Source: Fibrobacter sp. UWB11 (GTDB lineage: Bacteria; Fibrobacterota; Fibrobacteria; Fibrobacterales; Fibrobacteraceae). From it: a DNA stretch of 64,000 bases. Both the position numbers and the translations under genes were made by a program. Positions 1 through 64,000 of the stretch are shown here, in pieces (within the stretch, counting starts at the first letter, position 1; each line of letters starts with the position of its first letter). Where the stretch lies: the NCBI RefSeq assembly GCF_900143015.1, contig NZ_FSRT01000001.1:248001-312000 (forward strand), in the 5' to 3' direction. The notes below the pieces were generated by a model. It did no database searches. It was given only the letters and a program-made list of their open reading frames with translations, and had not been told where the DNA came from.

Positions 1-327
1 CACGATGGAGTAGCGCGGAATGCCTGCCGCTTCTTTCTTCTTTGCGTCTGCGACAATCTCGTCGGCGCTGAGCAACTTGTATTCCGGGGCGCCGGTGTGG
101 TAGTAGCTGCTCTGGGCGCAGTACTTGCAGTTCTCGGAGCAGCGACCGCTGCGCGCGTTTACGATGGAACAAAAATCAAAGTCGTCGCCGTGGAACTTTT
201 CGCGGATTTCGTTGGCGGCTTGCGCGAGTTCATCGAGGTCTTCGCTTAAAAGTTTGATAGCCTCTTCGCGTGTAATCTCATAACCTTCATTTAAAACTTT
301 GTTTTTCAGTTCTTGAACGAAAGACAT
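1..327 (-). CDS. bioB: Biotin synthase, N-terminal part (cut by window edge)
   Basis: Radical SAM enzyme that inserts sulfur into dethiobiotin, the last step of biotin synthesis. The 109 residues visible begin MSFVQELKNK and carry the [4Fe-4S]/SAM motif CSENCKYC with Cys63, Cys67 and Cys70, preceded by the block SIVNARSGR that is typical of BioB and its close relatives. The start at 327 follows a GGAG ribosome site at 5-9 bases distance. The rest of the gene lies beyond the left edge, so the downstream ligands of the second cluster cannot be checked. A BioB-like paralogue with another substrate is possible but the N-terminal spacing fits BioB well. Confidence 0.9.
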   Translation of the reverse strand, partial: MSFVQELKNKVLNEGYEITREEAIKLLSEDLDELAQAANEIREKFHGDDFDFCSIVNARSGRCSENCKYCAQSSYYHTGAPEYKLLSADEIVADAKKKEAAGIPRYSIV

Positions 328-370
328 TTCTCACTCCAGGTTGGGCTTTTTCGCGCGCAAATATAGAAAA

Positions 371-475
371 TTACTTTTTTGCGCGGTAGGCTGCAATTTC
401 TGCTTCAATCTCCGTTTCGCTCATGTTTGCTGTGCCGTTTTTTAGCAGCGTCTGCTTGCAATGCTCGAAGAATGT
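371..475 (-). pseudogene. Possible gene remnant with an antitoxin-like tail
   Basis: Reading leftward, an open stretch of about 34 codons ends with MSETEIEAEIAAYRAKK and a TAA stop at 371-373; an in-frame TAG lies just upstream. The charged, alanine-rich, helical ending resembles the C-terminal tails of small antitoxins (RelB/ParD type), but no start with a ribosome site and no toxin partner is present. I infer a decayed fragment. The rest of the gap 328-633 holds only A+T-rich sequence and the probable promoter area of the next gene. Confidence 0.25.
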
Positions 476-633
476 CTAATCCCATTTTTTTTGAAAAGCT
501 CGTGAAATGTTTGACTCTTATCAAAATTTGGATGATGCTATTTGGAAATGGATTATGTTTCTGGTATTGTAAACGATAATGTACCGGGGATTTATTTTAT
601 TTATATTTGTTGCGCTTAGTTGGAGTGAATTTT

Positions 634-1494
634 ATGACTTTGAAAAAATTTTTGATGGCTGGTTTTGTGGTTGCGGTGCTGGTGGCTTGCGGCGATGACG
701 GCAGCAGCAATTCCGTAACTGATTCCGATGAGGATTCTTCTTCGTCTGTTTGCGTGGATTGCGACGGTTCGAGCAGTTCGTTGGTCGGAAGAACATCGTG
801 CAATGTGAACATTGATGAAAATTGTATGAAAGACTCCCGCGATGGCCAGACCTACAAGACTGTTAAAATCGGTACCCAGATCTGGATGGCAGAAAACCTC
901 AACTATGCTTATACGGATGTACCCTATAACATTACCATTAATGGACGCTACTACACCTCCGATTCCATTAGTTGGTGTTTTGATGACGATGCGTCCAACT
1001 GCGCCAAGTACGGCCGCCTATACACCTGGGCCGCCGTGATGGATAGCGTGGGGGCATGGACTATGAACGGCAAGGGCTGTGGCGATGATAAGACTTGCTC
1101 ACCGACGTACCCTGTGCGTGGTATTTGTCCCGAGGGCTGGCACCTGCCTACGAAGGTTGAATTTGAAGCCCTTTTCATTGCGGTTGGCGGTACACAAGAA
1201 GCTGAGAAAGAATGGCTTTGGAACGATGTGGGCAAGATGCTCAAGTCTACTAGCGGCTGGTATAACAGCCGCAACGGAACGGACGCCTACGCCTTCTCGG
1301 CGTTGCCTGCTGGCAGCAGGAGCCATCGAGGTTTGTTCGACGACTTTGGCTACTATGCGAGCTTCTGGAGTTCTACTGAGTTCGATAGCGAATGCGTGTA
1401 CCTCATGGACTTGTACTACTACGACGACTTTGCGAACCTGCATGCCATCAATAAGGACTACGCGTATTCAGTTCGTTGCGTTAAGGACGAATAA
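634..1494 (+). CDS. FISUMP-domain lipoprotein
   Basis: Predicted surface lipoprotein of 286 residues. The signal peptide ends in the lipobox VLVAC (Cys19), followed by a short Ser/Asp-rich linker and then the F. succinogenes major paralogous domain (TIGR02145). Its landmarks are DGQTYKTVKIGTQIWMAENL, CPEGWHLPT, STSGWY, FSALPAGSR, FWSSTE and the terminal YSVRCVKDE. The domain is related to formylglycine-enzyme/C-lectin-like folds; no catalytic role is established and the likely function is binding at the cell surface. I use ATG 634, not the upstream in-frame ATG 607, because TGGAG lies at 621-625 and this start gives an intact signal peptide. A paralogue follows directly in tandem and its 5' flank is nearly the same. 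Confidence 0.9.
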   Translation: MTLKKFLMAGFVVAVLVACGDDGSSNSVTDSDEDSSSSVCVDCDGSSSSLVGRTSCNVNIDENCMKDSRDGQTYKTVKIGTQIWMAENLNYAYTDVPYNITINGRYYTSDSISWCFDDDASNCAKYGRLYTWAAVMDSVGAWTMNGKGCGDDKTCSPTYPVRGICPEGWHLPTKVEFEALFIAVGGTQEAEKEWLWNDVGKMLKSTSGWYNSRNGTDAYAFSALPAGSRSHRGLFDDFGYYASFWSSTEFDSECVYLMDLYYYDDFANLHAINKDYAYSVRCVKDE

Positions 1495-1584
1495 GGTGAG
1501 TGTTTTGCGTAAAGTGGTGGCTCTTGGAAATGTTCTGGGAGCTTGTTTTGTCTATATTTATCATGTTTAGTTGGAGTAAATTTT

Positions 1585-2367
1585 ATGACTTTGAAAAAGT
1601 TTTTGATGGTTGCTTTTGTGGCTGCAGTGCTGGTGGCTTGTGGTGATGACAGCAGTTCTGCGACTGATTCCGACGAGGTTTCATCTTCGTCTGTTTGCGA
1701 GGACTGCGACGATTCGAGCAGTTCGAAGGCTAAGTCGAGTAGTTCTTCTGCAAAATCAAGCAGTAGTTCGGCGAAGTCTTCGTCATCTGCTGTGTATGTG
1801 GAACCATGCAGGACAGACAGTGTGGATACCTGCGAGTATGGCGACTTGGTGGATGAACGTGACGGGCAAACTTACAAGACTGTGAAAATCGGTATGCGGA
1901 CTTGGATGGCCGAGAACTTGAACTACAAAACGGATTCCAGTTACTGCTATGATGACAAATCATCGAATTGTACCAAGTACGGTCGTCTTTACACATGGGA
2001 TGTAGCAAAAACGGCTTGTCCTGCTGGCTGGCACTTGCCGACAGATGCTGAGTTTGGTGCTTTGTATATTAATGTTGGTGGTCAATTTACAGCAGCAACA
2101 AAACTCAAATCGACAAGTGGCTGGGGTAGTGCTTGTAACGGCTCGGATGATTACTCGTTCTCGGCGTTGCCTGCCGGCTATAGGCACCGCAATGAGGAAT
2201 ACTACAGTGAGATTAGCTCCGCGTTCTTTTGGACTTCTACAGAGTACGATAGCAACCGCGCATACAGCATAAACTTAAAGTCTGACGACTACACTGTGCA
2301 ACGGAACTTCAGCTACAAGAACGTCGGGTATTCTGTTCGTTGCCTCAAAGACTTGCAAGCCGAGTGA
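1585..2367 (+). CDS. FISUMP-domain lipoprotein with poly-serine linker
   Basis: Second of two tandem paralogues, 260 residues. Lipobox Cys19 (VLVAC), then an Asp/Ser stretch and a serine-rich linker (repeats of the KSSSSSA type, about residues 45-75), as found in many secreted Fibrobacter proteins, then a FISUMP domain with DGQTYKTVKIGMRTWMAENL, CPAGWHLPT, STSGWG, FSALPAGYR and YSVRCLKDL. Start chosen at ATG 1585 after TTGGAG. The first 60-odd bases around the ribosome site and signal peptide match those of the gene at 634, showing recent duplication. The 3' end and about 90 bases downstream match the region after the FISUMP gene ending at 50199. Confidence 0.9.
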   Translation: MTLKKFLMVAFVAAVLVACGDDSSSATDSDEVSSSSVCEDCDDSSSSKAKSSSSSAKSSSSSAKSSSSAVYVEPCRTDSVDTCEYGDLVDERDGQTYKTVKIGMRTWMAENLNYKTDSSYCYDDKSSNCTKYGRLYTWDVAKTACPAGWHLPTDAEFGALYINVGGQFTAATKLKSTSGWGSACNGSDDYSFSALPAGYRHRNEEYYSEISSAFFWTSTEYDSNRAYSINLKSDDYTVQRNFSYKNVGYSVRCLKDLQAE

Positions 2368-2456
2368 TGCGGTCGCCAAGCTTGCTTGTGCGACCATTTC
2401 CGAGGCGCAGCAGTCTGCACTACGAAGTAGTGCAACGACTAGCCGGGGTGTTGCTG
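2355..2456 (+). repeat. 3' flank repeat shared with the FISUMP gene at 50199
   Basis: From the last codons of the FISUMP gene through about 90 bases downstream the sequence (GCCGAGTGATGCGGTCGCCA, then TTTCCGAGGCGCAG, then a short inverted repeat) is closely repeated at about 50201-50290 behind another FISUMP gene. The inner part CTGCACTACGAAGTAGTGCA can form a hairpin, which may act as a weak terminator. Confidence 0.75.
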
Positions 2457-2478
2457 GCTTATAGTCAATATTTCTTTA

Positions 2479-2530
2479 ATTTTTCACGATAAAACGAGCC
2501 AAAAACGCGTTTATAATTGTATTTTTCACG
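2479..2530 (+). promoter_or_regulatory. Probable ilvE control region with paired ATTTTTCACG elements
   Basis: Two direct copies of ATTTTTCACG begin at 2479 and 2521, 42 bases apart, with a -10-like TATAAT at 2512-2517 between them. No good -35 box is seen. The spacing of four helical turns would suit a repressor or activator of ilvE, but that is inference. Confidence 0.3.
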
Positions 2531-2582
2531 TGGTACCGAATGATACCTTTAAAAATGCACAATTGCAAAAAAGGTTAATACT

Positions 2583-3617
2583 ATGCAAGTTGATTTGAAT
2601 ACTGTCGATTGGAAGACGCTCCCCTTCGGTTATTATGACACCGATTACAATGTTCGCTGCTACTACCGCAATGGTCAGTGGGGCAAGATCGAACTTTCTT
2701 CTTCCAAGGACATTAGCATCCACATGGCCGCTACTTGCTTGCATTACGGCCAGGAAGGTTTTGAAGGCCTCAAGGCTTACACGGGCAAGGACGGCAAGGT
2801 CCGTATTTTCCGCGTCGACGAAAACGCCAAGCGCATGCAGAACACGGCTAACCGCGTACTCATGGCTGTTCCGCCTATTGAATTGTTCCGCGAAATGGTC
2901 CACACTGTGGTGAAGGCCAACGCCCGCTTTGTGCCGCCGTATGGTTACGGAGCAACGCTTTACATCCGTCCGCTCCTTATCGGTATGAGCCCGGAAGTGG
3001 GTGTGAAGCCTGCTGATGAATATTTGCTCATGATGTTTGTGACTCCGGTGGGTCCGTACTTCAAGGATGGGTTCAAGCCGGTGGACATGATGATCAGCCG
3101 CAACTACGACCGCGCTGCTCCGCAGGGTACGGGTACGGTGAAGGTCGGTGGCAACTATGCTGCTAGCCTCCAGTCTCTTGCTGAAGCCAAGAAGCTCGGT
3201 TACTCTAGCACGATTTATCTCGATGCTAAGGAAAAGAAGTATATCGACGAATGCGGTCCGGCAAACTTCTTCGGCATCAAGGGCAAGACCTACGTGACCC
3301 CGAAGTCCGAATCCATCTTGCCGTCCATTACGAACAAGAGCTTGCAGCAGTTGGCTGAATACCTCGGCTACACTGTGGAACGCCGCCAGGTTCCGTTCGA
3401 AGAACTTGCTGAATTCAGCGAAACGGCTGAATGCGGTACGGCTGCCGTGATTACCCCGATCAAGAAGATTGTGGATCCGGTCGCTGGCAAGGAATTCACT
3501 TACGGTGACGGCGTGAATCCGGGTCCGGTTTGCACGGAACTTTTCAACAAGTACACTGCAATCCAGTTCGGTGAAGCTGAAGATCCGTTCGGCTGGACTG
3601 AAGTTGTCGACGTGTAA
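2583..3617 (+). CDS. ilvE: Branched-chain amino acid aminotransferase
   Basis: PLP-dependent fold-type IV transaminase for the last step of leucine, isoleucine and valine synthesis (2-oxo acid plus glutamate). The 344-residue protein is of the longer BCAT type also found in eukaryotes and Bacillus. Landmarks: HYGQEGFEGLKAY (residues 54-66), RVDENAKRM, and the catalytic lysine in GTGTVKVGGNYAAS (Lys187), then YIDECGPANFFG, and late phosphate-binding residues around GTAAVITPI. A weak ribosome site (AAAGG at 2570-2574) precedes ATG 2583. Monocistronic: terminator-like hairpin follows at 3701. Confidence 0.95.
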   Translation: MQVDLNTVDWKTLPFGYYDTDYNVRCYYRNGQWGKIELSSSKDISIHMAATCLHYGQEGFEGLKAYTGKDGKVRIFRVDENAKRMQNTANRVLMAVPPIELFREMVHTVVKANARFVPPYGYGATLYIRPLLIGMSPEVGVKPADEYLLMMFVTPVGPYFKDGFKPVDMMISRNYDRAAPQGTGTVKVGGNYAASLQSLAEAKKLGYSSTIYLDAKEKKYIDECGPANFFGIKGKTYVTPKSESILPSITNKSLQQLAEYLGYTVERRQVPFEELAEFSETAECGTAAVITPIKKIVDPVAGKEFTYGDGVNPGPVCTELFNKYTAIQFGEAEDPFGWTEVVDV

Positions 3618-3700
3618 TTAGGCCCTATCGCATTCGCTCCAGGGTGACATTTAATTGTTGTCATTCTGGAGGCCGAAGGCCGATAGAATCCAAAGATTTT

Positions 3701-3729
3701 CCCGTGGCGTGCGCTGCGGGATTTTTTGT
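3701..3729 (+). terminator. Rho-independent terminator of ilvE
   Basis: Eight-base-pair stem CCCGTGGC/GCTGCGGG with loop GTGC (two G-T pairs), followed by ATTTTTTG. It lies just after a copy of the common intergenic repeat beginning GTCATTCTGGAGG (3659). Confidence 0.7.
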
Positions 3730-3768
3730 TTTGTTAAATTATATGCTCCATTTTTAAAGGAGAAAATT

Positions 3769-4449
3769 ATGCGTTTGTTCAGGTCAAAGAATGTCTTGCT
3801 TCTGTTGCTTTCTGTTCTGTTGTTAGTATCTACTGCAAATGCCGGTAAGAAAGGTCTTGGTACTCTTATCGGTGCAGGCGTTGGTGCTGTTACGGGTGCT
3901 GTTGCCGAAAAGAAAATTAAAGAGGCTATGGAAAAGGATACCTATGCCGGAGAAGGTTTTGTTCTTACAGAACAGGGAATTCTTTTAAAGTATAAAGAAG
4001 GCGACGTTTTCTTGAATATAAAGAAAATGACGGATTTGGACATTCTGAAAGAAGTCATTAAAACAACAAACCGTGTTGACGTGACCAAAAAAGCCGAATG
4101 GGGCAATCTTAAAGGTCGTGTCCCTGTTTGTGCCGATGATACGTCTTGCGCAACGATTATAGTTGATATTACTAAAGAAAAGATTCTTTCTGTTCAATTG
4201 GCATTTAGCGATGATCCTTCTGATACGTTTGACTTGATTGCCTATCAGGCTACAGAGCCGGGCTTTGGAACTTATGCTTGGAACTTTATCATAAATAACC
4301 CGATTCTTATTGGTGTTATCTTGTTTGGCTTGATTGGCTTTATTTGGGATCATAGACCGAGTAAAAAGAAGAAAGCGGCTGAACAAAACGAAGCCGTTGC
4401 AGAAACTTCTGCTGAGGTGGAAAATAAGGACAATAACGAACAGGTCTAA
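3769..4449 (+). CDS. Membrane protein with glycine-zipper N-terminus, function unknown
   Basis: 226 residues. Signal peptide (about 1-25, ending STANA), immediately followed by a glycine-zipper-like hydrophobic stretch GTLIGAGVGAVTGAV, a mixed central region of about 110 residues with two close cysteines (VCADDTSC), one transmembrane helix near the C-terminus (IINNPILIGVILFGLIGFIW) and a Lys-rich then acidic cytoplasmic or periplasmic tail. ATG 3769 is chosen because AAAGGAG lies at 3756-3762 and the signal peptide starts here; the longer frame from 3655 runs through an intergenic repeat. Lower G+C than its neighbours. I do not recognise the family. Confidence 0.75.
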   Translation: MRLFRSKNVLLLLLSVLLLVSTANAGKKGLGTLIGAGVGAVTGAVAEKKIKEAMEKDTYAGEGFVLTEQGILLKYKEGDVFLNIKKMTDLDILKEVIKTTNRVDVTKKAEWGNLKGRVPVCADDTSCATIIVDITKEKILSVQLAFSDDPSDTFDLIAYQATEPGFGTYAWNFIINNPILIGVILFGLIGFIWDHRPSKKKKAAEQNEAVAETSAEVENKDNNEQV

Positions 4450-4470
4450 AATCGTTTTTAGAATAACAAC

Positions 4471-4497
4471 AAAGCCCGAGTTTATCTCGGGCTTTTT
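4471..4497. terminator. Bidirectional terminator between convergent genes
   Basis: Perfect stem AAGCCCGAG/CTCGGGCTT with loop TTTAT and T-rich tail on the plus strand, A-rich on the other side; serves the gene ending at 4449 and probably the leftward gene ending at 4517. Confidence 0.85.
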
Positions 4498-4516
4498 GCT
4501 TAGATGCTTGCGCGGA

Positions 4517-5704
4517 CTACTTGAATTTCAAGAACTTGTAGAGCATTTTCGCGGAGGAAAGCGGTGTTTGCAAGAAGGCGCGCTTTTTGCAGCCGTGCTT
4601 TGCGAAGTTTTGGAGAACCTTGTAGAGCTCTGTCTGTTCGCTTTTGTTGACGTTCAGGAGGAACCTGCGGAACTTGTATTCAAAGTCGTGCATGCGACCA
4701 AAGTAATCGTAGCAGCGCTTTTCGTAAGTCTTGAGGAAAGCCTTGCTCAAGTTGCCACATTCGAGGCCCTCGTGGACGGTCTGTGCACAGAACCGTCCGG
4801 CGCGCATAGCGGCCGCGATGCCGCCTCCGGTAAGCGGGTTCGTATGATGCGCGGCATCGCCAACGAGGGCAAAACGGTCGAGCGTGTAATCTTTCAAAAC
4901 GCTTGAAACCGGAATGGCTCCGCCCACAACGTGATTGATTTTTGCACCCGGGAACAGCTTGTAAAGCCATTCCATTGTGGTGTCCAAAACGTTTTGGCTG
5001 TGCTTGCCAGAAATCAGGAATCCTGCGCCGAAATTTGTGACGTTGGATTTGACTTTCGGGAAGCTCCAGATGTATCCGTCATTGATAAAGTCGTGGCCTT
5101 GCCAGAATGTAAGATAATCCGGCTTGGTCAGAAGTCCTTGAACCTGGATGTCGACGCCTGTGCAAGTGAATGCGGGCTTTTGTAAGCAATCGAGCCCGAG
5201 TTGCCTTCCGATGCGGCTTTCGACGCCATCTGCGGCGATGACCATCTTGGCGCGGACTTCTTCGGTCGTGGTACCGGCGCCTTCGCCGAGCTTTACGCGA
5301 ACAAGGCGCATTCCATTTTCTACATCACCGACAAATTCTGCGCGGGCGAGCTTGACGAGTTCTACACCGTCGTTTTCGGCGAGGTGGGCTAGCCACGGGT
5401 CAAACTTTTCGCGGTTGAGCATGATGCCCGTGCCTTTTTGCGCGAGATCAATGTCCACACCGTTCGGACCGTAAATATAAAGTCCGTTGATAATAGTTTC
5501 GATACAGCTGTCGTCAATAGGGCCGTATGTCTGCAAGTCTGCAAGCTTGGTGCTCGCTTCTCCACAGCGCACCGGAATACCGACCTTCTCACGCTTTTCG
5601 AGGAGAAGAACCTTGTGCCCTGCGCGGGAAAGGTTCCTGGCTGCTACACTTCCGCCAGGGCCTGCGCCAATAACGACAACATCGTATTCTTTGTTACAGA
5701 ACAT
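4517..5704 (-). CDS. Geranylgeranyl-reductase-family FAD oxidoreductase
   Basis: Flavoprotein of 395 residues in the geranylgeranyl reductase (GGR) family, which saturates double bonds of isoprenoid chains (archaeal lipids, chlorophyll phytol, mycobacterial menaquinone). Seen: Rossmann FAD motif GAGPGGS (residues 13-19), VRCGEA (46-51), IAADGVESRIG (157-166), FAD-ribityl motif VGDAAHHTNPLTGGG (281-295). A GGAG ribosome site precedes ATG 5704, which lies inside the upstream ferredoxin gene (11-base overlap), so the two are co-translated. In archaea GGR takes electrons from ferredoxin; this pairing suggests the same here. Substrate unproven; menaquinone side chain or a polyprenyl phosphate are candidates. 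Confidence 0.8.
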   Translation of the reverse strand: MFCNKEYDVVVIGAGPGGSVAARNLSRAGHKVLLLEKREKVGIPVRCGEASTKLADLQTYGPIDDSCIETIINGLYIYGPNGVDIDLAQKGTGIMLNREKFDPWLAHLAENDGVELVKLARAEFVGDVENGMRLVRVKLGEGAGTTTEEVRAKMVIAADGVESRIGRQLGLDCLQKPAFTCTGVDIQVQGLLTKPDYLTFWQGHDFINDGYIWSFPKVKSNVTNFGAGFLISGKHSQNVLDTTMEWLYKLFPGAKINHVVGGAIPVSSVLKDYTLDRFALVGDAAHHTNPLTGGGIAAAMRAGRFCAQTVHEGLECGNLSKAFLKTYEKRCYDYFGRMHDFEYKFRRFLLNVNKSEQTELYKVLQNFAKHGCKKRAFLQTPLSSAKMLYKFLKFK

Positions 5705-5888
5705 CGTTCAACTCCTGGACCTTGAGGGCGCCTACGGGACATGCTTTTGCACAGAGTCCGCATTTGACACATTTATCCTGATCAATTTGCAAGTCGAGCC
5801 CATACATGTCGAGTGCCATCTTGGGGCACACGCCGACACAGCCGGCACATTCCAGGCATAAGCCTCTATTGTGAACGAGAACTTTCAT
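5694..5888 (-). CDS. 2x[4Fe-4S] ferredoxin
   Basis: 64-residue electron carrier with two classical cluster motifs: Cys11, Cys14, Cys17, Cys21 and Cys40, Cys43, Cys46, Cys50, each last cysteine followed by proline. It overlaps the start of the GGR-like gene by 11 bases and is probably its electron donor. Alternatively this small protein could be a shared donor for several enzymes. ATG 5888 has no strong ribosome site. Confidence 0.88.
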   Translation of the reverse strand: MKVLVHNRGLCLECAGCVGVCPKMALDMYGLDLQIDQDKCVKCGLCAKACPVGALKVQELNDVL

Positions 5889-5962
5889 GAACGAGAATAT
5901 ATAAAAATTGTTGTTAGTTATTAGTTACTAGTTACTAGAAAAAATCGTATTTCGATAAAAAA

Positions 5963-6032
5963 GGAGATGCCCGCGCGGAGGCGGGCATGACATAATGGGT
6001 CCTTCACGGCTTTCGCCGCTCAGGATGACGAA
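5963..6032. repeat. Intergenic hairpin repeat (GGAGATGCCCGC family) plus GTCATCCTGA-type element
   Basis: Stem ATGCCCGC/GCGGGCAT (5967-5974 with 5981-5988) flanked by GGAG and GACA, followed by a second palindromic element ending CTCAGGATGACG. The same family is seen at 23745-23798 and, inverted, at 58268-58294. Confidence 0.75.
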
Positions 6033-6039
6033 ACACTAA

Positions 6040-7515
6040 TTACTTCTGCAATAAGTAGTATGCGGAGAGCCAGGCTTGCAGGCGTTCCCAGCCTTCGTCG
6101 TCAGCTTGGGCAATCGCGGATTGCTTGAGCGAGAACACGGTCAAGTTTGTGAGCTTGTGGTTACCGATGGCGAAGCCTGGGAACATGATGAAGGCGTTTT
6201 TCATCTTGGTGTCTTCGACGGTCTTTCCGTCTATGGCGATAACAATATGGTTTGCCTTGATGTACATGACGTAGTGATGGCGGGTTCCATCCAAGACGTC
6301 ATGGCAGTAAGAGTTTACGAGCACCGTGTCCGAATCCCGATACGTCGTGTCTTTTGAGACTCTTCTGTAGAAGTTGGCGCAGAGCTGTTCTGGGTTTTTG
6401 CCTGTTTCTAGACGGTATGTGACGTCGTTCTCCTTGGAATCAAGGATTGAAGAGTCTTTTTCGGCGATTTTGCTGCCGTCTTCTTCAATCCAGAAGCTGA
6501 TGCCGAGGCTATTGCTTGTCGTATCCGTGATGAATGTATTCATGAAATCACCTTCGGTGACGGACAAACCTGATTTGGATTCGGCAAACACTCTGGAAAT
6601 TTCCGAAGTCTTGTAAACGGATTCGCTTGATGTGACTGTGAATTTGTATGTGCCTGCGTCAATGCTTGGAATTGCCGTGAAGTAAAGCGACGAGTCCGCA
6701 TCGTTTTCGGCTTTAAAGACTGCGAGCGAGTCTCCGTTGTTGTCAATGAGAACCGGGTTCTTGACCTTCGTGGGGATCGTTACCGGAACAATCATGGATT
6801 CAAGAGTCTTCTTGCCGTTCAGCTTCTTTGCTGCGCTCAAGGCTTCTTCCGGAACGGTGACCGTTACGAATTCTGAAGAGACTTCGAGCTTTTCGCCAGG
6901 GGTGAAGTCCCACTTGACGTTGCGCGTCGAGGTGTCGCGGCCGGCGCCTCGGATGAGGATGATGTTCGTGAATTCTGCAGGCGGAATTTCATCGAGCTTG
7001 ACGGTTCCCGACTTGAGGTCGCTTTCGCTGACTGCGGTGCAGTTGAGCGTACCTGTGATGCAGAGCGTGTCGCCCTTGTCAAGATCGTACGTGCCGAGGT
7101 CAAGTTCGAGGCTTGCATTCTCTTCGAGCTTTGCTTCGGGGACGTTGAGCGTCTGCAGGTCGGTCTTGGAGTCTTTGACTGTGAGCGTCTGGTAAGCGGA
7201 CTGCGTGTGTTCGGTATTGCTAATCTGCAATGCGTATTCGCCTGCAGAAATGCTATCGATAGAGTACTTGCCGTCCTCGTCTGTTGTGGCAGTCTTAATA
7301 GGTGCCATTCGGGCAGCAATGTGAGTTGCCGAGATAAGGTTCACCTTTGCGCTTGCGACGGGTTCACCTTGTTCGTCTCTGACGATACTTGCAATTGTGG
7401 TTCCAGATTCGGTTTCCGTGAGGACACCGGCATGGTTTTCTTCGGTGCAAGCCGTAAAGAGCGATGTCGCAATTGCTGCGATTCCCGCAAATTTTAAAGT
7501 CTTAAACTGCATCAT
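6040..7515 (-). CDS. Lipoprotein with carboxypeptidase-regulatory-like and C-terminal LamG-like regions, paired with TIGR02147 gene
   Basis: Predicted 491-residue lipoprotein: hydrophobic leader and lipobox SLFTAC (Cys23). Residues about 38-115 look like a CarboxypepD_reg/SD-type beta-sandwich (GEPVASAKVNL, TDEDGKYSIDSISAGEYAL). The middle is beta-rich with no recognised domain. The C-terminal third (SLGISFWIEEDG, HHYVMYIKANHIVIAIDGK, FAIGNHK) resembles a divergent concanavalin/LamG fold. Start ATG 7515 overlaps the TGA of the upstream TIGR02147 gene (ATGA) and has GGAGG at 7523-7527; a second ATG follows immediately at 7512. The same two-gene arrangement recurs at 53344-56020. Role unknown; a surface binding or structural role is likely. 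Confidence 0.8.
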   Translation of the reverse strand: MMQFKTLKFAGIAAIATSLFTACTEENHAGVLTETESGTTIASIVRDEQGEPVASAKVNLISATHIAARMAPIKTATTDEDGKYSIDSISAGEYALQISNTEHTQSAYQTLTVKDSKTDLQTLNVPEAKLEENASLELDLGTYDLDKGDTLCITGTLNCTAVSESDLKSGTVKLDEIPPAEFTNIILIRGAGRDTSTRNVKWDFTPGEKLEVSSEFVTVTVPEEALSAAKKLNGKKTLESMIVPVTIPTKVKNPVLIDNNGDSLAVFKAENDADSSLYFTAIPSIDAGTYKFTVTSSESVYKTSEISRVFAESKSGLSVTEGDFMNTFITDTTSNSLGISFWIEEDGSKIAEKDSSILDSKENDVTYRLETGKNPEQLCANFYRRVSKDTTYRDSDTVLVNSYCHDVLDGTRHHYVMYIKANHIVIAIDGKTVEDTKMKNAFIMFPGFAIGNHKLTNLTVFSLKQSAIAQADDEGWERLQAWLSAYYLLQK

Positions 7516-8351
7516 GCTTTAACCTCCGGATCGAGGTTAGAGAACAAGTGAAGGTTCATCTGGTAAACTCCGTTTGCCTTTTCGTTGTCCTCGCTGATGA
7601 TGCGCCTCGCCTTGGCTTTGAAGTCCTGGAGCTCGGATTCGAGTTTCTTGTAGGCGTTGTTCGAAATGCTGAACGTGAGCGTGCTCATGACGGTCGGCAT
7701 CTTGGGGCGCGTGATAAGCGCCTGCTTGGAAAGTTCAAAACACTGCAACTGGTATTGCTTGATCAGTTCGGCATTGTTGTACGGACCACTGGAGATGGAT
7801 TCCTTGGTCGGCTTCCAAAAACCCGCTTCGTTCTTGCGGGCAAGTCCGAGTTTTTCCAAAAGAGACAACGAGTCCTTAATCTTTCCGAGTGGAATTTTCG
7901 GGAAGATTCTCTTTTGCACGGGTGTCAAGTCGTCAGTAACGTCCATAGCATCAAGAATAGCAAACATTGCGCTATGGTACCAATGATTATAGTATTCGTA
8001 GGTGTTCGAATCGAGGATATGCTGCGGATTGGGGTGCAAGTGCAACAGCTCTTCCATGGCTGCGCTGCGGGCCGTCTCTGTTTTGGCCTGGTCGAGCTGG
8101 ACCATGGTCTCGAAGTATTTTGCGGCTTTTTTGTTGAGACCCAGGACTTCGATGAATTTTGCCGTCATGCGGGGGCTAACTTTTTTTCCTCTGAGAACAT
8201 CGGCAAAGTAACTGCGCGTCTTGGGCAGTCCGAGCATATTGCAAATCCCGGTACGTGTGAACTCAGGGTCGGACTGGACTCGTGCCGCCTGATATTCTTC
8301 CAGGTACTTGCGGAAGTGCGTAAATTGATAAATATCGATATAATTTTCCAC
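7512..8351 (-). CDS. TIGR02147 family protein (putative regulator)
   Basis: Member of the Fibrobacter-expanded TIGR02147 family, usually about 270-290 residues. It opens with the family signature IYQFTHFRKYLEEY, then a small helix-turn-helix-like segment (GICNMLGLPKTRSYFADVLRGKKV), a middle winged-helix-like part (YYNHWYHSAMFAILDAMD, LLEKLGLARKN) and the conserved ending YQMNLHLFSNL. GTG 8351 (VENYIDIYQF) is chosen because the family begins here; the frame stays open to an ATG at 8483 with only a weak ribosome site. Stop overlaps the lipoprotein start (ATGA), so the two are translationally coupled. The role as a transcription regulator is inferred from HTH-like features. Start confidence is low. 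Confidence 0.8.
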   Translation of the reverse strand: MENYIDIYQFTHFRKYLEEYQAARVQSDPEFTRTGICNMLGLPKTRSYFADVLRGKKVSPRMTAKFIEVLGLNKKAAKYFETMVQLDQAKTETARSAAMEELLHLHPNPQHILDSNTYEYYNHWYHSAMFAILDAMDVTDDLTPVQKRIFPKIPLGKIKDSLSLLEKLGLARKNEAGFWKPTKESISSGPYNNAELIKQYQLQCFELSKQALITRPKMPTVMSTLTFSISNNAYKKLESELQDFKAKARRIISEDNEKANGVYQMNLHLFSNLDPEVKA

Positions 8352-8644
8352 GAACTTAATATAATATTTATGAGAACTATGGTGAGAACATTTTTTGAGA
8401 AAATACCCGAAATGTGATATTTGACAGAATCGTCCGGTGATTACATTTTTCTTACGCTGTTTTTGGCGTTGCGCATTGCCCATACCTTCACTGGATTCCC
8501 GCAGTCTTTCCGCTGCTTACTTTTTTATTGCATTTGAAAAATGGGCGTGGATTGGCGTTTTTCTTGCGTGTTGGCTTTGCGATTTTTGAGCGTCCGGTCA
8601 CGAAAGTTTCTATCTTTTGGCCCGAAATTTATGAGGTAACTCCT

Positions 8645-9280
8645 ATGGGTAATGAGGCAGAAAAGCCGAATATCATTACGTCCTCGCTTGACTTTTTGGT
8701 CAATTGGGGGCGATCTAACTCCTTGTGGCCGTTCCCTTACGGTACGGCTTGTTGTGCAATCGAATTCATGAGTACGGAAGTAGGTCGTTATGACCTTTCT
8801 CGTATCGGTTCTGAATACGTGCGTTTTACGCCGCGTCAGTCCGATGTGCTGCTTGTTGCAGGTACGATTACTTACAAACAGGCTCCGATTTTAAAGCGCA
8901 TCTACGAACAGATGGCTGAACCCCGTTGGGTGATTGCTATGGGCGCATGCGCAAGCTCTGGCGGTTTCTATGACTGCTACTGCACGGTTCCCGGTATCGA
9001 CCACATTATCCCGGTGGATGTCTATATCGGCGGATGCCCTCCGCGTCCGGAAGCCTTCTTCGATGCCATGTTTGACTTGCAGAAGAAGGTCAAGGATGAA
9101 TCCTTCATGAAACAGCGTGCCGAAAGCGTCAAGGATCAGCTTGAAATGATCAAGGCTAAGACCGCCGAAGCCAAGCGTGAAGCTGCCGCTACTGTTCACG
9201 AAAAAGTCGTGGATATCAAGGACTTCATGAAAGAGAAAGAACAGAATCTTGTAAAGAAAGCCCAATTCTGGAAGGAGTAG
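8645..9280 (+). CDS. nuoB: NADH-quinone oxidoreductase subunit B with C-terminal coiled-coil extension
   Basis: Complex I subunit that holds the terminal cluster N2 next to the quinone site. Ligands are visible: Cys36-Cys37 (GTACCAIEF), Cys102 (GACASSGG) and Cys131 (IGGCPPRPE). The core ends near residue 150; about 60 further residues are charged and helical (KQRAESVKDQLEMIK, VVDIKDFMKEKEQ), probably a coiled coil, unusual for NuoB. Start ATG 8645 (MGNEAEK) follows GAGGTAA at 8633-8639. First gene of the operon here: no nuoA precedes it, and the 160 bases upstream hold no open frame long enough. Confidence 0.95.
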   Translation: MGNEAEKPNIITSSLDFLVNWGRSNSLWPFPYGTACCAIEFMSTEVGRYDLSRIGSEYVRFTPRQSDVLLVAGTITYKQAPILKRIYEQMAEPRWVIAMGACASSGGFYDCYCTVPGIDHIIPVDVYIGGCPPRPEAFFDAMFDLQKKVKDESFMKQRAESVKDQLEMIKAKTAEAKREAAATVHEKVVDIKDFMKEKEQNLVKKAQFWKE

Positions 9281-9284
9281 AAGA

Positions 9285-9887
9285 ATGACTGTTGAAGAAA
9301 TCTTCGCCGTCCTTGAAGAAAGGTATGGCGCAACGCGCGAAAAACAGGACAAGTGGGGCGTGACTGCTGTTATTTCTGCCTCCTATCTGCACAATGCAGT
9401 CCAGTTCCTCAAGAGCGAAGCCGGCATCAAGTTCGAAATGCTCGTGGACATTGCCGGTATCGACTATCTGACTTACCCGAACCACGAAGGTCCGCGCTTT
9501 GCTGTCGCTTATGCATTCAAGAGCATGTCCAAGCCGGGTAGCCGCATCCGTCTGAAGGTGCTGGTTTCCGAAGAAGACTTGAATGTTCCGACAATTACCG
9601 ACCTTTATGCTAACGCTAACTGGTACGAACGCGAAGTTTACGACCAGTTCGGTATTGTGTTCAAGGGCCATCCGGACCTCCGCCGCCTGTTGAACCACGT
9701 TGAATTTGTTGGCCATCCGCTCCGCAAGGATTACCCTGCCCAGAAGCGCCAGTGGCTTTCTACAAACGATTTCTTGCTTCCACAGTTGGAAAAGCGCCTC
9801 GAAGAACTTGGCTACAAGGTCGTGCAGCGCTCTAAGGAAGTGGAAACGAACGACAACGAATTTTTGGAAGGGAGTATCAAGGAATGA
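9285..9887 (+). CDS. nuoC: NADH-quinone oxidoreductase subunit C
   Basis: Peripheral-arm subunit of complex I, 200 residues, separate from NuoD (not the fused NuoCD form). The 30-kDa subunit signature is present: NWYEREVYDQFGIVFKGHPD (near residue 108) and RRLLNHVEFVGHPLRKDYP. Strong site AAGGAG precedes ATG 9285, four bases after nuoB. Overlaps nuoD by four bases (ATGA). Confidence 0.95.
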   Translation: MTVEEIFAVLEERYGATREKQDKWGVTAVISASYLHNAVQFLKSEAGIKFEMLVDIAGIDYLTYPNHEGPRFAVAYAFKSMSKPGSRIRLKVLVSEEDLNVPTITDLYANANWYEREVYDQFGIVFKGHPDLRRLLNHVEFVGHPLRKDYPAQKRQWLSTNDFLLPQLEKRLEELGYKVVQRSKEVETNDNEFLEGSIKE

Positions 9888-11077
9888 TCGTACTTGATCC
9901 GAATGGCGAAAAGCTGAATTTGATGCCTCTGAACGTAGGTCCTAGCCACCCGGCGACTCACGGATGCTTGCGCTTCTTGGCTGCAATGGATGGCGAAACC
10001 ATCGTCGCTTCTGTCGAAGAAATCGGCTACCTCCACCGCGGGTTCGAAAAGATGGTCGAACGCGGCACATGGCAGCAAGTGGTTCCTTATACCGACCGTC
10101 TCAACTACTGTTCCGCAATCATGAACAACATTGCGTTCTGCCGTACCGTTGAAAACATGTTCGGTGTCGAAATTCCGGAACGTACTAAGGTTCTCCGCGT
10201 GATTGTGAACGAACTTAGCCGTATCAACGACCACTTTGTGTGCGTTGCTGCTGCGTTCCAGGACTTGGGCGGTACGACTCCGTTCATGTACGCTTTTAAC
10301 CCGCGTGAAGAAATCATGTGCATCTGGGAAAAGCTCACAGGTGCTCGCCTTACGAACAGCTTTGCTCGCATTGGCGGCCTCTACCGCGATAGCTACGAAG
10401 GTTTTGAACAGGACGTTCTTGCTGCCCTCAATTCTACCGAAAAGGCTTTGAAGGACTTGCACGCCTGCTTGGACAGAAACCGCATCTTCCTCGACCGTAC
10501 GGTGGGCATCGGCAAGATTTCTGCAGAAAAGGCAATCAGCTACGGCTGGACCGGCCCGTGCCTCCGCGCCTCCGGTGTTGCCTCTGACCTCCGCAAGGAC
10601 GAACCGTACTACGATTACGAAACCTACGACTGGGAAGTCGTGGTTGGCACTCAGGGCGACTGCAACGACCGTTTGCAGGTTCGCTTGGCCGAAATCGAAG
10701 AATCCGTGAAGATTGTGCGCCAGGCTTTGAAGCGCCTTGCACCGGGCCCGGTCGATATCGTCGACCCGCGCATCCGCGTGCCGGCTCACAAGCTCGCTTA
10801 CCAGGATATGGAAGGCCTTATCGGTCGCTTCAAGAGCGTTTACGAAGGCATTCGCGTACCGGAAGGCGAATACTACTCTGGTTCTGAATGTGCTAACGGT
10901 GAACTTGGTTTCACGATTATTTCTGACGGCTCTGGCCATCCGTACCGCATCAAGGTGCGTCCGCCTTGCCTTACGCAGTTTGCTGCATTCCATGAACTCG
11001 TCGAAGGCGGTCTCTTGGCTGACTCCATGGCCGTGCTTTCGGGTCTCAACATTATTGCTGGAGAACTTGACCGATGA
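9884..11077 (+). CDS. nuoD: NADH-quinone oxidoreductase subunit D
   Basis: 49-kDa subunit of complex I, 397 residues, forming the quinone pocket with NuoB. Landmarks: NVGPSHPATHGCLRF (residues 17-31; the loop that carries the quinone-binding His), GYLHRGFEKMVE, DRLNYCSAIMNN, RINDHFV and the ending SGLNIIAGELDR. ATGA overlaps with both nuoC before and nuoE after. Confidence 0.96.
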   Translation: MIVLDPNGEKLNLMPLNVGPSHPATHGCLRFLAAMDGETIVASVEEIGYLHRGFEKMVERGTWQQVVPYTDRLNYCSAIMNNIAFCRTVENMFGVEIPERTKVLRVIVNELSRINDHFVCVAAAFQDLGGTTPFMYAFNPREEIMCIWEKLTGARLTNSFARIGGLYRDSYEGFEQDVLAALNSTEKALKDLHACLDRNRIFLDRTVGIGKISAEKAISYGWTGPCLRASGVASDLRKDEPYYDYETYDWEVVVGTQGDCNDRLQVRLAEIEESVKIVRQALKRLAPGPVDIVDPRIRVPAHKLAYQDMEGLIGRFKSVYEGIRVPEGEYYSGSECANGELGFTIISDGSGHPYRIKVRPPCLTQFAAFHELVEGGLLADSMAVLSGLNIIAGELDR

Positions 11078-12135
11078 GAGAACATATTACTGGCGCTGTC
11101 CAATTTGTTTCGAACAATCATTTGAAGTTCGATCGTCCGGCACAGCCGATCGACGCTCTCCCGGATCCGGGTCAGACGTTTGGTTATGTGAACAAGCCTG
11201 TGCCGCAGCCTCCTACGGCTGAAGTGCTCGCCAAGCTCAATACGCCTGAAATCAAGGAACGTTGTGCAGACCTCCTCAGCCGTTATCCGGTGGGGCAGGG
11301 CGCTCTCCTCGAAGTGCTTTGGCTTGTGCAGGGCGTGTTCGGTTGGGTGCCGCGCGAAGGTATCCGCTGGGCAGCAGGCGTTTGCGGTTGCGCTCCGGCT
11401 CATGCTCTTGGCGTTGCTACGTTCTATACGATGTACAATCACGCTCCGAAGGGCAAGTTCCTTTTGCAGTTCTGCCGTAACATCAGCTGCACCATCAAGG
11501 GTGCACCGAGCCTTATCGCGTATGTGGAGCATGCTTTGAACATCAAGACCGGCGAAACGACTCCGGATGGTCTTTTTACGATCCTCCAGGTGGAATGCCT
11601 CGGTTCTTGCGGCAACGGCCCGATGATGCTCGTGAACGATGACTTTGCTACGGATGCCGATGGCGACGTGCTCACGATGAAACCGGGTACAAAGCTTACG
11701 ACCGATAGCATCGACCGCATTCTCAAGTGGTGCTATGCTCATGAAGACAACATCCCGAAGCACGACGTGCTCGGTGGTGTCGTGAAGGGCCATTGCGGTC
11801 ATCCGGGTGCTCCGGGTGCAGTTGCAAAGCCGCAGGTGGCTGACTATGCTCCTCCTTCTCCGGTCTTGAACGTCAAGGCTGAAGCTGACGAAACGGGTGT
11901 AACCCTCACTTGGAAGGGTGCTCCGGAATTCACGAAGCTTGTCGTTGAAAAGAAGAACGGTAACGACTGGGTCGCCGTGGGCGAGCCGGGCGTGAAGGAC
12001 AAGAGCTTTGTTGATGCTAGTGGTAAGGTCGGCGACGAATACCGTATGATTGCGACCTCCGGTGAACGTGTTGCTAAACCCTCGGCTATTGCTGTTACGA
12101 CGCAAAAGCCTGCACCGGAACAAAAGGCGGTTTAA
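11074..12135 (+). CDS. nuoE: NADH-quinone oxidoreductase subunit E fused to a fibronectin-III-like C-terminal domain
   Basis: 24-kDa subunit that binds the [2Fe-2S] cluster N1a: ligands Cys134, Cys139 (QFCRNISC), Cys175, Cys179 (ECLGSCG). Usual NuoE is about 160-240 residues; this one has 353. A 40-residue leader (FVSNNHLKFDRPAQ) precedes the core, and after about residue 230 a Gly/Pro/His-rich linker (GHCGHPGAPGA) leads to residues 261-343, which read like a fibronectin type III/Ig-like sandwich (VLNVKAEADETGVTLTWKG, DEYRMIATSGERVAKPS). Such a domain on a cytoplasmic subunit is odd. The frame is continuous and joins nuoF three bases later, so a cloning or assembly artefact is unlikely. Confidence 0.93.
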   Translation: MREHITGAVQFVSNNHLKFDRPAQPIDALPDPGQTFGYVNKPVPQPPTAEVLAKLNTPEIKERCADLLSRYPVGQGALLEVLWLVQGVFGWVPREGIRWAAGVCGCAPAHALGVATFYTMYNHAPKGKFLLQFCRNISCTIKGAPSLIAYVEHALNIKTGETTPDGLFTILQVECLGSCGNGPMMLVNDDFATDADGDVLTMKPGTKLTTDSIDRILKWCYAHEDNIPKHDVLGGVVKGHCGHPGAPGAVAKPQVADYAPPSPVLNVKAEADETGVTLTWKGAPEFTKLVVEKKNGNDWVAVGEPGVKDKSFVDASGKVGDEYRMIATSGERVAKPSAIAVTTQKPAPEQKAV

Positions 12136-12137
12136 TT

Positions 12138-13445
12138 ATGGCTGAATGTGTAAAAGTTTGTACGCAAAACTTTGGCAAGGGCGCCCAGGACATCGAAGTC
12201 TACAAGAAGCTGGGTGGCTACGCAAACATTTCTGAACGCTTGTTCAACATGAGCCAGTTTGAGCTCATCGATTACGTGCAACGTTCTAACCTCCGCGGAC
12301 GCGGTGGTGCAGGCTTCCCGACGGGCATGAAGTGGAGCTTTGTGCCGCGTGGTACGGGCAAGCCGGTTTACATTGTCGTAAACGCTGACGAAGGCGAAGG
12401 CGGTACGTTCAAGGACCACTTCCTCATGCTCGAAGATCCGCACCGCTTGATCGAAGGCCTTATTATTGCAGCTTGGGCTTTGGGCTCTCGTGCGGCCTAC
12501 ATCTACTGTCGTGGCGAATTCCTCCCGTGCATCGAAGCCTTGAACAAGGCTTTGAACCAAGCTTATGCCGCAGGTTACCTCGGCGAAAACATTTGCGGCA
12601 CGAAGTTCAGCTTTGATATCTTTGTGCATCGCGGTGCTGGCGCCTACATTTGCGGTGAAGAAACTGCTCTTATAAACTCTCTCGAAGGCCAGAAGGGCCA
12701 GCCGCGCCTTAAGCCGCCGTTCCCGGCTGTTTGCGGTGCTTGGAAGTCTCCGACCTGCGTGAACAACGTCGAAACGATCATGTCGCTTCCGTGGATCTTG
12801 CAGCACGAACCGAGCGAATACGCCAAGATGGGTACACCGCGCGCCGGTGGTACGAAGGTGTTCTGCATTTCCGGTGACGTGAAGAATCCGGGCGTGTACG
12901 AAGCTCCTCTCGGAACTCCGATGATGACTATGATTAACGATTATGCTGGTGGCGTTGTCGGTGGCAAGCTCAAGGCTGTGCTTCCGGGCGGTTCCTCTTG
13001 CGCTCCCTTGACTGCAGAAGAAGCCGCTGTCGCTACGATGGACTACGAATGCCTCGCCTCGATGAAGACGATGTTCGGTTCTGGCGCCATGATTATCATT
13101 AACGATACGCACAACATGGTTGACCTCTTGAATTGCCTAGGCAACTTCTACAGCCACGAATCTTGCGGCCAGTGCACTCCGTGCCGTGAAGGTACCGGTC
13201 TTTTGCACCGCATCTTGAACCAGATGGTGGCCGGCAATGGTCACGATGGCGATGTGGAACTGATGCAGAGCCTTTCTAGCGGATTTGGTGGCGTGACGAT
13301 TTGCCCGCTCTCCATTTCTTTGGGTGGCCCGGTCTCGAGCTACACTGCAAAGTTCCGTGCGGACTTTGACGAATATATCGCTAAGAACCCCGAACACGCA
13401 AAACCGCGTATTCAAGAAACAAGTCGTCCTGGAATTTTCTGGTAA
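12138..13445 (+). CDS. nuoF: NADH-quinone oxidoreductase subunit F
   Basis: NADH-binding flavoprotein subunit, 435 residues. FMN/NADH site motifs LRGRGGAGFPTGMKW (52-66), VNADEGEGGTFKD and GAYICGEETALINSLEG; cluster N3 ligands Cys343, Cys346, Cys349 (SCGQCTPCREG) and Cys389 (VTICPLS). It starts two bases after nuoE. Normal length; all key residues are present, so the NADH module should be functional. Confidence 0.96.
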   Translation: MAECVKVCTQNFGKGAQDIEVYKKLGGYANISERLFNMSQFELIDYVQRSNLRGRGGAGFPTGMKWSFVPRGTGKPVYIVVNADEGEGGTFKDHFLMLEDPHRLIEGLIIAAWALGSRAAYIYCRGEFLPCIEALNKALNQAYAAGYLGENICGTKFSFDIFVHRGAGAYICGEETALINSLEGQKGQPRLKPPFPAVCGAWKSPTCVNNVETIMSLPWILQHEPSEYAKMGTPRAGGTKVFCISGDVKNPGVYEAPLGTPMMTMINDYAGGVVGGKLKAVLPGGSSCAPLTAEEAAVATMDYECLASMKTMFGSGAMIIINDTHNMVDLLNCLGNFYSHESCGQCTPCREGTGLLHRILNQMVAGNGHDGDVELMQSLSSGFGGVTICPLSISLGGPVSSYTAKFRADFDEYIAKNPEHAKPRIQETSRPGIFW

Positions 13446-13449
13446 TAAT

Positions 13450-15039
13450 ATGAGTAACTACTACAATATGCCGAAACTCCCGACCGAAGCAAGCCCGAAG
13501 GTAGAAATCTTCGTGGATGACAAGGCCGTGATGGTTCCTGGCGATACCAACCTCCTCGAAGCCCTGAAGGCTGTCGGGATTGAAACTCCTCACGTATGTT
13601 ATCATCCGTATTTGCCGGTGTCGGGTAACTGCCGTCAGTGCCTGGTAGAGCAGGAAGGCCCGCGTGGTCGTATGCTCGTGATTTCGTGCTATACTCCTGT
13701 GACTCCGGGTATGAAGATTTATACTCCGGCATCTAGCGCCCGCGTGAAGAACGCCCGCAAGGCCACACAGGAATTCATGCTGGTGAACCACCCGCTCGAT
13801 TGCCCGATTTGCGACAAGGCCGGTGAATGCACCTTGCAGGAAAACTACATGGAAGCAGGCCAGAACGAAGGCCGCCTCCGTCCGGAATACGGCAAGAATT
13901 ACCACGGCAATCCGGAACATCAGTTCATTGATGCGAAGGGTCAGCTCCGTGGCGGTAAGCATGTGGACATCGGTCCGCGCATTTTGCTCGACGAAGAACG
14001 TTGCGTGCAGTGCGACCGTTGCGTACGCTTTATGCGTAGCATCGCGAAGGACGAACAGCTCCAGCTTGCTGGCCGTGCCGACCATACTTACATTACTACC
14101 TTCCCGGGCGAAAAGCTCGACCACGAATACGACCTCTGTGTGACGGACGTATGCCCGACGGGCGCCATGACGGCAAAGTACTTCCGTTTCCAGAAGCGCG
14201 TTTGGCTCTTGAGCCACACGCCGACGATTTCGATGGACGACTCTCTCGGTGCAAACATTTGGCTTGATCACGCCGATGGCCGCATCTATCGCGTGATGCC
14301 GCGTTGCAACCCGGAAGTGAACCGTAGCTGGCTCTCCAATACGAGCCGTCTCGCTTTCCAGCAGTTTGACAAGAACCGCTTGCCGGCAATTGACGCTTCC
14401 GCTATTCAGATTAGCGGTGGCAAGGTCGCTCTCGTTGCGGGGGGCGCTTGCACGAACGAAGACCTCGCCGCTCTCAAGATGCTCAAGGAAGCTCTCGGCG
14501 ACCGCGCTGAACTCTTCGGTGGTTCCCTCCTCAAGGTTAACGCTCCGGATGGTATCGCCAAGAGCGGTGACCCGGTGGCAAACCGCGCAGGCTTGCAGCT
14601 CATGGGCTTTGCAGACGTTGCAGAACTCCTCAAGCGCGCAGGCGAATTCAGCAACCTCATCACGGTGAACGCTGACCTCTATGGCGAAGACGCTTCTGTT
14701 GCTAAGGCTCTCGACAAGATTTCGAACCGCATTGCTCTTTCCGCTTTCGATGACGCTACCGCCAAGAAGGCCAAGGTCGCATTCGGTATCCGCCACTGGA
14801 GTGAAGTCCAGGGCACGATGGTCAACAGCCTCAACATCTTGCAGAAACTCTCTGCTGCTCCGACTTGCCCGGATGAAAAACTTGCCCCGGCTTACGAAGT
14901 GATTTCTGCACTCGCCGGAAACAAGTTCAATTCGGCTTGCGAAGCTTTCAAGAAGGCTCGTGAATACGTGCCGGCTTTCGCCGACATTACCTATGATGCC
15001 ATCAAGAGCACAGGAAAGCTCCTGGGAGGTAACGCATAA
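13450..15039 (+). CDS. nuoG: NADH-quinone oxidoreductase subunit G (short form)
   Basis: Fe-S-rich subunit of the NADH module. N-terminal ligands: [2Fe-2S] Cys50, Cys61, Cys64, Cys80; His/Cys3 [4Fe-4S] His114, Cys118, Cys121, Cys127; [4Fe-4S] Cys185, Cys188, Cys191, Cys235. The molybdopterin-oxidoreductase-like C-terminal domain is short: total 529 residues against roughly 680-910 in well-known NuoG proteins, and no extra N7 cluster motif is seen. ATG 13450 (MSNYYNMP) lies four bases after the nuoF stop; the longer in-frame reading would overlap nuoF. Ends by TAATG overlap with nuoH. Confidence 0.93.
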   Translation: MSNYYNMPKLPTEASPKVEIFVDDKAVMVPGDTNLLEALKAVGIETPHVCYHPYLPVSGNCRQCLVEQEGPRGRMLVISCYTPVTPGMKIYTPASSARVKNARKATQEFMLVNHPLDCPICDKAGECTLQENYMEAGQNEGRLRPEYGKNYHGNPEHQFIDAKGQLRGGKHVDIGPRILLDEERCVQCDRCVRFMRSIAKDEQLQLAGRADHTYITTFPGEKLDHEYDLCVTDVCPTGAMTAKYFRFQKRVWLLSHTPTISMDDSLGANIWLDHADGRIYRVMPRCNPEVNRSWLSNTSRLAFQQFDKNRLPAIDASAIQISGGKVALVAGGACTNEDLAALKMLKEALGDRAELFGGSLLKVNAPDGIAKSGDPVANRAGLQLMGFADVAELLKRAGEFSNLITVNADLYGEDASVAKALDKISNRIALSAFDDATAKKAKVAFGIRHWSEVQGTMVNSLNILQKLSAAPTCPDEKLAPAYEVISALAGNKFNSACEAFKKAREYVPAFADITYDAIKSTGKLLGGNA

Positions 15040-16394
15040 TGGATATTATTGAATCCAAAACCTGGATTGAATGGGCAATTACGATTGCAAAGTTCGCTTT
15101 CTGCTTCGTGCCTGTCCTTTACATCCTTCTTTTAATCCCGATGGAACGTCGTGGCGCTGGCTTTATGCAAGACCGTCAGGGCCCGAACCGCTCCTACATC
15201 AAGATCCCGTACTTCGGAAAGCTCCGTGCGTTCGGCTATGTGCAGAACATGTGCGACGGTACAAAGCTCTTCTTCAAGGAAATGTTTGCACCGGCTGGCG
15301 TGAACAAGCTCCTTTACTATGTAGCTCCGGCAATTCCGTTCGCTATCGTGTTCCTCTCTCCGTGCGTGATCCCGTGGTTTGGACCGATGATCTTTGACTG
15401 GGGTGGCGAAACGGTCAGCATTGCTGGTTCCATCATCGATTCCGATGTGGGCGTGCTCTTGCTCTTCGGTTTCTCCTCCATCTCGGCTTACGGTGCCATG
15501 CTCGCTGGTTGGGCTTCCAAGTCCAAGTACAGCTTCTTGGGCGCTCTCCGTACGAGCTCCATGACCATCAGCTATGAAGTCTGCCTTGGTCTTTCGCTCA
15601 TGGGCATTTTGCTCCTCGCCGGTTCCTTCAACCTCACGGACATCGTGCAGTGGCAGGAACATCACGTTTGGGGTATTGTTGCCCAGCCGGTGGCATTCTT
15701 CTGCTTCCTCATTGCAAGCATTGCTGAAACGGGCCGTGCTCCGTTCGACGTCGCTGAAGGTGAACCTGAACTCGTTGCCGGTTACCATACGGAATATGGT
15801 GCTATGCAGTTCGGTCTCTTCTACATGGGCGAATACTCGCACATCTGCATCAACAGCTTCCTTATTGCGACGCTGTTCCTCGGCGGTTATGCAGTTCCGT
15901 TCGTGACGACCGAAACGTTGCAGGAACACATGGGTGGCTCTCTTGCCATTCTCTGTGGCGTGCTCGCCTTTATCGCTCTTGCTTTCCTCCACATGATTTA
16001 CCGCTATTCCCGCAAGCTCAAGGCGACAAACTTGACACACCGCTTTGAAGTTCTCCAGGAATACAAGCTTTACAAGATTGTGGCATGGGTTGCTGCCGCC
16101 GTGTTTATTGCTCTCGGTGTTGCTGCCTGGTTCTTCTATAATCCTGAAAACTTCGTGGTGAACGGCCTCGCTGTCGGTAGCTTTGCAACCGCAGTCGGTA
16201 CGGCGCTCATCCACTTGCTCGTTCTTGTGGCAAAGAGCCTCATCTTCTGCTGGGTCTGGATTTGGGTCCGCTGGACGCTCCCGCGCTTCCGCTATGACCA
16301 CGTGATGCATCTCGGCTGGAAGATTATCTTGAATATCGCCCTCATCAATCTCGTGGTGACTGCGGTCATTGCAAAACTCTTAGGGGGTAACTAA
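15039..16394 (+). CDS. nuoH: NADH-quinone oxidoreductase subunit H (long form)
   Basis: Membrane subunit at the quinone-channel interface. Signatures: ERRGAGFMQDRQGPN (near residue 36) and AETGRAPFDVAEGEPELVAG (near 230). It has 451 residues, about 100 more than common NuoH; the extra sequence lies in the last third (KLKATNLTHRFEVLQEYKLY followed by added hydrophobic helices) before the usual WVRWTLPRFRYD motif. TAATG overlaps at both ends indicate translational coupling. Confidence 0.94.
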   Translation: MDIIESKTWIEWAITIAKFAFCFVPVLYILLLIPMERRGAGFMQDRQGPNRSYIKIPYFGKLRAFGYVQNMCDGTKLFFKEMFAPAGVNKLLYYVAPAIPFAIVFLSPCVIPWFGPMIFDWGGETVSIAGSIIDSDVGVLLLFGFSSISAYGAMLAGWASKSKYSFLGALRTSSMTISYEVCLGLSLMGILLLAGSFNLTDIVQWQEHHVWGIVAQPVAFFCFLIASIAETGRAPFDVAEGEPELVAGYHTEYGAMQFGLFYMGEYSHICINSFLIATLFLGGYAVPFVTTETLQEHMGGSLAILCGVLAFIALAFLHMIYRYSRKLKATNLTHRFEVLQEYKLYKIVAWVAAAVFIALGVAAWFFYNPENFVVNGLAVGSFATAVGTALIHLLVLVAKSLIFCWVWIWVRWTLPRFRYDHVMHLGWKIILNIALINLVVTAVIAKLLGGN

Positions 16395-16960
16395 TGCGCG
16401 TTATTAAGCAAAAACCGATGACCGTCATCGAACGCCTTTACATTTTCGAGGCGATTCGCGGTCTGTGGACAACTCTTAAGCATGCGGCTCGCGGTTTGTT
16501 CCGCTATGAAGAACTTCCGACGATTTCTTACCCGGAAGGTCAGCCCGAAGTTCGCAATACCTACCGTGCCAAGCATCGTTTGATGTTGCGCCCGGATGGT
16601 ACGCCTCGCTGTGTCGCCTGCGGCATGTGCGCTGCGGCTTGCCCTGCTCACTGCATCTTCATCGAAGCAACGCAGAGTGATGACCCGCGTATCGAAAAGC
16701 GCGTGATGCGCTTTGACATCGACCACCTGACTTGCGTGTTCTGCGGCCTTTGCGCAGAAGCTTGCCCGGTCGATGCCCTCCGCATGGATACAAAGCAAAT
16801 CATTTTCGAACACCGTTCCCGCGAAGATTTCGTGGCACATCTTTACGATCTCACCAACTGGGATCCGAAGGACTACCCGAATGACGAACAGAGCCAGATG
16901 GCTCCGGGCGGTACAAAGAATGCCGAGGCCCGCAAGGTCTGGGGCATGGAGGTCAAATAA
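16394..16960 (+). CDS. nuoI: NADH-quinone oxidoreductase subunit I
   Basis: Ferredoxin-like subunit carrying clusters N6a and N6b: Cys73, Cys76, Cys79, Cys83 and Cys114, Cys117, Cys120, Cys124, each set ending CP. 188 residues, normal. Passes electrons from NuoG towards N2 in NuoB. One-base stop/start overlap (TAATG) with nuoH and nuoJ. Confidence 0.95.
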   Translation: MRVIKQKPMTVIERLYIFEAIRGLWTTLKHAARGLFRYEELPTISYPEGQPEVRNTYRAKHRLMLRPDGTPRCVACGMCAAACPAHCIFIEATQSDDPRIEKRVMRFDIDHLTCVFCGLCAEACPVDALRMDTKQIIFEHRSREDFVAHLYDLTNWDPKDYPNDEQSQMAPGGTKNAEARKVWGMEVK

Positions 16961-17502
16961 TGCTTGCATTGATTTATTTCATTGTCCTCGCAGTGATCGC
17001 AGTCGGCAGCGCCGTTTGCGTGCTCCTCTCTAGACACCCGCTTTATGGCGCCCTCTCGTTGGTCGCTTCGATGGTGTCGCTGGCTGGTATTTACGGCCTT
17101 CTCGGAAGCCCGTTCCTCGGCGTGGTTCAAATCATGGTCTATGCCGGTGCAATCATGATGCTCCTTACGTTCGTGATTATGGTGCTGAACGGTGCTCGCG
17201 ACTCCCACACGCCGATGTTTGACAAGGTTTCGCTCTTTGTGATTCCTGCAGTCATCGTGCTTGCCGGTCTCGTGGGCTTTGCCCTTGTCCGCTCTCCGAT
17301 TGCTTTCGATGCAGCAACGATTCGCGGTTCTGTGGCAATCACTTCCAAGACTCTTTTTGATGTAGCTCAGACGGGCCCGGGTTACTTCGTGCTTTTCGAA
17401 GTTCTCGGTGTTCTTCTGCTTTCTGCCATGGGTGCCGCAGTGCTTCTTGCCAAGAAGCGTCTGGGTTCTGTGGTTTCCGAAAAAAAGGAGGGTAATCACT
17501 AA
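16960..17502 (+). CDS. nuoJ: NADH-quinone oxidoreductase subunit J
   Basis: Small membrane subunit, 180 residues, five predicted transmembrane helices. The conserved third-helix block VQIMVYAGAIMMLLTFVIM is present (near residues 54-73). Overlaps its neighbours by TAATG junctions. Confidence 0.93.
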   Translation: MLALIYFIVLAVIAVGSAVCVLLSRHPLYGALSLVASMVSLAGIYGLLGSPFLGVVQIMVYAGAIMMLLTFVIMVLNGARDSHTPMFDKVSLFVIPAVIVLAGLVGFALVRSPIAFDAATIRGSVAITSKTLFDVAQTGPGYFVLFEVLGVLLLSAMGAAVLLAKKRLGSVVSEKKEGNH

Positions 17503-17816
17503 TGGAACTCCAAGCTATATATGTACAGATTTTGGCCTTGGTCATTTTTGCCATTGGCCTCATGGTCGCGGTTTCCCGCCGCAATGTGTTCTTTGTGCTG
17601 ATGGGCGTTGAACTTGCCCTGAACGCCGTGAACCTTTCGTTCGTGGGCTTTGCTAAGACTCTGCCTGCGGATGCAAGCATTGTGGGCCAGATTGTTCCGC
17701 TGTTCTCCATCGCAGTCGCCGCTGCCGAAGCTTGTGTCGGCCTTGCAATGGTCATCCTCATTTTCCGCAACCGTGAAAGCATTGATGCCGACACGTATTC
17801 TAACATGAAGGGGTAA
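17502..17816 (+). CDS. nuoK: NADH-quinone oxidoreductase subunit K
   Basis: 104-residue membrane subunit with three helices. The NuoK signature RRNVFFVLMGVELALNAVNL contains the conserved glutamate of the second helix, and AAAEACVGLAMVI carries the third-helix glutamate; both belong to the central proton-translocation axis. Confidence 0.95.
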   Translation: MELQAIYVQILALVIFAIGLMVAVSRRNVFFVLMGVELALNAVNLSFVGFAKTLPADASIVGQIVPLFSIAVAAAEACVGLAMVILIFRNRESIDADTYSNMKG

Positions 17817-17822
17817 TAAGCA

Positions 17823-19916
17823 ATGATTTCTCTTGGTTTGATACCTCTTTTCCCGCTGTTGGGATGCATTATCCTCGGTGCTATTGCTGTTATTTCTTCG
17901 GGTAGCCGTAGGGGTCCTGCAGAAGGTTTCGTTGGAACGCTCGCAGTTCTTTTCCCGGCTCTCTCGTTTGCGGGTGTTGCTTTGCTCGCGCTCAACATGC
18001 CGGAAGCAGGCATTCGCGAAACGCTCTGCAACTGGATTGACATCCCGATGTTCCGCGTGGATATCGGATTCCTCTACGATGGTCTTTCCCGCATTATGCT
18101 CTTGTTCGTGACGGGCATCGGTACGCTCATCACGCTTTACTCGATTGGTTACATGCACGGCGACCGCGGCTTTGCCCGTTACTTCGCCTACATCAACCTC
18201 TTCTTGTTCAGCATGATCGTGCTTGTGCTTTCGGATAACTTGCTCCTTACGTTCCTCGGTTGGGAAGGCGTGGGCCTCTGCTCTTACCTCCTCATCGGTT
18301 TCTGGAACAAGGATATCAAGAACTGCAAGGCTGCAAACAAGGCTTTCATCGTGAACCGCGTGGGTGATATCGGATTCTTGCTTGGTATGCTCTGCCTCGT
18401 GACGATCGGTGGTTCTGCTATCCTCAACTACGATGTGCTTTCGAACTTCATTAGCATGGTCATCAGCGGTAACCACGTTGAATTGGTTATTCCGGCTCTT
18501 TCTATCGCTGGCATCCTGTTCTTCGTCGGTTGCACGGGTAAGTCCGCTCAGATTCCGCTCCTCACTTGGCTCCCGGATGCTATGGCGGGTCCGACTCCGG
18601 TTTCTGCTTTGATCCATGCCGCAACGATGGTGACTTCTGGCGTTTATTTGCTCGCTCGTCTCGGTAGCATGTTTGCCCTCCTCCCGGTGGTGCTCGACAT
18701 TATCGTGGTGGTCGGTATGCTCACTGCTTTCTGGGCTGCTGTTGCTGGACTTTTCCAGAACGACATCAAGAAGGTGCTTGCTTATTCTACCATCAGCCAG
18801 CTTGGTTACATGTTCATGGCTTCTGGTGTTTGCGCCTTTGACGCTTCTATCTTCCACGTGTTTACGCATGCCTTCTTCAAGGCAGCGCTCTTCCTCGGTG
18901 CAGGTGCCGTGATTCACGCCCTCGCCGGTGAACAGGACATGCGCAAGATGGGTGGCCTCTTGAAGAAGACTCCGGTGACCGCTTGCGTGATGATTTTCGC
19001 GTTCCTTGCCATTGTCGGTTTCCCGGGCTTTGCCGGTTTCTGGTCCAAGGACTTGATTCTTGAACGCTTGTTCATGAACTGCTCGATGGTAATTCCGGGC
19101 TTTACGGTCTTCGGTCATGAAATCCCGACAATTCCGCTGAACGGTGTTGTTTATGCCATTGGCCTTGCAACCGCAGTGATTACTGCTGTGTACATGGGTC
19201 GCCTCATTATCCTTACGTTCTTCGGTAGCTACCGCGGTTCTAAGGAAAGTGAAGAGCACATTCACGAAGCTCCGGCTGTCATGCTTATTCCGATGGTGAT
19301 TCTCGCTTTCGGTGCCGTATTTGCCGGTTACTTCTGGGCCGATTCTATTGGCATCAAGTTCTTTGCCGAAACGCTTGCTCCGGTTGTGGGTGCCGCTCAG
19401 GCTTACAACACTCCGGCTGTAATTGCTCATGTGAACCCGGTTATCTTTGCTGCTCTCGGTACGTTTGCGGCTCTTGCCGGTATGTTCATTGCATACAAGA
19501 TTTATGCTAATGCTCGTATTCCGGCTGCCAAGGGCTCTTCTGCTCCGGAAGGTGGCAAGGCTACTTGGACGTTCCTGTTCGATTCCATTCACAAGTATGT
19601 TGGCATTATTCCGGTCAATGTGCTTGCATGGATTTGCGATGTGGTCGTCGACAAGATTCTTGCCGCAGCCCAGTGGACTGTCGGTGCGATTGCATCGATT
19701 ATCGGTGACGGTGCTGCATCGTTCCAGGTTCGCAAGGTGCGTCTCCAGATTGCGCTTAGCATTTTGGGCTTGGCTGTGCTATTAATTGTAGTTCAAAGCG
19801 ACGATCTTGCTCCTGTGCTTTCGAACTTGATTGAAAAGTACATAGAGCCTGTGTTCAATTTTGTGAAAAAAATTGTAGTGTTTATCGTAAAATATACTGT
19901 TTGGAGGGTAATCTAA
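17823..19916 (+). CDS. nuoL: NADH-quinone oxidoreductase subunit L
   Basis: Antiporter-like proton-pumping subunit, 697 residues. Signatures: NLLLTFLGWEGVGLCSYLLI (helix 5 Glu), LLTWLPDAMAGPTPVSALIH, and FHVFTHAFFKAALFLGAG. The long lateral helix and final helix are present at the C-terminus (residues about 600-697). Starts six bases after nuoK; its TAA overlaps the ATG of nuoM. Confidence 0.96.
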   Translation: MISLGLIPLFPLLGCIILGAIAVISSGSRRGPAEGFVGTLAVLFPALSFAGVALLALNMPEAGIRETLCNWIDIPMFRVDIGFLYDGLSRIMLLFVTGIGTLITLYSIGYMHGDRGFARYFAYINLFLFSMIVLVLSDNLLLTFLGWEGVGLCSYLLIGFWNKDIKNCKAANKAFIVNRVGDIGFLLGMLCLVTIGGSAILNYDVLSNFISMVISGNHVELVIPALSIAGILFFVGCTGKSAQIPLLTWLPDAMAGPTPVSALIHAATMVTSGVYLLARLGSMFALLPVVLDIIVVVGMLTAFWAAVAGLFQNDIKKVLAYSTISQLGYMFMASGVCAFDASIFHVFTHAFFKAALFLGAGAVIHALAGEQDMRKMGGLLKKTPVTACVMIFAFLAIVGFPGFAGFWSKDLILERLFMNCSMVIPGFTVFGHEIPTIPLNGVVYAIGLATAVITAVYMGRLIILTFFGSYRGSKESEEHIHEAPAVMLIPMVILAFGAVFAGYFWADSIGIKFFAETLAPVVGAAQAYNTPAVIAHVNPVIFAALGTFAALAGMFIAYKIYANARIPAAKGSSAPEGGKATWTFLFDSIHKYVGIIPVNVLAWICDVVVDKILAAAQWTVGAIASIIGDGAASFQVRKVRLQIALSILGLAVLLIVVQSDDLAPVLSNLIEKYIEPVFNFVKKIVVFIVKYTVWRVI

Positions 19917-21562
19917 TGCTTTTACATCTCCTTGTCATCGCTCCTTTTGTTGCCGCCATCCTCATGGTGATGACATCCAAGGAAGATTCCAAGTCTTCTT
20001 CCCGCCTTGCAATTTTGATGGGAATCATCTTTGCTGCGATGTCTGTCGCTCTCGTTGCTAACGGTAGCATTACAACGGAACCTGTTGAATGGTTCCATAT
20101 CCCTGGTTGCAAGGGACCTATTTACTACTACTTTACTAGTCACGGACTTGCCTCATGGATGGTTTTCCTTTCTTGTGGCCTTTCGCTCGTGGCTTTGATA
20201 TCTGCACGCAAGATTACTTGCAGAAGTTATCGCAACTTTGCAATCGGCATCTTCTCGTTGATGGGCGCCATGAACGGCACCTTCCTTGCTGCAGATGCTG
20301 TGCTCTTCTTCTTCTTCTTTGAAGCCATGGTGATTCCGGCTGCAATTTTGATTGCCGGTTACGGTGGCAAGGACAGAATGAAGGCTGCGATGACGTTTGC
20401 AATTTACACGTTGGTGGGCTCTGCTCCGATGATGGTTGCTCTTTGGTACATCTTGACGGTTGCAGAAAACTCGACGCTTATTTCTCTTGCTGTTGCTGTC
20501 CAGGGACTTCCTGAAGGAACTCAGAACATACTTCTCGTATGCTTCCTCCTCGCTTTCCTCGTGAAGACTCCGATTTTCCCGTTCCACGGCTGGCAGGCGA
20601 TTACATACGCTGAAGCTCCGGCTCCGCTTTCTGCAATCCTCACGGGTGCAATGAGTAAGGCTGGCGTGTTTGGCTTTATCGTCTGGATTCTCCCGATTTT
20701 CCCGCTTTCGATGGATAGGGTCGCATGCTTGATGTGGCTTGGCCTTTTCACGGCAGTTTATGGCGCTCTCATGGCTCTCCGCGCAACGGATGGCAAGAAA
20801 CTCCTTGCTTTCAGCTCCATGGGGCACCTTGGCCTTGCTGTGGCTGGTGTGTTTAGCCTTTCCGAAGCAATGCTTCCGGCTGTGCTTGTGTTGCTCGTCG
20901 CTCACGGCATTTCTGCTGGCGCCCAGTTCTTCCTCATGGGAATTGCAGAACGCATGGCCGGTACGCGCGAACTCGACAAGCTCGGTGGCCTTTCTTCTAC
21001 GAATCCGGTATTCGGTACGTTGTTTGGCTTTGCTGGTGTGATGGCTCTCGCTGTTCCTGGTACGGCTGGCTTCGTCGGTGAATTCTCCGTGCTCCTTGCC
21101 CTTTGGGACATGGGCCCGCTCCCGGCTCTCGTGGCAGGCTTCACGCTGATTCTTTCCGCTGCTTACATGCTCCGCTTTATCCAGAAGGTTATCTTCGGTA
21201 AGGCCTCTAGCGAATACGATAATGAACGTCGCACGACTCTTCTCGAAGGTACTTCGATTGGCGTTATGCTTTTGCTCCTCCTCGTGTTCGGTTTCCATCC
21301 GGCATTTGTGTCTGATTCTCTTAATGAAACTGAATCGACCGAAGATCCGGCTGCAGTACAGGTGCTTAACGATGCCGCTCTCAATAATGGCGAAGCTCCG
21401 ATGACCGCCGAAGAAATCCATCAGCTAGATTCGACTCTTGCAGCCGCCGGCTTCAAGGACGATGAACGCGCATCTATCATCGCCCAGATGAAGGGTGAAA
21501 ACGGCTCTGAAGCTGCTGCAAAATCTGAAAATTCTGTAAAGGAGGCTTCCGATGCTGAATAA
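19916..21562 (+). CDS. nuoM: NADH-quinone oxidoreductase subunit M with hydrophilic C-terminal tail
   Basis: Second antiporter-like pump subunit, 548 residues. Landmarks FFFFEAMVIPAAILI (conserved Glu), VKTPIFPFHGWQAITYAEAP and FSSMGHLGLAVAG. After the last helix (VMLLLLLVFGFHP) a charged tail of roughly 80 residues follows (AAVQVLNDAALNNGEAP, TLAAAGFKDDERASII), which typical NuoM lacks. I choose ATG 19916 since GGAGGG lies at 19903-19908; an in-frame ATG at 19901 is inside that ribosome site. The end overlaps nuoN by 11 bases. Confidence 0.94.
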   Translation: MLLHLLVIAPFVAAILMVMTSKEDSKSSSRLAILMGIIFAAMSVALVANGSITTEPVEWFHIPGCKGPIYYYFTSHGLASWMVFLSCGLSLVALISARKITCRSYRNFAIGIFSLMGAMNGTFLAADAVLFFFFFEAMVIPAAILIAGYGGKDRMKAAMTFAIYTLVGSAPMMVALWYILTVAENSTLISLAVAVQGLPEGTQNILLVCFLLAFLVKTPIFPFHGWQAITYAEAPAPLSAILTGAMSKAGVFGFIVWILPIFPLSMDRVACLMWLGLFTAVYGALMALRATDGKKLLAFSSMGHLGLAVAGVFSLSEAMLPAVLVLLVAHGISAGAQFFLMGIAERMAGTRELDKLGGLSSTNPVFGTLFGFAGVMALAVPGTAGFVGEFSVLLALWDMGPLPALVAGFTLILSAAYMLRFIQKVIFGKASSEYDNERRTTLLEGTSIGVMLLLLLVFGFHPAFVSDSLNETESTEDPAAVQVLNDAALNNGEAPMTAEEIHQLDSTLAAAGFKDDERASIIAQMKGENGSEAAAKSENSVKEASDAE

Positions 21563-23048
21563 TCTTGTTTACCTCTTGCCGGTTATCTTTGTGGTTCTGG
21601 GCGGCATGGTTGCTCTCGCTGCCGAACCGTTCTTTGATGACGAAAACAAGCACAAGGTGCTTCCGTGGGTTTCTGCGTTCTTCATTGCTTTGGGCGTTGT
21701 CGCTTTGTATTACGCCAAGACTGAAACGCTCTTGAGCCTCTACGCTATGGACCCGGTCCGCCGCGTGCTTTGCATGGCAATTCTCCTTTGCGCTTTCCTC
21801 GGCATTTCCGGGCTCCAGTGGACGCTTGGCCGTGAAAAGTTCAAGGGTGGTGAAGCTTATGGCCTTATGTTGCTTGCCACAAGTGGAGCCTTGCTCATGA
21901 CACAGGCAATTGACTTTGTCGCTCTCTTCATTGCTATGGAACTCACGAGCTTCCCGATTTACGCTCTCGTGGGCATTCGCCGCAAGGACATCAATGCAAA
22001 TGAAGGTGTGTTCAAGTACTTTGTCTCGGGTGCTGTTTTCAGTGCAATTTTCCTCTACGGTGTTTCGCTGATTTACGGTGCAACCGGTTCTACGCATTTC
22101 TGCGGTCACGTGCTTAGCGGTCGTGAAGCTATCTATAGCGTGGGCATGCTCTTTGTGATTGCAGGCCTTCTTTTCAAGGCTGGCGCAGCTCCGCTCCACT
22201 TCTGGGTGGCTGACGTCTATACGGGCGCCTCTGTGGCTGTGACTGGCTTTATGGCCGCTGTCGTGAAGGTCGGTGCTCTTGCCGCTCTCGGTACAGTCTG
22301 GGTCAGCGTTCTCGTGACTCGCTCCGGTGCTGAAGCTGTTTGGAACCTCGCTGAAAAGGTGACTATCGCAAATCCGTCCAAGCCGCTTTTCTACGTGATT
22401 GTGGTTGTGGCGCTCCTTTCCATGGTGATTGGCGCCTTTAGCGGCCTTGCTCAAAAGTCTGTACGTCGCATCTTGGCATTCTCTGCTGTGATGAACGCTG
22501 GCTTTATCGTGATTGGTCTCTTGGTTCCGAATTACCTCGGCAAGGGCGAAATCCAGATGGGCCCGATGTTCTACTTCCTCATCACATATGCTATTGCTTC
22601 TGCAGGCGCATTGACAGGTATCGCATACATGTCCGGTAGGGAAGATCACAAGGAAAATCTTGATGAGCTCCAAGGTGCTGGTCGCCGCCGTCCGTTCGTG
22701 GCGCTTGGCGTTGCTGTGTGCTTGGCTTCTCTCGCTGGCCTTCCGCCGGTTGCTGGTTTCCTTGCCAAGTTCACGTTGTTCACCGAAGCATTCAATGCTG
22801 ACCTCGGCTGGCTTGCCGCTATTGGCTTTGGCCTCTCCTTGGTGGCTGCGGTTTATTACCTCCGCATTGCCTATGTGCTCTTTGCTCCGAAGAAGGATGA
22901 AGGTGAATCGAAGTGCTGCTGCGGCGAAGGTAAGTGCTGTGGCCAGTTCGAAGCAACCTATGTTTATCTGCTCCGCTTTGCCGTGGCTGTTGCCGCAATC
23001 TCGCTCCTCGTGATTAGCGTCCGTCCGGCACTTGCTTTGATCGGATAG
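21552..23048 (+). CDS. nuoN: NADH-quinone oxidoreductase subunit N with cysteine-rich loop
   Basis: Third antiporter-like pump subunit, 498 residues and the last operon gene. Landmarks: ALFIAMELTSFPIYALVG, LLFKAGAAPLHFWVADVYTG, KSVRRILAFSAVMNAGFI and LASLAGLPPVAGFLAKF. An unusual hydrophilic loop between the last helices holds five close cysteines (Cys455-457 and Cys462-463, SKCCCGEGKCCGQ). AAAGGAGG sits just before ATG 21552. Terminator follows at 23093. Confidence 0.94.
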   Translation: MLNNLVYLLPVIFVVLGGMVALAAEPFFDDENKHKVLPWVSAFFIALGVVALYYAKTETLLSLYAMDPVRRVLCMAILLCAFLGISGLQWTLGREKFKGGEAYGLMLLATSGALLMTQAIDFVALFIAMELTSFPIYALVGIRRKDINANEGVFKYFVSGAVFSAIFLYGVSLIYGATGSTHFCGHVLSGREAIYSVGMLFVIAGLLFKAGAAPLHFWVADVYTGASVAVTGFMAAVVKVGALAALGTVWVSVLVTRSGAEAVWNLAEKVTIANPSKPLFYVIVVVALLSMVIGAFSGLAQKSVRRILAFSAVMNAGFIVIGLLVPNYLGKGEIQMGPMFYFLITYAIASAGALTGIAYMSGREDHKENLDELQGAGRRRPFVALGVAVCLASLAGLPPVAGFLAKFTLFTEAFNADLGWLAAIGFGLSLVAAVYYLRIAYVLFAPKKDEGESKCCCGEGKCCGQFEATYVYLLRFAVAVAAISLLVISVRPALALIG

Positions 23049-23092
23049 TGAAATTTGTCATTCCTCTTCGAGGTTTGATCACCTTTTGAAAA

Positions 23093-23125
23093 ACGTCCCG
23101 GCTGAATAAGCTGGGATGTTTTTTG
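23093..23125 (+). terminator. Terminator of the nuo operon
   Basis: Twelve-base-pair stem AACGTCCCGGCT/AGCTGGGATGTT with some G-T pairs, loop GAATA, followed by TTTT. Confidence 0.8.
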
Positions 23126-23151
23126 TATTTTGTTTTTGAAAGGGAACTAAA

Positions 23152-23721
23152 ATGATTTGTCCGAAATGTGGTGAAAAGTTCGATTATTACGAGCCTTGTT
23201 GCCCGTGGTGCGGGGCTTCGAAACCGGTTGAAGAACAGAAACCGGCTGGCGATGATTCGCCCAAAGAGGAATCTCAGGAAAAAGAGGACGAATGCATCAC
23301 GTTTGAGTCTAAGAGAGAACATGACGGTCGTTTTGAAATTGTACGCCAGCACGTTTGCTCGATTCTGAGTCTTTGTCTTGGTCTTTTCTTATTTCGCACA
23401 GATGATATGTACTTTTTGGTTGCTTCATTACTTTTTTTGATAGGAGCTCCTTATTTATTTTTTGATACGCTTCATTCAATAAAAATTGTCCGTAAAGTCA
23501 AATGCTATAAGGATAGGTTTGTGCTGTGCTCATGTTTTGATGAACGGGCTTTTTCTTTTGATAAGGCGAATCGACCTGAAATGAAACTTAGTGTATTTGA
23601 AGGTGGCTACACAATTATTTTTCGGAACAGTCAATATCGAAAAACATTCATTGTCTGCGAACGCGATTTCCCTGAAGTTGTGAAGGCGATGAAGAATGTT
23701 TACGGCATATCGGCTGAATAA
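23152..23721 (+). CDS. Zinc-ribbon membrane protein, function unknown
   Basis: 189 residues. The N-terminus is a zinc ribbon with two CxxC knuckles (CPKC at 3-6 and CPWC near 21-24), followed by an acidic/Lys-rich linker (residues 28-55), two close hydrophobic helices (SILSLCLGLFLF and YFLVASLLFLIGAPYLFF) and a cytoplasmic C-terminal region that reads like a small PH-like beta domain (KVKCYKDRFVLCSCF, GGYTIIFRNSQYRKTFIV). Ribosome site AAAGGGA before ATG 23152. Lower G+C than the nuo genes. No family identified. Confidence 0.75.
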   Translation: MICPKCGEKFDYYEPCCPWCGASKPVEEQKPAGDDSPKEESQEKEDECITFESKREHDGRFEIVRQHVCSILSLCLGLFLFRTDDMYFLVASLLFLIGAPYLFFDTLHSIKIVRKVKCYKDRFVLCSCFDERAFSFDKANRPEMKLSVFEGGYTIIFRNSQYRKTFIVCERDFPEVVKAMKNVYGISAE

Positions 23722-23744
23722 AATTTTTATTATTTAGATGAAAT

Positions 23745-23798
23745 GGAGATGCCCGCTTCCTTCGACTGACGCTCAGGACAGGCTCCGGCGGGCATGAC
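23745..23798. repeat. Intergenic hairpin repeat (GGAGATGCCCGC family)
   Basis: GGAGATGCCCGC and GCGGGCATGACA enclose a 31-base insert (itself containing CTCAGGACAG), forming a long hairpin. Same family as 5963 and 58268. Confidence 0.7.
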
Positions 23799-23851
23799 AA
23801 AATAAAAAAGCTGATCTTATTAATGCCTGCGGGCATGAAAAAGGAATTATT

Positions 23852-24340
23852 ATGGATAAAATTTATCGTTCTGGTATTGGTTTTGACGTTCACAAGTTGG
23901 TGGAAGGCCGCAAGTGCATTATCGGCGGCGTGGACATCCCGTACGAAAAGGGCTTGCTCGGCCACAGCGATGCCGACGTGCTTTTGCATGCGATTAGCGA
24001 TGCTTTGCTCGGGGCCGCTGGCCTTGGCGACATCGGCACGTACTTCCCGGATACGGATCCGGCATTCAAGGGCGCGGACAGCTTGGAACTCTTGCGCAAG
24101 GTCGGAGAAGAAGTCAAGAAGGCTGGCTACGAAATCATCAACATCGATAGCGTCGTGATGTGCGAGCGCCCGAAGGTAAACCCGCACAAGGAACAAATGA
24201 AGGCAAATATTGCCCGCGTGCTTGGCCTTGACGTGAAACAGATTGGTATCAAGGGCACGACGACCGAAAAGCTCGGCTTTACGGGTCGCGGCGAGGGGAT
24301 CGCCAGCCAAGCCGTTGCGATGGTTGCAACGAAGGCTTAA
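23852..24340 (+). CDS. ispF: 2-C-methyl-D-erythritol 2,4-cyclodiphosphate synthase
   Basis: MEP-pathway enzyme that cyclises CDP-ME 2-phosphate to MEcPP with release of CMP. 162 residues, normal length. Zinc ligands in GIGFDVHKL (Asp12, His14) and the block [31 protein letters not shown] and the ending [19 protein letters not shown] are all standard. The in-frame ATG here follows GGAATTATT. It supplies isoprenoid precursors that the GGR-like enzyme at 4517 could ultimately act on, though the genes are far apart. Confidence 0.96.
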
Positions 24341-24390
24341 TAGCAGTCCGCTTGAGCCAAATAAAAATTCCTACTAAAAATGTAAGCTCC

Positions 24391-24428
24391 CCCCCCTTTG
24401 ACGAATCAGAGGGGGATTTCTATTTTTT
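24391..24428 (+). terminator. Terminator of ispF
   Basis: Stem CCCCCTTTGA/TCAGAGGGGG with CGAA loop and one G-T pair, followed by ATTTCTATTTTTT. Confidence 0.8.
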
Positions 24429-24439
24429 ACATAGTTCTA

Positions 24440-24528
24440 AAAAACAGAAACAACTACGTCTCGAATCCGGACTAGCTGAAAGGCAGCGACGATGACCCCG
24501 GTAAGAGGCGCTTTTATAGGATTGACCT
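24440..24528 (+). promoter_or_regulatory. G+C-rich leader before the Na/Pi cotransporter, possible structured RNA
   Basis: Between the ispF terminator and ATG 24529 lies a leader containing GAATCCGGACTAG, GAAAGGCAGCGACGATGACC and CCGGTAAGAGGCGC, more G+C-rich than other gaps here. CCGG and GGCAGC/GCGAC parts could pair locally. It does not match a riboswitch consensus that I can name. Confidence 0.3.
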
Positions 24529-26238
24529 ATGACTCTTATGATTCTCAAGATGATCGGTTGCCTCGCTCTCCTTATGTTTGGCATGAAGACGATGAGTGAA
24601 GGCTTGCAGAAACTTACTGGTGGACACCTCCGTACGGTTCTTGGAACTATGACCAAGCATAGGCTTGGTGGACTTCTTACAGGTACTGCCGTTACTGCTG
24701 CTGTGCAGTCTTCGACTGCGACTACCGTCATGACTGTTAGTTTTGTGAACGCTGGCTTGCTTACTCTTAGGCAGGCCATTCCTGTTATTATGGGCGCAAA
24801 TATCGGTACGACGGCAACGGCGTGGCTCATGTCCATCTTCGGATTCCAGTTCAACATGAGTAGCGTGGTGTGGCCGTTCTTTGCGCTTGGCATTGTGCTT
24901 ACTTACGTCCGCAAGAACAGTGTCAAGAGCTTTGGCGAATTTGTTTTCGGGTTCTCGTTTATGTTCCTCGGGCTCACGACTCTCCGTGAAAACGCGGTGG
25001 CGATGGACCTTTCGCATAACCAGACGATTATTGATTTCTTTGCCTCGACGGGCGGCTACGGCATCTGGAGCACGCTTTTGTTCTTGCTCCTGGGCGGTAT
25101 CCTTACGATGTGCGTGCAGTCTTCGGCTGCCATCATGGCGATTACGCTTATTCTTTGCTCTAGTGGCGTGCTCCCGATTTACCAGGGAATTGCGCTTGTG
25201 ATGGGCGAAAACATCGGTACGACGGTGACCTCGAACCTCGCGGCGCTTTCGGCAAGTACGCAGGCTAGGCGCGCGGCTTTGGCGCACATGCTCTTCAACG
25301 TGTTCGGTGTGGTGTGGGTGCTGATTTTGTTCCACCCGTTCGTGAACATGGTTTGCCATTTTGTCGGCTTTGACCCGGCATTTGTGCCGCAGACACAAGA
25401 AGAAATCGCTCAGGCAGGCATTCGCGTGACATACGCACTTTCCGGATTCCATACCGCATTCAACCTTTGTAACGTGCTGCTCCTCATCTGGTTCATTAAG
25501 CCGATGGAGACGCTCATCTGCAAGATCATCAAGGAAAAGGAAGACGGCGAAGATTTCCGTATCAAGTTTATCAGTGGCGGCCTCATGAGTACGGCCGAAC
25601 TTTCGCTCTTTGAAGCTCGCAAGGAAATCAACGTCTTTGCAGAACGCACTCTCAAGATGTACCGCTTTTTGCCGGACCTCCTCAAGATGAAAAATGAAGA
25701 GGACTTTGTAAAGCTGTTCGCCCGCATTGAAAAGTACGAAGGTATCAGCGACAGATTTGAAATTGAAATTGGTGAATACTTGAACAAGGTCAGCGGCGGT
25801 CGCTTGAGTATCGAAAGTAAGACGATGTTGCAGTGCATGCAGAAGGAAATTTCTGAAATCGAAAGTATCGGCGATGCTTGCTACAACATGGCTCGCGCCA
25901 TCAACCGCAAGTTCCATCTTGAGGAAGATTTTACCGAGGAACAGTACAGCCGCATAGAAAACATGATGAAACTTTGCGACCAGGCGCTAGTGCAGATGGT
26001 GGATGTTATCGAGGACAAGCCGCATACGAAGGCTTCGAATACGATGGCGCTTGAATTTGAAATCAACGACTACCGCAAGATGCTCAAGGACTTGAATATC
26101 GAAGATATCAATGCGCAGCGCTACAGCTACCAGATTGGCGTGCATTACATGGATGTGGTGAACGACTGCGAAAAGCTGGGGGACTACGTGGTGAACGTCG
26201 TCGAAGCGCACGTGAACCACAGATTGCTCGGAAAGTAA
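24529..26238 (+). CDS. Na/Pi cotransporter family protein with C-terminal PhoU-like domain
   Basis: Inner-membrane sodium-phosphate cotransporter of the NptA/YjbB type, 569 residues. The two inverted transport repeats show the hallmark glutamine-serine motifs VQSSTATTVMTV (near residue 63) and CVQSSAAIMAIT (near 200), each followed by an ANIGTT/ENIGTT block. From about residue 345 the protein is helical and charged with PhoU-like features (RIEKYEGISDRFEIEIGEYL, EIESIGDACYNMARAI, NDCEKLGDYVVNVVEAH). ATG 24529 lacks a strong ribosome site. Role: phosphate movement or phosphate homeostasis; direction cannot be told from sequence. Confidence 0.9.
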   Translation: MTLMILKMIGCLALLMFGMKTMSEGLQKLTGGHLRTVLGTMTKHRLGGLLTGTAVTAAVQSSTATTVMTVSFVNAGLLTLRQAIPVIMGANIGTTATAWLMSIFGFQFNMSSVVWPFFALGIVLTYVRKNSVKSFGEFVFGFSFMFLGLTTLRENAVAMDLSHNQTIIDFFASTGGYGIWSTLLFLLLGGILTMCVQSSAAIMAITLILCSSGVLPIYQGIALVMGENIGTTVTSNLAALSASTQARRAALAHMLFNVFGVVWVLILFHPFVNMVCHFVGFDPAFVPQTQEEIAQAGIRVTYALSGFHTAFNLCNVLLLIWFIKPMETLICKIIKEKEDGEDFRIKFISGGLMSTAELSLFEARKEINVFAERTLKMYRFLPDLLKMKNEEDFVKLFARIEKYEGISDRFEIEIGEYLNKVSGGRLSIESKTMLQCMQKEISEIESIGDACYNMARAINRKFHLEEDFTEEQYSRIENMMKLCDQALVQMVDVIEDKPHTKASNTMALEFEINDYRKMLKDLNIEDINAQRYSYQIGVHYMDVVNDCEKLGDYVVNVVEAHVNHRLLGK

Positions 26239-26246
26239 TCGGAATG

Positions 26247-26274
26247 GAGCCGCAGGGAATGCGGCTCTTTCAAT
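26247..26274 (+). terminator. Terminator of the cotransporter gene
   Basis: Perfect stem GAGCCGCA/TGCGGCTC with loop GGGAA, followed by TTTC and T-rich sequence. Confidence 0.85.
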
Positions 26275-26339
26275 ATTTTTATATTTGCAATTTAGTAGGT
26301 GACCTTGGCCTTTTTTAGGGGCGAAAAATGGAGGGCTAT

Positions 26340-28409
26340 ATGAAAAAAATCATGGCGTTGGCTTTTGCCTTGTTCTTTGCGGTAGCAAATGCCGCTGAAA
26401 CTTACGTAGCTTCGGAAAAGATCACGCAACAGGTTCTGTCAGGGGAACTTACCCAGACCGTGTATGCTGGCGATGAAATTAAGCCGATTACGATTCTATA
26501 TGAAAATACTGGCCTTGGCGAAGATGCTGTACCAGAATATTCATCGACGAACTTTTTGGAAAATTTTGGATTGTCGAAAAGGTGGGTGGGCTCTAGATGT
26601 GAAATTGCGGGAGAGATGAGAGATGATATTCCCGCTGATACGTACAATGCTTTTATCGTCGTCCGGGACAATGAAGGCAAGTTCGCCAAGACTGAGTTCA
26701 AGTTCACTGTGCTGGAAAAAGAAGAAACGTTGTCTTTAAAATGGAATAAAAGTAGCGGTGACGTGAATCAGAAAGTCACTGCGGGTAAGTCTATTACACC
26801 TATCGTTTTCGATTACGAGGGATTAACAAGTTATAGCGTGAGTGGACTCCCGTCTGGACTTGTAAAGAATATTGATGAAAAAAAACATAAAATCATGATT
26901 GTCGGCTCTGTAAATAGCGATGTAATGTCTGGTGATTATGAATACAAAGTCACTGTTAAGAACGACCAAGGCGATGAAAAGAGCATGTCGGGAACGATTG
27001 TTGTGAAAAGTGGCAAGGCTCGCACATCAATAAAACTTGTTAGTGAAAAAGCAAGACAGGAAGTCCTGGCGGGCAATGAGATTGAGCCTGTCGTGTTCGA
27101 GTTTGCAAATGTTCATGTCGATGAAAGTTTATCTTCATTTAAGTTCGAAGGATCGTTAAAAGGATCGTTTGTGTATAGTGTAGAAGAAAATAAGCTCACG
27201 TGCAGTGGAACTGTCGATGAAAATTTGAAGGGTGGATTATACACGATAAGAATTATTGCAATTGGTGAAAATAACAATGATACCGCTTTTGCAAACGTTG
27301 ATGTGATTCATAAGTCTGTAGAGACGAAGGTATATGTCATTGAAAATGAAACGCAGTCGCTGACTGCCGGCGATTCTATCAAGCCGATTGTTTTCAAGGT
27401 AGAACATGGCTCTAATCCTGAGCTTACGAATTTCCCGGGTGGTTACGAGCTTAAAAAAGATGGTAATACGGTGACTATTACAGGGCTGGTTGAAGAAAAT
27501 GCTAAGGGCCCGTATACGGTCACGCTCACTGTAAAAGGTGCTGATAATGATGCTTCTGCTGAGGCTACTATTAATGTCACTCCTGTGGAACTGAAGTTTG
27601 AACTTGTCGAAGGTAGTGATGACCAAACGGTTGTTGCCGGTGAAGCGATTACCCCGATTGTCTATGCGTACGATCATGTGAAATCTATTAACGGTAAGGG
27701 TTTCCCTGCTGATTTGAAGGTGGAACAAGATAAAGAAAAAAAGCAAGTTAAGATTTATGGAACTGTGGATCCTAAAATGGCGGCCTATGAATACGTTTAT
27801 TGGTTCGAACTGACGGATTATTATGGAGAAACAAAGACTGTAACGGGCAAGATTAATGTCGTTGCATCTATTGACGATATTTCGTCTTCGTCGAGTTCGG
27901 CAACGAGTAGTAGCTCTGCCGTGCAGTCCTGCTCTAGCGTTGTGGCATCTTCGAGCTCGGAGGTTGCTTCTTCAAGCTCTGCAGAGGTCCTGTCTTCTAG
28001 CTGTTCTGCACAGTCCAGCAGCTCTGCTGTGCAGTCCAGCTCTAGCGTTGTGGTATCTTCGAGCTCTGTGGTTTCCTCTTCAAGTTCTGAACCTTCTTCA
28101 AGTTCCGCAAAGTCCAGCTCTAGCGAAAAGGCCGAATCCTCTTCGAGCGAAAAGACTACTGGGATTGCGACGGTGGCGATGAACAGCGTGAAGTTTGGCT
28201 ATGCAAACAATGTGCTGACGGTTGCTGTGCCCACATCTTCGATGGTGCATGTGCAAGTGTTCGACTTGACCGGTCATCTGGTCGAAACGTTTGCAGAATC
28301 TGTGAATGGCGCAAAGAGCATTAGTCTCGCTCATTTGAACCGTGGCAATTATCTTGTGCGAGTCGAAAGCAACAGCATGGTTCGTACCGCAAGAATTGCC
28401 GTGAAATAA
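26340..28409 (+). CDS. Secreted repeat protein with serine-rich linker and C-terminal sorting-like domain
   Basis: 689 residues. Signal peptide MKKIMALAFALFFAVANA, then about five tandem repeats of 80-90 residues, each containing a motif of the form Q-x-V-x-A-G-x-x-I-x-P-I (VYAGDEIKPI, VTAGKSITPI, VLAGNEIEPV, LTAGDSIKPI, VVAGEAITPI) and ending in a beta-strand such as TINV or KINV; probably Ig-like modules. Residues about 515-605 are a Ser-rich linker (SSSSS, KSSSSEK). The last 75 residues (VHVQVFDLTGHLVETF, LNRGNYLVRVE, ARIAVK) resemble the C-terminal sorting domain of type IX-type secreted proteins. ATG 26340 chosen: GGAGGG at 26330-26335. Substrate unknown; a cell-surface adhesin or fibre-binding protein is likely. 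Confidence 0.85.
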   Translation: MKKIMALAFALFFAVANAAETYVASEKITQQVLSGELTQTVYAGDEIKPITILYENTGLGEDAVPEYSSTNFLENFGLSKRWVGSRCEIAGEMRDDIPADTYNAFIVVRDNEGKFAKTEFKFTVLEKEETLSLKWNKSSGDVNQKVTAGKSITPIVFDYEGLTSYSVSGLPSGLVKNIDEKKHKIMIVGSVNSDVMSGDYEYKVTVKNDQGDEKSMSGTIVVKSGKARTSIKLVSEKARQEVLAGNEIEPVVFEFANVHVDESLSSFKFEGSLKGSFVYSVEENKLTCSGTVDENLKGGLYTIRIIAIGENNNDTAFANVDVIHKSVETKVYVIENETQSLTAGDSIKPIVFKVEHGSNPELTNFPGGYELKKDGNTVTITGLVEENAKGPYTVTLTVKGADNDASAEATINVTPVELKFELVEGSDDQTVVAGEAITPIVYAYDHVKSINGKGFPADLKVEQDKEKKQVKIYGTVDPKMAAYEYVYWFELTDYYGETKTVTGKINVVASIDDISSSSSSATSSSSAVQSCSSVVASSSSEVASSSSAEVLSSSCSAQSSSSAVQSSSSVVVSSSSVVSSSSSEPSSSSAKSSSSEKAESSSSEKTTGIATVAMNSVKFGYANNVLTVAVPTSSMVHVQVFDLTGHLVETFAESVNGAKSISLAHLNRGNYLVRVESNSMVRTARIAVK

Positions 28410-28428
28410 AGACTTGGCAATGCAAAAA

Positions 28429-28455
28429 AGGCTCCGCCACCGCGGAGCCTTTTTA
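28429..28455 (+). terminator. Terminator of the repeat-protein gene
   Basis: Stem AGGCTCCGC/GCGGAGCCT with loop CACC, preceded by A6 and followed by T5; can work in both directions. Confidence 0.88.
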
Positions 28456-28499
28456 ATATGCAAGATTTGACTGGATTCTTCGCGGCTATTCGCCCCTCA

Positions 28500-28679
28500 G
28501 AATGACGTAGAAGCCGAGAGTAGCGAGAATGCTTGCATTCTCATTACCGAGGCGCCCCAGTCAAGCATCGAGATGAATGACGTAGAAGCCGAGAGTTGCG
28601 AGAATGCTCGCTTTCTCATTACCGAGGCGACCGAGTCAAGCCTTGAAAAGGAATGACGTAGAAGCCGAACGTAGCGAGA
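28500..28679. repeat. Tandem 75-base intergenic repeats (2.4 units)
   Basis: Units begin GAATGACGTAGAAGCCGA at 28500, 28575 and (partial) 28651, each with an inner palindrome (GAGAATGC/GCATTCTC in the first) followed by ATTACCGAGGCG. The last partial unit runs up to the stop codon of the helicase gene. Related elements occur near 41890 and 50400-50480. Confidence 0.8.
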
Positions 28680-30455
28680 CTATGTGCGGGCAGCGAGTTC
28701 CTCGGGCGTTCTCGAGAGAATGTCCCAGTCGCCGCGCTTGATGATCTTGTAGGCGTAGCCCTGTTCCGTGAGGAACAGCTGACGGTTCATGGCAAATTCC
28801 TGTTCCTTGGAGTCCTGCGTCACGATGCTGTAGAAGTGGGCGGCGCCGCCGTCGCTCTTGGGGCGCAACACGCGGCCGAGGCGTTGTGCTTCTTCCTGGC
28901 GGCTTCCGAAGGTACCGGAAATCTGGATAAGCACGTTTGCATCTGGCAAGTCGATAGCGAAGTTACCGACTTTCGAAACCATGAGGTTCTTCTGCGCACC
29001 GGAACGGAAGGCTCCATAGAGCTTTTCGCGTTCCTTGTTCGGCGTCTTGCCGGTAATGAGCGGAATCTGCAAGTCTTCGGAGAGCGCTTCGAGCTGGTCA
29101 ATGTACTGGCCGATGATGAGCACGCGGTCGTCCGGCTTGCTGAAATACTTGAGCAGGCGCTCGACGATGTCCGTCTTTTCGGGGTTCGTGCTTGCGAGCG
29201 TGATCTTGTCGCGCACCGGAGCAAGAGCGTACTTCATCTTGAGTTCCGGATCCATCGGGATGCGGATTTCGTTACAGTCGGCGGTGGCAATCCAGCCCTG
29301 GGCTTCCAAGATGCGCCAAGGAATGTCGAACTTTTTCGGTCCGATCAAGCTGAATACTTCAGTTTCCTTGTGGTCTTCACGGACGAGCGTTGCCGTAAGG
29401 CCCAAACGGCGCGTTGCCTGCATTTCGGTACTCAAGCGGAACACCGGAGCCGGGAGCAAGTGGACTTCGTCGTAAATCATGAGGCCCCACTTTTCCTGGC
29501 TGAAAAGCGGGAAGTTTGCAAGTTCCTTCTTGACCTCTTCTTCGGTCATTTCTGGTTCCTTGCCTTCCTTGTTTTCGTCACCCTTCTTAGCGCGCTTGCG
29601 CTGCGTCAAGATTTGGTAGGTGGCAACTGTCACCGGGCCGATTTCCTTCACTTCGCCGGAGTATTCCTTGACTTGGTCGAGCGTGAGGTTCGTCTTGTCG
29701 CAGATTTCGCGAATCCACTGGCGGGAAGACGAAATGTTCGGTGTCAAAATAAGAGTCTTAGTTTGTATTAAAGCCATGGTGGCAAGGCCGATAACAGTCT
29801 TACCGGAACCGCAGGGGAGAACGATCACGCCGGAACCGCCCTTTTCGCTACCGCTCGCATAGAACACCTGTGCGGCATCCTTCTGGTAATCGCGGAGGTT
29901 GAACGGCTTTCCAGAAACGGTTGTTTCGCGGAGCTTGATGGGGAGTGGGTCGCCAACAGTGTAACCGGCCAAGTCTTCGACTGGGAAGCCTGCGTTGGTG
30001 AGGACCATCTTCAAGTGGCCACGGCGTTCCGGGTCAACAACGACGTGCGTGTCATCGATGTATTCGATGATGAACGGTTCCACATCCCTCAACTTGCAAA
30101 TTTCGAGGAACATGATTTTGTCATCGGATTCCATCATCAAACGGCCGTCTTCTTTCTTTAAACGAAGGAGGCCGTAGCGGGCCATGTAATCTTCAATTTC
30201 GGTAACGACAGTCGGCGGTATGGGGTAGCGGCTTTGGCTCTCGAGTCTTTCGAGGACTTCGGGTGCGCGCAGGCCTGTTGCGGCAGCGTTCCACAAGCTC
30301 AAATGAGAAATCTTATAAGTGTGCAGGTGCTCCGGGCTTTTGACAAGCTCTGTAAAGGGGGCGATTGCATCACGTGCGGTGGTATAATTAGGATTGTCGA
30401 CCTCGACCATGATTTCGAGGTTACTTTGTACAATGATTGCGCCATTCGGATTCAT
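28680..30455 (-). CDS. XPB/Ercc3-type DNA helicase
   Basis: Superfamily 2 helicase of the bacterial XPB family, 591 residues. N-terminal about 200 residues form the XPB-specific helicase-C_3/damage-recognition-like part; then LRDYQKDAAQVF, Walker A PCGSGKTV (near 211), VATYQILTQR, Walker B DEVH (near 306), GLTATLVRED (containing the RED motif) and motif VI EAQRLGRVLRPK. A lysine/glutamate-rich insertion (KRAKKGDENKEGKEPEMTEE) lies between motifs Ib and II. Proteins of this kind unwind 3'-5' and are linked to nucleotide excision repair or transcription; in bacteria the biological role is less clear. Monocistronic. Confidence 0.9.
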   Translation of the reverse strand: MNPNGAIIVQSNLEIMVEVDNPNYTTARDAIAPFTELVKSPEHLHTYKISHLSLWNAAATGLRAPEVLERLESQSRYPIPPTVVTEIEDYMARYGLLRLKKEDGRLMMESDDKIMFLEICKLRDVEPFIIEYIDDTHVVVDPERRGHLKMVLTNAGFPVEDLAGYTVGDPLPIKLRETTVSGKPFNLRDYQKDAAQVFYASGSEKGGSGVIVLPCGSGKTVIGLATMALIQTKTLILTPNISSSRQWIREICDKTNLTLDQVKEYSGEVKEIGPVTVATYQILTQRKRAKKGDENKEGKEPEMTEEEVKKELANFPLFSQEKWGLMIYDEVHLLPAPVFRLSTEMQATRRLGLTATLVREDHKETEVFSLIGPKKFDIPWRILEAQGWIATADCNEIRIPMDPELKMKYALAPVRDKITLASTNPEKTDIVERLLKYFSKPDDRVLIIGQYIDQLEALSEDLQIPLITGKTPNKEREKLYGAFRSGAQKNLMVSKVGNFAIDLPDANVLIQISGTFGSRQEEAQRLGRVLRPKSDGGAAHFYSIVTQDSKEQEFAMNRQLFLTEQGYAYKIIKRGDWDILSRTPEELAART

Positions 30456-30570
30456 AGAGCGACAAATTTAGTTATTTAGGGCGCGTTTCGCAAGTCGTAC
30501 GTTTTTGCTGAAAATCTTACAAAAAGGCTTTGGTATAATAAATGGAGATTTCCTCCCCATACGCGGATCA

Positions 30571-30602
30571 TGACTACTAAGCAGCAGAGCTGCAAGTAGT
30601 CA
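30571..30602. other. Intergenic hairpin
   Basis: Two nested stems GACTACT/AGTAGTC and GCAGC/GCTGC in the gap between the helicase and the tRNA. Function unknown; no T-tract follows. The rest of 30456-30628 shows nothing else I can name. Confidence 0.45.
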
Positions 30603-30628
30603 AAGAGCTCGGCGCCGGGGTGATATGC

Positions 30629-30661
30629 AAAAAAACTCCCCGGATTTAAGTCCGAGGAGTC
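30629..30661 (-). terminator. Terminator of the tRNA-Thr gene
   Basis: On the minus strand, stem ACTCCTCGGA/TCCGGGGAGT with loop CTTAAA followed by T7, six bases after the tRNA end. Confidence 0.9.
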
Positions 30662-30666
30662 TTTCG

Positions 30667-30739
30667 AGCCGCCCAGCAGATTTGAACTGCCGACCTGCTG
30701 ATTACGAATCAGCTGCTCTACCAGCTGAGCTAGAGCGGC
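30667..30739 (-). tRNA. tRNA-Thr (anticodon CGT)
   Basis: 73 bases without encoded CCA. Acceptor GCCGCTC/GGGCGGC, D-arm GCTC/GAGC with AGCTGGTA loop, anticodon stem GCTGA/TCAGC with loop TTCGTAA (anticodon CGT, reading ACG), T-arm GGCAG TTCAAAT CTGCT. All four arms pair. Confidence 0.95.
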
Positions 30740-30853
30740 GAAGCGAGAACAAAGATAGTAAATCGATTAATTCTTGTCAAGATTTACTGACAACCTTTAT
30801 TTTTTTTTCTATGATTGGTCTACGAGAAATTTTTTAACATGGAAGCTTAAAAT

Positions 30854-31540
30854 ATGGCTAACGAATCTAATAATAACCAATCTGAACTTAAAGCATTCTT
30901 TGTCCAGCACGGAACAAAGATCGCTGTGGCATTCGTCGTTCTCTTTGCTCTTATCGCAGGCATTGTGCAGTATAAGGAAGCACGTAAGGTTGCTGCTGCT
31001 GAACAGAGCGAACTCATTGGTATGGGTCTTACTTACCTCTATGCTGGCGAAAAGGACAGTGCTCTCGTAGAATTCGAAGGTAAGATTGCTTCTGGCAAGC
31101 TCGAAGGCCTTGCTCTTGCTAAGGCAGCTCTCCTCGCCGGTAACATCAAGTACGAAAAGAAGGACTATGATGGTGCTGCATTCCACTTCCAGACCTCTCT
31201 CGACAATGCAGGCTCTGTTGCTCTTGTGCGTTCGGCTGCCATGCACGGTCTTGCCGCTGTGAAGATGGAAAAGGGTGACTTCTCTGCTGCAGCAAACTTC
31301 CTCGAAAAGTACATTGCTGAATTTGGCAAGCGCACTGGCGACAAGGAAGACCGCTACCAGAAGGACGAACCGGCTGACGAGGTCCCGATGGTTGCTGACG
31401 CTATGTGGAAGCTCACGCTCGTGTACCAGCAGCTCGGTGCAACTGACAAGGCTAAGGCTACCGCTGAAAAGTTGCTCCATGTATATGGTGACAACCGCGG
31501 TCTCGCTGACAAGGCTCGCAAGTTCCTTGCTGCTATCTAA
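30854..31540 (+). CDS. Membrane-anchored TPR protein (YfgM/TPR_21-like)
   Basis: 228 residues. Short polar N-terminus, one transmembrane helix (IAVAFVVLFALIAGIVQY, about 23-40), then a periplasmic alpha-helical part with tetratricopeptide-like repeats (ALAKAALLAGNIKYEKKDYD, AAMHGLAAVKMEKGDFSAAA, AMWKLTLVYQQLGATDKAKA). Similar architecture to YfgM-type proteins, which attend the Sec translocon and periplasmic chaperones; that role is inferred. ATG 30854 has an A-rich upstream without a strong ribosome site. Codon use matches highly expressed genes such as nuo. Confidence 0.85.
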   Translation: MANESNNNQSELKAFFVQHGTKIAVAFVVLFALIAGIVQYKEARKVAAAEQSELIGMGLTYLYAGEKDSALVEFEGKIASGKLEGLALAKAALLAGNIKYEKKDYDGAAFHFQTSLDNAGSVALVRSAAMHGLAAVKMEKGDFSAAANFLEKYIAEFGKRTGDKEDRYQKDEPADEVPMVADAMWKLTLVYQQLGATDKAKATAEKLLHVYGDNRGLADKARKFLAAI

Positions 31541-31562
31541 TTGCTGATTTTTTGGAAATTTA

Positions 31563-31595
31563 GGCTCGTCTCCTTAGCGGGGACGGGCTTTTTTA
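31563..31595 (+). terminator. Terminator of the TPR-protein gene
   Basis: Ten-pair stem GCTCGTCTCC/GGGGACGGGC with loop TTAGC, followed by T6. Confidence 0.85.
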
Positions 31596-31633
31596 TATAT
31601 TGATTTTATTGTACAACATAATGGAGAAAATTC

Positions 31634-32167
31634 ATGAAAAAAAAACTGATTTGCATAGTTGCCGCAATGCTTTTTGCTTGTGCCGGTAGCAAAAGTTCGT
31701 TGGAAAAAATGGCAGATGATATTTTTTATGTGAGCTTCATCTGTACTTCTAACGGAAAAGCCGAAAATTTGAAAACAGCGTGCCAAGAGTGGACTGAAAA
31801 AAAGAACAAATTGACTGATGAGGAAAAGAAAGAAGTCACTAGAATTGGGTCTGAAAAATATCAGATAATGGTGGAGAAGGCGGGCAAGTTTGTAGAGCAA
31901 AGAAAAGAAGAAGATGACGCCGGCATAAAATTTTTGAGTGAAGCTCCAGCCGTTTTACCAGCAGATTGTAATGATTGTAGTGAATTGTTAAAAAAAGCGG
32001 TTGATACAGTTCATGTCTTTGTGACAAAGTGCGAAAATGACCAGCAATTGCCTGAAGAAGAGTGTTTAAAACTGGATAAACGCGTTAGTGAACTTAATGG
32101 CGAAATGAGTTTGGATGATGAGAAAAAAATTTTTGAAATTCAATATCAAAAACTCATGAAATATTAA
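31634..32167 (+). CDS. Small lipoprotein, function unknown
   Basis: 177 residues; signal peptide with lipobox LFACAG (Cys16), remainder charged and mostly helical with six further cysteines that may form disulfides (e.g. ADCNDCSE). ATG 31634 follows GGAGAAAATTC. Low G+C compared with the TPR gene. The segment KLTDEEKKEVTRIGSEKYQI resembles NFSEEEQNEIRKQVVERFYI in the next lipoprotein, suggesting the two are distant paralogues. Confidence 0.75.
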   Translation: MKKKLICIVAAMLFACAGSKSSLEKMADDIFYVSFICTSNGKAENLKTACQEWTEKKNKLTDEEKKEVTRIGSEKYQIMVEKAGKFVEQRKEEDDAGIKFLSEAPAVLPADCNDCSELLKKAVDTVHVFVTKCENDQQLPEEECLKLDKRVSELNGEMSLDDEKKIFEIQYQKLMKY

Positions 32168-32257
32168 AAGGGCTTTATAAAAATCAATTTACATCTACGT
32201 CAGTCTGTATAAGTTATATTGATAGCATACACAACCTAAAAATGGGAGGGTGGGGCC

Positions 32258-32545
32258 ATGAAAAATATTTTCTTGGCACTTTTGGTGTCTATTCCAATTT
32301 CTCTGACCGCGTGTGGAGATTCCCCGGAAAAGTTTGTGAATGATGTCGTGGACAGCGGCATCAAGTGTGAAACGCATGAGTATGACCAGGCCAAGTGTAA
32401 TCAGCTTGTTGCCGAATTCAAATCGCGTAATCGCAATTTTAGCGAAGAAGAACAAAATGAAATCCGTAAACAGGTTGTGGAAAGGTTCTATATAGAACTG
32501 AAAAAATTGGACAAAAAAGGTGTGAAAGTCGGGTCCGCGTTTTAA
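32258..32545 (+). CDS. Small lipoprotein, function unknown
   Basis: 95 residues: leader and lipobox SLTACG (Cys19), then a helical charged domain with two cysteines (GIKCETHEYDQAKC). GGGAGG precedes ATG 32258. Looks like a shortened paralogue of the lipoprotein at 31634. Convergent with the rhomboid gene, ending nine bases before it. Confidence 0.72.
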   Translation: MKNIFLALLVSIPISLTACGDSPEKFVNDVVDSGIKCETHEYDQAKCNQLVAEFKSRNRNFSEEEQNEIRKQVVERFYIELKKLDKKGVKVGSAF

Positions 32546-32553
32546 TGGCGCGC

Positions 32554-33546
32554 TTAAAATGCTAACGCCCAGCCGATGGCGAACAACGCGTAATAGGCAA
32601 TGACCCAGAAAATGTCTGCGATAGCAGTAGGCGCTCCCCAGCGGAGCGTTTTCTTTTTGGGAATGAATCCGCAAAGGAGGCCTGCAATAAAACCGTATAG
32701 GTGGCCGAGAATGTCGGCGTTTTCGCCAAGGCCTAAGAATACAGCGAGGGAGGCGGCGCCGCAGAGCGGCGCGAATCTGCGGAGCATGCCGTGCGTTTCG
32801 CGCGGCATGAGACGGAATTCAATGACGGCGAGGCAACCGATGGTTGCGAAAACGAAGCCGGAAAAGCCGAGCGAGCGGAAATTTGTCTGCACTGTAAGCG
32901 CCACAAAGAAATTTGCGACAGCGCTTGCGACCGCCAAGAATGGCACTAGTTTGGCGAGCGGGATGCGGTAATGGAGCAGGCTTAGCGCTAAGAATCCCGA
33001 GACTAGGTTTGATGCGAGGTGGCGGCTGTCGCTGTGGAGCGTCATGGCGGTAATTGTGCGCCACCATTCCCCGCGTAGAATCTTGGAGGCATCGGCGATG
33101 CCTGCGTTGTGCATTTGGACGAACATGTCGGAGAAGTCGAATAGCGTACAAACGATGGGAATAGCAAGGACCCATAGCGGCTGGAGCGTGAACTTTAGCG
33201 GGAGAGGCGGATTTTCATCGCGCGGGGGATTTTCGCGGTGGTAAAGGCGAATTTGGAATTGCGCGGCACGGCGTTTTTCGGGTTCCACGAAAATTTGGAA
33301 AGGGCCTTCTTCGGAACGATCGATGCGGTGCGAGATTCCCTGTGATAAGAGTACAAGGCTTTCGTCGCGGATTTGCCTAAAACCTCCCTCGCTGATGCGC
33401 ACGTCGGGCGGAGTCTGCTGCTCTTCTGATTGTGCGGTTTGTGAAAAATCGATACTTTGTTCAATTGAGGATGGCGCGGATTCTCGAGAATGCGTATCTT
33501 CGGCGGAAGGCCTGCGGCGAATCATGGGCGATATAAAGTGTGGCAT
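32554..33546 (-). CDS. Rhomboid-family intramembrane serine protease
   Basis: 330 residues. The first 120 are a soluble N-terminal region, polar at first and then with a GlpG-like small domain (SLVLLSQGISHRI, FQIFVEPEKRRAAQFQIRLY). The rhomboid core has GEWWRTITAMTLHSD (159-173), HLASN (His176, Asn180), the nucleophile in LGFSGFVF (Ser229) and the general base in ILGHLYGFIAG (His282). All dyad residues are present although the usual GASG is GFSG. Six to seven membrane helices. Substrate unknown. ATG 33546 follows AGGAAGGTAACC, a good ribosome site. Confidence 0.87.
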   Translation of the reverse strand: MPHFISPMIRRRPSAEDTHSRESAPSSIEQSIDFSQTAQSEEQQTPPDVRISEGGFRQIRDESLVLLSQGISHRIDRSEEGPFQIFVEPEKRRAAQFQIRLYHRENPPRDENPPLPLKFTLQPLWVLAIPIVCTLFDFSDMFVQMHNAGIADASKILRGEWWRTITAMTLHSDSRHLASNLVSGFLALSLLHYRIPLAKLVPFLAVASAVANFFVALTVQTNFRSLGFSGFVFATIGCLAVIEFRLMPRETHGMLRRFAPLCGAASLAVFLGLGENADILGHLYGFIAGLLCGFIPKKKTLRWGAPTAIADIFWVIAYYALFAIGWALAF

Positions 33547-33746
33547 GGTTACCTTCCTTCTGCGTCATTAGTAAATCGGATATTTTATTCTTGTTTTTGT
33601 TTAAAAGCAAACCGCGTGCCAAAAAGTGAAATCCGCCTCAAACATTTTAAAAAGATAAAATCAGCTCAAATAGACTCCTTGCTTATTCAAAAAATAACAT
33701 GCAAACGTTTCAAAAGCAAATGTTTAAGGAATTTTTTGAAACGTCG

Positions 33747-35375
33747 TTATAACAACTGAGCTGCCGAGGTGAGGGCGAATTTGCCTGTTGCAGTTTCACA
33801 TTCGGCGCGCACGTAGGCAAAGCCGAAGGTCGCGACGGGAATGTCGGCGTGATCGGGGGCCGCGACAAGGCTTCCGAGCATGATTTCTTCTGTGGGTGCG
33901 AGTTTGCCGTTGGGGAGTTCTCTGCGCCCGAAAATGCGGATATAGCGGAAACCGCCGCCCATTTCTTTGTTGCTGCGGGCGTGGAATGTGATTTCTTTGC
34001 CGGTGCGTTCCCACCAGAGTGCAGGACCGTCTGTGATGTAGCAATTGTCGGCGGCGAAGGCTGCGTTTATGTCGACGAGGGTTGTCGAACCGCTCTTGTT
34101 TAATTTTACAACCGTGCGGACGTTTCCGAATGTATGGGCGCGGGTGTGCTTGAGCGAAAAGAGCGGTAGGCTTACAGCGGTCATGCCGTTCAAATCGCCA
34201 TGGGCATCGTTTCCGCCGATAGGCAATAAATAATTACCCTTTCCTAATTCATTTATCCAAAATTCTCGGCCGAGCTTGAAACCTTCATCGCGGATACCGT
34301 TCCAGAATTGCAGCCCGCGAATGGGGTGCTTTCCTTTGATGTTCAAGTCTTCGGGTTTCCAATAACCGCGGCGGAATACAAATTTTTCCAAGAGTCCCAT
34401 TTGCTGGAATGGGTGCGCTGCAAAGCAGTGCGCCTCGGTCATGTTTAAAATTTGTTTGATGCTGCGTGTGGGCCTGTTTTCGAGCCAGTAGCGGCCGCAA
34501 TCGCCGAGGCCCGGGAGGTAACCTTCGGGGCCGAGGACGGTCATGTGCACGTTCTCGCCTTTGCTGTTGCCGGCAGAAACTTCTTCGCCAGCAATCATGA
34601 GCGGCATGTCGCCTCCGTTTTCATCTTTCTCTGGGAGCGCTGCGATTTCTTCGCTCAACTTTTGGAATCTCGGAACGGGCGAGACTGCTTCTTTCGTGTA
34701 GTCTTCTTGCGTGAAGGCGAAGTCGTAAGCGTGATCGGTACAGCTTACAAAATCGAGCCCGACTGCTTTTGCCGCTTGTTGCAAAACTTCGGGTGTAGCG
34801 CCATATTCCACATGGTCTGCGGAGTAATGCGTGTGGCAGTGCATTTCGCCCGCGGCGTAGCCGGGAGCGATGGGAGGCTTTTCGTTCAATACTTTGAAGC
34901 GGAGCGGAACGGGTTTTAAACGCGGTAAGTTCCAGCGCTCAAATGTTTGCGTTTTTCCGTCGCGTTCGACGGTCAGTTTGCAATGCGCTTCGTAAGAGCC
35001 CGCAGGAATTTTCCCGAGCGCAAGTGGAATGAATTTCATCTGCTCTCGGACTTCAATATTCAATTCTTTGCAGATGGTGATTCCGGGTTTGTGCGCATCT
35101 TGAAACTGCGTTTCATGAACCCGCACATTTTCAAAATACGTTCCGCAGCATTCGTCGACAGCGCTTTTTAAAACAATTTCTGCATTTTTTAGAGTTGTCG
35201 GGAAACGGTCGGCATCGCGTACCACAATCCATAATGTGGGTTCAACGCCCGGCACGAACTGGAACGGTGCATCGAAAATAATTTCGGGCCACGGCTTGTA
35301 AAGGAGCGACCAGGGTAGCTTGAACTTAAAATGCGTCTCGGCGTAACGCAATTTTTCCCCTGGTAAAAAGCTCAT
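33747..35375 (-). CDS. PHP-domain metal-dependent phosphoesterase (CehA/McbA-like)
   Basis: 542 residues. After a beta-rich N-terminal part of about 170 residues comes a PHP domain with metal-binding motifs EMHCHTHYSAD (177-187), SCTDHAYD, IAGEEVS, CFAAHPF and GGNDAHGDL. The CehA/McbA relatives are hydrolases or phosphoesterases. Its ATG 35375 overlaps the TGA of the upstream outer-membrane protein gene (ATGA), so the two are co-translated. The true substrate cannot be read from the sequence. The 200-base gap to the rhomboid gene holds nothing I recognise. Confidence 0.82.
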   Translation of the reverse strand: MSFLPGEKLRYAETHFKFKLPWSLLYKPWPEIIFDAPFQFVPGVEPTLWIVVRDADRFPTTLKNAEIVLKSAVDECCGTYFENVRVHETQFQDAHKPGITICKELNIEVREQMKFIPLALGKIPAGSYEAHCKLTVERDGKTQTFERWNLPRLKPVPLRFKVLNEKPPIAPGYAAGEMHCHTHYSADHVEYGATPEVLQQAAKAVGLDFVSCTDHAYDFAFTQEDYTKEAVSPVPRFQKLSEEIAALPEKDENGGDMPLMIAGEEVSAGNSKGENVHMTVLGPEGYLPGLGDCGRYWLENRPTRSIKQILNMTEAHCFAAHPFQQMGLLEKFVFRRGYWKPEDLNIKGKHPIRGLQFWNGIRDEGFKLGREFWINELGKGNYLLPIGGNDAHGDLNGMTAVSLPLFSLKHTRAHTFGNVRTVVKLNKSGSTTLVDINAAFAADNCYITDGPALWWERTGKEITFHARSNKEMGGGFRYIRIFGRRELPNGKLAPTEEIMLGSLVAAPDHADIPVATFGFAYVRAECETATGKFALTSAAQLL

Positions 35376-36556
35376 CAGTCACCTTTTGTTTTGATTTCTT
35401 CGGCGGGTACTGCCGGCGCTTTTTTTTCTGCCGGTGTTGCAGGTGTGACCGGATCTTTTGACTGCGCAGTTCCAACAGAGTCTTTTGCTGTAGCTGCTGT
35501 GACTTTTGCACTGTCTATGGTTGCTTTTGCAGAATCCGCAGCGACATCTAACGAGTCTGCGACCTTTGCCGTGTCGGCAGTGACTTTCACAGAATCTTGC
35601 ACCGTTTTCAGCGAATCCGTAACGGAGGTGCTCGCGATTGTCGAATCCACTTTTGCGCTATCTGCAATTACATTTGTCGAATCCTTTTTCGTATCGTCGA
35701 TAATCATGACTTTTGGCTTTGCGTTTTCGCCATCGTCGTCATCATCATCGTCGTCATCGTCTTTTGGCTTTGGCTTATTCCACAGTCCAAAAGAACCCCT
35801 GATTTGCAATTGTAACCCACCAAGGTTCCACTTTGCTTTTTCGTTCGGACCATTAGGCACAATGTCCGAGAACTTTTTGTTCGACTTCACGGAGATGGAA
35901 TTGAATCCAATGTCGCCGTAAAGTTTAAAGCTTTTCCAAGTTGCAAAAAGATAACCCACGCTTACGCCAAAGCCTGCGCCAAGGAGTGGAGTTTCTGCTT
36001 CGAGTTTACCCCAGGTCGTGTAGATTTCGGTGCCCGGTAACGCCCAGTACCAACGTACGGCTAAACTGAAAAGTCCACCCGTGCTGAGTGTTATAAAATT
36101 CTTGGGCAAGGCAAATCGGTATTCCAAATACATTGGAATGCCTTGGAGCGTGTATTCGTAACTGTGAGTGCTGCTTTTGCGGTCGGTCAAGACAACTGAT
36201 TCGTTATCGTAAATAAATCCGATGCCCGCACTCAAAAAATGGTCTTCGGCAAATTGCCATTGAATTCCCGCTGTAATCGGAAAGCAAAAATTGACTTTCT
36301 GGAAATCCTGTTTTGCTACGTTCAAGGATTCGGCACTATTGACTGCGTTTTCCTTGAATCCGTAATAGATGGTGTCGATGGCATTTTGGAAGTATTTGCG
36401 TTCTTCGAAGCTGATGAACGAAATTGATGGCTGCACAAAGACGGACAAAATGGAATTGTCGTGGTCCAGCTTTTCTTCGCTCGCGGCAAAGCCTGTTGCT
36501 GCAAGCAGCAATGTTGCAACGAACGAAAAAACGATATTTCTGGACTTAAACTTCAT
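35375..36556 (-). CDS. Outer-membrane beta-barrel protein with Asp10 run and DSxK-repeat tail
   Basis: 393 residues. Signal peptide ending TGFAA (about 25), then alternating amphipathic strands of an OmpA/porin-like barrel up to about residue 255 (YTLQGIPMYLEYRFALP, GAGFGVSVGYLFATW, GLQLQIRGSFGLW). The barrel is followed by a run of ten aspartates and a low-complexity tail of roughly 110 residues rich in Asp-Ser-x-Lys and Thr/Ala repeats (DSAKVDST, DSVKVTADTAKV) ending in Pro/Ala/Lys. The tail is likely periplasmic or surface exposed and could bind calcium or peptidoglycan. Upstream of, and coupled to, the PHP gene; nine bases downstream of bamD. Confidence 0.78.
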   Translation of the reverse strand: MKFKSRNIVFSFVATLLLAATGFAASEEKLDHDNSILSVFVQPSISFISFEERKYFQNAIDTIYYGFKENAVNSAESLNVAKQDFQKVNFCFPITAGIQWQFAEDHFLSAGIGFIYDNESVVLTDRKSSTHSYEYTLQGIPMYLEYRFALPKNFITLSTGGLFSLAVRWYWALPGTEIYTTWGKLEAETPLLGAGFGVSVGYLFATWKSFKLYGDIGFNSISVKSNKKFSDIVPNGPNEKAKWNLGGLQLQIRGSFGLWNKPKPKDDDDDDDDDDGENAKPKVMIIDDTKKDSTNVIADSAKVDSTIASTSVTDSLKTVQDSVKVTADTAKVADSLDVAADSAKATIDSAKVTAATAKDSVGTAQSKDPVTPATPAEKKAPAVPAEEIKTKGD

Positions 36557-36564
36557 CCGTGCGC

Positions 36565-37416
36565 CTAGTTAGCCAAAGTCTTTTCTTCTTTCTGCATGCG
36601 CTTCTTTTCTGCTTCTTTCTTGAGGCGCTTTTCATAGGATTCTTCGGCCTTTGCAATCTTTTCTTCGGCCTTCTTCACGCGTTTTTGAATTTCCTTGTCT
36701 TCGCTAGATTCGTTCTGTGCAACAGCGAGGTATTCTCTTGCGGATTCGAACTGGTCAAGATCCGTATAGGCGTCTGCAATGAGGAAGAGCGTTTCTTGAC
36801 GGCGCTTCGCCTTCGGGTATGTTTCCAAAAATTCCTTGAAGTAAATCACGGCGGCCTGCGGCTTTTCCATGCGCAAGTAAAGGCGGCCTGTCTGGAATTC
36901 CTTTTCGGCAACGCGGTCTACGAGCAAGTTATAGTAGTAATTGACCGAGTCGCGGAGCGGGGTATTCGGGTGGTTTGCTAGGTAACGTTCAAAGTCCTTC
37001 ATGGCGGTTGTCGTGTTCGATTCGTCACGGTCAATTTTGTAATCCATGTTGAACGAAGAAACTGCCTTGCGGAATTCGGCGGTTTCTGCAAACGGAGAAC
37101 CCGGGAAGTTCACGATAAAGCTTCCGTATTCGCCACGGGCTTCAATCCACTGCTCCAGGTTGAAATGGCTTTCGGCAAGCAAGAACTGAGCTTGTTCCAT
37201 GTAGCCAGAACCTGCACAGGTAGAAAGAATTTCTTCGAGCTTTTCGACGGTGCGTCCGTACTTTTTAGCCTTGAAAAGTTCCTCTGCGTATTCATAGCGC
37301 TTTTTGCACCAGTCCGTGTGGGTGATTTTTTCATTTGTAGTAGAGGAACAACCCATCATGGTTGCCATATAAAGGAAAAGAGGAACGAACAGGGTACTCT
37401 TGAAAACTTTTTTCAT
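36565..37416 (-). CDS. bamD: Outer-membrane assembly lipoprotein BamD
   Basis: Component of the BAM complex that folds beta-barrels into the outer membrane. 283 residues; lipobox MMGCSS (Cys23), then TPR repeats matching BamD/YfiO (YEYAEELFKAKKYGRTVEKL, AQFLLAESHFNLEQW, RGEYGSFIVNFPGSPFAETA, DFERYLANHPNTP, YFKEFLETYPKAKRRQE). The C-terminus is a long charged helix (residues about 240-283). ATG 37416 is used because it starts the signal peptide; the frame remains open to an ATG at 37446. Neither has a strong ribosome site. Followed by its neighbour outer-membrane protein gene, a likely client. Confidence 0.88.
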   Translation of the reverse strand: MKKVFKSTLFVPLFLYMATMMGCSSTTNEKITHTDWCKKRYEYAEELFKAKKYGRTVEKLEEILSTCAGSGYMEQAQFLLAESHFNLEQWIEARGEYGSFIVNFPGSPFAETAEFRKAVSSFNMDYKIDRDESNTTTAMKDFERYLANHPNTPLRDSVNYYYNLLVDRVAEKEFQTGRLYLRMEKPQAAVIYFKEFLETYPKAKRRQETLFLIADAYTDLDQFESAREYLAVAQNESSEDKEIQKRVKKAEEKIAKAEESYEKRLKKEAEKKRMQKEEKTLAN

Positions 37417-37480
37417 TTTTTTTCTTTGGTTAATTCTAACTTTCATGCTGTAAAGTAGAAAAAAACGACTCTAGAGAAAA

Positions 37481-38884
37481 ATGATTTTAGTCCGCTATGT
37501 CTTGAAAGAGCTGATAGGTCCTTTTTTGGCTTCGCTCTTTGGCATTACTTTTTTGTTTGTAGTTGACTTTTTGGTCAAAATCTTGGACAATGTGTTGTCC
37601 AAGGGCTTGCCTACATCTACAGTTCTTGAAATTTTTGCGCTCAACTTGGCTTGGATGCTTTCGCTTTCGATTCCGATGGCGGTTCTTGTAGCAAGTCTCA
37701 TGACGTTTGGCCGTATGTCGGGCGACCAAGAGATTACGGCTGTCAAGGCAGCTGGCATTTCACCATTGTCGCTGATGCGTCCGGTGCTTCTTGTTGCCCT
37801 TTTGCTTTCGGTCTTGATGGTCGTGTTCAACAACTGGGTGCTCCCGGAGGCAAACCATCGTTCCGTGGAACTCATGAACGCCGTTTCTCGCAAAAAACCG
37901 CATGTGTTCATTGATGCCGGACGACTCATTACGCAGTTCCCGGGTGTGCAACTTTGGGTGAACCGCATTGACCCTGTTTCGGGCACGCTCTATGGAATCC
38001 AAATTTTTGAAATGGAAAAGAAGGGCGCTCCGCGAATTGTGTATGCCGACAGCGCCTCGATGGATTATGTGGATAACGGGGCTACGCTTATGCTCCGCCT
38101 CCGTAGTGGCGAAACGCATCTCGTCGATCCTGATGATGCGGATAACTATTTCCGTATCCGATTCTTCTCGCAAGATTTGGCCATGCAAAACGTAGATGAC
38201 CGCCTGGAACGCCGTAGCAGGAGTTACAGGAGCGACCGTGAAATGCCTGTCGAAATGATGTGGGATGTGGTGACGGATGCACGAGCCAAGTACGATACGG
38301 CTGCAGTGCAGGCGAGAACTCGTCGTTTGCCGACTCTAGTCCGCATTCGCGATTTGGCCGTAGGTGATAGCATTCTCCCGGCAGATGCAAGTGGTGTGCC
38401 GATGAGCGATTCCTTGCAGTTTGTGCAGGGGCTTCGCAAAATCCGCGTGCAGGAAACTGCCTCGCTCCGCGCTACAGAACGTGTTTGGGGCCGCATGGAA
38501 GGTGAACTTAAACGTTCTGCGCAGTACATGGTCGAAATCCATAAAAAGTTCAGTACTGCTTTTGCATGCTTCATTTTCGTGTTGATTGGAGCTCCTTTGG
38601 GAATCATGGCGCGCAAGGGTGGTATTGGTACGGGTATTCTCTATAGCCTTGCTTTCTTTGTCATTTACTGGATTTGCCTTATTGGTGGCGAAAACTTGGC
38701 TGACCGTCTGATTGTCTCTCCGGAACTTGCCATGTGGGTTTCGAATATCATCATCGGTGTGTTCGGAATTCTCCTTACGCGAGCAATGATTCGCGACCGT
38801 TTCTCGGGCGAATCTAGATTAAAGCCTTCTGTAATCTTTAAGGCTATTGGTCGATTCTTCCTTAAAGTCGTGAGGCATGTCTGA
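37481..38884 (+). CDS. lptF: LptF/LptG family LPS-export permease
   Basis: Inner-membrane component of the LptB2FG transporter that extracts lipopolysaccharide. 467 residues, longer than E. coli LptF (366) mainly in the periplasmic beta-jellyroll region. N-terminal helices (ELIGPFLASLFGITFLFVVD, SLSIPMAVLVASLMTFGRM, EITAVKAAGISPLSLMRPV) and the C-terminal helix block (FACFIFVLIGAPLGIMARKG) are family hallmarks. Starts divergently from bamD, 64 bases away; TGATG overlap with the second permease. F versus G assignment rests on order only. Confidence 0.88.
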   Translation: MILVRYVLKELIGPFLASLFGITFLFVVDFLVKILDNVLSKGLPTSTVLEIFALNLAWMLSLSIPMAVLVASLMTFGRMSGDQEITAVKAAGISPLSLMRPVLLVALLLSVLMVVFNNWVLPEANHRSVELMNAVSRKKPHVFIDAGRLITQFPGVQLWVNRIDPVSGTLYGIQIFEMEKKGAPRIVYADSASMDYVDNGATLMLRLRSGETHLVDPDDADNYFRIRFFSQDLAMQNVDDRLERRSRSYRSDREMPVEMMWDVVTDARAKYDTAAVQARTRRLPTLVRIRDLAVGDSILPADASGVPMSDSLQFVQGLRKIRVQETASLRATERVWGRMEGELKRSAQYMVEIHKKFSTAFACFIFVLIGAPLGIMARKGGIGTGILYSLAFFVIYWICLIGGENLADRLIVSPELAMWVSNIIIGVFGILLTRAMIRDRFSGESRLKPSVIFKAIGRFFLKVVRHV

Positions 38885-39984
38885 TGAAGTTCTCTCGATA
38901 CCTTATCTGGAATTTCTTGAAGATGTTCCTCATCGTGGTGTGCGGAGCAATTCTCATCTTTGTTGTAATTGACTTTGTTGGTAACATCAAGACCTGGCTT
39001 GCTCGCGACATGAAAGCTGTCAGCGATTATTACTTGAGTTATCTCCCGTATATTTTGTACTTAATCACCCCGGTTGCTTTGTTTATTGCGGTTCTCGCCT
39101 CGGTAGGTAACATGGCTCGTCATCTCGAAATGAGTGCCATGCAGAGCTCCGGTCAAAGTCCGTTCAAGACGCTTCTCCCCATATTTTTCTTGGGCATTCT
39201 CATGTCGATTGGTTCGTACGAAATGAGCGAACACTGGCTCCCGGATGCAAACCACAAGCGCTTTGAAATCATGGAAACGAATGCGCAAAAACGCAAAAAT
39301 CCGCGCATCAAGGAAAAACAGGACTTTACGTTTATCGATAGCGAAAAAAACAGTTGGTTCTTTAAACATTACTCCGGCAAAAACAGACAAGGGCGTGATG
39401 TGGTATTGCTTGTGCGCGATCGTGGGCGTTTGGTCGAACGTTACGACGTTCGTGCTATCCGCTGGATTGAAAAGGATTCGGTTACCAAGGCTGGGTTCTG
39501 GCGTTTTGAAAATGGATACCATCGTGTGTTCAAGAAAGACGGCTCTGTTGAGGTTTCCCAAGTCCGCGCCGAAAGCATGAAGGGCAAGGTGAATACGCAC
39601 CCCAATGACCTTATCAACGAACGGCAACTCGCTGACGAAATGGATTCCAAGATGGTCAAGGAGCGCATCAATGTGCTAAGACGTTCAGGCGAAGATACCC
39701 GAGCTATGGAGACTGCTCTGCAGTTCAAGTATTCGGCGCACTGGATGAACTTGATTGTTCTTTTGATTGGGGCGGCGCTTTGCCACCGGTATAGCCGTTC
39801 TGGGGGCCTTTCCCAGAAATTCGGTGTTGGTCTGTTGCTCGTTTTTAGCTATTATATTCTAGAGAGAATAGGGCTTAAAATGGGTGAAAACGGGGCTCTG
39901 TCGCCGTTCTGGGCGGCGTGGAACAGTCACTTCATTTATGCTGGTCTCGCGTTTGTAATGTTATACCGATCATTCCGCTTGTAG
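38884..39984 (+). CDS. lptG: LptF/LptG family LPS-export permease
   Basis: Second permease half, 366 residues, normal length. Membrane blocks SRYLIWNFLKMFLIVVCGAI, LITPVALFIAVLASVGNM, EMSAMQSSGQSPFKTLLPI and near the end FGVGLLLVFSYYILERIGL; the middle is the periplasmic jellyroll. Translationally coupled to the previous gene by TGATG overlap. Forms with it the LPS transporter. Confidence 0.88.
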   Translation: MKFSRYLIWNFLKMFLIVVCGAILIFVVIDFVGNIKTWLARDMKAVSDYYLSYLPYILYLITPVALFIAVLASVGNMARHLEMSAMQSSGQSPFKTLLPIFFLGILMSIGSYEMSEHWLPDANHKRFEIMETNAQKRKNPRIKEKQDFTFIDSEKNSWFFKHYSGKNRQGRDVVLLVRDRGRLVERYDVRAIRWIEKDSVTKAGFWRFENGYHRVFKKDGSVEVSQVRAESMKGKVNTHPNDLINERQLADEMDSKMVKERINVLRRSGEDTRAMETALQFKYSAHWMNLIVLLIGAALCHRYSRSGGLSQKFGVGLLLVFSYYILERIGLKMGENGALSPFWAAWNSHFIYAGLAFVMLYRSFRL

Positions 39985-39994
39985 AGGGTTTTAA

Positions 39995-41809
39995 ATGTCC
40001 GTGTCTGAAATTTTATTTGTGGTCGCTGGAGCGTTGCTAGGTCTTGCTTTTCAGGGGGGGATGTTCCTGTTCCTTATCCCGTTTGCTGTTGTTGCGTTTT
40101 CGCTTGCCTGCATGAACCGCCCGAATGTTCCGCCGAACACGTCCGTGCTCCCGGTCATCAAGAGCAATAAGCGTTCGACGGCGCTTACGCCGGTTGTCTC
40201 TCCGGACCTCCGCAATGAATTCACGAACAATGTCAAGATGGATACGAACGAACCCAACTCTTCGCTCCGTGTCAATCAAGTTTGGGCCCGTGCAAATTCG
40301 GATGTGGACAAAGCTTTTGGCGATATGTTGCGTTGCCTCAAGGTTCTTATGCCGCAGGCAAATACGCTTACCATCTTTACGAATGGCGGTAGTGCAAATG
40401 AATTGCGCTTGAGAACGTTCCAGAGCGATATCCCGAATATCATCGATACCGGTGCAAAGATTACGGATAATATGGGTATCTTGAGCCAACTTTTGCGCCC
40501 GGAAGTGTCCCGCATTTTGGAAGGCGATTTGCTTGTCGGAAAGCGCCTCACGTATTACATCGAAAACCGCATGATCCGCTCGTTGGTGGGTGTTCCGCTG
40601 CTCGACCGCGATGAACGCCGCCTCGGTGTATTGCTTGTGGACTCCTTGCACCCGAATGCGTTTACGGCTGCCGAAGCGCAGGCTCTCTCGTTCATTGCTC
40701 ATGCCATGTACATGGTGAGCTTCAAGAGCTATATCTCGGCGCAGAACTACATTGAACAGCAACAGTTCAGTACGCTTTACCATTACCAGCGCAAGTTCTT
40801 CCAGACCATGTCTGTGAAGGATATTTACAAGCAAATGTTCGAGTACGTCAAGGAAAACATGCCGTTTGACCGCTTGACGATTCTTTTGCTCGATAAACCC
40901 AAAGAAGGTGCTGGCCGCGTGATTTACTGCGTGGGTATGGATTCCGAACAGTTTGTCGATAAGCAATTTACCTTGTCTGATAAGGGTATTTTTGTTCTAG
41001 CCCTTATGAGAAACCGCCCGGTATTCCGTTCGTTCAATTCGGGCTATGCCGATTATGTGCCGCGTTTGAACGATTCCGAAAAGCGCAACATGGAACTTCG
41101 TCAGTTGTTCGTAATGCCTGTCTCGTCGGAACCGGATTCCAAGACTGCTGAACTTGCCATTTGCCTTGAAAGCCGCTATAACAACCGCTATCAGGATCAC
41201 GAAAAGAAATTGCTCAAGGCTTTTGCTGGCGTTGCAGGCTTTGCTTACGCTCGTGCATGCCAGTTCGAAAAGGGCAAGGATCTTGCAACACGTGATGGCC
41301 TTACGGGCCTCATGAACCACCGCTCTTTGCAAGAAGCGCTCCGCACAGAGAAAGTTCGCGCTGACCGTAAAAAGTATAACATCGGCGTGTTGATGATGGA
41401 CATTGACCACTTCAAGAGCGTGAACGATACGTACGGTCACCCGGTCGGTGACGAAGTGATTAAGGGAATTGCAACGGCTATTAGTGGTGAAATCCGCAAG
41501 GAAATAGACGTTGTGGCACGTTACGGCGGTGAAGAATTTGTCGTGGCGCTCATTGATACAACGTCCGAGGGCATGGTCGAAACTGCAGAACGCATCCGCA
41601 AGGCTGTAGGCAAGTTGGAATTCAACGTGCACAAGACGGATCCGCTCCGCGTGACGGTTAGCATTGGTGCTTTCCTTGTGGAACCGGAATTTTCGGACAT
41701 GAAAAAGGCCGTGAACAATGCTGACCAGGCTCTCTACAAGGCGAAGGATGGTGGCCGCAACCAGGTCGTACGCTTTGAAACTATAGAAACTGAAGCGGTG
41801 GGAGATTAG
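39995..41809 (+). CDS. GAF-GGDEF protein, probable diguanylate cyclase
   Basis: 604 residues. Two close N-terminal membrane helices (about 5-40), a linker, then two GAF-like sensor regions (about 95-245 and 255-430: FTAAEAQALSFIAHAMY, FDRLTILLLDKP, LFVMPVSSEPD), then a GGDEF domain at about 435-600. Active-site signature GGEEF at 511-515, metal-binding LMMDIDHFKSVNDTYGH and the ending ADQALYKAKDGGRNQV are intact, so c-di-GMP synthesis is likely. The inhibitory I-site (RxxD) is degenerate: KEID stands at the corresponding place. Located ten bases after lptG, perhaps in the same operon. Confidence 0.9.
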   Translation: MSVSEILFVVAGALLGLAFQGGMFLFLIPFAVVAFSLACMNRPNVPPNTSVLPVIKSNKRSTALTPVVSPDLRNEFTNNVKMDTNEPNSSLRVNQVWARANSDVDKAFGDMLRCLKVLMPQANTLTIFTNGGSANELRLRTFQSDIPNIIDTGAKITDNMGILSQLLRPEVSRILEGDLLVGKRLTYYIENRMIRSLVGVPLLDRDERRLGVLLVDSLHPNAFTAAEAQALSFIAHAMYMVSFKSYISAQNYIEQQQFSTLYHYQRKFFQTMSVKDIYKQMFEYVKENMPFDRLTILLLDKPKEGAGRVIYCVGMDSEQFVDKQFTLSDKGIFVLALMRNRPVFRSFNSGYADYVPRLNDSEKRNMELRQLFVMPVSSEPDSKTAELAICLESRYNNRYQDHEKKLLKAFAGVAGFAYARACQFEKGKDLATRDGLTGLMNHRSLQEALRTEKVRADRKKYNIGVLMMDIDHFKSVNDTYGHPVGDEVIKGIATAISGEIRKEIDVVARYGGEEFVVALIDTTSEGMVETAERIRKAVGKLEFNVHKTDPLRVTVSIGAFLVEPEFSDMKKAVNNADQALYKAKDGGRNQVVRFETIETEAVGD

Positions 41810-41823
41810 AACTTAGATGAAAT

Positions 41824-42005
41824 GTCATCCTGAGTCCCGGAACTGAGTCCGGGATAAACTCCGTCGAAGACAACTCAGAAGGTGAGTGTTGCGTCCATGC
41901 TAGCATGGACATAACCGAGCCAAGAAGTTGGGGCATTTGCCCAATCCAGTAAAATTGTTCGCTAGAAATAACTGGATTCTTCGTCCCAAAGGACTCAGAA
42001 TGACG
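41824..42005. repeat. Intergenic composite of hairpins and GTCATCCTGAG elements
   Basis: Opens with GTCATCCTGAG and a TCCCGGA/TCCGGGA stem, includes GTCCATGC/GCATGGAC near 41896-41910 followed by ATAACCGAGCC (as in the 28.5-kb repeats), and closes with CTCAGAATGACG. These elements face each other at the two ends. Confidence 0.65.
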
Positions 42006-42038
42006 TTATTGTTAAAACCTACAACTTAATATCTAAAA

Positions 42039-43538
42039 ATGTTCACAGCGCTTGATTGGATTGTCTTATTTGCCTACTTGCTCCTCTCGCTTGCCATTGG
42101 TTTGTGGGTTTCTCGCGGCAACAAAAATCTCAAGGAATATATGTTCGGCGGCGGCTCGATGCCGTGGGTGGCTGTGGGCATTAGCCTCATTGCGACTTCC
42201 GTGAGTGCAACGACTTTCCTTGGCGCGCCTGCCGATGTGTTCGGCGACGACATGACTTTTTTGATGTTCCAGATTGGCGCGTTGCTTAGCATCGTGGTCG
42301 TTGGCTTTGTGTTTATCCCGAGGTTTCGCACGTCGGGCATTTCGAGCGCTTATGAACTTTTCGAAGTGCGTTTTGGTAGCCGCTCGGTGCGCCGTTTGGC
42401 TGCTGTCTTTTACTGCTTGCATTTGCTCCTCCGCACGGGAATTTTACTTTATGCGCCTTCGCTAGTGCTTGCTCAGATTTTGCACATCGACTTGAAACTT
42501 GCGATTATTGTCTCGGCGGCGATTGCAATTTTCTACACGTGGTTTGGCGGAATCAAGGCGGTCATCTGGACTGACGTGATGCAGTTCTGCGTGTTCTTTG
42601 GCGGCGGTGTTCTCGTGCTTTTGATTATTGCAAATCAAGTGGGCGGCTTGGGCGAAATGGCGACTCTTGCAAACGAAGCGGGCAAGACGCGTTGGTGGAA
42701 TCCGTCGATGGATGTTTCCGATGCGCGTACGCTTATTTCGGCAGGCTTTGCATACGCGATTCTTGAAATTGCCATTCGCGGTTGTGACCAACAGTTTGTA
42801 CAGCGTTACCTCAGCTGCAAGGACGTGAAGGCGGCAAACCGTTCAAGCGTACTTTCGATGGTGCTTGGTTGCGCTGTTTCGATTCTCTTTTACTGGGTGG
42901 GTGCAGCACTCTTCGTGTTTTACAAGAAAGCTCAAGTGGCTACGCTTCCGGATGGCCTTGGGCAAAATGACGTGTTCCCGTACTTTATCGTGAATGCGCT
43001 CCCGTCTGGCGTGACGGGCTTGATTGTTGCTGCTATTTGTGCGGCGGCCATGAGCAGTCTTTCGGGCGCCATCAATTCGCTTAGCAATACGTCCGAACGC
43101 GATTTCCTCGGCTGGGATGAATCTGCGGGAATGGGCGGGCTCAAACGCGCAAAAATTTGGACGGCGGTCTGGGGCGTGCTCGGCGTGTTCTTTGCACTCT
43201 TTGCCGCAACGCAGCAGGGGAGCCTCCTTAAGAATGCTCTCTTCTTTACAGGTCTTTTCACGGGTCCGCTTCTTGGTATGTTCCTCCTCGCGTTCTTTGC
43301 AGACAAAATTTTTGGAACCGCAGAAAAAGCGTTACGCGCCTGGGTCGTGATTGTCGCCGTTATTTGCGGCATGATAAGCCTCGTACTTATCCAGGGAATC
43401 CCCGCCTTTGGCGTGCCCGCACTTCTCGGCAACACCTTTAGCTGGCCGTGGATGCCCTTCATCAGCATGACCACGACAATTGTGGTGGCGCTTGTCGTGA
43501 ATTTTGTGGCGAATCTTGCTTTAATAAAACCTCGTTAA
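42039..43538 (+). CDS. Sodium:solute symporter (SSF family)
   Basis: 499 residues, about 13 membrane helices, LeuT-fold SSF transporter. Seen: an N-terminal membrane helix, KEYMFGGGSMPWVAVGISLI (near residue 31), ATSVSATTFLGAPADVF, YTWFGGIKAVIWTDVMQF (near 175), QQFVQRYLSCKDVKAA and AAAMSSLSGAINSLSNTSERD. The family co-transports sugars, amino acids, vitamins, nucleosides or sialic acid with sodium; substrate not predictable here. No strong ribosome site before ATG 42039. Confidence 0.88.
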   Translation: MFTALDWIVLFAYLLLSLAIGLWVSRGNKNLKEYMFGGGSMPWVAVGISLIATSVSATTFLGAPADVFGDDMTFLMFQIGALLSIVVVGFVFIPRFRTSGISSAYELFEVRFGSRSVRRLAAVFYCLHLLLRTGILLYAPSLVLAQILHIDLKLAIIVSAAIAIFYTWFGGIKAVIWTDVMQFCVFFGGGVLVLLIIANQVGGLGEMATLANEAGKTRWWNPSMDVSDARTLISAGFAYAILEIAIRGCDQQFVQRYLSCKDVKAANRSSVLSMVLGCAVSILFYWVGAALFVFYKKAQVATLPDGLGQNDVFPYFIVNALPSGVTGLIVAAICAAAMSSLSGAINSLSNTSERDFLGWDESAGMGGLKRAKIWTAVWGVLGVFFALFAATQQGSLLKNALFFTGLFTGPLLGMFLLAFFADKIFGTAEKALRAWVVIVAVICGMISLVLIQGIPAFGVPALLGNTFSWPWMPFISMTTTIVVALVVNFVANLALIKPR

Positions 43539-43586
43539 TGTATTTTTTGTATTTTAAAAACAGAAATTTTTATGGAGGGTCATTTG

Positions 43587-44375
43587 ATGATCTCAAAATT
43601 GCTTAACATCATCTATCTGGTGCTGCTGATTGTTTGCGTGTGCATCCTGATCCGCATCGTTAAAAGTGAACCGGCTGCTGTTCCGGTGGCTGCGTCCAAT
43701 GGAACGGTGGCGTTCGAAGTCCCGAAAATCGAAGTTTCGGCATCTGAAACCAAGAAGTTTGCTGCCGACAAGTTCGAGATGGGCTTTAGCCTTGAAATCC
43801 GCGGCAAGGACAAGGAAGCGGTCTTTAAACGCATTGCCGAACGACGTTCCGTGATTCTGGAAAATGTCAAGCAGCTCGATATTCCGCAGTCCGATGTGGA
43901 GCAGAACAGCGTGGATATCCGCAAGGAATGGACTTACCGCAACAACAAACGCGAACTTGTCGGTTACGTGGCAACGCAGAGTTTTGTGATTACGGTGAAC
44001 AGAAAGATTGATGCTGCTGCACTTGTGCAGGCGCTTTCTCCGGAACCGGATGTTGAAATCCATCGCACGTCGGCTGGGCTCAAGGATGAAAACGCCGTTC
44101 AGTCGAAGGTTGTCAAGGCTGTGGGCGAAAAAGCTAAGGCAAAAGCTAAAGATTACGCCGATGGCGTAGGCGCAACGCTTGGTCGCGTGTTGCAAATCAA
44201 CGGTGAAGGTGGCGGTATTTACTACAGGCCGATTCGCCTCCGCACGAATGGTCTCATGATGGCAAAATCTGCTATGCTTGATGGCGCTGTCGCAGAATCG
44301 GCCCCCGACGAAAGTGCCATTGCAGATTCCGTCGAGGTGAGCGCTTCTGTCCGCGTCGTCTTTGAACTAAAGTAG
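43587..44375 (+). CDS. SIMPL-domain protein (DUF541)
   Basis: 262 residues: an N-terminal membrane helix (IIYLVLLIVCVCILIRIV) that anchors it, then a SIMPL domain with VEVSA-type strands (IEVSASETKKFAADKFEMGF, ENVKQLDIPQSDVEQNSVDI, YVATQSFVITVNRKIDAAAL, KAKAKAKDYADGVGATLGRV, VSASVRVVFELK). ATG 43587 chosen because GGAGGG lies at 43573-43578; the in-frame ATG 43572 is within that site. Role of the family unclear, cell-envelope or stress-linked. Overlaps the convergent flavoprotein gene by nine bases. Confidence 0.82.
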   Translation: MISKLLNIIYLVLLIVCVCILIRIVKSEPAAVPVAASNGTVAFEVPKIEVSASETKKFAADKFEMGFSLEIRGKDKEAVFKRIAERRSVILENVKQLDIPQSDVEQNSVDIRKEWTYRNNKRELVGYVATQSFVITVNRKIDAAALVQALSPEPDVEIHRTSAGLKDENAVQSKVVKAVGEKAKAKAKDYADGVGATLGRVLQINGEGGGIYYRPIRLRTNGLMMAKSAMLDGAVAESAPDESAIADSVEVSASVRVVFELK

Positions 44376-44894
44376 TTCTAACAAACTTTCTTCATATTCC
44401 TGGGCCGCCTTATCAAGGGTGGCTTTTGTCGTATCCGGGCTGCAACCGTAGAATCCGAGCGGTTTAAACCACTTCATGCCGGCGGCGTTTGCTGTCATCT
44501 CGAACGGGATGAGCATTTCTTCGGCGGTGTAGCGGTTAAGCCCTTCGTGCGTGTAGTGTTCTGCGGCAGCGCCTGCGGTAAATACGACGCGTACGGGCAT
44601 GCCCTTCAAGAAGTTGTCCGCGCTGTAGACTATCGGGCTCATGACTTGGTCTTGCCAGTCGCGCAAACTGGCGGGGGAGTTATACCAATATATAGGGAAC
44701 TGCCAAACAATAGCCTTGGACTCCTTCAACAATTTTTTTTCGGCTTCCAGGTCGAAGTAGCCATTAACTCGATTTTTGTCAAGGTGGTGAAACACAAAAT
44801 TGGGATTTTTTCTGTTGATATCCACTAAGTGTTTGTTGAACATGGAGTTAGAAATGTTCGGATGCGATAGAAGAATTGTGATTTGATTGTTCAT
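44367..44894 (-). CDS. NAD(P)H dehydrogenase (quinone)-like flavodoxin-fold protein
   Basis: 175 residues of the NQO1/KefF/MdaB flavodoxin-like-fold family. Landmarks: ILLSHPNISNSMFNKHL (FMN/FAD phosphate loop), AIVWQFPIYWYNSPASLRDW and the block VVFTAGAAAEHYTHEGLNRY. Reduces quinones or acts as a regulatory partner of potassium efflux; no Kef gene is near. Start at ATG 44894 is chosen over 44966 because the family begins at this point; the ribosome site is weak. Confidence 0.8.
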   Translation of the reverse strand: MNNQITILLSHPNISNSMFNKHLVDINRKNPNFVFHHLDKNRVNGYFDLEAEKKLLKESKAIVWQFPIYWYNSPASLRDWQDQVMSPIVYSADNFLKGMPVRVVFTAGAAAEHYTHEGLNRYTAEEMLIPFEMTANAAGMKWFKPLGFYGCSPDTTKATLDKAAQEYEESLLELL

Positions 44895-45033
44895 TATTTT
44901 TTTTCTGTTGATAAGTTGAGGAAATATTATAAAAAAATTACATCTTACGTGCAAAAAATCTTCCAAAATGTTCTGTTATTTATTATACTTGTAGTGGGTT
45001 GACCTACATCTTGTGGGTGTGGTCCGAACTCCA

Positions 45034-45078
45034 ACACAAGATATAGTAAAATTGAATGGATTTGACTATATTTGAGGA
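45034..45078 (+). promoter_or_regulatory. Candidate NrdR-box region before nrdD
   Basis: ACACAAGATATAGTAA (45034-45049) agrees with 13 of 16 positions of the NrdR box (ACACWATATATWGTGT). A much weaker candidate TGACTATATTTGAGGA starts at 45063, about three helical turns away. NrdR boxes are usually paired; the second here is poor. Confidence 0.4.
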
Positions 45079-45103
45079 AACGGGATATTAAGGTTATTTT
45101 TAG

Positions 45104-47434
45104 ATGATTTTTACTGTCAAAAAGCGCGACGGCCGCGAGATGCCGTTCAACATCGAAAAGATTGCAGACGCTGTAATCAAGGCGTTTAGAGCCTCTGGCG
45201 AATTGGATGAACAGATAAAGGCTTCCCAAGCTCAGATGAATTTGCTCGGAAGCGATGACCTTCTGACAAACGTTGCTCTTAAGGTTGCTGCCGAAGCCGT
45301 TGGCCATCTCGAATCCGAAAACAAGACCAAGCCGGACATCGAAGAAATCCAGGATGCTGTTGAAAAGGCTTTGACCGAAGGCGGTTACGCCGATACCGCC
45401 AAGAGCTATATCTTGTACCGTGCCGAACGTACCCGCGTACGTGAAGTCAACACCCGCCTCATGCAGACGCTTCATGACATTACGTTCAGCTCTGCCAAGG
45501 AATCCGACCTCAAGCGCGAAAACGCCAATATCGATGGCGATACCGCCATGGGCACCATGCTCAAGTACGGTTCCGAATCCGCTAAGCACTTCTACACGAT
45601 GATGATGCTCAAGCCGGAACACAGCCGCGCCCACATGGATGGTGACATTCACATCCATGACCTCGACTTCTATTCTCTTACGATGACCTGCTGCCAGATT
45701 GACCTCATTAAGTTGTTCAAGAACGGCTTCAACACAGGTCACGGTCACTTGCGTGAACCGAAGGATATCCGCAGCTACGCCGCTTTGGCCGCTATCGCCA
45801 TTCAGAGTAACCAGAACGACCAGCACGGTGGACAGTCCGTGCCGAACTTTGATTACGCCATGGCAAACGGTGTGCGCATCACGTACCGCAAGGCTTACCT
45901 TTCGAACATGGTCAAGGCTCTCATGCTCTTGACGGGCAAGACCGAAGAAGAAATCCAGCCGGTGGTGAAAAAGCTCCACGGCGAAATGGCTGAAATGGGC
46001 ATGGTCGCAACGCTCGTGCCGAATGAAAAGTTCCAGACAACTGAAGCCCACGAACTTTCCAAAACTTATGACGCCGAAACGGTAAAGAACGCCCAGAAGT
46101 TTGCCGAAAAGATGGCTTACGAAGAAACCGACAAGGCAACGTTCCAGGCAATGGAAGCTTTTGTCCACAACTTGAACTCCATGCACAGCCGCGCTGGTGC
46201 CCAGACTCCGTTCTCTAGCATCAACTATGGTATGTGCACGGAACCGGAAGCCCGCATGGTCATGAAGAACTTGCTCCTCACGACCGAAGAAGGCCTCGGC
46301 GGTGGTGAAACGGCTATCTTCCCGATCCAGATTTTCCGCGTCAAGGACGGCATCAACCTCAATCCGGGCGAACCGAACTACGACTTGTTCAAGCTCGCCT
46401 GCCGCGTGAGTGCCAAGCGCCTGTTCCCGAACTTTAGCTTCCAGGACGCTCCGTACAACCTGCAGTACTACAAGCCGGGTCATCCGGAAACCGAAATTTC
46501 GTACATGGGCTGCCGTACCCGCGTGATTGGCAACCATTACGACCCGAGCCGTGAAATCTCTTACGGCCGTGGCAACTTGAGCTTTACCTCGATTAACCTC
46601 CCGCGTATTGCCATCAAGATGAAGTCCGTGGACCTGTTCTTCAAGGAACTCGACCGCATGCTTCAGCTCGTGAGCGACCAGCTCATGGAACGCTTTGCCG
46701 TGCAGAGCCGCCGCAAGGTTAAGAACTTCCCATTCCTCATGGGACAGGGTGTGTGGATTGATTCCGACAAGCTCGGCTGGGAAGATACCGTGGGCGAAGT
46801 CATCAAGCACGGTACGCTCTCCATTGGCTTTATCGGCCTTGCTGAAACATTGGTGATGCTCACGGGCAAGCACCATGGCGAATCCGAAGCTTCCCAGGAA
46901 CTCGGCCTCAAGATTATCGGCCACATGCGCGAATTCTGCGACAAGGAATCCGAACGCCTTGGCCTCAACTTCAGCTTGCTTGCAACACCGGCTGAAGGCC
47001 TCTCGGGCCGTTTTGTGCGCATGGATAAGAAGAAGTTTGGCATTATCCCGGGCGTTACCGACCGCGATTACTACACGAACTCTTTCCACGTGCCGGTCTA
47101 CTACAAGATTTCCGCATTCAAGAAGCTCTCGCTCGAAGCCCCGTACCACGCGCTCACGAACGCTGGTCACATCAGCTACATCGAACTTGATGGCGACCCG
47201 ACGCAGAACCTGGACGCTTTTGAAAAGATCGTGAAGCACATGGCGAAGGTCGGTATCGGTTATGGTTCCATCAACCATCCGGTGGACCGCGACCCGGTTT
47301 GCGGATTTGTGGGTGTGATTGGCGATGTGTGCCCGCGCTGCGGACGTAGTGAAGGCCACGCTATCTCTTGCGAAAAGCTCGAAGAACTTAGAAAGAAATT
47401 CCCTGGAATGCCCGCATTCAGAGGGATCAGATGA
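45104..47434 (+). CDS. nrdD: Anaerobic (class III) ribonucleoside-triphosphate reductase, large part without glycyl-radical motif
   Basis: 776 residues. N-terminal ATP-cone (VKKRDGREMPFNIEKIADAV), then the reductase barrel with MTCCQIDLIKLFKNGFNTGH, YGMCTEPEARMVM, ISYMGCRTRVIGNHY, and a C-terminal zinc site Cys733, Cys743, Cys746, Cys756 (DVCPRCGR). Normally a RxxGYL glycyl-radical motif follows the zinc site in the same chain. Here the chain stops at PAFRGIR (TGA 47432-47434) and the motif is encoded in the next small gene, in another frame with its own ribosome site. Probably works with that peptide and NrdG to make dNTPs anaerobically. Confidence 0.95.
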   Translation: MIFTVKKRDGREMPFNIEKIADAVIKAFRASGELDEQIKASQAQMNLLGSDDLLTNVALKVAAEAVGHLESENKTKPDIEEIQDAVEKALTEGGYADTAKSYILYRAERTRVREVNTRLMQTLHDITFSSAKESDLKRENANIDGDTAMGTMLKYGSESAKHFYTMMMLKPEHSRAHMDGDIHIHDLDFYSLTMTCCQIDLIKLFKNGFNTGHGHLREPKDIRSYAALAAIAIQSNQNDQHGGQSVPNFDYAMANGVRITYRKAYLSNMVKALMLLTGKTEEEIQPVVKKLHGEMAEMGMVATLVPNEKFQTTEAHELSKTYDAETVKNAQKFAEKMAYEETDKATFQAMEAFVHNLNSMHSRAGAQTPFSSINYGMCTEPEARMVMKNLLLTTEEGLGGGETAIFPIQIFRVKDGINLNPGEPNYDLFKLACRVSAKRLFPNFSFQDAPYNLQYYKPGHPETEISYMGCRTRVIGNHYDPSREISYGRGNLSFTSINLPRIAIKMKSVDLFFKELDRMLQLVSDQLMERFAVQSRRKVKNFPFLMGQGVWIDSDKLGWEDTVGEVIKHGTLSIGFIGLAETLVMLTGKHHGESEASQELGLKIIGHMREFCDKESERLGLNFSLLATPAEGLSGRFVRMDKKKFGIIPGVTDRDYYTNSFHVPVYYKISAFKKLSLEAPYHALTNAGHISYIELDGDPTQNLDAFEKIVKHMAKVGIGYGSINHPVDRDPVCGFVGVIGDVCPRCGRSEGHAISCEKLEELRKKFPGMPAFRGIR

Positions 47435-47454
47435 TTTTACAAGGAGTGCAAAAA

Positions 47455-47601
47455 ATGTCTGAAAAAGAAATGTCTCAGTATGGTGAAGGTGTCGGATTCG
47501 AACGCATCCGCCGCATTACAGGTTACCTCGTCGGTACAGTCGACCGCTTCAACAATGCCAAGCGCGCTGAAGTCAACGATCGCGTAAAGCACGGCGTATA
47601 A
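47455..47601 (+). CDS. 48-residue glycyl-radical peptide: C-terminal piece of NrdD as a separate gene
   Basis: Small gene, absent from long-ORF lists, coding for MSEKEMSQYGEGVGFERIRR followed by ITGYLVGTVDRFNNAKRAE and VNDRVKHGV. The part FERIRRITGYLVGT matches the glycyl-radical end of class III NrdD; the radical glycine would be Gly23. AAGGAG at 47441-47446 is eight bases before ATG 47455; an alternative ATG 47431 overlaps the nrdD TGA (ATGA) and gives 56 residues. It ends one base before nrdG. The frame differs from nrdD (+2), so simple stop read-through would not fuse them. By analogy with GrcA/YfiD of pyruvate formate-lyase it may dock as an autonomous radical domain. Confidence 0.85.
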   Translation: MSEKEMSQYGEGVGFERIRRITGYLVGTVDRFNNAKRAEVNDRVKHGV

Positions 47602-47602
47602 G

Positions 47603-48163
47603 ATGGATGAATATCCTCCACTGCGGATTGCAGGGATTGAGCCCGAATCATTCGTGGACGGTCCCGGAATCCGCTTGACTGTGTTTACTCAGGGCTGTCA
47701 CCACAACTGCCCAGGTTGCCAGAATCCGCAGACTCATGATTTTGAGGGCGGACACTTTATCGAGCGCGAAGCGATCATCACGATGATCAAGGAAAATCCG
47801 TTGCTCGATGGCGTGACGTTTAGCGGAGGCGATCCGATGGACCAGGCGGCGGCACTTGTTCCGCTTGCACGCGAAATCAAGGAACGCGGTCTCAATCTCG
47901 TGATTTTCACGGGATACACGTACGAACAGCTGATGAAGCTTACGCCCGAAAAGCCGGAGCTCTTTGAATTGCTCTCGTTTGCGGACATCCTCATCGACGG
48001 TCCGTTTATCATGGCGAAAAAATCGCTGGACATTAAGTTCAGAGGTTCTTGGAACCAGCGCATTATCGATGTGCAAAAGAGCCTTGTCGAAGGCCACGTG
48101 GTCATCCACCAGATTCAATTGGACGAGATGGCGGAACACCCCGACAGGGAATACAATACGTAA
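47603..48163 (+). CDS. nrdG: Anaerobic ribonucleotide reductase activating protein
   Basis: Radical SAM activase that installs the glycyl radical of NrdD. 186 residues. Cluster motif CHHNCPGC (Cys32, Cys36, Cys39), GIEPESFVDGPGIRLTVF before it and TFSGGDPMDQAAAL, the SAM-binding block, after. Starts one base after the glycyl peptide gene; same operon as nrdD, so the two-part reductase and its activase are made together. Confidence 0.95.
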   Translation: MDEYPPLRIAGIEPESFVDGPGIRLTVFTQGCHHNCPGCQNPQTHDFEGGHFIEREAIITMIKENPLLDGVTFSGGDPMDQAAALVPLAREIKERGLNLVIFTGYTYEQLMKLTPEKPELFELLSFADILIDGPFIMAKKSLDIKFRGSWNQRIIDVQKSLVEGHVVIHQIQLDEMAEHPDREYNT

Positions 48164-48263
48164 GTTAATTCTAAGTTACTAGTTACTAGAATGTTGTTGG
48201 TTGTTGAGAGTGTCATCCTGAATATAGGGCGTTGCCTAAAGTCAAAAGATTAAGTGAACTGTA

Positions 48264-48288
48264 AGGGTGCCGTGGGCATCCTTTTTTT
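48264..48288 (+). terminator. Terminator of the nrd operon
   Basis: Stem AGGGTGCC/GGCATCCT (one G-T pair) with loop GTG, followed by T7. Confidence 0.85.
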
Positions 48289-48315
48289 ACATATTTAATA
48301 GAGCTTTTATTGGTT

Positions 48316-48526
48316 TTAGTATGTAATTTGGAATTTCGATTTTTTAACCTTACATACTAAAATTGATTTTTTGGGGTGTTAGTATGTAATTTTTAGTCGA
48401 AAAATGCTAATACAAGTGATTTTTTTTTGTGAATATTATGTTTTGGAGGCTGATTTCTGTTGTTTTTGTCCGTTTAGTTGGTTTCTTTTACATACTAATT
48501 TTAGAATTTTGACTTTTAGTATGTAT
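48316..48526. repeat. Cluster of five TTAGTATGTAA motifs in both orientations
   Basis: In a very A+T-rich gap, TTAGTATGTAA occurs at 48316-48326, 48379-48389 and (last base changed) 48516-48526, and its reverse complement TTACATACTAA at 48350-48360 and 48488-48498. Opposed copies can pair into hairpins. The spacing is uneven. The whole gap 48164-48780 (617 bases) otherwise holds the nrd terminator, a TAGTTA-rich patch at 48165-48195 and a hairpin at 48656-48677. Confidence 0.75.
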
Positions 48527-48655
48527 ATGAATAAATTATACACGCTGAAAGGCGTGAAAAATGTGTGTAAATGGTCGTTTTTTGGCCATGTTGGCCCTCA
48601 CGATGACGTATAAGGCGGGAGCTGCAGATGTCGAAGCATGATCCGCCATCTAAAA

Positions 48656-48677
48656 GATTCCACCAAGCTGGTGGATC
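48656..48677 (+). other. Perfect hairpin upstream of the collagen-like lipoprotein gene
   Basis: GATTCCACCA/TGGTGGATC with a short AGC loop, followed by TTGTGCTTTT; a possible weak terminator about 100 bases before ATG 48781. Confidence 0.5.
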
Positions 48678-48780
48678 TTGTGCTTTTCATCGAATTTTTT
48701 GACACTATCCCATTCCCTACATTCCGTAGCATTGTTATATTAGGCTCTAAAATCCTAAAAATTCTATACGGGAGTGCGTT

Positions 48781-50199
48781 ATGAGCGCAATAAGATATTC
48801 TTTCGTGGCTGGCGTTGTTGTTATCGCCATGCTTACAGCATGCGGTGACGATGTCCTCAATATAACCGAATTGAGCGAGAAAGCATCTCTCGACATTGTC
48901 GAAAAATACAAGGAACTGCCGAAGTGTGAAGAGTCCGTTTACGGTTCATTGAATTACGTTCAGGATTCTTCGCAAGTATTCGCCTGCACTTCGGATGGCT
49001 GGGTGTCGCTCAAGGGTGAAAAGGGTGCCAAGGGTGACGAAGGCAAGGCCGGTGAAAACGGCAAGAACGGCGAAGACGGCAAGAACGGGGAATCCTGCAC
49101 GACAAAGGCCGTCGAGGGTGGGGTTGAGGTGAGCTGCCCGGGGTCTGAGCCGGTCGTAATCAAGAACGGCGACAAGGGCGCCGACGGCAAGAGCGCTTAC
49201 GAACTTTCGGGAACGGACAAGACGCTGGAAGAATGGCTCGCCTCGCTGAAGGGCAAGGACGGCGAGTCCTGCACGACAAAGGCCGTCGAGGGTGGGGTTG
49301 AGGTGAGTTGCCCGGGGTCTGAGCCGGTCGTAATCAAGAACGGAACGAACGGCGAGAACGGGACGAGTTGCAATATTGTAAGCGACAAGGACGGCGTCGT
49401 TACGATTCAATGTGGCGAAGGTGAAAATGCCAAGACCACTGAACTCCATAAGACCGTGTGCGGCACAAAACCGTTTGACCCTGCAGACAAGTTCTGCTAT
49501 GCGGAGGAATTGTATGACCTGTGCAATGGCGATAAGTACGACCCAGAGCGTCAGTTCTGTGCCAAGTTTAATGACGATGCGAAAATGGAACAGATCTACA
49601 AAATGGTGACTATCGCTCCGGAAGGAACGGTTTACAGCGAGACCTGGATGGCCGAGAACCTGAACTACAAAACAGAGAACAGCTGGTGTGGTGGCGGAAG
49701 TGGAACGACGGAAGGCGATTGTTCTGTTTACGGTCGCCTGTACACGTGGACTTCGGCGGTCGGGAAGACCGAAACGGAGTGCGGTTATGGACAAGAATGC
49801 AATCTGGGCACGGGCGATATCCGCGGAGTCTGCCCCGAAGGCTGGCACCTGCCAAGCCAAGAAGAATGGGAAGACCTGTTTGAGGCTGTTGGCGGTCAAG
49901 TTGTTGGCGGTGAATCGACGACGGCCGGAGCCAAGCTCAAGTCCACAAGCGGCTGGAATGATTATAGAGGAGAAAGCGGCAATGGCTCGGATGCTTTCGG
50001 CTTTTCCGCGTTGCCCGCCGGCGGCAGGAGCAACTATGGCAGTTACGACTACGGAGGCGACTTCGCGATCTTCTGGAGTTCTACTAAGTACGATGTCTAC
50101 TACGCGTACCTCATGAACTTGCGCTACGACCACGAGTATGCGTCCATGATCCCCCTATACAAGTACTACGGGTTTTCAGTTCGTTGTCTCAAGGACTAG
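48781..50199 (+). CDS. FISUMP lipoprotein with collagen-like repeats
   Basis: 472 residues. Lipobox MLTACG (Cys21); residues about 75-105 and 130-185 have collagen-like Gly-x-y triplets (GEKGAKGDEGKAGENGKNGE, GDKGADGKS, GTNGENGT) broken by a twice-repeated module (ESCTTKAVEGGVEVSCPGSE, then PVVIKNG) encoded by a near-identical 87-base DNA repeat. The C-terminal 200 residues are a FISUMP domain (ETWMAENLNY, CPEGWHLPSQEEW, STSGWN, FSALPAGGR, FSVRCLKD). GGGAG lies before ATG 48781. Phage-tail-like collagen modules in bacterial surface proteins form trimers; that is plausible but inferred here. Confidence 0.87.
   Translation: MSAIRYSFVAGVVVIAMLTACGDDVLNITELSEKASLDIVEKYKELPKCEESVYGSLNYVQDSSQVFACTSDGWVSLKGEKGAKGDEGKAGENGKNGEDGKNGESCTTKAVEGGVEVSCPGSEPVVIKNGDKGADGKSAYELSGTDKTLEEWLASLKGKDGESCTTKAVEGGVEVSCPGSEPVVIKNGTNGENGTSCNIVSDKDGVVTIQCGEGENAKTTELHKTVCGTKPFDPADKFCYAEELYDLCNGDKYDPERQFCAKFNDDAKMEQIYKMVTIAPEGTVYSETWMAENLNYKTENSWCGGGSGTTEGDCSVYGRLYTWTSAVGKTETECGYGQECNLGTGDIRGVCPEGWHLPSQEEWEDLFEAVGGQVVGGESTTAGAKLKSTSGWNDYRGESGNGSDAFGFSALPAGGRSNYGSYDYGGDFAIFWSSTKYDVYYAYLMNLRYDHEYASMIPLYKYYGFSVRCLKD
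49082..49342 (+). repeat. Internal duplication of an 87-base segment within the collagen-like gene
   Basis: The segment coding GESCTTKAVEGGVEVSCPGS to KNG is present at about 49085-49169 and 49259-49343 with almost no base differences, implying a recent duplication. Confidence 0.85.
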
Positions 50200-50202
50200 C
50201 CA

Positions 50203-50290
50203 GCCGAGTGATGCGGTCGCCAAGTTTACTTGAGCGGCCATTTCCGAGGCGCAGTAGTCTGCGCTACGCAGTAGCGCCATGACAAGCAGT
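50203..50290 (+). repeat. 3' flank repeat shared with the FISUMP gene at 2367
   Basis: CCGAGTGATGCGGTCGCCAA, GGCCATTTCCGAGGCGCAG and a hairpin (GCGCTACGCAGTAGCGC) follow the stop codon in the same order as at 2355-2456. Confidence 0.75.
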
Positions 50291-50318
50291 GAGGGACTCC
50301 CTCTTTATAAAATAAAAA

Positions 50319-50342
50319 AAGGCTCCCCGCAGGGGGCCTTAA
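50319..50342. terminator. Terminator-like hairpin after the collagen-like lipoprotein
   Basis: Stem AAGGCTCCC/GGGGGCCTT with loop CGCA, preceded by A7 (a T7 tail on the minus strand), so it may stop transcription from the right as well. Beyond it, 50343-50480 is intergenic repeat of the GTCATTCTGA and 28.5-kb type. Confidence 0.6.
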
Positions 50343-50553
50343 ATGTTTTGGATTGCTTCGCCCCATGGGGCTCGCAATGACGTGCTAGGTTATTCAGCAC
50401 GGATGCTTGCATACGTATTGAATAACCGACGCTGTCATGCACTCAGTGCAATGACGTAGGGGCCGAGCGCAACGCGGACTCGATTTTTTTTCGAGCACTC
50501 AATATTGCTAAAACGATTGTTTTTAGTGCTGTTTTAGTACTTTTTTGTAAAAA

Positions 50554-50807
50554 ATGCAATTTTTAAAGTATGGAAAAGATTGTATTGGCAGCACCATATC
50601 AACACGCCCGAAATCAATACCTGGATGGGCCTGTCGTTTGAACGTATCTGCATGTCGCACATTCTGCAAATCAAAAAGGCTTTACGAATCGACGGCATTT
50701 CAACAATCAATTATGCTTGGCGCAGTAAAAAATCTACACCAGGAGCGCAAATCGACTTGGTGATTGAACGAGCCGACAGAATCGTCAACCTGTGTGAAAT
50801 ACGATAG
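50554..50807 (+). pseudogene. Remnant of a DUF4143/DUF234-type AAA ATPase, C-terminal end
   Basis: Reading frame from about 50580 gives INTWMGLSFERICMSHILQI and PGAQIDLVIERADRIVNLCE, which is the typical C-terminal end of the predicted AAA-superfamily ATPases that end with a nuclease-like GAQIDLLIDR...CEIKF block. No Walker motifs and no N-terminal 350 residues are present; the frame ends with a stop directly after CEIR. The preceding 60 bases show traces in a neighbouring frame. A decayed mobile or accessory gene. Confidence 0.7.
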
Positions 50808-51092
50808 GGTCCAAACAGAACCTAAAAAATACCATTTAGTATTATGCCAAATAATGTAATTCTTGTGTAATCCCTGAAGTGCGGTCACGTCCTCTTCGCG
50901 TTTTTTTTCGTACCCCTTGCAAACGGTTGTTGGCAAAATGCAGGGCCCGACAAGCGACCTCTTGTTTTTGAAAATTGAACATTTTATATTATAGACACCA
51001 CCGTAGAAGTGTGTTGCCGGGTTTCACCTGTCTAGTGATGCTCCATAGTTAATATATCCGTTACTTATATGAAATAAACAAGGGACAAAGCT

Positions 51093-51311
51093 ATGGCCAG
51101 ACCTATTCGCGAAACTCCGATACTCTTTGGTGAAGATGCCCGCCGTTTTCTTGCTGCAATGCAGGAACGTCGCCCCGAACCTCCAGAAGTTCGTGCCCGC
51201 CGCTTGCGGAACTACGAATTTATGAAAAAGGCTTATGAACTGGGTATGGCCGAAAAGCGTGCTCGCGAAGAAGCCAATGGAGGTATTGATCCGTGGTTCA
51301 ACAATACATAG
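51093..51311 (+). CDS. Putative antitoxin paired with the GNAT protein
   Basis: 72 residues, basic and helical: starts MARPIRETPILFGEDARRFL and ends GIDPWFNNT. Similar short proteins with MARPI(R/K)ETPIL at the N-terminus stand before GNAT genes in Bacteroidota, where they look like the antitoxin of a type II pair; that comparison is from memory of the family pattern. GGGACA before ATG 51093. It overlaps the acetyltransferase gene by 19 bases, as is common in toxin-antitoxin operons. The gap 50808-51092 holds no gene. Confidence 0.72.
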   Translation: MARPIRETPILFGEDARRFLAAMQERRPEPPEVRARRLRNYEFMKKAYELGMAEKRAREEANGGIDPWFNNT

Positions 51312-51850
51312 AAAAGACCAAAGTAAGATTTATTCGGTTAAATCCTGAAAATTCCGTTAAAGACTTTCGCTGTGGCGACCCCGATTTAGATGACTTTATT
51401 CAAAATCGTGCGTCGGGATTCCAAAAGCATTTGCTAGCCGTGAGTTATGCCTGTGCTGAAGCCGAAACAGGGCGCATGCTGGCTTATTGTAGTTTGGCAA
51501 ATGACAAAGTGGCCGTAGGAGATTTTAAGGATAAAACGGAGTTTAACCGTTTTCGCAAAAAGCAGGGATTCCCCAATGAAAAACGCTTGAAAAGCTATCC
51601 TGCGGTAAAGCTATGCCGTTTGGGCGTTGATGAATCTGCCAAAGGTCAACAAATTGGTACAACGGTCTTGGATTACATCAAGTCTATGTTTGTATTCGAG
51701 AACAAGACTGGATGCCGGTTCCTGACGGTTGACGCATATTTGGAGGCTATTCCCTTTTACGAGAAAAATGGATTCCGCTTCATGAACGTAGAAGACCATG
51801 ACCCGCATACACGTCTTATGTATTATGACCTGATGAATCTGTGTGCGTAG
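51293..51850 (+). CDS. GNAT-family acetyltransferase, probable toxin
   Basis: 185 residues from GTG 51293, ten bases after a GGAGG ribosome site (51278-51282). GNAT fold: N-terminal VKDFRCGDPDLDDFIQNRA is the block shared by TacT-like and related toxins, then YPAVKLCRLGVDESAKGQQI (acetyl-CoA loop) and the C-terminal FLTVDAYLEAIPFYEKNGF. Such enzymes acetylate the amino group of charged tRNAs and stop translation. The overlapping small gene upstream would be the antidote. It could instead be an ordinary small-molecule acetyltransferase. Confidence 0.83.
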   Translation: MVQQYIEKTKVRFIRLNPENSVKDFRCGDPDLDDFIQNRASGFQKHLLAVSYACAEAETGRMLAYCSLANDKVAVGDFKDKTEFNRFRKKQGFPNEKRLKSYPAVKLCRLGVDESAKGQQIGTTVLDYIKSMFVFENKTGCRFLTVDAYLEAIPFYEKNGFRFMNVEDHDPHTRLMYYDLMNLCA

Positions 51851-51863
51851 GTGAGTTATGAGT

Positions 51864-52000
51864 TCTTAGGTTTTAGGGGTTAGGGATTTGTAGATTGAAC
51901 TGCAGTGTATGAGGTCGCTTCGCTCTGGGCTCGCTTCGCACCCCACACCTCACACCCCACACTTCCTAACCACAAACCACTATTTACTAACCACTTTCAA
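51864..52000. other. Low-complexity intergenic TTAG/CCACACC sequence
   Basis: Simple-sequence stretch with runs such as TAGGTTTTAGGGGTTAGGG and CACCCCACACCTCACACCCC ending in AACCACAAACCACTATTTAC; it holds no gene. A related TTAGT-rich class lies at 5909, 48165, 56025 and 63351. Confidence 0.5.
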
Positions 52001-52017
52001 TAGTGTATATTTACACT

Positions 52018-53070
52018 ATGGTTATGAGAAAGTTTGGGAAGATTGCTTGGGCTGCAGCGGCTGTGTCGTCTGCTATGGTTGTGTCGGCGTTTGCGGCGGG
52101 CAAGGTCGCTTGCGTTGGCAATAGCATCACGTATGGTTACGGGATTGAGTCCTGGCCGGACCAAACGAGCTACCCGCATCATTTGCAGGGGATGCTTCGC
52201 GAAAATGCGCCGAGCGATACGGTCGAAAATTTTGGTGTGAGCGGGCTTACGGTCCGCAAGGACGATCAGGCTTCGTATTGGAAGGGGTACCGCTTTGCGC
52301 CGGCGATTGAATTTGCGGCGGATACGGTTATCATCGAGTTGGGTACGAACGATTCCAAGGCGTACACGACTTGGAATACTCCGGCGCAGGATGCGGCTGT
52401 GGACTCTGCAATCACGGCTGATTTTGAGGCTTTGATTGACACGTTCCAGGTGAAGTCGAAACCGCATGTCTTTATTTGCTTGGCGCCTTATGTGAATAAC
52501 GTAGAATGGAATATCCTTGATACGGCAGTCGTGAAGCGCGTGAATCCGGCGATTTTGCAGGCGGGGCTCGAAAAGGGCGTGAACGTGATTGACTTGCATT
52601 TTTATTTTAGTGCGCTTGAAAAGCCGAGCTGGTATCTGGAAGATATGGTGCATCCGTCTGTCGAGGGCGCAAAGCACTTGGCCGAAATTGTGTATGCCCA
52701 TTTGCAAATGGATACGTTGCATGTAACGCAGGATGGCTCGACGCTCAAGGCTCCGAAGGGCTTCTATGGTTTCCAGTGGTACAAGGATGGGAAACTTCTT
52801 GAAGGTGAAACTCTTGAAACGCTTGTGGTTACGGGCGAGGGCGAGTACAAGGTCTCTGTGAGGTTGTCCGCGAATGCACATTCAAGGATTGTGACAGCTC
52901 CGTTGAAAGTCGAAAAGACGACCGCCTTGAAACCGGATGCTCGTGAAATCGCTCGCAAAAATTCGGCGGCAACTGCGAACATGGCTAAATCGGCGCTACG
53001 CTTTGATGCTCAAGGCCGTGTTCTGAAAGCTCGCGGACCTTCGCATCAGAAAATTTACACTAAACGCTAG
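52018..53070 (+). CDS. Secreted SGNH/GDSL-family esterase
   Basis: 350 residues, signal peptide to about residue 27 (SAMVVSAFAAG). SGNH motifs: block I VGNSITYGYG with nucleophile Ser36, block II-like ENFGVSGLT, block III ELGTNDSK and block V DMVHPSVEG with the Asp/His. About 230 residues of catalytic domain, then an accessory beta region (FYGFQWYKDGKLLEGETLET) and a basic tail. Such enzymes deacetylate xylan or other plant polysaccharide esters, fitting a fibre-degrading organism, but substrate is inferred. No strong ribosome site; ATG 52024 is an alternative start. Confidence 0.85.
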   Translation: MVMRKFGKIAWAAAAVSSAMVVSAFAAGKVACVGNSITYGYGIESWPDQTSYPHHLQGMLRENAPSDTVENFGVSGLTVRKDDQASYWKGYRFAPAIEFAADTVIIELGTNDSKAYTTWNTPAQDAAVDSAITADFEALIDTFQVKSKPHVFICLAPYVNNVEWNILDTAVVKRVNPAILQAGLEKGVNVIDLHFYFSALEKPSWYLEDMVHPSVEGAKHLAEIVYAHLQMDTLHVTQDGSTLKAPKGFYGFQWYKDGKLLEGETLETLVVTGEGEYKVSVRLSANAHSRIVTAPLKVEKTTALKPDAREIARKNSAATANMAKSALRFDAQGRVLKARGPSHQKIYTKR

Positions 53071-53079
53071 AACTGAAAA

Positions 53080-53105
53080 GGGAACGACCGGAGTCGTTCC
53101 CTATG
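53080..53105 (+). terminator. Hairpin after the SGNH gene
   Basis: Perfect stem GGGAACGAC/GTCGTTCCC with loop CGGA, followed by a weak T-rich stretch. Confidence 0.7.
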
Positions 53106-53203
53106 TGTTTGAGAGATGGACCTGTTCTCGTTGCACCGCTAGAGCTTGTTTTGGTGTGGGGCTTTTATAGCTCAATCCGATGCTAGAGCAAAATTCCTTT
53201 TTT

Positions 53204-53310
53204 TATAAAGATAGATGCGTGAGCCCTAAATGTCGAGGGAAAACAGGTGCCTCGGGAACAAAGCGTCCTCGGTAGACAACGATTTTGAGGCTGTTTTTAG
53301 GGCTTTTTTA
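53204..53310 (+). ncRNA. Candidate structured RNA or attenuator upstream of TIGR02147 gene
   Basis: A -10-like TATAAAG at 53205 is followed by a region closed by AGCCCTAAA (53222-53230) pairing perfectly with TTTAGGGCT (53296-53304), then T6. The 65-base inside contains CGAGG and CCTCG repeats that can pair. It ends about 35 bases before ATG 53344. Looks like a small RNA with its terminator or a leader that controls the gene. No known family. Confidence 0.4.
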
Positions 53311-53343
53311 CCGAAAATCGGCTTTACAATATATTTTTAGAGT

Positions 53344-54231
53344 ATGAAATCCAGTGCAGAAAAATCGCAGCCTGAAGAGCGTCTCGGTTCTATCCCTCCG
53401 AAGCGCATGTCGGTTTTTGAATTTGATGATTACCGCGCTTATTTGCGGCATTATTTTGAGTGTGCGCAAGCCTTGAACCGCCGTTATTCGCTGCGGAGTT
53501 TTTCGGACAAGCTTGGATTTTCGTCCAAGGATTTTATTTCGCGCGTGATGAAGGGCGAAAAGAGCCTCACTCCGGCGAGCATTGCAAAAATTGTCGGTGG
53601 TTTGCAATTCGATGAAAGCGAGGCCGCGTATTTCGAGGCGATGGTGCTGTTCTGTCAAGCGTCCAACGGCGATGAGCGTGAAAACTACAAGAAGCGCATG
53701 GAAGAAATCACGGCGACTTATCGTTTCACGCAGCAGATGCTTTTGACCCGCGCATACCAGTATGAAGTTTATTCGCACTGGTATTATTCTGCAATCCGTT
53801 CAATTATTGGGATGATTGGTTTTGATGGCGATTACGATGCTCTCGGGGCGCACTTGATGCCGCCGATTTCTGGAGAGCAGGCGCGGCAAGCGGTGGATTT
53901 GCTGGAACGAGTCGGGCTCATCAAGAAGGACGCCAAGGGCAACTGGATTTTGAACAATCCGGCGATTAGCACAGGCGACAAGGTCATCCAGCAGGCGTTT
54001 ATCAATTACCACAAGGAATTTATTGATTTGGCGAAGGAGTCCATTACCAATGTTCCTTCGACCGAAAGGAACGTGAGCAGTGTGACTCTCGGCATTTCGG
54101 AGGGTTCTTACAAGAAAATTGTCAAGTGCATCAATGAATTCCGCAAAAAAATTTCTATGATTGCTAATGAGGACGAGGACGGTGGCCGCGTTTTCCAGAT
54201 GAATATCCAGATTTTCCCGTTGTCCAAGTGA
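53344..54231 (+). CDS. TIGR02147 family protein (putative regulator)
   Basis: 295 residues; same family as the protein at 7512-8351. FEFDDYRAYLRHYFE (family start), LRSFSDKLGFSSKDFISRVM (HTH-like), YEVYSHWYYSAIRSIIGM (matching YEYYNHWYHSAMFAILD of the paralogue), LLERVGLIKKDAKGNW and FQMNIQIFPLSK at the end. Followed after seven bases by a lipoprotein gene, as in the first pair. Role inferred: DNA-binding regulator of the paired lipoprotein or of surface genes. Confidence 0.85.
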   Translation: MKSSAEKSQPEERLGSIPPKRMSVFEFDDYRAYLRHYFECAQALNRRYSLRSFSDKLGFSSKDFISRVMKGEKSLTPASIAKIVGGLQFDESEAAYFEAMVLFCQASNGDERENYKKRMEEITATYRFTQQMLLTRAYQYEVYSHWYYSAIRSIIGMIGFDGDYDALGAHLMPPISGEQARQAVDLLERVGLIKKDAKGNWILNNPAISTGDKVIQQAFINYHKEFIDLAKESITNVPSTERNVSSVTLGISEGSYKKIVKCINEFRKKISMIANEDEDGGRVFQMNIQIFPLSK

Positions 54232-54238
54232 GGATGCA

Positions 54239-56020
54239 ATGAAACGAAATACTCGATTGGCTAAATCGGCGGTTTCTGCATTGTACGTGTTGCAGGTGTT
54301 GCTTGCAATGGTTTTCCTCGTATCTTGCTCCGACAACAAGGTGGCGGGCGGAAACAGCTCTGAAGTCGGTTCCCCGGAATTGATGGGAACGCTTGCGTTT
54401 GTGGACGGAGCGCAAAGGCCGGATTTTTTTAGGCGCGCCTCTTATGCTCGTGTTTACTGCGTGCCGGCGGATTATGACCCTGCAAAAGAAGATAGCACAT
54501 CGTACTATGCGACTACTGCGGATTCAGCGGGGCGTTTCTCATTTGATAACTTGCCTGAGGGCGTTTATAACTTGGAAGCGTTTTATGAAAAGTCGGATGG
54601 CGAGGTTTTTGTGCTTCGCGAATCGGGCTTGAAAATTGCGACTGATCAGGCTCAATCCGTAGATTTGGAATTGGGGCAAGGTCACGATATCAAGATTTAT
54701 TTGCAAGATACCAAGGACTCGGTTGCTAGCCTTTCTATCGTGGGTTCAACGTACAAGTCAACCGCCAAGATTATAACAGATGGAATTGTTCGTTATGCGA
54801 TTTTTACCGGTGTACTGGCATCGTACTATGATTCGGTGCAAGTGAGTACTTCGGAGGGCACTAATAGCATCAAGGCCGTTCTTGTTGAAAATACGGATGC
54901 AAAGCAGGCCTTTTACTATGATAGTTCTGCCCGCACTTTGGAAATCCCGCTCAATACATCGGCGACTGGCATAGACCTGCGCGATACTATTGAAGGGTTT
55001 CCGCTGTATGTCCGCTTGAACGATTTGAATGCGGATGACCGCAAGTCGCTTGTCAAGAATCTTTATTCGCTAAAAGTTTATTTAGAGCCAGCTTCGTTCT
55101 GGACAACATTCAAGGTCGTTTGTGGCAAGGACTCTATTCCGACGGGGCTGTGGGTTCGCTTGTCTACGCTTTACCCGCAACGGGAAACGCAAAAGCTCGT
55201 TTTCGCCTGGAATGAAACGGATTTTATTGAGGAACCTAGTGTGACGGAGGCTTGTGTCGTGAGAGACGATGCTTTCGGAAGTGCGCTTGCCTTGATTCGC
55301 GCCGCAGATCCGTTCACAATTTCGGATGGCTTTATGGCGGCGTGGAACTTTGACGAACGTGAAATTCCGGATTCGATAGTCAAGACTTCTGGCGATAATC
55401 CGTTCAAGGGGCGCGTCACTGACGTCACTGCAGGCGATGGGATTATTGGCGGAGCATTTGTTTTTAACGGGAAAACTTCCATTATTGAAATTCTGGAATC
55501 CGCAGACTATTGGGGCTTTGCGCTAAAGGATACGTCTAGCTTTACATCGTCGTTCTGGGTGAATATTGATGACACTTCGACGTCTCGATTCATCTGGGGC
55601 AAGTCCGAATCGGAATACCACTTCAAATATCAGGCTGGTGATAGCGATCGTTCGAGCTGGATGTTCAAGGAACTCGATGAATCGGATTTGGGTCATTGGT
55701 ATGAGGCTAGCATCGCAATTGCGCCGGAAGTGGATTACAGACAGTGGGTGCATTTTACGGTCGTCAAGTCGGGCGATTCCACGGCGATTTACAGGAATGG
55801 CAAGCTTGAAGAAACCTTGATTGGCCACAACAATACGGATGATAAGCGAACATCGGATGGCCCGTTTGTCATTGGCGCTCGCAAGCAATCCAACGGTAAG
55901 GTGGACCGAGTTTTCAAGGGTTCGCTTGATGAACTTTACTTTATGGATGAAGCGAAAAGTTCTGAATGGGCGAGACTCATTTATTTGAACCAAAAGCCCA
56001 CCGGCTACTGGCCGAAATAA
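54239..56020 (+). CDS. Lipoprotein with carboxypeptidase-regulatory-like and LamG domains
   Basis: 593 residues. Lipobox FLVSCS (Cys29 region). Residues about 45-135 form a CarboxypepD_reg-like sandwich (TADSAGRFSFDNLPEGVYNL), a middle section without clear family follows, and residues about 360-590 are a LamG/concanavalin-like domain (GFMAAWNFDE, IIGGAFVFNGK, TSSFWVNIDDTSTSRFIWGK, WVHFTVVKSGDSTAIYRNGK, FKGSLDELYFMDEAKSSEWA) that usually binds carbohydrate. Same order as the paired lipoprotein at 6040-7515. Ribosome site GAGG between the genes. Probably surface glycan binding. Confidence 0.88.
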   Translation: MKRNTRLAKSAVSALYVLQVLLAMVFLVSCSDNKVAGGNSSEVGSPELMGTLAFVDGAQRPDFFRRASYARVYCVPADYDPAKEDSTSYYATTADSAGRFSFDNLPEGVYNLEAFYEKSDGEVFVLRESGLKIATDQAQSVDLELGQGHDIKIYLQDTKDSVASLSIVGSTYKSTAKIITDGIVRYAIFTGVLASYYDSVQVSTSEGTNSIKAVLVENTDAKQAFYYDSSARTLEIPLNTSATGIDLRDTIEGFPLYVRLNDLNADDRKSLVKNLYSLKVYLEPASFWTTFKVVCGKDSIPTGLWVRLSTLYPQRETQKLVFAWNETDFIEEPSVTEACVVRDDAFGSALALIRAADPFTISDGFMAAWNFDEREIPDSIVKTSGDNPFKGRVTDVTAGDGIIGGAFVFNGKTSIIEILESADYWGFALKDTSSFTSSFWVNIDDTSTSRFIWGKSESEYHFKYQAGDSDRSSWMFKELDESDLGHWYEASIAIAPEVDYRQWVHFTVVKSGDSTAIYRNGKLEETLIGHNNTDDKRTSDGPFVIGARKQSNGKVDRVFKGSLDELYFMDEAKSSEWARLIYLNQKPTGYWPK

Positions 56021-56024
56021 ATTT

Positions 56025-56060
56025 GGTCGTTAGTCATTAGTTATTAGTCAATAGTGATGA
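56025..56060. repeat. TTAGTTA-rich intergenic patch
   Basis: GTTAGTCATTAGTTATTAGT followed by CAATAGTGATG between two convergent genes; same class as 5909, 48165 and 63351. Confidence 0.6.
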
Positions 56061-56119
56061 GAATCGTCGCATGCCTGTGCTGAAATGCTCGCGCATTTTG
56101 CGATTCGTCATCCTCTGAG

Positions 56120-58270
56120 CTAACCCAGCTTTTCAGTAAGTCTTGTATATCGTCTTGTGCTGCGGTTGTTGCGCACGGCTTGATAGAACGCTCCCGGTGC
56201 GGACAAAATCCAAACATGTCCTTTCGCACGCGTGATGGCGGTGTAGATGAGGTTCCTTTGCAGCATGATGCTGTGGCTTGAATCTAGCACGACGATGACG
56301 GCGGGGTATTCGCTACCCTGGCTCTTGTGGATGGTGCAGGCGTATGCAAGGATAAGTTCATCTGCTTCGTCGGGCTCGTAATCGACAGTCTTGTCGTCGT
56401 AAAAGACGGTGATTTTTTTCGTGTCTTTCCCGATTTTGTAGATGATGCCGACGTCTCCGTTAAACACGTTCTTGTCGTAGTTGTTGCGAATTTGCATCAC
56501 GCGGTCGCCGGTACTCCAGTTGCCGCTCGCGATTTTGATGCGCTCCTTGCCGGGGTTCAGGAGGTCTTGCAAAAAGTTGTTTAGTTCGTAAATGCCAAGC
56601 GGTCCTTTGCGCATAGGCGTGAGGAGCTGCATCTCTTGCGTGTCGATGTCAATTTTTTCCTTGATGCCGCGCGTGACGAGGCGGGCGATGATGTCTTTAG
56701 CTTCATCGGCCGACTCGTAAGGCAAAAAGTGGAAGTTCGTGCCTTCGATGGGCGAGGGGCTAATGCCCTGATTGATTTTAGATGCTTTGTCGGCGATGTC
56801 GTTTCCGCCAGCCTGGCGGAAAATGTGCTGAAGCCGGGTGCTCGGAATCTTGGGGCAACGCAACAAGTCGTTCAGCACATTTCCAGCTCCCACGCTGGGG
56901 AGCTGGTCGGCATCGCCCACGAGAACGATTCTCGCGTTGAGTGGTGTCGCTTCGAGGAGCGAGGCGGCAAGCCACGTATCGACCATACTGAATTCATCGA
57001 CGATGAGCAAATTGCATTGGAGCTTGTTGTCGCCATCGCGGTGGAACTTGCCCGAAATCGGGTCCACTTCGAGCAATCGGTGGATTGTGCGGGCTTTCTC
57101 GCCGCAGCATTCACCCATGCGCTTGGCGGCGCGCCCCGTCGGGGCCGTGAGGCTTACACATTCTTCCATTTGGCGGGCGAGGTACAAAATTCCCTTAAGG
57201 ATTGTCGTCTTGCCTGTGCCGGGTCCACCCGTGATGATTGAAATCTTTCGCGAGAGCGCCATCTGGATGGCGCGTTTCTGGATGGGATCAAAGCTGAACT
57301 TATGTTCGCGTTCCCAGTCCGCAAGGGCGTCTTCGAAGCCTTCCGTTGAAAGCTCGTTGTAGCGCAAACGGAGCTTGATGTTGTCTGCGATGCGCTGCTC
57401 CGCGTTATACAGCGGCGGGAAATAGCAATCGTCGCCTTCGCGCTTGATACGCCCAATTTCGCTTGCTTTTTCGAATTCATCGAGGAGCGTGTTGATGGCG
57501 CATTCGTCGTCCTGCATTAAACGCAAGTTGCGGAACGTGCGTTCCAAGAGAACGTTCTTTGGCAAAAACACATGCCCGTCGCTTACAGATGCTTCTTGCA
57601 ATGTGTAAAGCAATGCCGCTTGAAAACGCTCGGGGCTGTCTTTCGGGAATCCGACTTTCTGCGCGATTTCGTCAGCTTTCAAGAATCCGATGCCCCAGAC
57701 TTCTTCACAGAGCATGTACGGATTCTGTGTGATGCGTTCAATCGTCGCTTGCCCGAACTTGTTCCAAAGGCGTTTCGCCACGCTGCCGACAATTTCGTGC
57801 TTGTACAAAAACAGCATTGTTTCGCGGCTGTGACGCGCTTCTTGCCAACGAGCCAAAAAAGCTTCCACCTTGCGGGCGGGGAAGCCTTTGATTTTCACTT
57901 CGCGGAACTTGTCCGGATTGTTGTCGAGAATGTCGGCGGTTGCATCGCCCAAAGCTTCCACGATGCGTTCGGCAATCTTTTGCCCCACACCCGGGAATTG
58001 ACCGCTTGCCAAGTATTCAAGGATATCGTTATCGTTTGTGGCGAGGTATTCAAAAGAAGTCGCCTGGAACTGCTTTCCGTATTTCGGATGCGAACCCCAG
58101 TCGCCTTCTACAGCAATGGTTTCGCCTGGTTGCAAAGCGGGAAACGTTCCCGTGACGACAACGACTTTCTTGCTTTCTATATCGTTCAGACGCATCACGG
58201 TAAAGCCATTTTGCTGGCTATGGAACGTGATGGATTTTATGCTGCCTTTTATGACCACAACAGTTGTCAT
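56120..58270 (-). CDS. recD2: RecD2-type ATP-dependent DNA helicase
   Basis: Superfamily 1B 5'-3' helicase, 716 residues, without RecBC. N-terminal OB-like part (IKSITFHSQQNGFTVMRL), helix-hairpin-helix-like repeats near 80-190 (SGQFPGVGQKIAERIVEALG, NPYMLCEEVWGIGFLKADEI), Walker A ITGGPGTGKTTILKG near residue 346, LLIVDEFSMVDT, VLVGDADQLPSVGAGNVL and the C-terminal ACTIHKSQGSEYPAVIVVLD and LIYTAITRAKG motifs. All helicase motifs look intact. Probable role in repair and genome stability. Convergent with the lipoprotein gene at 54239. Confidence 0.93.
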   Translation of the reverse strand: MTTVVVIKGSIKSITFHSQQNGFTVMRLNDIESKKVVVVTGTFPALQPGETIAVEGDWGSHPKYGKQFQATSFEYLATNDNDILEYLASGQFPGVGQKIAERIVEALGDATADILDNNPDKFREVKIKGFPARKVEAFLARWQEARHSRETMLFLYKHEIVGSVAKRLWNKFGQATIERITQNPYMLCEEVWGIGFLKADEIAQKVGFPKDSPERFQAALLYTLQEASVSDGHVFLPKNVLLERTFRNLRLMQDDECAINTLLDEFEKASEIGRIKREGDDCYFPPLYNAEQRIADNIKLRLRYNELSTEGFEDALADWEREHKFSFDPIQKRAIQMALSRKISIITGGPGTGKTTILKGILYLARQMEECVSLTAPTGRAAKRMGECCGEKARTIHRLLEVDPISGKFHRDGDNKLQCNLLIVDEFSMVDTWLAASLLEATPLNARIVLVGDADQLPSVGAGNVLNDLLRCPKIPSTRLQHIFRQAGGNDIADKASKINQGISPSPIEGTNFHFLPYESADEAKDIIARLVTRGIKEKIDIDTQEMQLLTPMRKGPLGIYELNNFLQDLLNPGKERIKIASGNWSTGDRVMQIRNNYDKNVFNGDVGIIYKIGKDTKKITVFYDDKTVDYEPDEADELILAYACTIHKSQGSEYPAVIVVLDSSHSIMLQRNLIYTAITRAKGHVWILSAPGAFYQAVRNNRSTRRYTRLTEKLG

Positions 58271-58297
58271 GCCCGATTTAATCGGGCATCTCCTTTA
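58264..58297. repeat. GGAGATGCCCG-family hairpin repeat (minus orientation)
   Basis: CATGCCCGATT/AATCGGGCATCTCC forms the same stem as the repeats at 5963 and 23745, inverted, immediately upstream of the RecD2 start. Confidence 0.7.
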
Positions 58298-58346
58298 TTT
58301 GTTGTGGATGGTTCTAGCATTGATTGAATTTGCTGGCAGCGCTTGT

Positions 58347-59882
58347 TTACTGAGCCTTCGGAATTTTACCTTCGTCCAGTTCCGGTCTCCAAACATCGGC
58401 ATCGAAACCAGGCATCTTGGTAAGCTCCTTGCCGCGAACGCAGAGGAAGAATCCGAGAATTGCAGCGTCGTGGAGTGCAATCACAAGTGCAGTCTTGTAG
58501 TCGAGACCAAATCCGAGCGGAGCGCCCTTGAGGTTTTCCGGGCTCACCCAAAGGATGTAATCGGTTGTAATGAACGTCATGAACATGCACGGAATCAGCG
58601 CAATCCAGAAGTTTTTCTTTTTACTGCGGAGATAAACAGTTGCCACGCAGAGACTGCAAACGGCCATGAGCTGGTTGCTCCAGCTGAAGTAATTCCACAA
58701 GATGTTGAAACCTTCGGGGTTCAAGTTGCTCCAGAAGATAATCACGGCGCAGAGGGCGAACATCGGAACCGTGAGGATCAAACGGTTACGCACGGAGGTC
58801 TGTTCAAGGCCCGTAAGTTCAGCAATCGTAAGGCGGAGGCTGCGGAGGCTGGTGTCGCCACTTGTAATAGCAAGGATAATTACGCCCACGACCACGAGAA
58901 TCGAAATCGGAGCCCAAGGAATCACTGTTGAAACGAGAACGCTCAAAACCTTCACGCCCGAAGCGCCTGTCAAAAGTTCCGGCATCTGGTGGTAAATGAA
59001 CATGCCACCTGCAGCCCAAATCATACCAATCAAACCTTCAATAATCATCATGCCGTAGAATGTCTGGCGACCGGTCTTTTCGGTGACTTCAGTGCGTGCA
59101 ACGAGCGGGCTTTGCGTGCTGTGGAAGCCGCTGATGATGCCGCAAGCAATCGTTACGAAGAGCATCGGGATGATCGGCTGGCCTGCCGGATGCTTGTGGA
59201 AGTTGCTCATGATGTCTGCAAAGCAGAATTCATCGAGGACGTTCAAGTTCGGGATGATGCCCACGAAAATAGCGAGGGAGGCGAGAATCAAGAGGGCGCC
59301 AAAAACCGGGTAGATGCGGCCGATAATCTTATCGATCGGGAAGAAGGTGCTGATGAAGTAGTAGGCAAAAATGACGGCGACGGCAATCCAGAAAAGAGTC
59401 GGCGAAACGTGGCTGCCTGCGAGAATCGGCGTATTCACGAGTGCTGCCGGAGTGTTGGTGAACACGGCGCCAACGAGAATGAGCGCGACCGAGATAAGTG
59501 TCATCACAAGCTTTGCCGGTCCCTTGCCCAAGAACTTGCGGGAGAGAGCCGGAACGTTGTAGCCGTTATTGCGCATGCTAATCATGCCACTGAAGTAGTC
59601 GTGCACTGCGCCGCCGAGGACGTTTCCGAGCGGGAGCAAGATGAACACGATGGCGCCAAACTTGATGCCGAGAATCACGCCGATCACAGGGCCAATGCCT
59701 GCAATGTTCAAAAGCTGAATGAGAACGTTTTTCCAGTGCGGCATCGGGACGCGGTCAACGCCATCCGGGTTTGCGAGCGCAGGAGTCTTGCGGTCATCGG
59801 GACCGAACACGCGTTCGACGAACTTGCCGTAGGTGAAATATCCAAGGATGAGGATTGCAACACCAATTAGGAATGTTATCAT
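58347..59882 (-). CDS. cstA: CstA-family peptide/pyruvate transporter (carbon starvation protein A)
   Basis: 511 residues, about 13-15 membrane helices. Hallmark blocks LLNIAGIGPVIGVILGIKFG (near residue 58), LPLGNVLGGAVHDYFSGMIS, VTIACGIISGFHSTQSPLVA and GGMFIYHQMPELLTGASG. It is the short form of the family (CstA of E. coli has 701 residues). Related proteins import peptides or pyruvate on starvation. Starts 22 bases after the upstream outer-membrane gene, probably one transcript. Confidence 0.9.
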   Translation of the reverse strand: MITFLIGVAILILGYFTYGKFVERVFGPDDRKTPALANPDGVDRVPMPHWKNVLIQLLNIAGIGPVIGVILGIKFGAIVFILLPLGNVLGGAVHDYFSGMISMRNNGYNVPALSRKFLGKGPAKLVMTLISVALILVGAVFTNTPAALVNTPILAGSHVSPTLFWIAVAVIFAYYFISTFFPIDKIIGRIYPVFGALLILASLAIFVGIIPNLNVLDEFCFADIMSNFHKHPAGQPIIPMLFVTIACGIISGFHSTQSPLVARTEVTEKTGRQTFYGMMIIEGLIGMIWAAGGMFIYHQMPELLTGASGVKVLSVLVSTVIPWAPISILVVVGVIILAITSGDTSLRSLRLTIAELTGLEQTSVRNRLILTVPMFALCAVIIFWSNLNPEGFNILWNYFSWSNQLMAVCSLCVATVYLRSKKKNFWIALIPCMFMTFITTDYILWVSPENLKGAPLGFGLDYKTALVIALHDAAILGFFLCVRGKELTKMPGFDADVWRPELDEGKIPKAQ

Positions 59883-59904
59883 TTTTTGTGCCTTCTTTTT
59901 TTAT

Positions 59905-60573
59905 TTAGAACTGTACCATTGCATTGATAGATACAGCTATGTATGTTTGCCAAATATAGTTTTTGATATCTACGGTACCACTGTTCTTTGTGTTGACCGC
60001 TTTATACCAGGTTTCGAAAACTCGTAATGATGGCATGAGTCCGAAATTTTCTGTCAGGTAGTAACGCATGTTTGTGACAATGGCAACTCCGGAACCCATG
60101 AAGTTCGTATCGAAAAATCCTTTGACGCTAGTGGTATTCTTTTCGATTTTAAGATTGGTATAGGAATATCCAAGACCTACGCCCACCTGGAACCTTTCAG
60201 GGTAGAAAAAGTTATAAGTGAATTCTGCACCGATACGCATGTAGCGCATATCCTGTTCTTTGGGAAGGTCCTTAATGGCAGTTTCTTCGGTCCAATATTG
60301 AAAAGACAAAGCAAGAGTAAATTCGCGGATGTTCACGCCGATGTTATAGTCGGGAGAAAGGAGAATTTTTGCGGTTGGCATATTGACGGTTTCTGTGTAA
60401 TTGTCTTCGTCTTGAATTGTTATATGACGGTGGTGTAAACCGCCACGATTAGCAATGACGTTGAAACCGAGGCTTGCGTAATAAGAACGCTCCCATTGTG
60501 CGAAGTCGCTATCGCTAGGTTGTGCCCAAACAATCCCTGCCAAAAAAGCAATTGCCAATAGAAATTTTTTCAT
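59905..60573 (-). CDS. Outer-membrane beta-barrel protein
   Basis: 222 residues; signal peptide MKKFLLAIAFLAGIVWA (17), then alternating strands typical of a small eight-stranded or similar barrel (FTLALSFQYW, FQVGVGLGYSYTNLKI, GSGVAIVTNMRYYL) and a C-terminal strand ending in phenylalanine (AVSINAMVQF), the signal recognised by the BAM machinery. GGGAGG lies before ATG 60573. Function unknown. Confidence 0.83.
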   Translation of the reverse strand: MKKFLLAIAFLAGIVWAQPSDSDFAQWERSYYASLGFNVIANRGGLHHRHITIQDEDNYTETVNMPTAKILLSPDYNIGVNIREFTLALSFQYWTEETAIKDLPKEQDMRYMRIGAEFTYNFFYPERFQVGVGLGYSYTNLKIEKNTTSVKGFFDTNFMGSGVAIVTNMRYYLTENFGLMPSLRVFETWYKAVNTKNSGTVDIKNYIWQTYIAVSINAMVQF

Positions 60574-60587
60574 CTCAATCCTCCCTT

Positions 60588-60626
60588 TAAAAAAATTGCA
60601 CCCTTAATTTAGAAATTTAAGGGTGC
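60588..60626 (-). terminator. Terminator of nadA
   Basis: Stem GCACCCTTAA/TTAAGGGTGC, followed on the minus strand by T7. Confidence 0.88.
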
Positions 60627-60657
60627 CTTGGTATAATTTGTAATGGGTTATGGTGCT

Positions 60658-61671
60658 TTATTCGGCGTATTTGAACATAGCGTCGATGCACTTCTTGGCC
60701 TTCACGCGCACGCCTTCGTCGAGCGAGATGTGTTCTGCCTTTTCGGGGTGGCGGAGTGCTTCCAAGATGTTTTCGAGCGAGTTCGACTTCATGTACTTGC
60801 ACATGCAGCAGCTACCGATAAAGTTCATGTCCGGATGTTCGTAGTGCATACGGGCATTGAGACCGCATTCCGTGAGGAGCAAGATGCAGCTGTCTTTGGG
60901 CTGTTGATTGATGTAGCTCACCATCTGACCTGTGCTTCCGACGTAGTCACTGAGCATGGCAACGGACGGGTTGCATTCCGGGTGGCTAATCACTTTGAGA
61001 TTCGGGTTTTGGCTACGGAAGAACTGGATCAAATCCGGGTCGTAGTTTTCGTGAACGTAGCAGCAGCCGTTATAGAGCTTGATGTCTTTCTTGACACCGC
61101 GACGCTTCATTTCATCGATGATGTTCTGGCCCATGAGAGCATCCGGAACAAAGAAAATCTTGTCAGATGGAATTGTTTCGACGATGTGCATCACGTTACC
61201 GCTGGTCACGCAGACGTCGCAGGCGGCCTTCACGTCGGCAGTCGTGTTGATGTAGCAGACAAACGTGTAGTCCGGATTCTGCTTGCGGAGTTCTTCGACG
61301 TCCTTGCCGGTAATGGAATCGGCGAGGCTGCAACCCGTGAGCGGGCCCGGGATAATCACGTCCTTCTGCGGGTTCAAAATCTTGGCGGTTTCGCCCATGA
61401 AACGCACGGCAGAGAAGAGAATCGTTTTTTGCTGGACGGTGGTAGCGTCCTTGCTGAGCTTAAAGCTATCGCCAGTGAAGTCGGCAACGCCCAAAAGAAT
61501 TTCAGGAGCGCAGTAGCTGTGGGCGAGGATAACGGTATCCTGCTGCTTCTTGAGCTCGTTGATTTCGTTGATGAGCGGGAGCATCTTTTCCACCTTTTCC
61601 ATGGTGTAGGTGCAAAGGGCTGCGCCCGGCTTGACGGACTTGAGACGATTGTAAAGTTCTTCTGCTGTCAT
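60658..61671 (-). CDS. nadA: Quinolinate synthase
   Basis: [4Fe-4S] enzyme of NAD synthesis that condenses iminoaspartate with DHAP to quinolinate. 337 residues, three-domain pseudo-symmetric fold. Landmarks: AHSYCAPEILLGVADFTGDS, HPECNPSVAMLSDYVGSTGQ and the cysteine-rich C-terminal region GSCCMCKYMKSNSL that supplies a cluster ligand. It is the last of a three-gene leftward run with the phosphoesterase and pseudouridine synthase. NAD made here feeds complex I. Confidence 0.95.
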   Translation of the reverse strand: MTAEELYNRLKSVKPGAALCTYTMEKVEKMLPLINEINELKKQQDTVILAHSYCAPEILLGVADFTGDSFKLSKDATTVQQKTILFSAVRFMGETAKILNPQKDVIIPGPLTGCSLADSITGKDVEELRKQNPDYTFVCYINTTADVKAACDVCVTSGNVMHIVETIPSDKIFFVPDALMGQNIIDEMKRRGVKKDIKLYNGCCYVHENYDPDLIQFFRSQNPNLKVISHPECNPSVAMLSDYVGSTGQMVSYINQQPKDSCILLLTECGLNARMHYEHPDMNFIGSCCMCKYMKSNSLENILEALRHPEKAEHISLDEGVRVKAKKCIDAMFKYAE

Positions 61672-61710
61672 TGTGTTACCTAGATTATTGCCTAGTTAAA
61701 AGATAGTAAA

Positions 61711-62538
61711 TTAATACCCGGCCCATTCAGCGCTGATGGAGGGGCTAGCCTTGCGGATGTTCGATTCTTCGGGAGTCTCTTCCTTGCAGGCGATGTCGCC
61801 GCTTGCAATTCGTTCCTTGATTTCATCGAACGTCTTGGGCGGCACGGAATCGGGAGAGTTGTCGCCGAGCACTTTGCAGGGGGCTGCTTCGGATTCTTTT
61901 GCCTTGTCCTTGACGGGCGTGTATTCGCGGAGGGCGGGAACGCTATAGAACTTGTCTTCTTCGGGGCTCCAAGCGGTGAGTGCCTTGCCGTAGACGCATC
62001 CGGAATCGAGACCGATAAATCCAGGAATGTTCACAAAGCCCATCTTGGCCCAATGTCCAAAAATCACGCGCTTGTTCCACTTGACCTGTTCAAACCAGGG
62101 CTTGTCATTCCAATAGCGGATGGAAAGGAGCACTTCGGGGCTCATGTCTTCGAGGCGAGTTTTGCCCGGTTCAAGTCCAGCGTGCACGAGCAATGCGTGC
62201 GGCGTGTCGCGCCAGAGCGGCCAGTTCTTCACGGTATCGCGGATGTAAACCCATTCGTCAAGCGAGAGCGCCTTGAAACGCTTCTTCTGCTTTTCGGTCC
62301 AGTTGCTCTTGGGCGTTTCCATCATGCGGATGAGATGTTCTTCGTGGTTTCCGCGGACGGTTAGAATGCCGAGTTCCTCGACAATGCGCATGGCGCGCAT
62401 CATGTCGGGACCTTTGTTGATGATATCGCCGGTCTGGTAAATGGTATCGCTACCGCGTACAAAGCCGAATTGGTCGATAATCGCAGAGAGTTCGTCTGCG
62501 CAACCATGAACATCACCGATATAGAGAGTACGTTTCAT
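61711..62538 (-). CDS. Calcineurin-like metallophosphoesterase with C-terminal tail
   Basis: 275 residues. Motifs GDVHG (residues 8-12), GDIINKG (37-43), RGNHEEH and VHAGLEPGKT and FGHWAKMG place it with the serine/threonine phosphatase and ApaH-like diadenosine-tetraphosphatase branch. The last ~70 residues are charged, low complexity and probably unstructured. ATG 62538 is preceded by weak purines. Seven bases after the pseudouridine synthase gene. Substrate (protein phosphate or Ap4A) not decidable. Confidence 0.85.
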   Translation of the reverse strand: MKRTLYIGDVHGCADELSAIIDQFGFVRGSDTIYQTGDIINKGPDMMRAMRIVEELGILTVRGNHEEHLIRMMETPKSNWTEKQKKRFKALSLDEWVYIRDTVKNWPLWRDTPHALLVHAGLEPGKTRLEDMSPEVLLSIRYWNDKPWFEQVKWNKRVIFGHWAKMGFVNIPGFIGLDSGCVYGKALTAWSPEEDKFYSVPALREYTPVKDKAKESEAAPCKVLGDNSPDSVPPKTFDEIKERIASGDIACKEETPEESNIRKASPSISAEWAGY

Positions 62539-62545
62539 TGATCGC

Positions 62546-63277
62546 CTACAAATGCACGGCCTGACGCAATTTGTTCAATTCGTTGGGCGTGAGTTCGCGG
62601 AATTCGCCTGCGGGCAAGTCGCCGAGCTGAATTTGGCAGTAGCTTACGCGCTTGAGGTCGCGGATTTCGTAACCGATGGCACGCATCATGCGGCGGATTT
62701 CACGGTTCTTGCCTTCGATAAGCACAAGTTCTGCAAATCCGTTTTCGAGGTAGACGTCTGTGGCGAAAGCGATTTCTTCCTGGGCATCCGGATCTTCCGG
62801 GTCGCGGATGTCCACGCCATCGACCAAGCGCTGGGCGGCAGATTCGCTGAGCGGGCGAGTGGTCCACACGTAGTAGCTGCGCGGCACTTCAAAACTCGGG
62901 TGCGTGAGGCGGTAAAGCAATTCGCCGTCGTCGGTGAAAAGCAAGAGACCGCGGCTCTGCAAGTCGAGTCGTCCAACGTACTTGAAATTATGGTATCCCG
63001 GCGGCAAGTAATCGTAAACCGTGCGGCGGCCCTGCGGGTCGTCCTTGGTGCAGACGCAACCAGCCGGCTTGTGGAGCATGATGACTTTTGTTTTCTTGTT
63101 TGTCGGGAGCTTCAGCAACTTTCCGTCAACCGTCACCTGGTCCTTGGTTTCGTCCACTTGATGGCCGAGGTCAGAGATCGTTTCTCCGTTCACCTGTACG
63201 CGACCGTCAGCGACGAGTTCATCGGCCGCGCGACGGCTAGCAAAACCACTGAGAGAAATGTACTTGTTTATACGCAT
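62546..63277 (-). CDS. RsuA/RluB/E/F-family pseudouridine synthase
   Basis: 243 residues: N-terminal S4 RNA-binding domain (RINKYISLSGFASRRAADEL, RVQVNG), then the synthase domain with the catalytic motif GRLDLQSRGLLLFT (Asp near 103) and NREIRRMMRAIGYEIRDLKR near 200. It isomerises a uridine in rRNA, probably 23S as in RluB. Upstream gene of the three-gene run. Confidence 0.9.
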   Translation of the reverse strand: MRINKYISLSGFASRRAADELVADGRVQVNGETISDLGHQVDETKDQVTVDGKLLKLPTNKKTKVIMLHKPAGCVCTKDDPQGRRTVYDYLPPGYHNFKYVGRLDLQSRGLLLFTDDGELLYRLTHPSFEVPRSYYVWTTRPLSESAAQRLVDGVDIRDPEDPDAQEEIAFATDVYLENGFAELVLIEGKNREIRRMMRAIGYEIRDLKRVSYCQIQLGDLPAGEFRELTPNELNKLRQAVHL

Positions 63278-63291
63278 AATCTTTTTGCTCT

Positions 63292-63440
63292 GTCATCCTG
63301 GAGCCTCGTAGAGGCGATAGGATCCATCAAGCATCTCCTTTATTTGTCAATGGTCATTAGTCATTGGTCTATGGTCAATAGCTATCGCAAACAACAAACA
63401 ACTAATAACTAATGACTAATGACTAACTACTAATAACTAT
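63292..63440. repeat. GTCATCCTGGAG element and TTAGTTA-rich sequence
   Basis: GTCATCCTGGAGCC...GGATCC palindromic element (63292-63325) is followed by a half site CATCTCCTTTATTTG and about 80 bases of TCATTAGTCATTGG/AACTAATAACTAATGACTAA simple repeats; no gene in this gap. Confidence 0.7.
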
Positions 63441-63443
63441 CAA

Positions 63444-64000
63444 CTAACTTTTCAAAAATGCCGGGCGCTTCTTTGGCTTGGGTTCCGGTTCTTTTTCTGG
63501 CGGGTAGAGGAGACCAAAGCGGAGTCCTGCCGTACTGATCTTGAACGTTTCGACGCGGAGTTTCTCGAGGAGCGAACGCAACCAGAAAAGTCCACAGATG
63601 ATGACTTCGTGGCGACCGTTTCCAAGTCCCGGAAGCATTGCGCGGAGTTCCTTCGAGAGGTTTGTAATTCTTGTGGTGACTGCTTCGAGGTCCGAAAGAC
63701 TCAATTCAAGCCCTTCGATTGCTTTGTAGTCAAATGCCTGGCTGTTCAAGAACACCATGGCAAGTGCAGTACCTGTTCCACCGATAAGGTAGACAGGCTT
63801 CTTGGTCATGCCCTTGAAAGACAAATCCTTGAACGTTTCCTTGATAAACTTCTTGTATTCCGGGCCGGGAATCGGACCCATGGCCTTGAACATCTTGAGG
63901 GCGCCAATAGGAATCGAGAATGTCGTTTCGCCATTGCTGAGTTCCGTGGAACCGCCACCGATGTCAATCGTGACAAAGCCTTCGCCATGCCATTCTTTTA
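63444..64000 (-). CDS. Ppx/GppA-family exopolyphosphatase, C-terminal part (cut by window edge)
   Basis: At least 185 residues visible, continuing past the right edge. The family nucleotide/phosphate motif TIDIGGGSTELS is at 63940-63975 on the minus strand, then KMFKAMGPIPG and YLIGGTGTALAMV, which is the second phosphate-binding block of the ASKHA fold. Ends with a Pro/Lys-rich tail (KEPEPKPKKRPAF). It degrades polyphosphate or pppGpp; which one is not decidable from this portion. Confidence 0.9.
   Translation of the reverse strand, partial: KEWHGEGFVTIDIGGGSTELSNGETTFSIPIGALKMFKAMGPIPGPEYKKFIKETFKDLSFKGMTKKPVYLIGGTGTALAMVFLNSQAFDYKAIEGLELSLSDLEAVTTRITNLSKELRAMLPGLGNGRHEVIICGLFWLRSLLEKLRVETFKISTAGLRFGLLYPPEKEPEPKPKKRPAFLKS

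Follow-up and report, generated by a model that had tools for sequence, protein, structure and literature searches.

Our analysis of a 64,000-nucleotide stretch of DNA from Fibrobacter sp. UWB11 (the window) reports on a class III ribonucleotide reductase, NrdD, whose glycyl-radical motif is encoded by a small gene of its own. The split is genuine and conserved, and the two pieces have separate translation signals. On the evidence of the genes we put at roughly 0.88 the probability that their products make up a two-piece class III ribonucleotide reductase with the separate peptide as an obligate subunit; the peptide would be obligate because the NrdD body has no radical domain.

Results

The three genes of interest lie in the window in the order nrdD, 48-codon peptide gene and nrdG, and all are read in one direction. 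The nrdD body gene (45104..47434, forward strand) encodes 776 residues with an ATP-cone, the barrel and the zinc-site cysteines, and in a profile search its product covers positions 1-531 of PF13597 (E = 1.3e-188). Residues 469-473 of the body read GCRTR, which we take to be the finger-loop with its cysteine. The flap motif NxN is present as RENAN (residues 138-142) and the HxHD motif as HIHD (residues 183-186), and roles of both in NrdD have been described (PMC11226230). The product ends with CPRCGRSEGHAISCEKLEELRKKFPGMPAFRGIR, followed by the stop codon, and the glycyl-radical motif is absent from the body chain both by reading and in the PF13597 search, whose match stops at position 531. 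The original prediction was right about this absence, but it placed the end of the frame 20 residues after the zinc site, whereas the stop falls 30 residues past the last zinc-site cysteine. The resulting C-terminal tail (47342..47431, forward strand) has a pattern, GE..S.EKL.ELRKKYP, that is similar across many split NrdDs, and an AlphaFold2 model of a relative's body has a predicted helix within it, at residues 756-765. The idea that this tail is a decayed former radical loop was rejected as too weak (shuffle test of the profile score, P = 0.033, in which one row of the split set was unsuitable). The profile search found one NrdD in the genome of the window strain.

The glycyl-radical peptide gene occupies 47455..47601 on the forward strand, from an ATG at 47455 to a TAA at 47599-47601, and encodes MSEKEMSQYGEGVGFERIRRITGYLVGTVDRFNNAKRAEVNDRVKHGV (48 residues, 5.5 kDa). 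An AAGGAG ribosome-binding site (47441..47446, forward strand) lies eight bases before the ATG, and Gly23, predicted to bear the radical, is encoded at 47521..47523 on the same strand. Scanned from an upstream ATG at 47431, the reading frame matches positions 533-562 of PF13597 (E = 6.9e-8), and the two halves of the profile meet, the body ending at 531 where the peptide takes over at 533; the small gene with its own AAGGAG site is, as had been proposed, the missing end of NrdD. Translation from the ATG at 47431 would give a peptide of 56 residues; we place the start at 47455 because only the MS(D/E) start is kept among relatives, whose spacers differ. The gene for the radical-SAM activase NrdG (47603..48163, forward strand; TIGR02491, E = 7.3e-41, above the cut-off) begins, again as predicted, one base past the peptide gene, which ends at 47601. 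In the AT-rich gap further downstream of nrdG, TTAGTATGTAA occurs four times, counting copies of its complement (48316-48498). The open reading frame at 48781-50199 encodes collagen-like glycine-rich repeats with duplicated SCTTKAVEGGVEVSCPGSEPVVIKNG units and, as a guess by eye, is perhaps a surface lipoprotein.

Conservation of the split had been left to a sequence search, and this search finds it across Fibrobacter, with other genera also carrying the split. A separate peptide gene, in one copy each, is present in 77 of the 80 genomes of the genus; in the remaining three, nrdD is cut off by a contig end. At all 77 loci the peptide reading frame is preceded by the nrdD body and an AAGGAG site and followed by nrdG, with the three genes on one strand, so the peptide reading frame is not a chance one. 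At the 76 loci measured, the spacer from the nrdD stop to the peptide ATG ranges from 20 to 200 nt, and relative frames 0, 1 and 2 of the two pieces occur at 27, 17 and 32 loci. The median dN/dS of the peptide gene is about 0.05 (372 pairs); across the 46 codons compared in 72 distinct DNA sequences, 28 vary only synonymously, 5 are invariant and 13 change the amino acid. No variation occurs within the genus at residues 15-28 and 30-34 of the peptide, which include Gly23, Tyr24 and Arg31.

Elsewhere in the family the arrangement differs from genus to genus. In the three genomes of genus g11, nrdD stops at the same point and nrdG comes next, overlapping it in two genomes and separated from it by about 510 nt in the other; in all three the peptide gene lies apart from this pair, on a different contig and behind a helicase gene (DEAD-box type, named by eye). 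A fused NrdD, with open frames of 768-837 residues, is found in four other genera (g5, g6, g9 and g10). For g2, g3 and g4, which contributed eight of the 20 genomes searched, PF13597 had no match at E 0.001.

Comparison with the NrdD of Prevotella copri locates the cut. The P. copri structures (PDB 8P23 series) are the top Foldseek matches of a relative's body in the first AlphaFold2 model (E = 7.8e-51), a match that confirms the body only, and the P. copri protein and the window enzyme have in common the ATP-cone, flap, active-site motifs, zinc-site cysteines and an NrdG partner. The peptide aligns to the C-terminal end of P. copri NrdD (E = 4.3e-7), so that its Gly23, Tyr24 and Arg31 correspond to Gly711, Tyr712 and Arg719 (the chain in the structure file is numbered four higher). 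In the published account of P. copri NrdD, the C-terminal domain comprises the zinc site and then, in the same chain, a buried loop with Gly711; Tyr712 and Arg719 fasten this loop to the NxN flap above the substrate, and binding of dATP makes the radical domain mobile (PMC11226230). Because the peptide aligns to the Gly711 stretch while the flap and HxHD motifs lie in the body, the window enzyme, unlike its P. copri counterpart, is cut between the zinc site and the radical loop. At the cut the body has its 30-residue tail, and the peptide begins with a lead of 14 residues.

Profile searches for the large chain of class I and II reductases (PF02867) found none in the genome of the window strain and none in 41 of 41 genomes of the genus; 11 of 14 control genomes matched. 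The two-piece NrdD is thus probably the cell's only reductase, and if it is the sole source of deoxyribonucleotides, as these absent matches suggest, the two-piece enzyme would have to work.

Genome contigs outside Fibrobacter were scanned with a DNA pattern in which a start signal lies close upstream of the radical motif. This pattern selects for stand-alone peptides, and the counts it gives among the matches listed (113 of 119 loci with a stand-alone peptide, four fused and two with none) are not a frequency. The 113 stand-alone loci, again among the matches listed, belong to Bacillota (91), Fibrobacterota (14), Mycoplasmatota (2) and Pseudomonadota (2), with single loci in Planctomycetota, Abditibacteriota, Thermodesulfobacteriota and one unnamed bacterium; Scatolibacter, Massiliimalia and Gemmiger are among the split records that are not marked as metagenome-assembled. 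Judged from these loci, split NrdD is not Fibrobacter's own and recurs in many gut anaerobes. Among 40 genomes chosen for the peptide, the body ends at PF13597 positions 530-542 in 33, all of which have a separate peptide; nine of these 33 have a fused NrdD of a different kind as well, and in Clostridia and Bacilli the split form is thus often accompanied by a second NrdD. Some split-carrying genomes have a second peptide elsewhere, and one has three radical peptides, one of them in the split nrdD operon and two as orphans. In an Anaerostipes metagenome-assembled genome, the part of a split-type nrdD that was matched ahead of the peptide and nrdG is limited to its zinc-site end (locus L105, 3862-3978); fused NrdDs are present elsewhere in that genome, and the locus is either decayed or misassembled.

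Two class-level samples were searched in the same connection. The peptide was matched in 124 of 393 genomes of Clostridia, in a first pass that may miss diverged genomes. Ten of these 124 are split, counting the sample's centre (in one, the peptide is at a contig start and nrdD lies outside the view); 13 have a fused NrdD plus an extra reading frame of 96-133 residues, three have only a reading frame of 113-143 residues, and most of the others are fused. PF13597 is matched in at least 107 of 149 Bacilli genomes, including a few weak matches that may come from other enzymes, and most of the strong matches listed reach the profile end in one open frame; at least five genomes plus the centre look split, and at least seven have a stand-alone reading frame of 92-108 residues. 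Fifteen Bacilli loci were read, among which one split locus had escaped the search expression and three gave nothing.

Fused NrdDs may themselves have loose companions. Thirteen Clostridia genomes combine a fused NrdD with a stand-alone protein of about 90-110 residues in which a leader domain, about 50 residues long or longer and often like M.KVNV.GG..S..EI.AY.., precedes the radical motif, and in five of the 13 this extra protein is encoded between nrdD and nrdG. The same combination occurs in at least six of the 149 Bacilli genomes, and one further Bacilli genome has the extra protein and no other NrdD match among those listed. Above the cut-off, Pfam recognises only the radical-motif part of the three extra proteins scanned, and for the two scanned against NCBIfam only NrdD models appear, below the cut-off. 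We regard these proteins as candidates for a GrcA-like spare part of NrdD.

A pattern scan of viral contigs found the radical motif in a reading frame of 49-216 residues at 43 of 44 loci. Within the partial stretches examined, 33 of these 43 loci have no NrdD and ten have one, in a collection that may include host DNA; one of the ten is the terminal part of a fused NrdD that has been interrupted. The arrangement resembles the pairing of T4 Y06I with pyruvate formate-lyase. In the Eggerthella phage EL753P1 (locus L279, 3076-3637), nrdD has a tail of the split type and is followed first by a small reading frame and then by a radical peptide; in the record, the motif of this peptide is divided between two frames.

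Trees of the body were built from hand-chosen rows, of which 88 and 42 entered, out of 104 bodies of at least 740 residues that could be trimmed. The 88-row body-only tree has ten changes between split and fused states, at least five of them forced by well-supported branches, with two long rows that are maybe misplaced; the 42-row quick tree has nine changes, at least six of them forced. A single origin of all split forms was rejected under the model used on the 42-row quick tree (AU p = 4.9e-6). On these trees, the split is a state that arose or was lost repeatedly. In the trees the Fibrobacterota bodies, split and fused alike, group with good support as a single clade, which argues that the gene was inherited within the phylum while its state changed.

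Discussion

Our data suggest a model for the two-piece reductase. The NrdD body, which retains the ATP-cone, barrel, active site and zinc site, would receive its radical loop from the 48-residue peptide docking into the barrel in trans. NrdG would place the radical on Gly23 of the peptide, again in trans, and the radical would be handed to the active-site cysteine of the body, as from the C-terminal domain of an ordinary NrdD. Docking and activation in trans, and with them the stoichiometry of body and peptide, are what we infer. Two AlphaFold2 runs on a relative's in-frame read-through chain did not place the peptide with confidence: the first gave a good body and a peptide mostly below pLDDT 50, with the peptide region misaligned, and the second, from a shallow alignment of 24 rows, again gave a pLDDT below 50 over most of the peptide.

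A detachable radical loop could also be a replaceable one. Trace oxygen cuts glycyl radical chains (PMC4390871), and class III reductase has been called irreversibly inactivated by oxygen (PMC12288474); in the split enzyme an oxygen cut at the glycyl radical would cost only the small peptide, and the 776-residue body could take up a fresh one. Peptide exchange and repair after oxygen damage is plausible, and we give it about an even chance. The peptide may instead, without conflict with the two-piece enzyme itself, be an obligate separate subunit with no part in repair, whether through neutral gene fission or as a means of regulation by release of the radical domain or by dosage, a reading to which we assign slightly less than even odds. 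It gains from the mobility of the P. copri radical domain on dATP binding, through which release could be a regulatory state (PMC11226230), and from the presence of one peptide gene per Fibrobacter genome. On the other side, the repeated switching between split and fused states (at least five to six forced changes) suggests that a loose part may bring an advantage, and so do the extra orphan peptides in some genomes and on viral contigs and the occurrence of a fused NrdD together with an additional stand-alone protein. Taken with the NrdD-less viral peptides, the fused-NrdD genomes that have a GrcA-like protein make the idea of a spare part plausible. The broader reading is tentative, a little short of an even bet: anaerobes and phages would repeatedly have made the oxygen-fragile radical domain an exchangeable cartridge, with which the peptide revives an oxygen-cut enzyme and the supply of dNTPs recovers. 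Under it, and with the same reserve, the obligate subunit of Fibrobacter and many Bacillota, the GrcA-like spare, the orphan copies and the viral-contig peptides would be forms of one cartridge.

The likeness to GrcA/YfiD that was originally drawn holds in part. Like GrcA/YfiD and T4 Y06I, the peptide stands alone as a small protein and bears a radical domain that belongs to a large glycyl radical enzyme, and it matches its partner enzyme (PF13597 533-562). GrcA, however, backs up an enzyme whose own chain includes a radical domain. The single NrdD found in the Fibrobacter genome has none; the closer counterpart of GrcA is the extra protein beside a fused NrdD in Clostridia and Bacilli. Pyruvate formate-lyase has known stand-alone radical proteins (PMC8683613), and by that precedent the small reading frame might be purely a backup of the GrcA kind, with the body active alone or with another domain; a body that has no radical motif, in a strain with one NrdD and by profile no class I or II reductase, makes this very improbable. 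According to the same paper, validation extends to YfiD and Y06I alone, and YfiD-like proteins for other enzymes are treated as speculation (PMC8683613).

The adjacent frames in the window, whose joined product is a complete NrdD, and the 27 of 76 loci at which both pieces lie in one frame with a stop between them would suit a sequencing or assembly error, a programmed frameshift or a readthrough giving one fused chain, but we consider these ruled out to within a negligible residual chance by the occurrence of all three relative frames, by spacers of up to 200 nt, by the separate AAGGAG site at 77 of 77 genus loci and by the g11 genomes, whose peptide gene on another contig argues against frameshift and error alike. 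A programmed frameshift gene is expected to have a fixed relative frame and an overlap upstream of the stop, neither of which is found at the 76 loci, and the sole slippery-type heptamer in 47381-47470 lies past the nrdD stop; the original prediction, which had judged a programmed frameshift less likely, is borne out.

Reductases of other classes also occur as two polypeptides. The class I NrdA of phage Aeh1 is split and reported to be fully functional (PMC2988022), and class II has the pair NrdJa/NrdJb (PMC9669993); both differ from the split NrdD in class and in cut point. The nrdA split has been explained by insertion of mobE, a homing endonuclease gene. The nrdD spacers of 20-200 nt are too short for such a gene, and a split by intein or homing endonuclease is ruled out on the same ground.

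Conclusions

Class III reductase in the literature searched is one chain with its own glycyl radical. We found no description of a split NrdD or of an NrdD spare part among the open-licence PMC papers searched, and one may be in print elsewhere. The separate radical-domain peptide offers a direct route to study how the radical domain docks and is activated in trans, how dATP controls it and how oxygen damage might be repaired, and the stand-alone proteins described here are genomic candidates for spare parts of another glycyl radical enzyme besides pyruvate formate-lyase. Should phages carry the cartridge, they may use it to keep the host's dNTP supply running; and if the cartridge reading is true, the dNTP supply of the cell would recover after oxygen without NrdD having to be made anew.

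Follow-up and report, generated by a model that had tools for sequence, protein, structure and literature searches.

The closest described parallel to the locus analysed here is formed by the REP, BIME and REPIN repeats together with RAYT (TnpA-REP), which share with it short inverted motifs in alternating orientation, regularly spaced and located between genes (PMC2817692, PMC3116915). REP/RAYT systems are defined by an HUH Y1 (IS200/IS605-like) transposase and by hairpin-forming palindromes that keep complementary changes, and in these systems the gene is bounded by two inverted cognate repeats and its presence correlates with repeat abundance (PMC2817692). MITEs offer a second comparison, since they resemble the arrays described below in being non-coding, a few hundred bp long, inverted at their termini, flanked by a target duplication and probably moved in trans. 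Among proteins, homing endonucleases of the I-Bth0305I type (EDxHD/Vsr-like) and TnsA both work in DNA mobility, and they provide the folds closest to the catalytic domain of the protein linked to these arrays.

Fibrobacter is an important cellulose degrader of the rumen. The window analysed here, a stretch of 64 kb from Fibrobacter sp. UWB11, contains one intergenic array of inverted motifs that is, with a probability of roughly two in three, an orphan and partly decayed copy of a mobile Fibrobacter element whose arrays would be copied by a cognate nuclease-like protein. A search of the open-access literature on Fibrobacter repeats, REPIN/RAYT, phased palindromes and long target duplications retrieved no description of such a gene-plus-array system.

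All five matches to TTAGTATGTAA with at most one mismatch in the whole window lie inside a single 240-bp gap. Four are exact, at 48316-48326 and 48379-48389 on the plus strand and at 48350-48360 and 48488-48498 on the minus strand, while the fifth, at 48516-48526 on the plus strand, carries one mismatch; the positions and orientations are exactly those of the original prediction, which had counted five copies. A two-mismatch scan adds a sixth arm that had been missed, TTACATATTTA, in inverted orientation at 48287-48297. With this arm included, the array (48287-48526, with no strand assigned to it or to its parts) comprises three complete dyads of the form TTACATACTAA-N17/18-TTAGTATGTAA, each 39-40 bp long; the distance from arm to arm is 28-29 bp in each of them, and the start points of successive units are separated by 63 and 138 bp. 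The first dyad (48287-48326), which joins TTACATATTTA to TTAGTATGTAA, is degenerate with two mismatches, the second (48350-48389) is perfect, and the third (48488-48526, 39 bp) has a single mismatch at its last base. Between the second and the third dyad lies an A+T-rich linker of 98 bp (48390-48487) of a kind that is not conserved between arrays. Single-strand folding is possible for two of the three dyads.

Immediately 5' of the first dyad, a terminator-like stem and T-run (48265-48286, plus strand; GGGTGCC-GTG-GGCATCC-TTTTTT, read by eye) closes the transcript unit of the left neighbour, an nrdG-like radical-SAM activase gene (47603-48163, plus strand). The right neighbour, which lies outside the element and starts 254 bp from the array, encodes a FISUMP-domain (TIGR02145) lipoprotein (48781-50199, plus strand). 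Its collagen-like G-x-y stretch, the 92-bp internal duplication and a weak similarity to models of collagen-like adhesins from streptococci were recorded as side observations.

When the window was shuffled 100 times, TTAGTATGTAA gave on average 0.36 matches with at most one mismatch and never more than 2, so that none of the shuffles reached 5. Across the whole genome (3.76 Mb), the genome-wide count that had been proposed returned five exact sites, four of them in the window array, and the reversed pattern, used as a control, returned 3. No further dyad of the window type occurs in this genome at up to three mismatches, and the A+T content of the sequence does not explain the frequency of the motif. 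Scanning the entire window without regard to arm sequence revealed no second array. The sole exact motif outside the window (L005, G000:C2:623384) is an isolated arm outside any array.

At the matching site in relatives, conservation is partial. A decayed dyad, homologous to the first dyad of the window array, is present in G071 and is followed by a Peptidase_U49 gene instead of the lipoprotein gene, whereas G086 has neither array nor lipoprotein. As a separate observation, close species have different genes in the gap downstream of nrdG (window positions 48164-51092; L036-L050), among them the FISUMP lipoprotein and Peptidase_U49 genes, so that the gap resembles an insertion hot spot.

Among the 111 genomes searched, many of which are incomplete MAGs, TTAGTATGTAA is present in 40; in most members of the family it is scarce, but some genomes have it in abundance, with 73 sites in G035, 34 in G038 and 28 in G078. 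In a GTDB scan with one genome per species, 37 of the 40 stretches with the exact dyad belong to Fibrobacter. The three remaining genomes lack the gene family described below, and their dyads were treated as chance occurrences. In these relatives the motif forms arrays of two to four dyads. Over all arm types, arrays consist of two to six dyads of about 40 bp with arms of about 10-11 bp, and the sequence of their linkers and spacers is mostly unconserved between arrays. A second recurring motif, resembling TTACTTTATACA or TGTATAAAGTAA, was seen in passing in the linkers of TTACATACTAA arrays (L065-L103; for example L075, L076, L078, L069 and L073).

Across the genus, the arrays are neighboured by genes that share no relationship, and some arrays stand between convergent genes. 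Since the arrays have no constant neighbour and a different gene stands at the G071 site, regulation of the lipoprotein gene was rejected. At one gene-pair locus, GSCFA/TIGR02147, arrays occupy the same place in several species and carry other arms, TTACGTAC in G086 among them, which suggests either replacement of the arms in place or repeated insertion. The loci L065, L101, L145 and L183 represent this one intergenic gap with different arm types in different species.

The spacing of the dyads is informative about how the arrays may be recognised. For 352 centre-to-centre distances between successive dyads, drawn from 144 arrays of all arm types, the values cluster at approximately 53, 63, 74, 84, 95, 106, 117, 127, 136, 147, 157 and 167 bp, and for a 10.5-bp period the mean vector has a length R of 0.92 and a phase of about 0. 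This result is not circular, because the array finder restricts the spacing and not the phase. As the dyad spacings are multiples of 10.5 bp, a protein probably binds the phased dyads on one face of the DNA. Where a comparison with RNA-guided TIGR-Tas or IS110-like systems is concerned, helical phasing points to DNA binding. Furthermore, in 246 dyads both arms vary independently, and changes are uncompensated within dyads, which argues that each arm is a predicted double-stranded half-site and not one strand of a hairpin; selection for a hairpin was rejected on the same test. Rfam covariance models gave no match at their gathering thresholds, and the reading as an RNA element was dropped. The suggestion of a regulator array is strongly supported by these data as far as a phased protein-binding array is concerned, while its link to the lipoprotein is not, given that the G071 array adjoins another gene.

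The most recurrent protein family near arrays has about 275 residues and was met at 12 loci, the other recurrent families being FISUMP and TIGR02147; genes for transposases or other mobility functions do not recur next to arrays. A profile search located the gene in 49 of the 111 genomes, with as many as 8 copies per genome. Fibrobacter and one sister genus are the only genera of the phylum that have it. Linkage between gene and array is tight: in a sample of 70 genes, outside which about 45 further family genes lie, 58 have an array with three or more dyads no more than 400 bp away by an arm-agnostic search, whereas none of the 95 real and none of the 140 simulated control stretches does. The array stands only upstream of the gene in 47 cases, only downstream in 6 and on both sides in 5. 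Twelve genes lacked a nearby array of at least three dyads by the automatic test. Two of these twelve (L282 in G084 and L283 in G022) have, by eye, direct-repeat arrays on both sides that are 84-93% identical and consist of TTACGTAA- and TTACGTCA-type dyads lying about 199 bp apart (19 turns).

Individual genes have different arms, of which more than 15 sequences were distinguished. The outer part of an arm, about 6-7 bp long, varies, while the inner part, (C/T)TAA(A) or CAAA, is commonly shared. The similarity of the arms tracks the identity of the proteins (Mantel r 0.35, reached in 0 of 2000 permutations). Consistent with this, a genus-wide search found dyads of the TTACGTAC type, up to 63 per genome, in exactly those 7 of the 111 genomes whose sampled genes bear TTACGTAC arms (P 3e-11). 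Similarly, a gene with TTAGTATGTAA arms is present in 12 of the 18 genomes with at least three TTAGTATGTAA sites and in 0 of the 62 others. There is also a counter-case, as G040 and G071, both incomplete assemblies, hold many TTAGTATGTAA arrays, yet only genes with other arms were seen in them.

In the structural model (pLDDT 87.8), the protein starts with long helices, accompanied by a small beta sheet, and ends in a PD-(D/E)XK nuclease-like domain. E178, E224 and H225 are invariant and D209 is nearly so; nuclease activity is uncertain because the third PD-(D/E)XK motif reads WEH instead of (D/E)xK. Structural alignment of the catalytic part gave Z scores of 8.8 for I-Bth0305I (2.6 A over 89 residues), 8.3 for TnsA (3.4 A over 114 residues) and 6.8 for Vsr. 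These fold matches are of middling quality: Foldseek returned no significant match (E>0.06). Pfam, NCBIfam and PHROG did not identify the family, and a sequence search of the PDB found no solved structure. The PADLOC candidate PDC-S68 matches the C-terminal 115 residues or so (E about 1e-24). The N-terminal part has only generic coiled-coil matches. Those of the full model include IS621 (IS110) and TasH, which were judged generic because they are absent among the matches listed for the N-terminal model alone.

Six plasmid matches (H1-H6) were noted in which the nuclease-like C-terminal domain ends large AAA/RecQ-type ATPases, from Rhizobium, Vibrio, Bartonella and others. A phage or plasmid origin of the system was rejected, since IMG/VR contains no exact dyad, a pattern search of viral contigs found the protein family absent, and plasmids match only the C-terminal domain. 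One gut scaffold filed as phage, MT839528 (L300), encodes a distant full-length relative of the protein and has no array.

Evidence that the arrays move comes from their insertion sites. In G025 and G088 (L181 and L197), an array interrupts a target and is flanked by a target duplication of 82-83 bp; the L181 target is single-copy and array-free in G018, G062, G063, G022, G035, G084 and G000. In G027 (L089), an array with the arm type of the window is flanked by a 66-bp duplication of the end of a gene, which is single-copy and array-free in relatives. In addition, a solo array of G025 (L180) is a 414-bp copy, 91% identical, of the gene-linked array in L176 and has a 43-bp target duplication, and G038 holds four copies of one element with 82-89% identity. 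The control for target duplications reached at most 22 bits. Only 3 insertion events among 80 arrays have kept a recognisable target duplication, and the lengths vary. Several genes sit between two direct-repeat arrays, and recombination between such arrays could leave solo arrays behind, by analogy with solo LTRs. The proposal of a recombination target came close to this outcome, in view of the insertions with target duplications and the array copies in relatives, while nothing was found in favour of a replication- or partition-like site.

An alternative is that the protein is a DNA-binding autoregulator with a secondary or dead nuclease domain, the dyads repressing its own promoter and the dispersed arrays forming a regulon. 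The predominance of arrays upstream of the gene would fit this, and cooperative operators typically show helical phasing; however, dispersed arrays stand beside unrelated genes and even between convergent ones, solo arrays are insertions with target duplications, and the catalytic-type residues are invariant, all of which makes the operator explanation unlikely. It is quite improbable that the arrays are passengers of another mobile element, driven by a DDE transposase or an IS200/IS605-like enzyme, and that the nuclease-like protein only exploits them; they might, for instance, serve a defence nuclease as decoys or self-marks. Such a role would agree with the resemblance of the C-terminal domain to a candidate defence family and with its fusion to large AAA/RecQ proteins on plasmids, but the gene that recurs beside arrays is the nuclease gene, along with FISUMP and TIGR02147, not one for mobility, and the arm sequence follows the nuclease-like protein. 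Finally, the A+T-rich gap and the nearness of the lipoprotein gene could suggest that an A+T-rich word has clustered by chance, or that the sites regulate that gene locally, but the shuffles already refute the chance version, dozens of arrays in other species have the same architecture and another gene follows in G071, so that this reading is extremely improbable.

In the favoured reading, that of a mobile element with a cognate protein, each arm sequence pairs specifically with a single member of the protein family, whose gene adjoins its own array or lies between two. The protein would bind the arms as independent double-stranded half-sites and may load cooperatively along the phased dyads, and its presumed nuclease activity, together with host repair, would copy arrays to new sites. 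Solo arrays would then be non-autonomous passengers. A profile search found the family gene absent from the window genome, and the flanks of the window array show no target duplication; since, in addition, one dyad is degenerate, the window array is best read as an old orphan, a partly decayed copy of the mobile element family. The window genome would have lost the gene or never fixed it, leaving the array as a passive remnant.

As in REP/RAYT systems, a gene stands beside its cognate repeats, repeat abundance follows the gene, the repeat sequence is species-specific, and many copies have no gene. Adjacency and the correlation with abundance are both seen here, whereas delimitation by two repeats is not the rule, most genes having an array on one side only. 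The Fibrobacter protein is PD-(D/E)XK-like and not HUH Y1, with no match of the latter kind in Pfam, NCBIfam or PHROG. Its arms are putative double-stranded half-sites 28-30 bp apart that lack compensation within the dyad, its dyads are helically phased over 200-430 bp, its target duplications measure 43-82 bp, and its copies number tens rather than hundreds. With a protein other than an HUH Y1 transposase and repeats whose hairpin complementarity is not maintained, the Fibrobacter system works like REP/RAYT, its nearest parallel in both architecture and behaviour across populations, and is not a member of it.

The arrays start and finish with inverted arms, which gives them the terminal inverted repeats of MITEs; unlike MITEs, they contain internal phased dyads and have long and variable duplications (43, 66 and 82 bp) instead of short ones of fixed length, and no parent DDE transposase was found for them. 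With I-Bth0305I and TnsA only the fold is shared, as the Fibrobacter gene has no intron, intein or Tn7 partners and is adjoined by genomic arrays. PDC-S68 proteins differ as well, being about 1200 aa long, while the Fibrobacter protein stands alone with its arrays.

A wider proposal, put forward tentatively and with more doubt than confidence, is that these arrays represent a new class of bacterial mobile element. A stand-alone protein of PD-(D/E)XK type, loading cooperatively onto the helically phased dyads, would copy the array that it binds to new sites with long target duplications, and within a single genus protein and array would have diversified into more than 15 matching specificities. 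If true, this would be a second, independent bacterial solution to the task performed by REP/RAYT, achieved through a nuclease-type fold and double-stranded phased sites, in which a resident enzyme spreads copies of the platform to which it binds through the genome. The more than 15 matched pairs of protein and site in a single genus make the recognition code directly testable, and the same explanation, if true, would account for a class of unannotated intergenic repeats in Fibrobacter.
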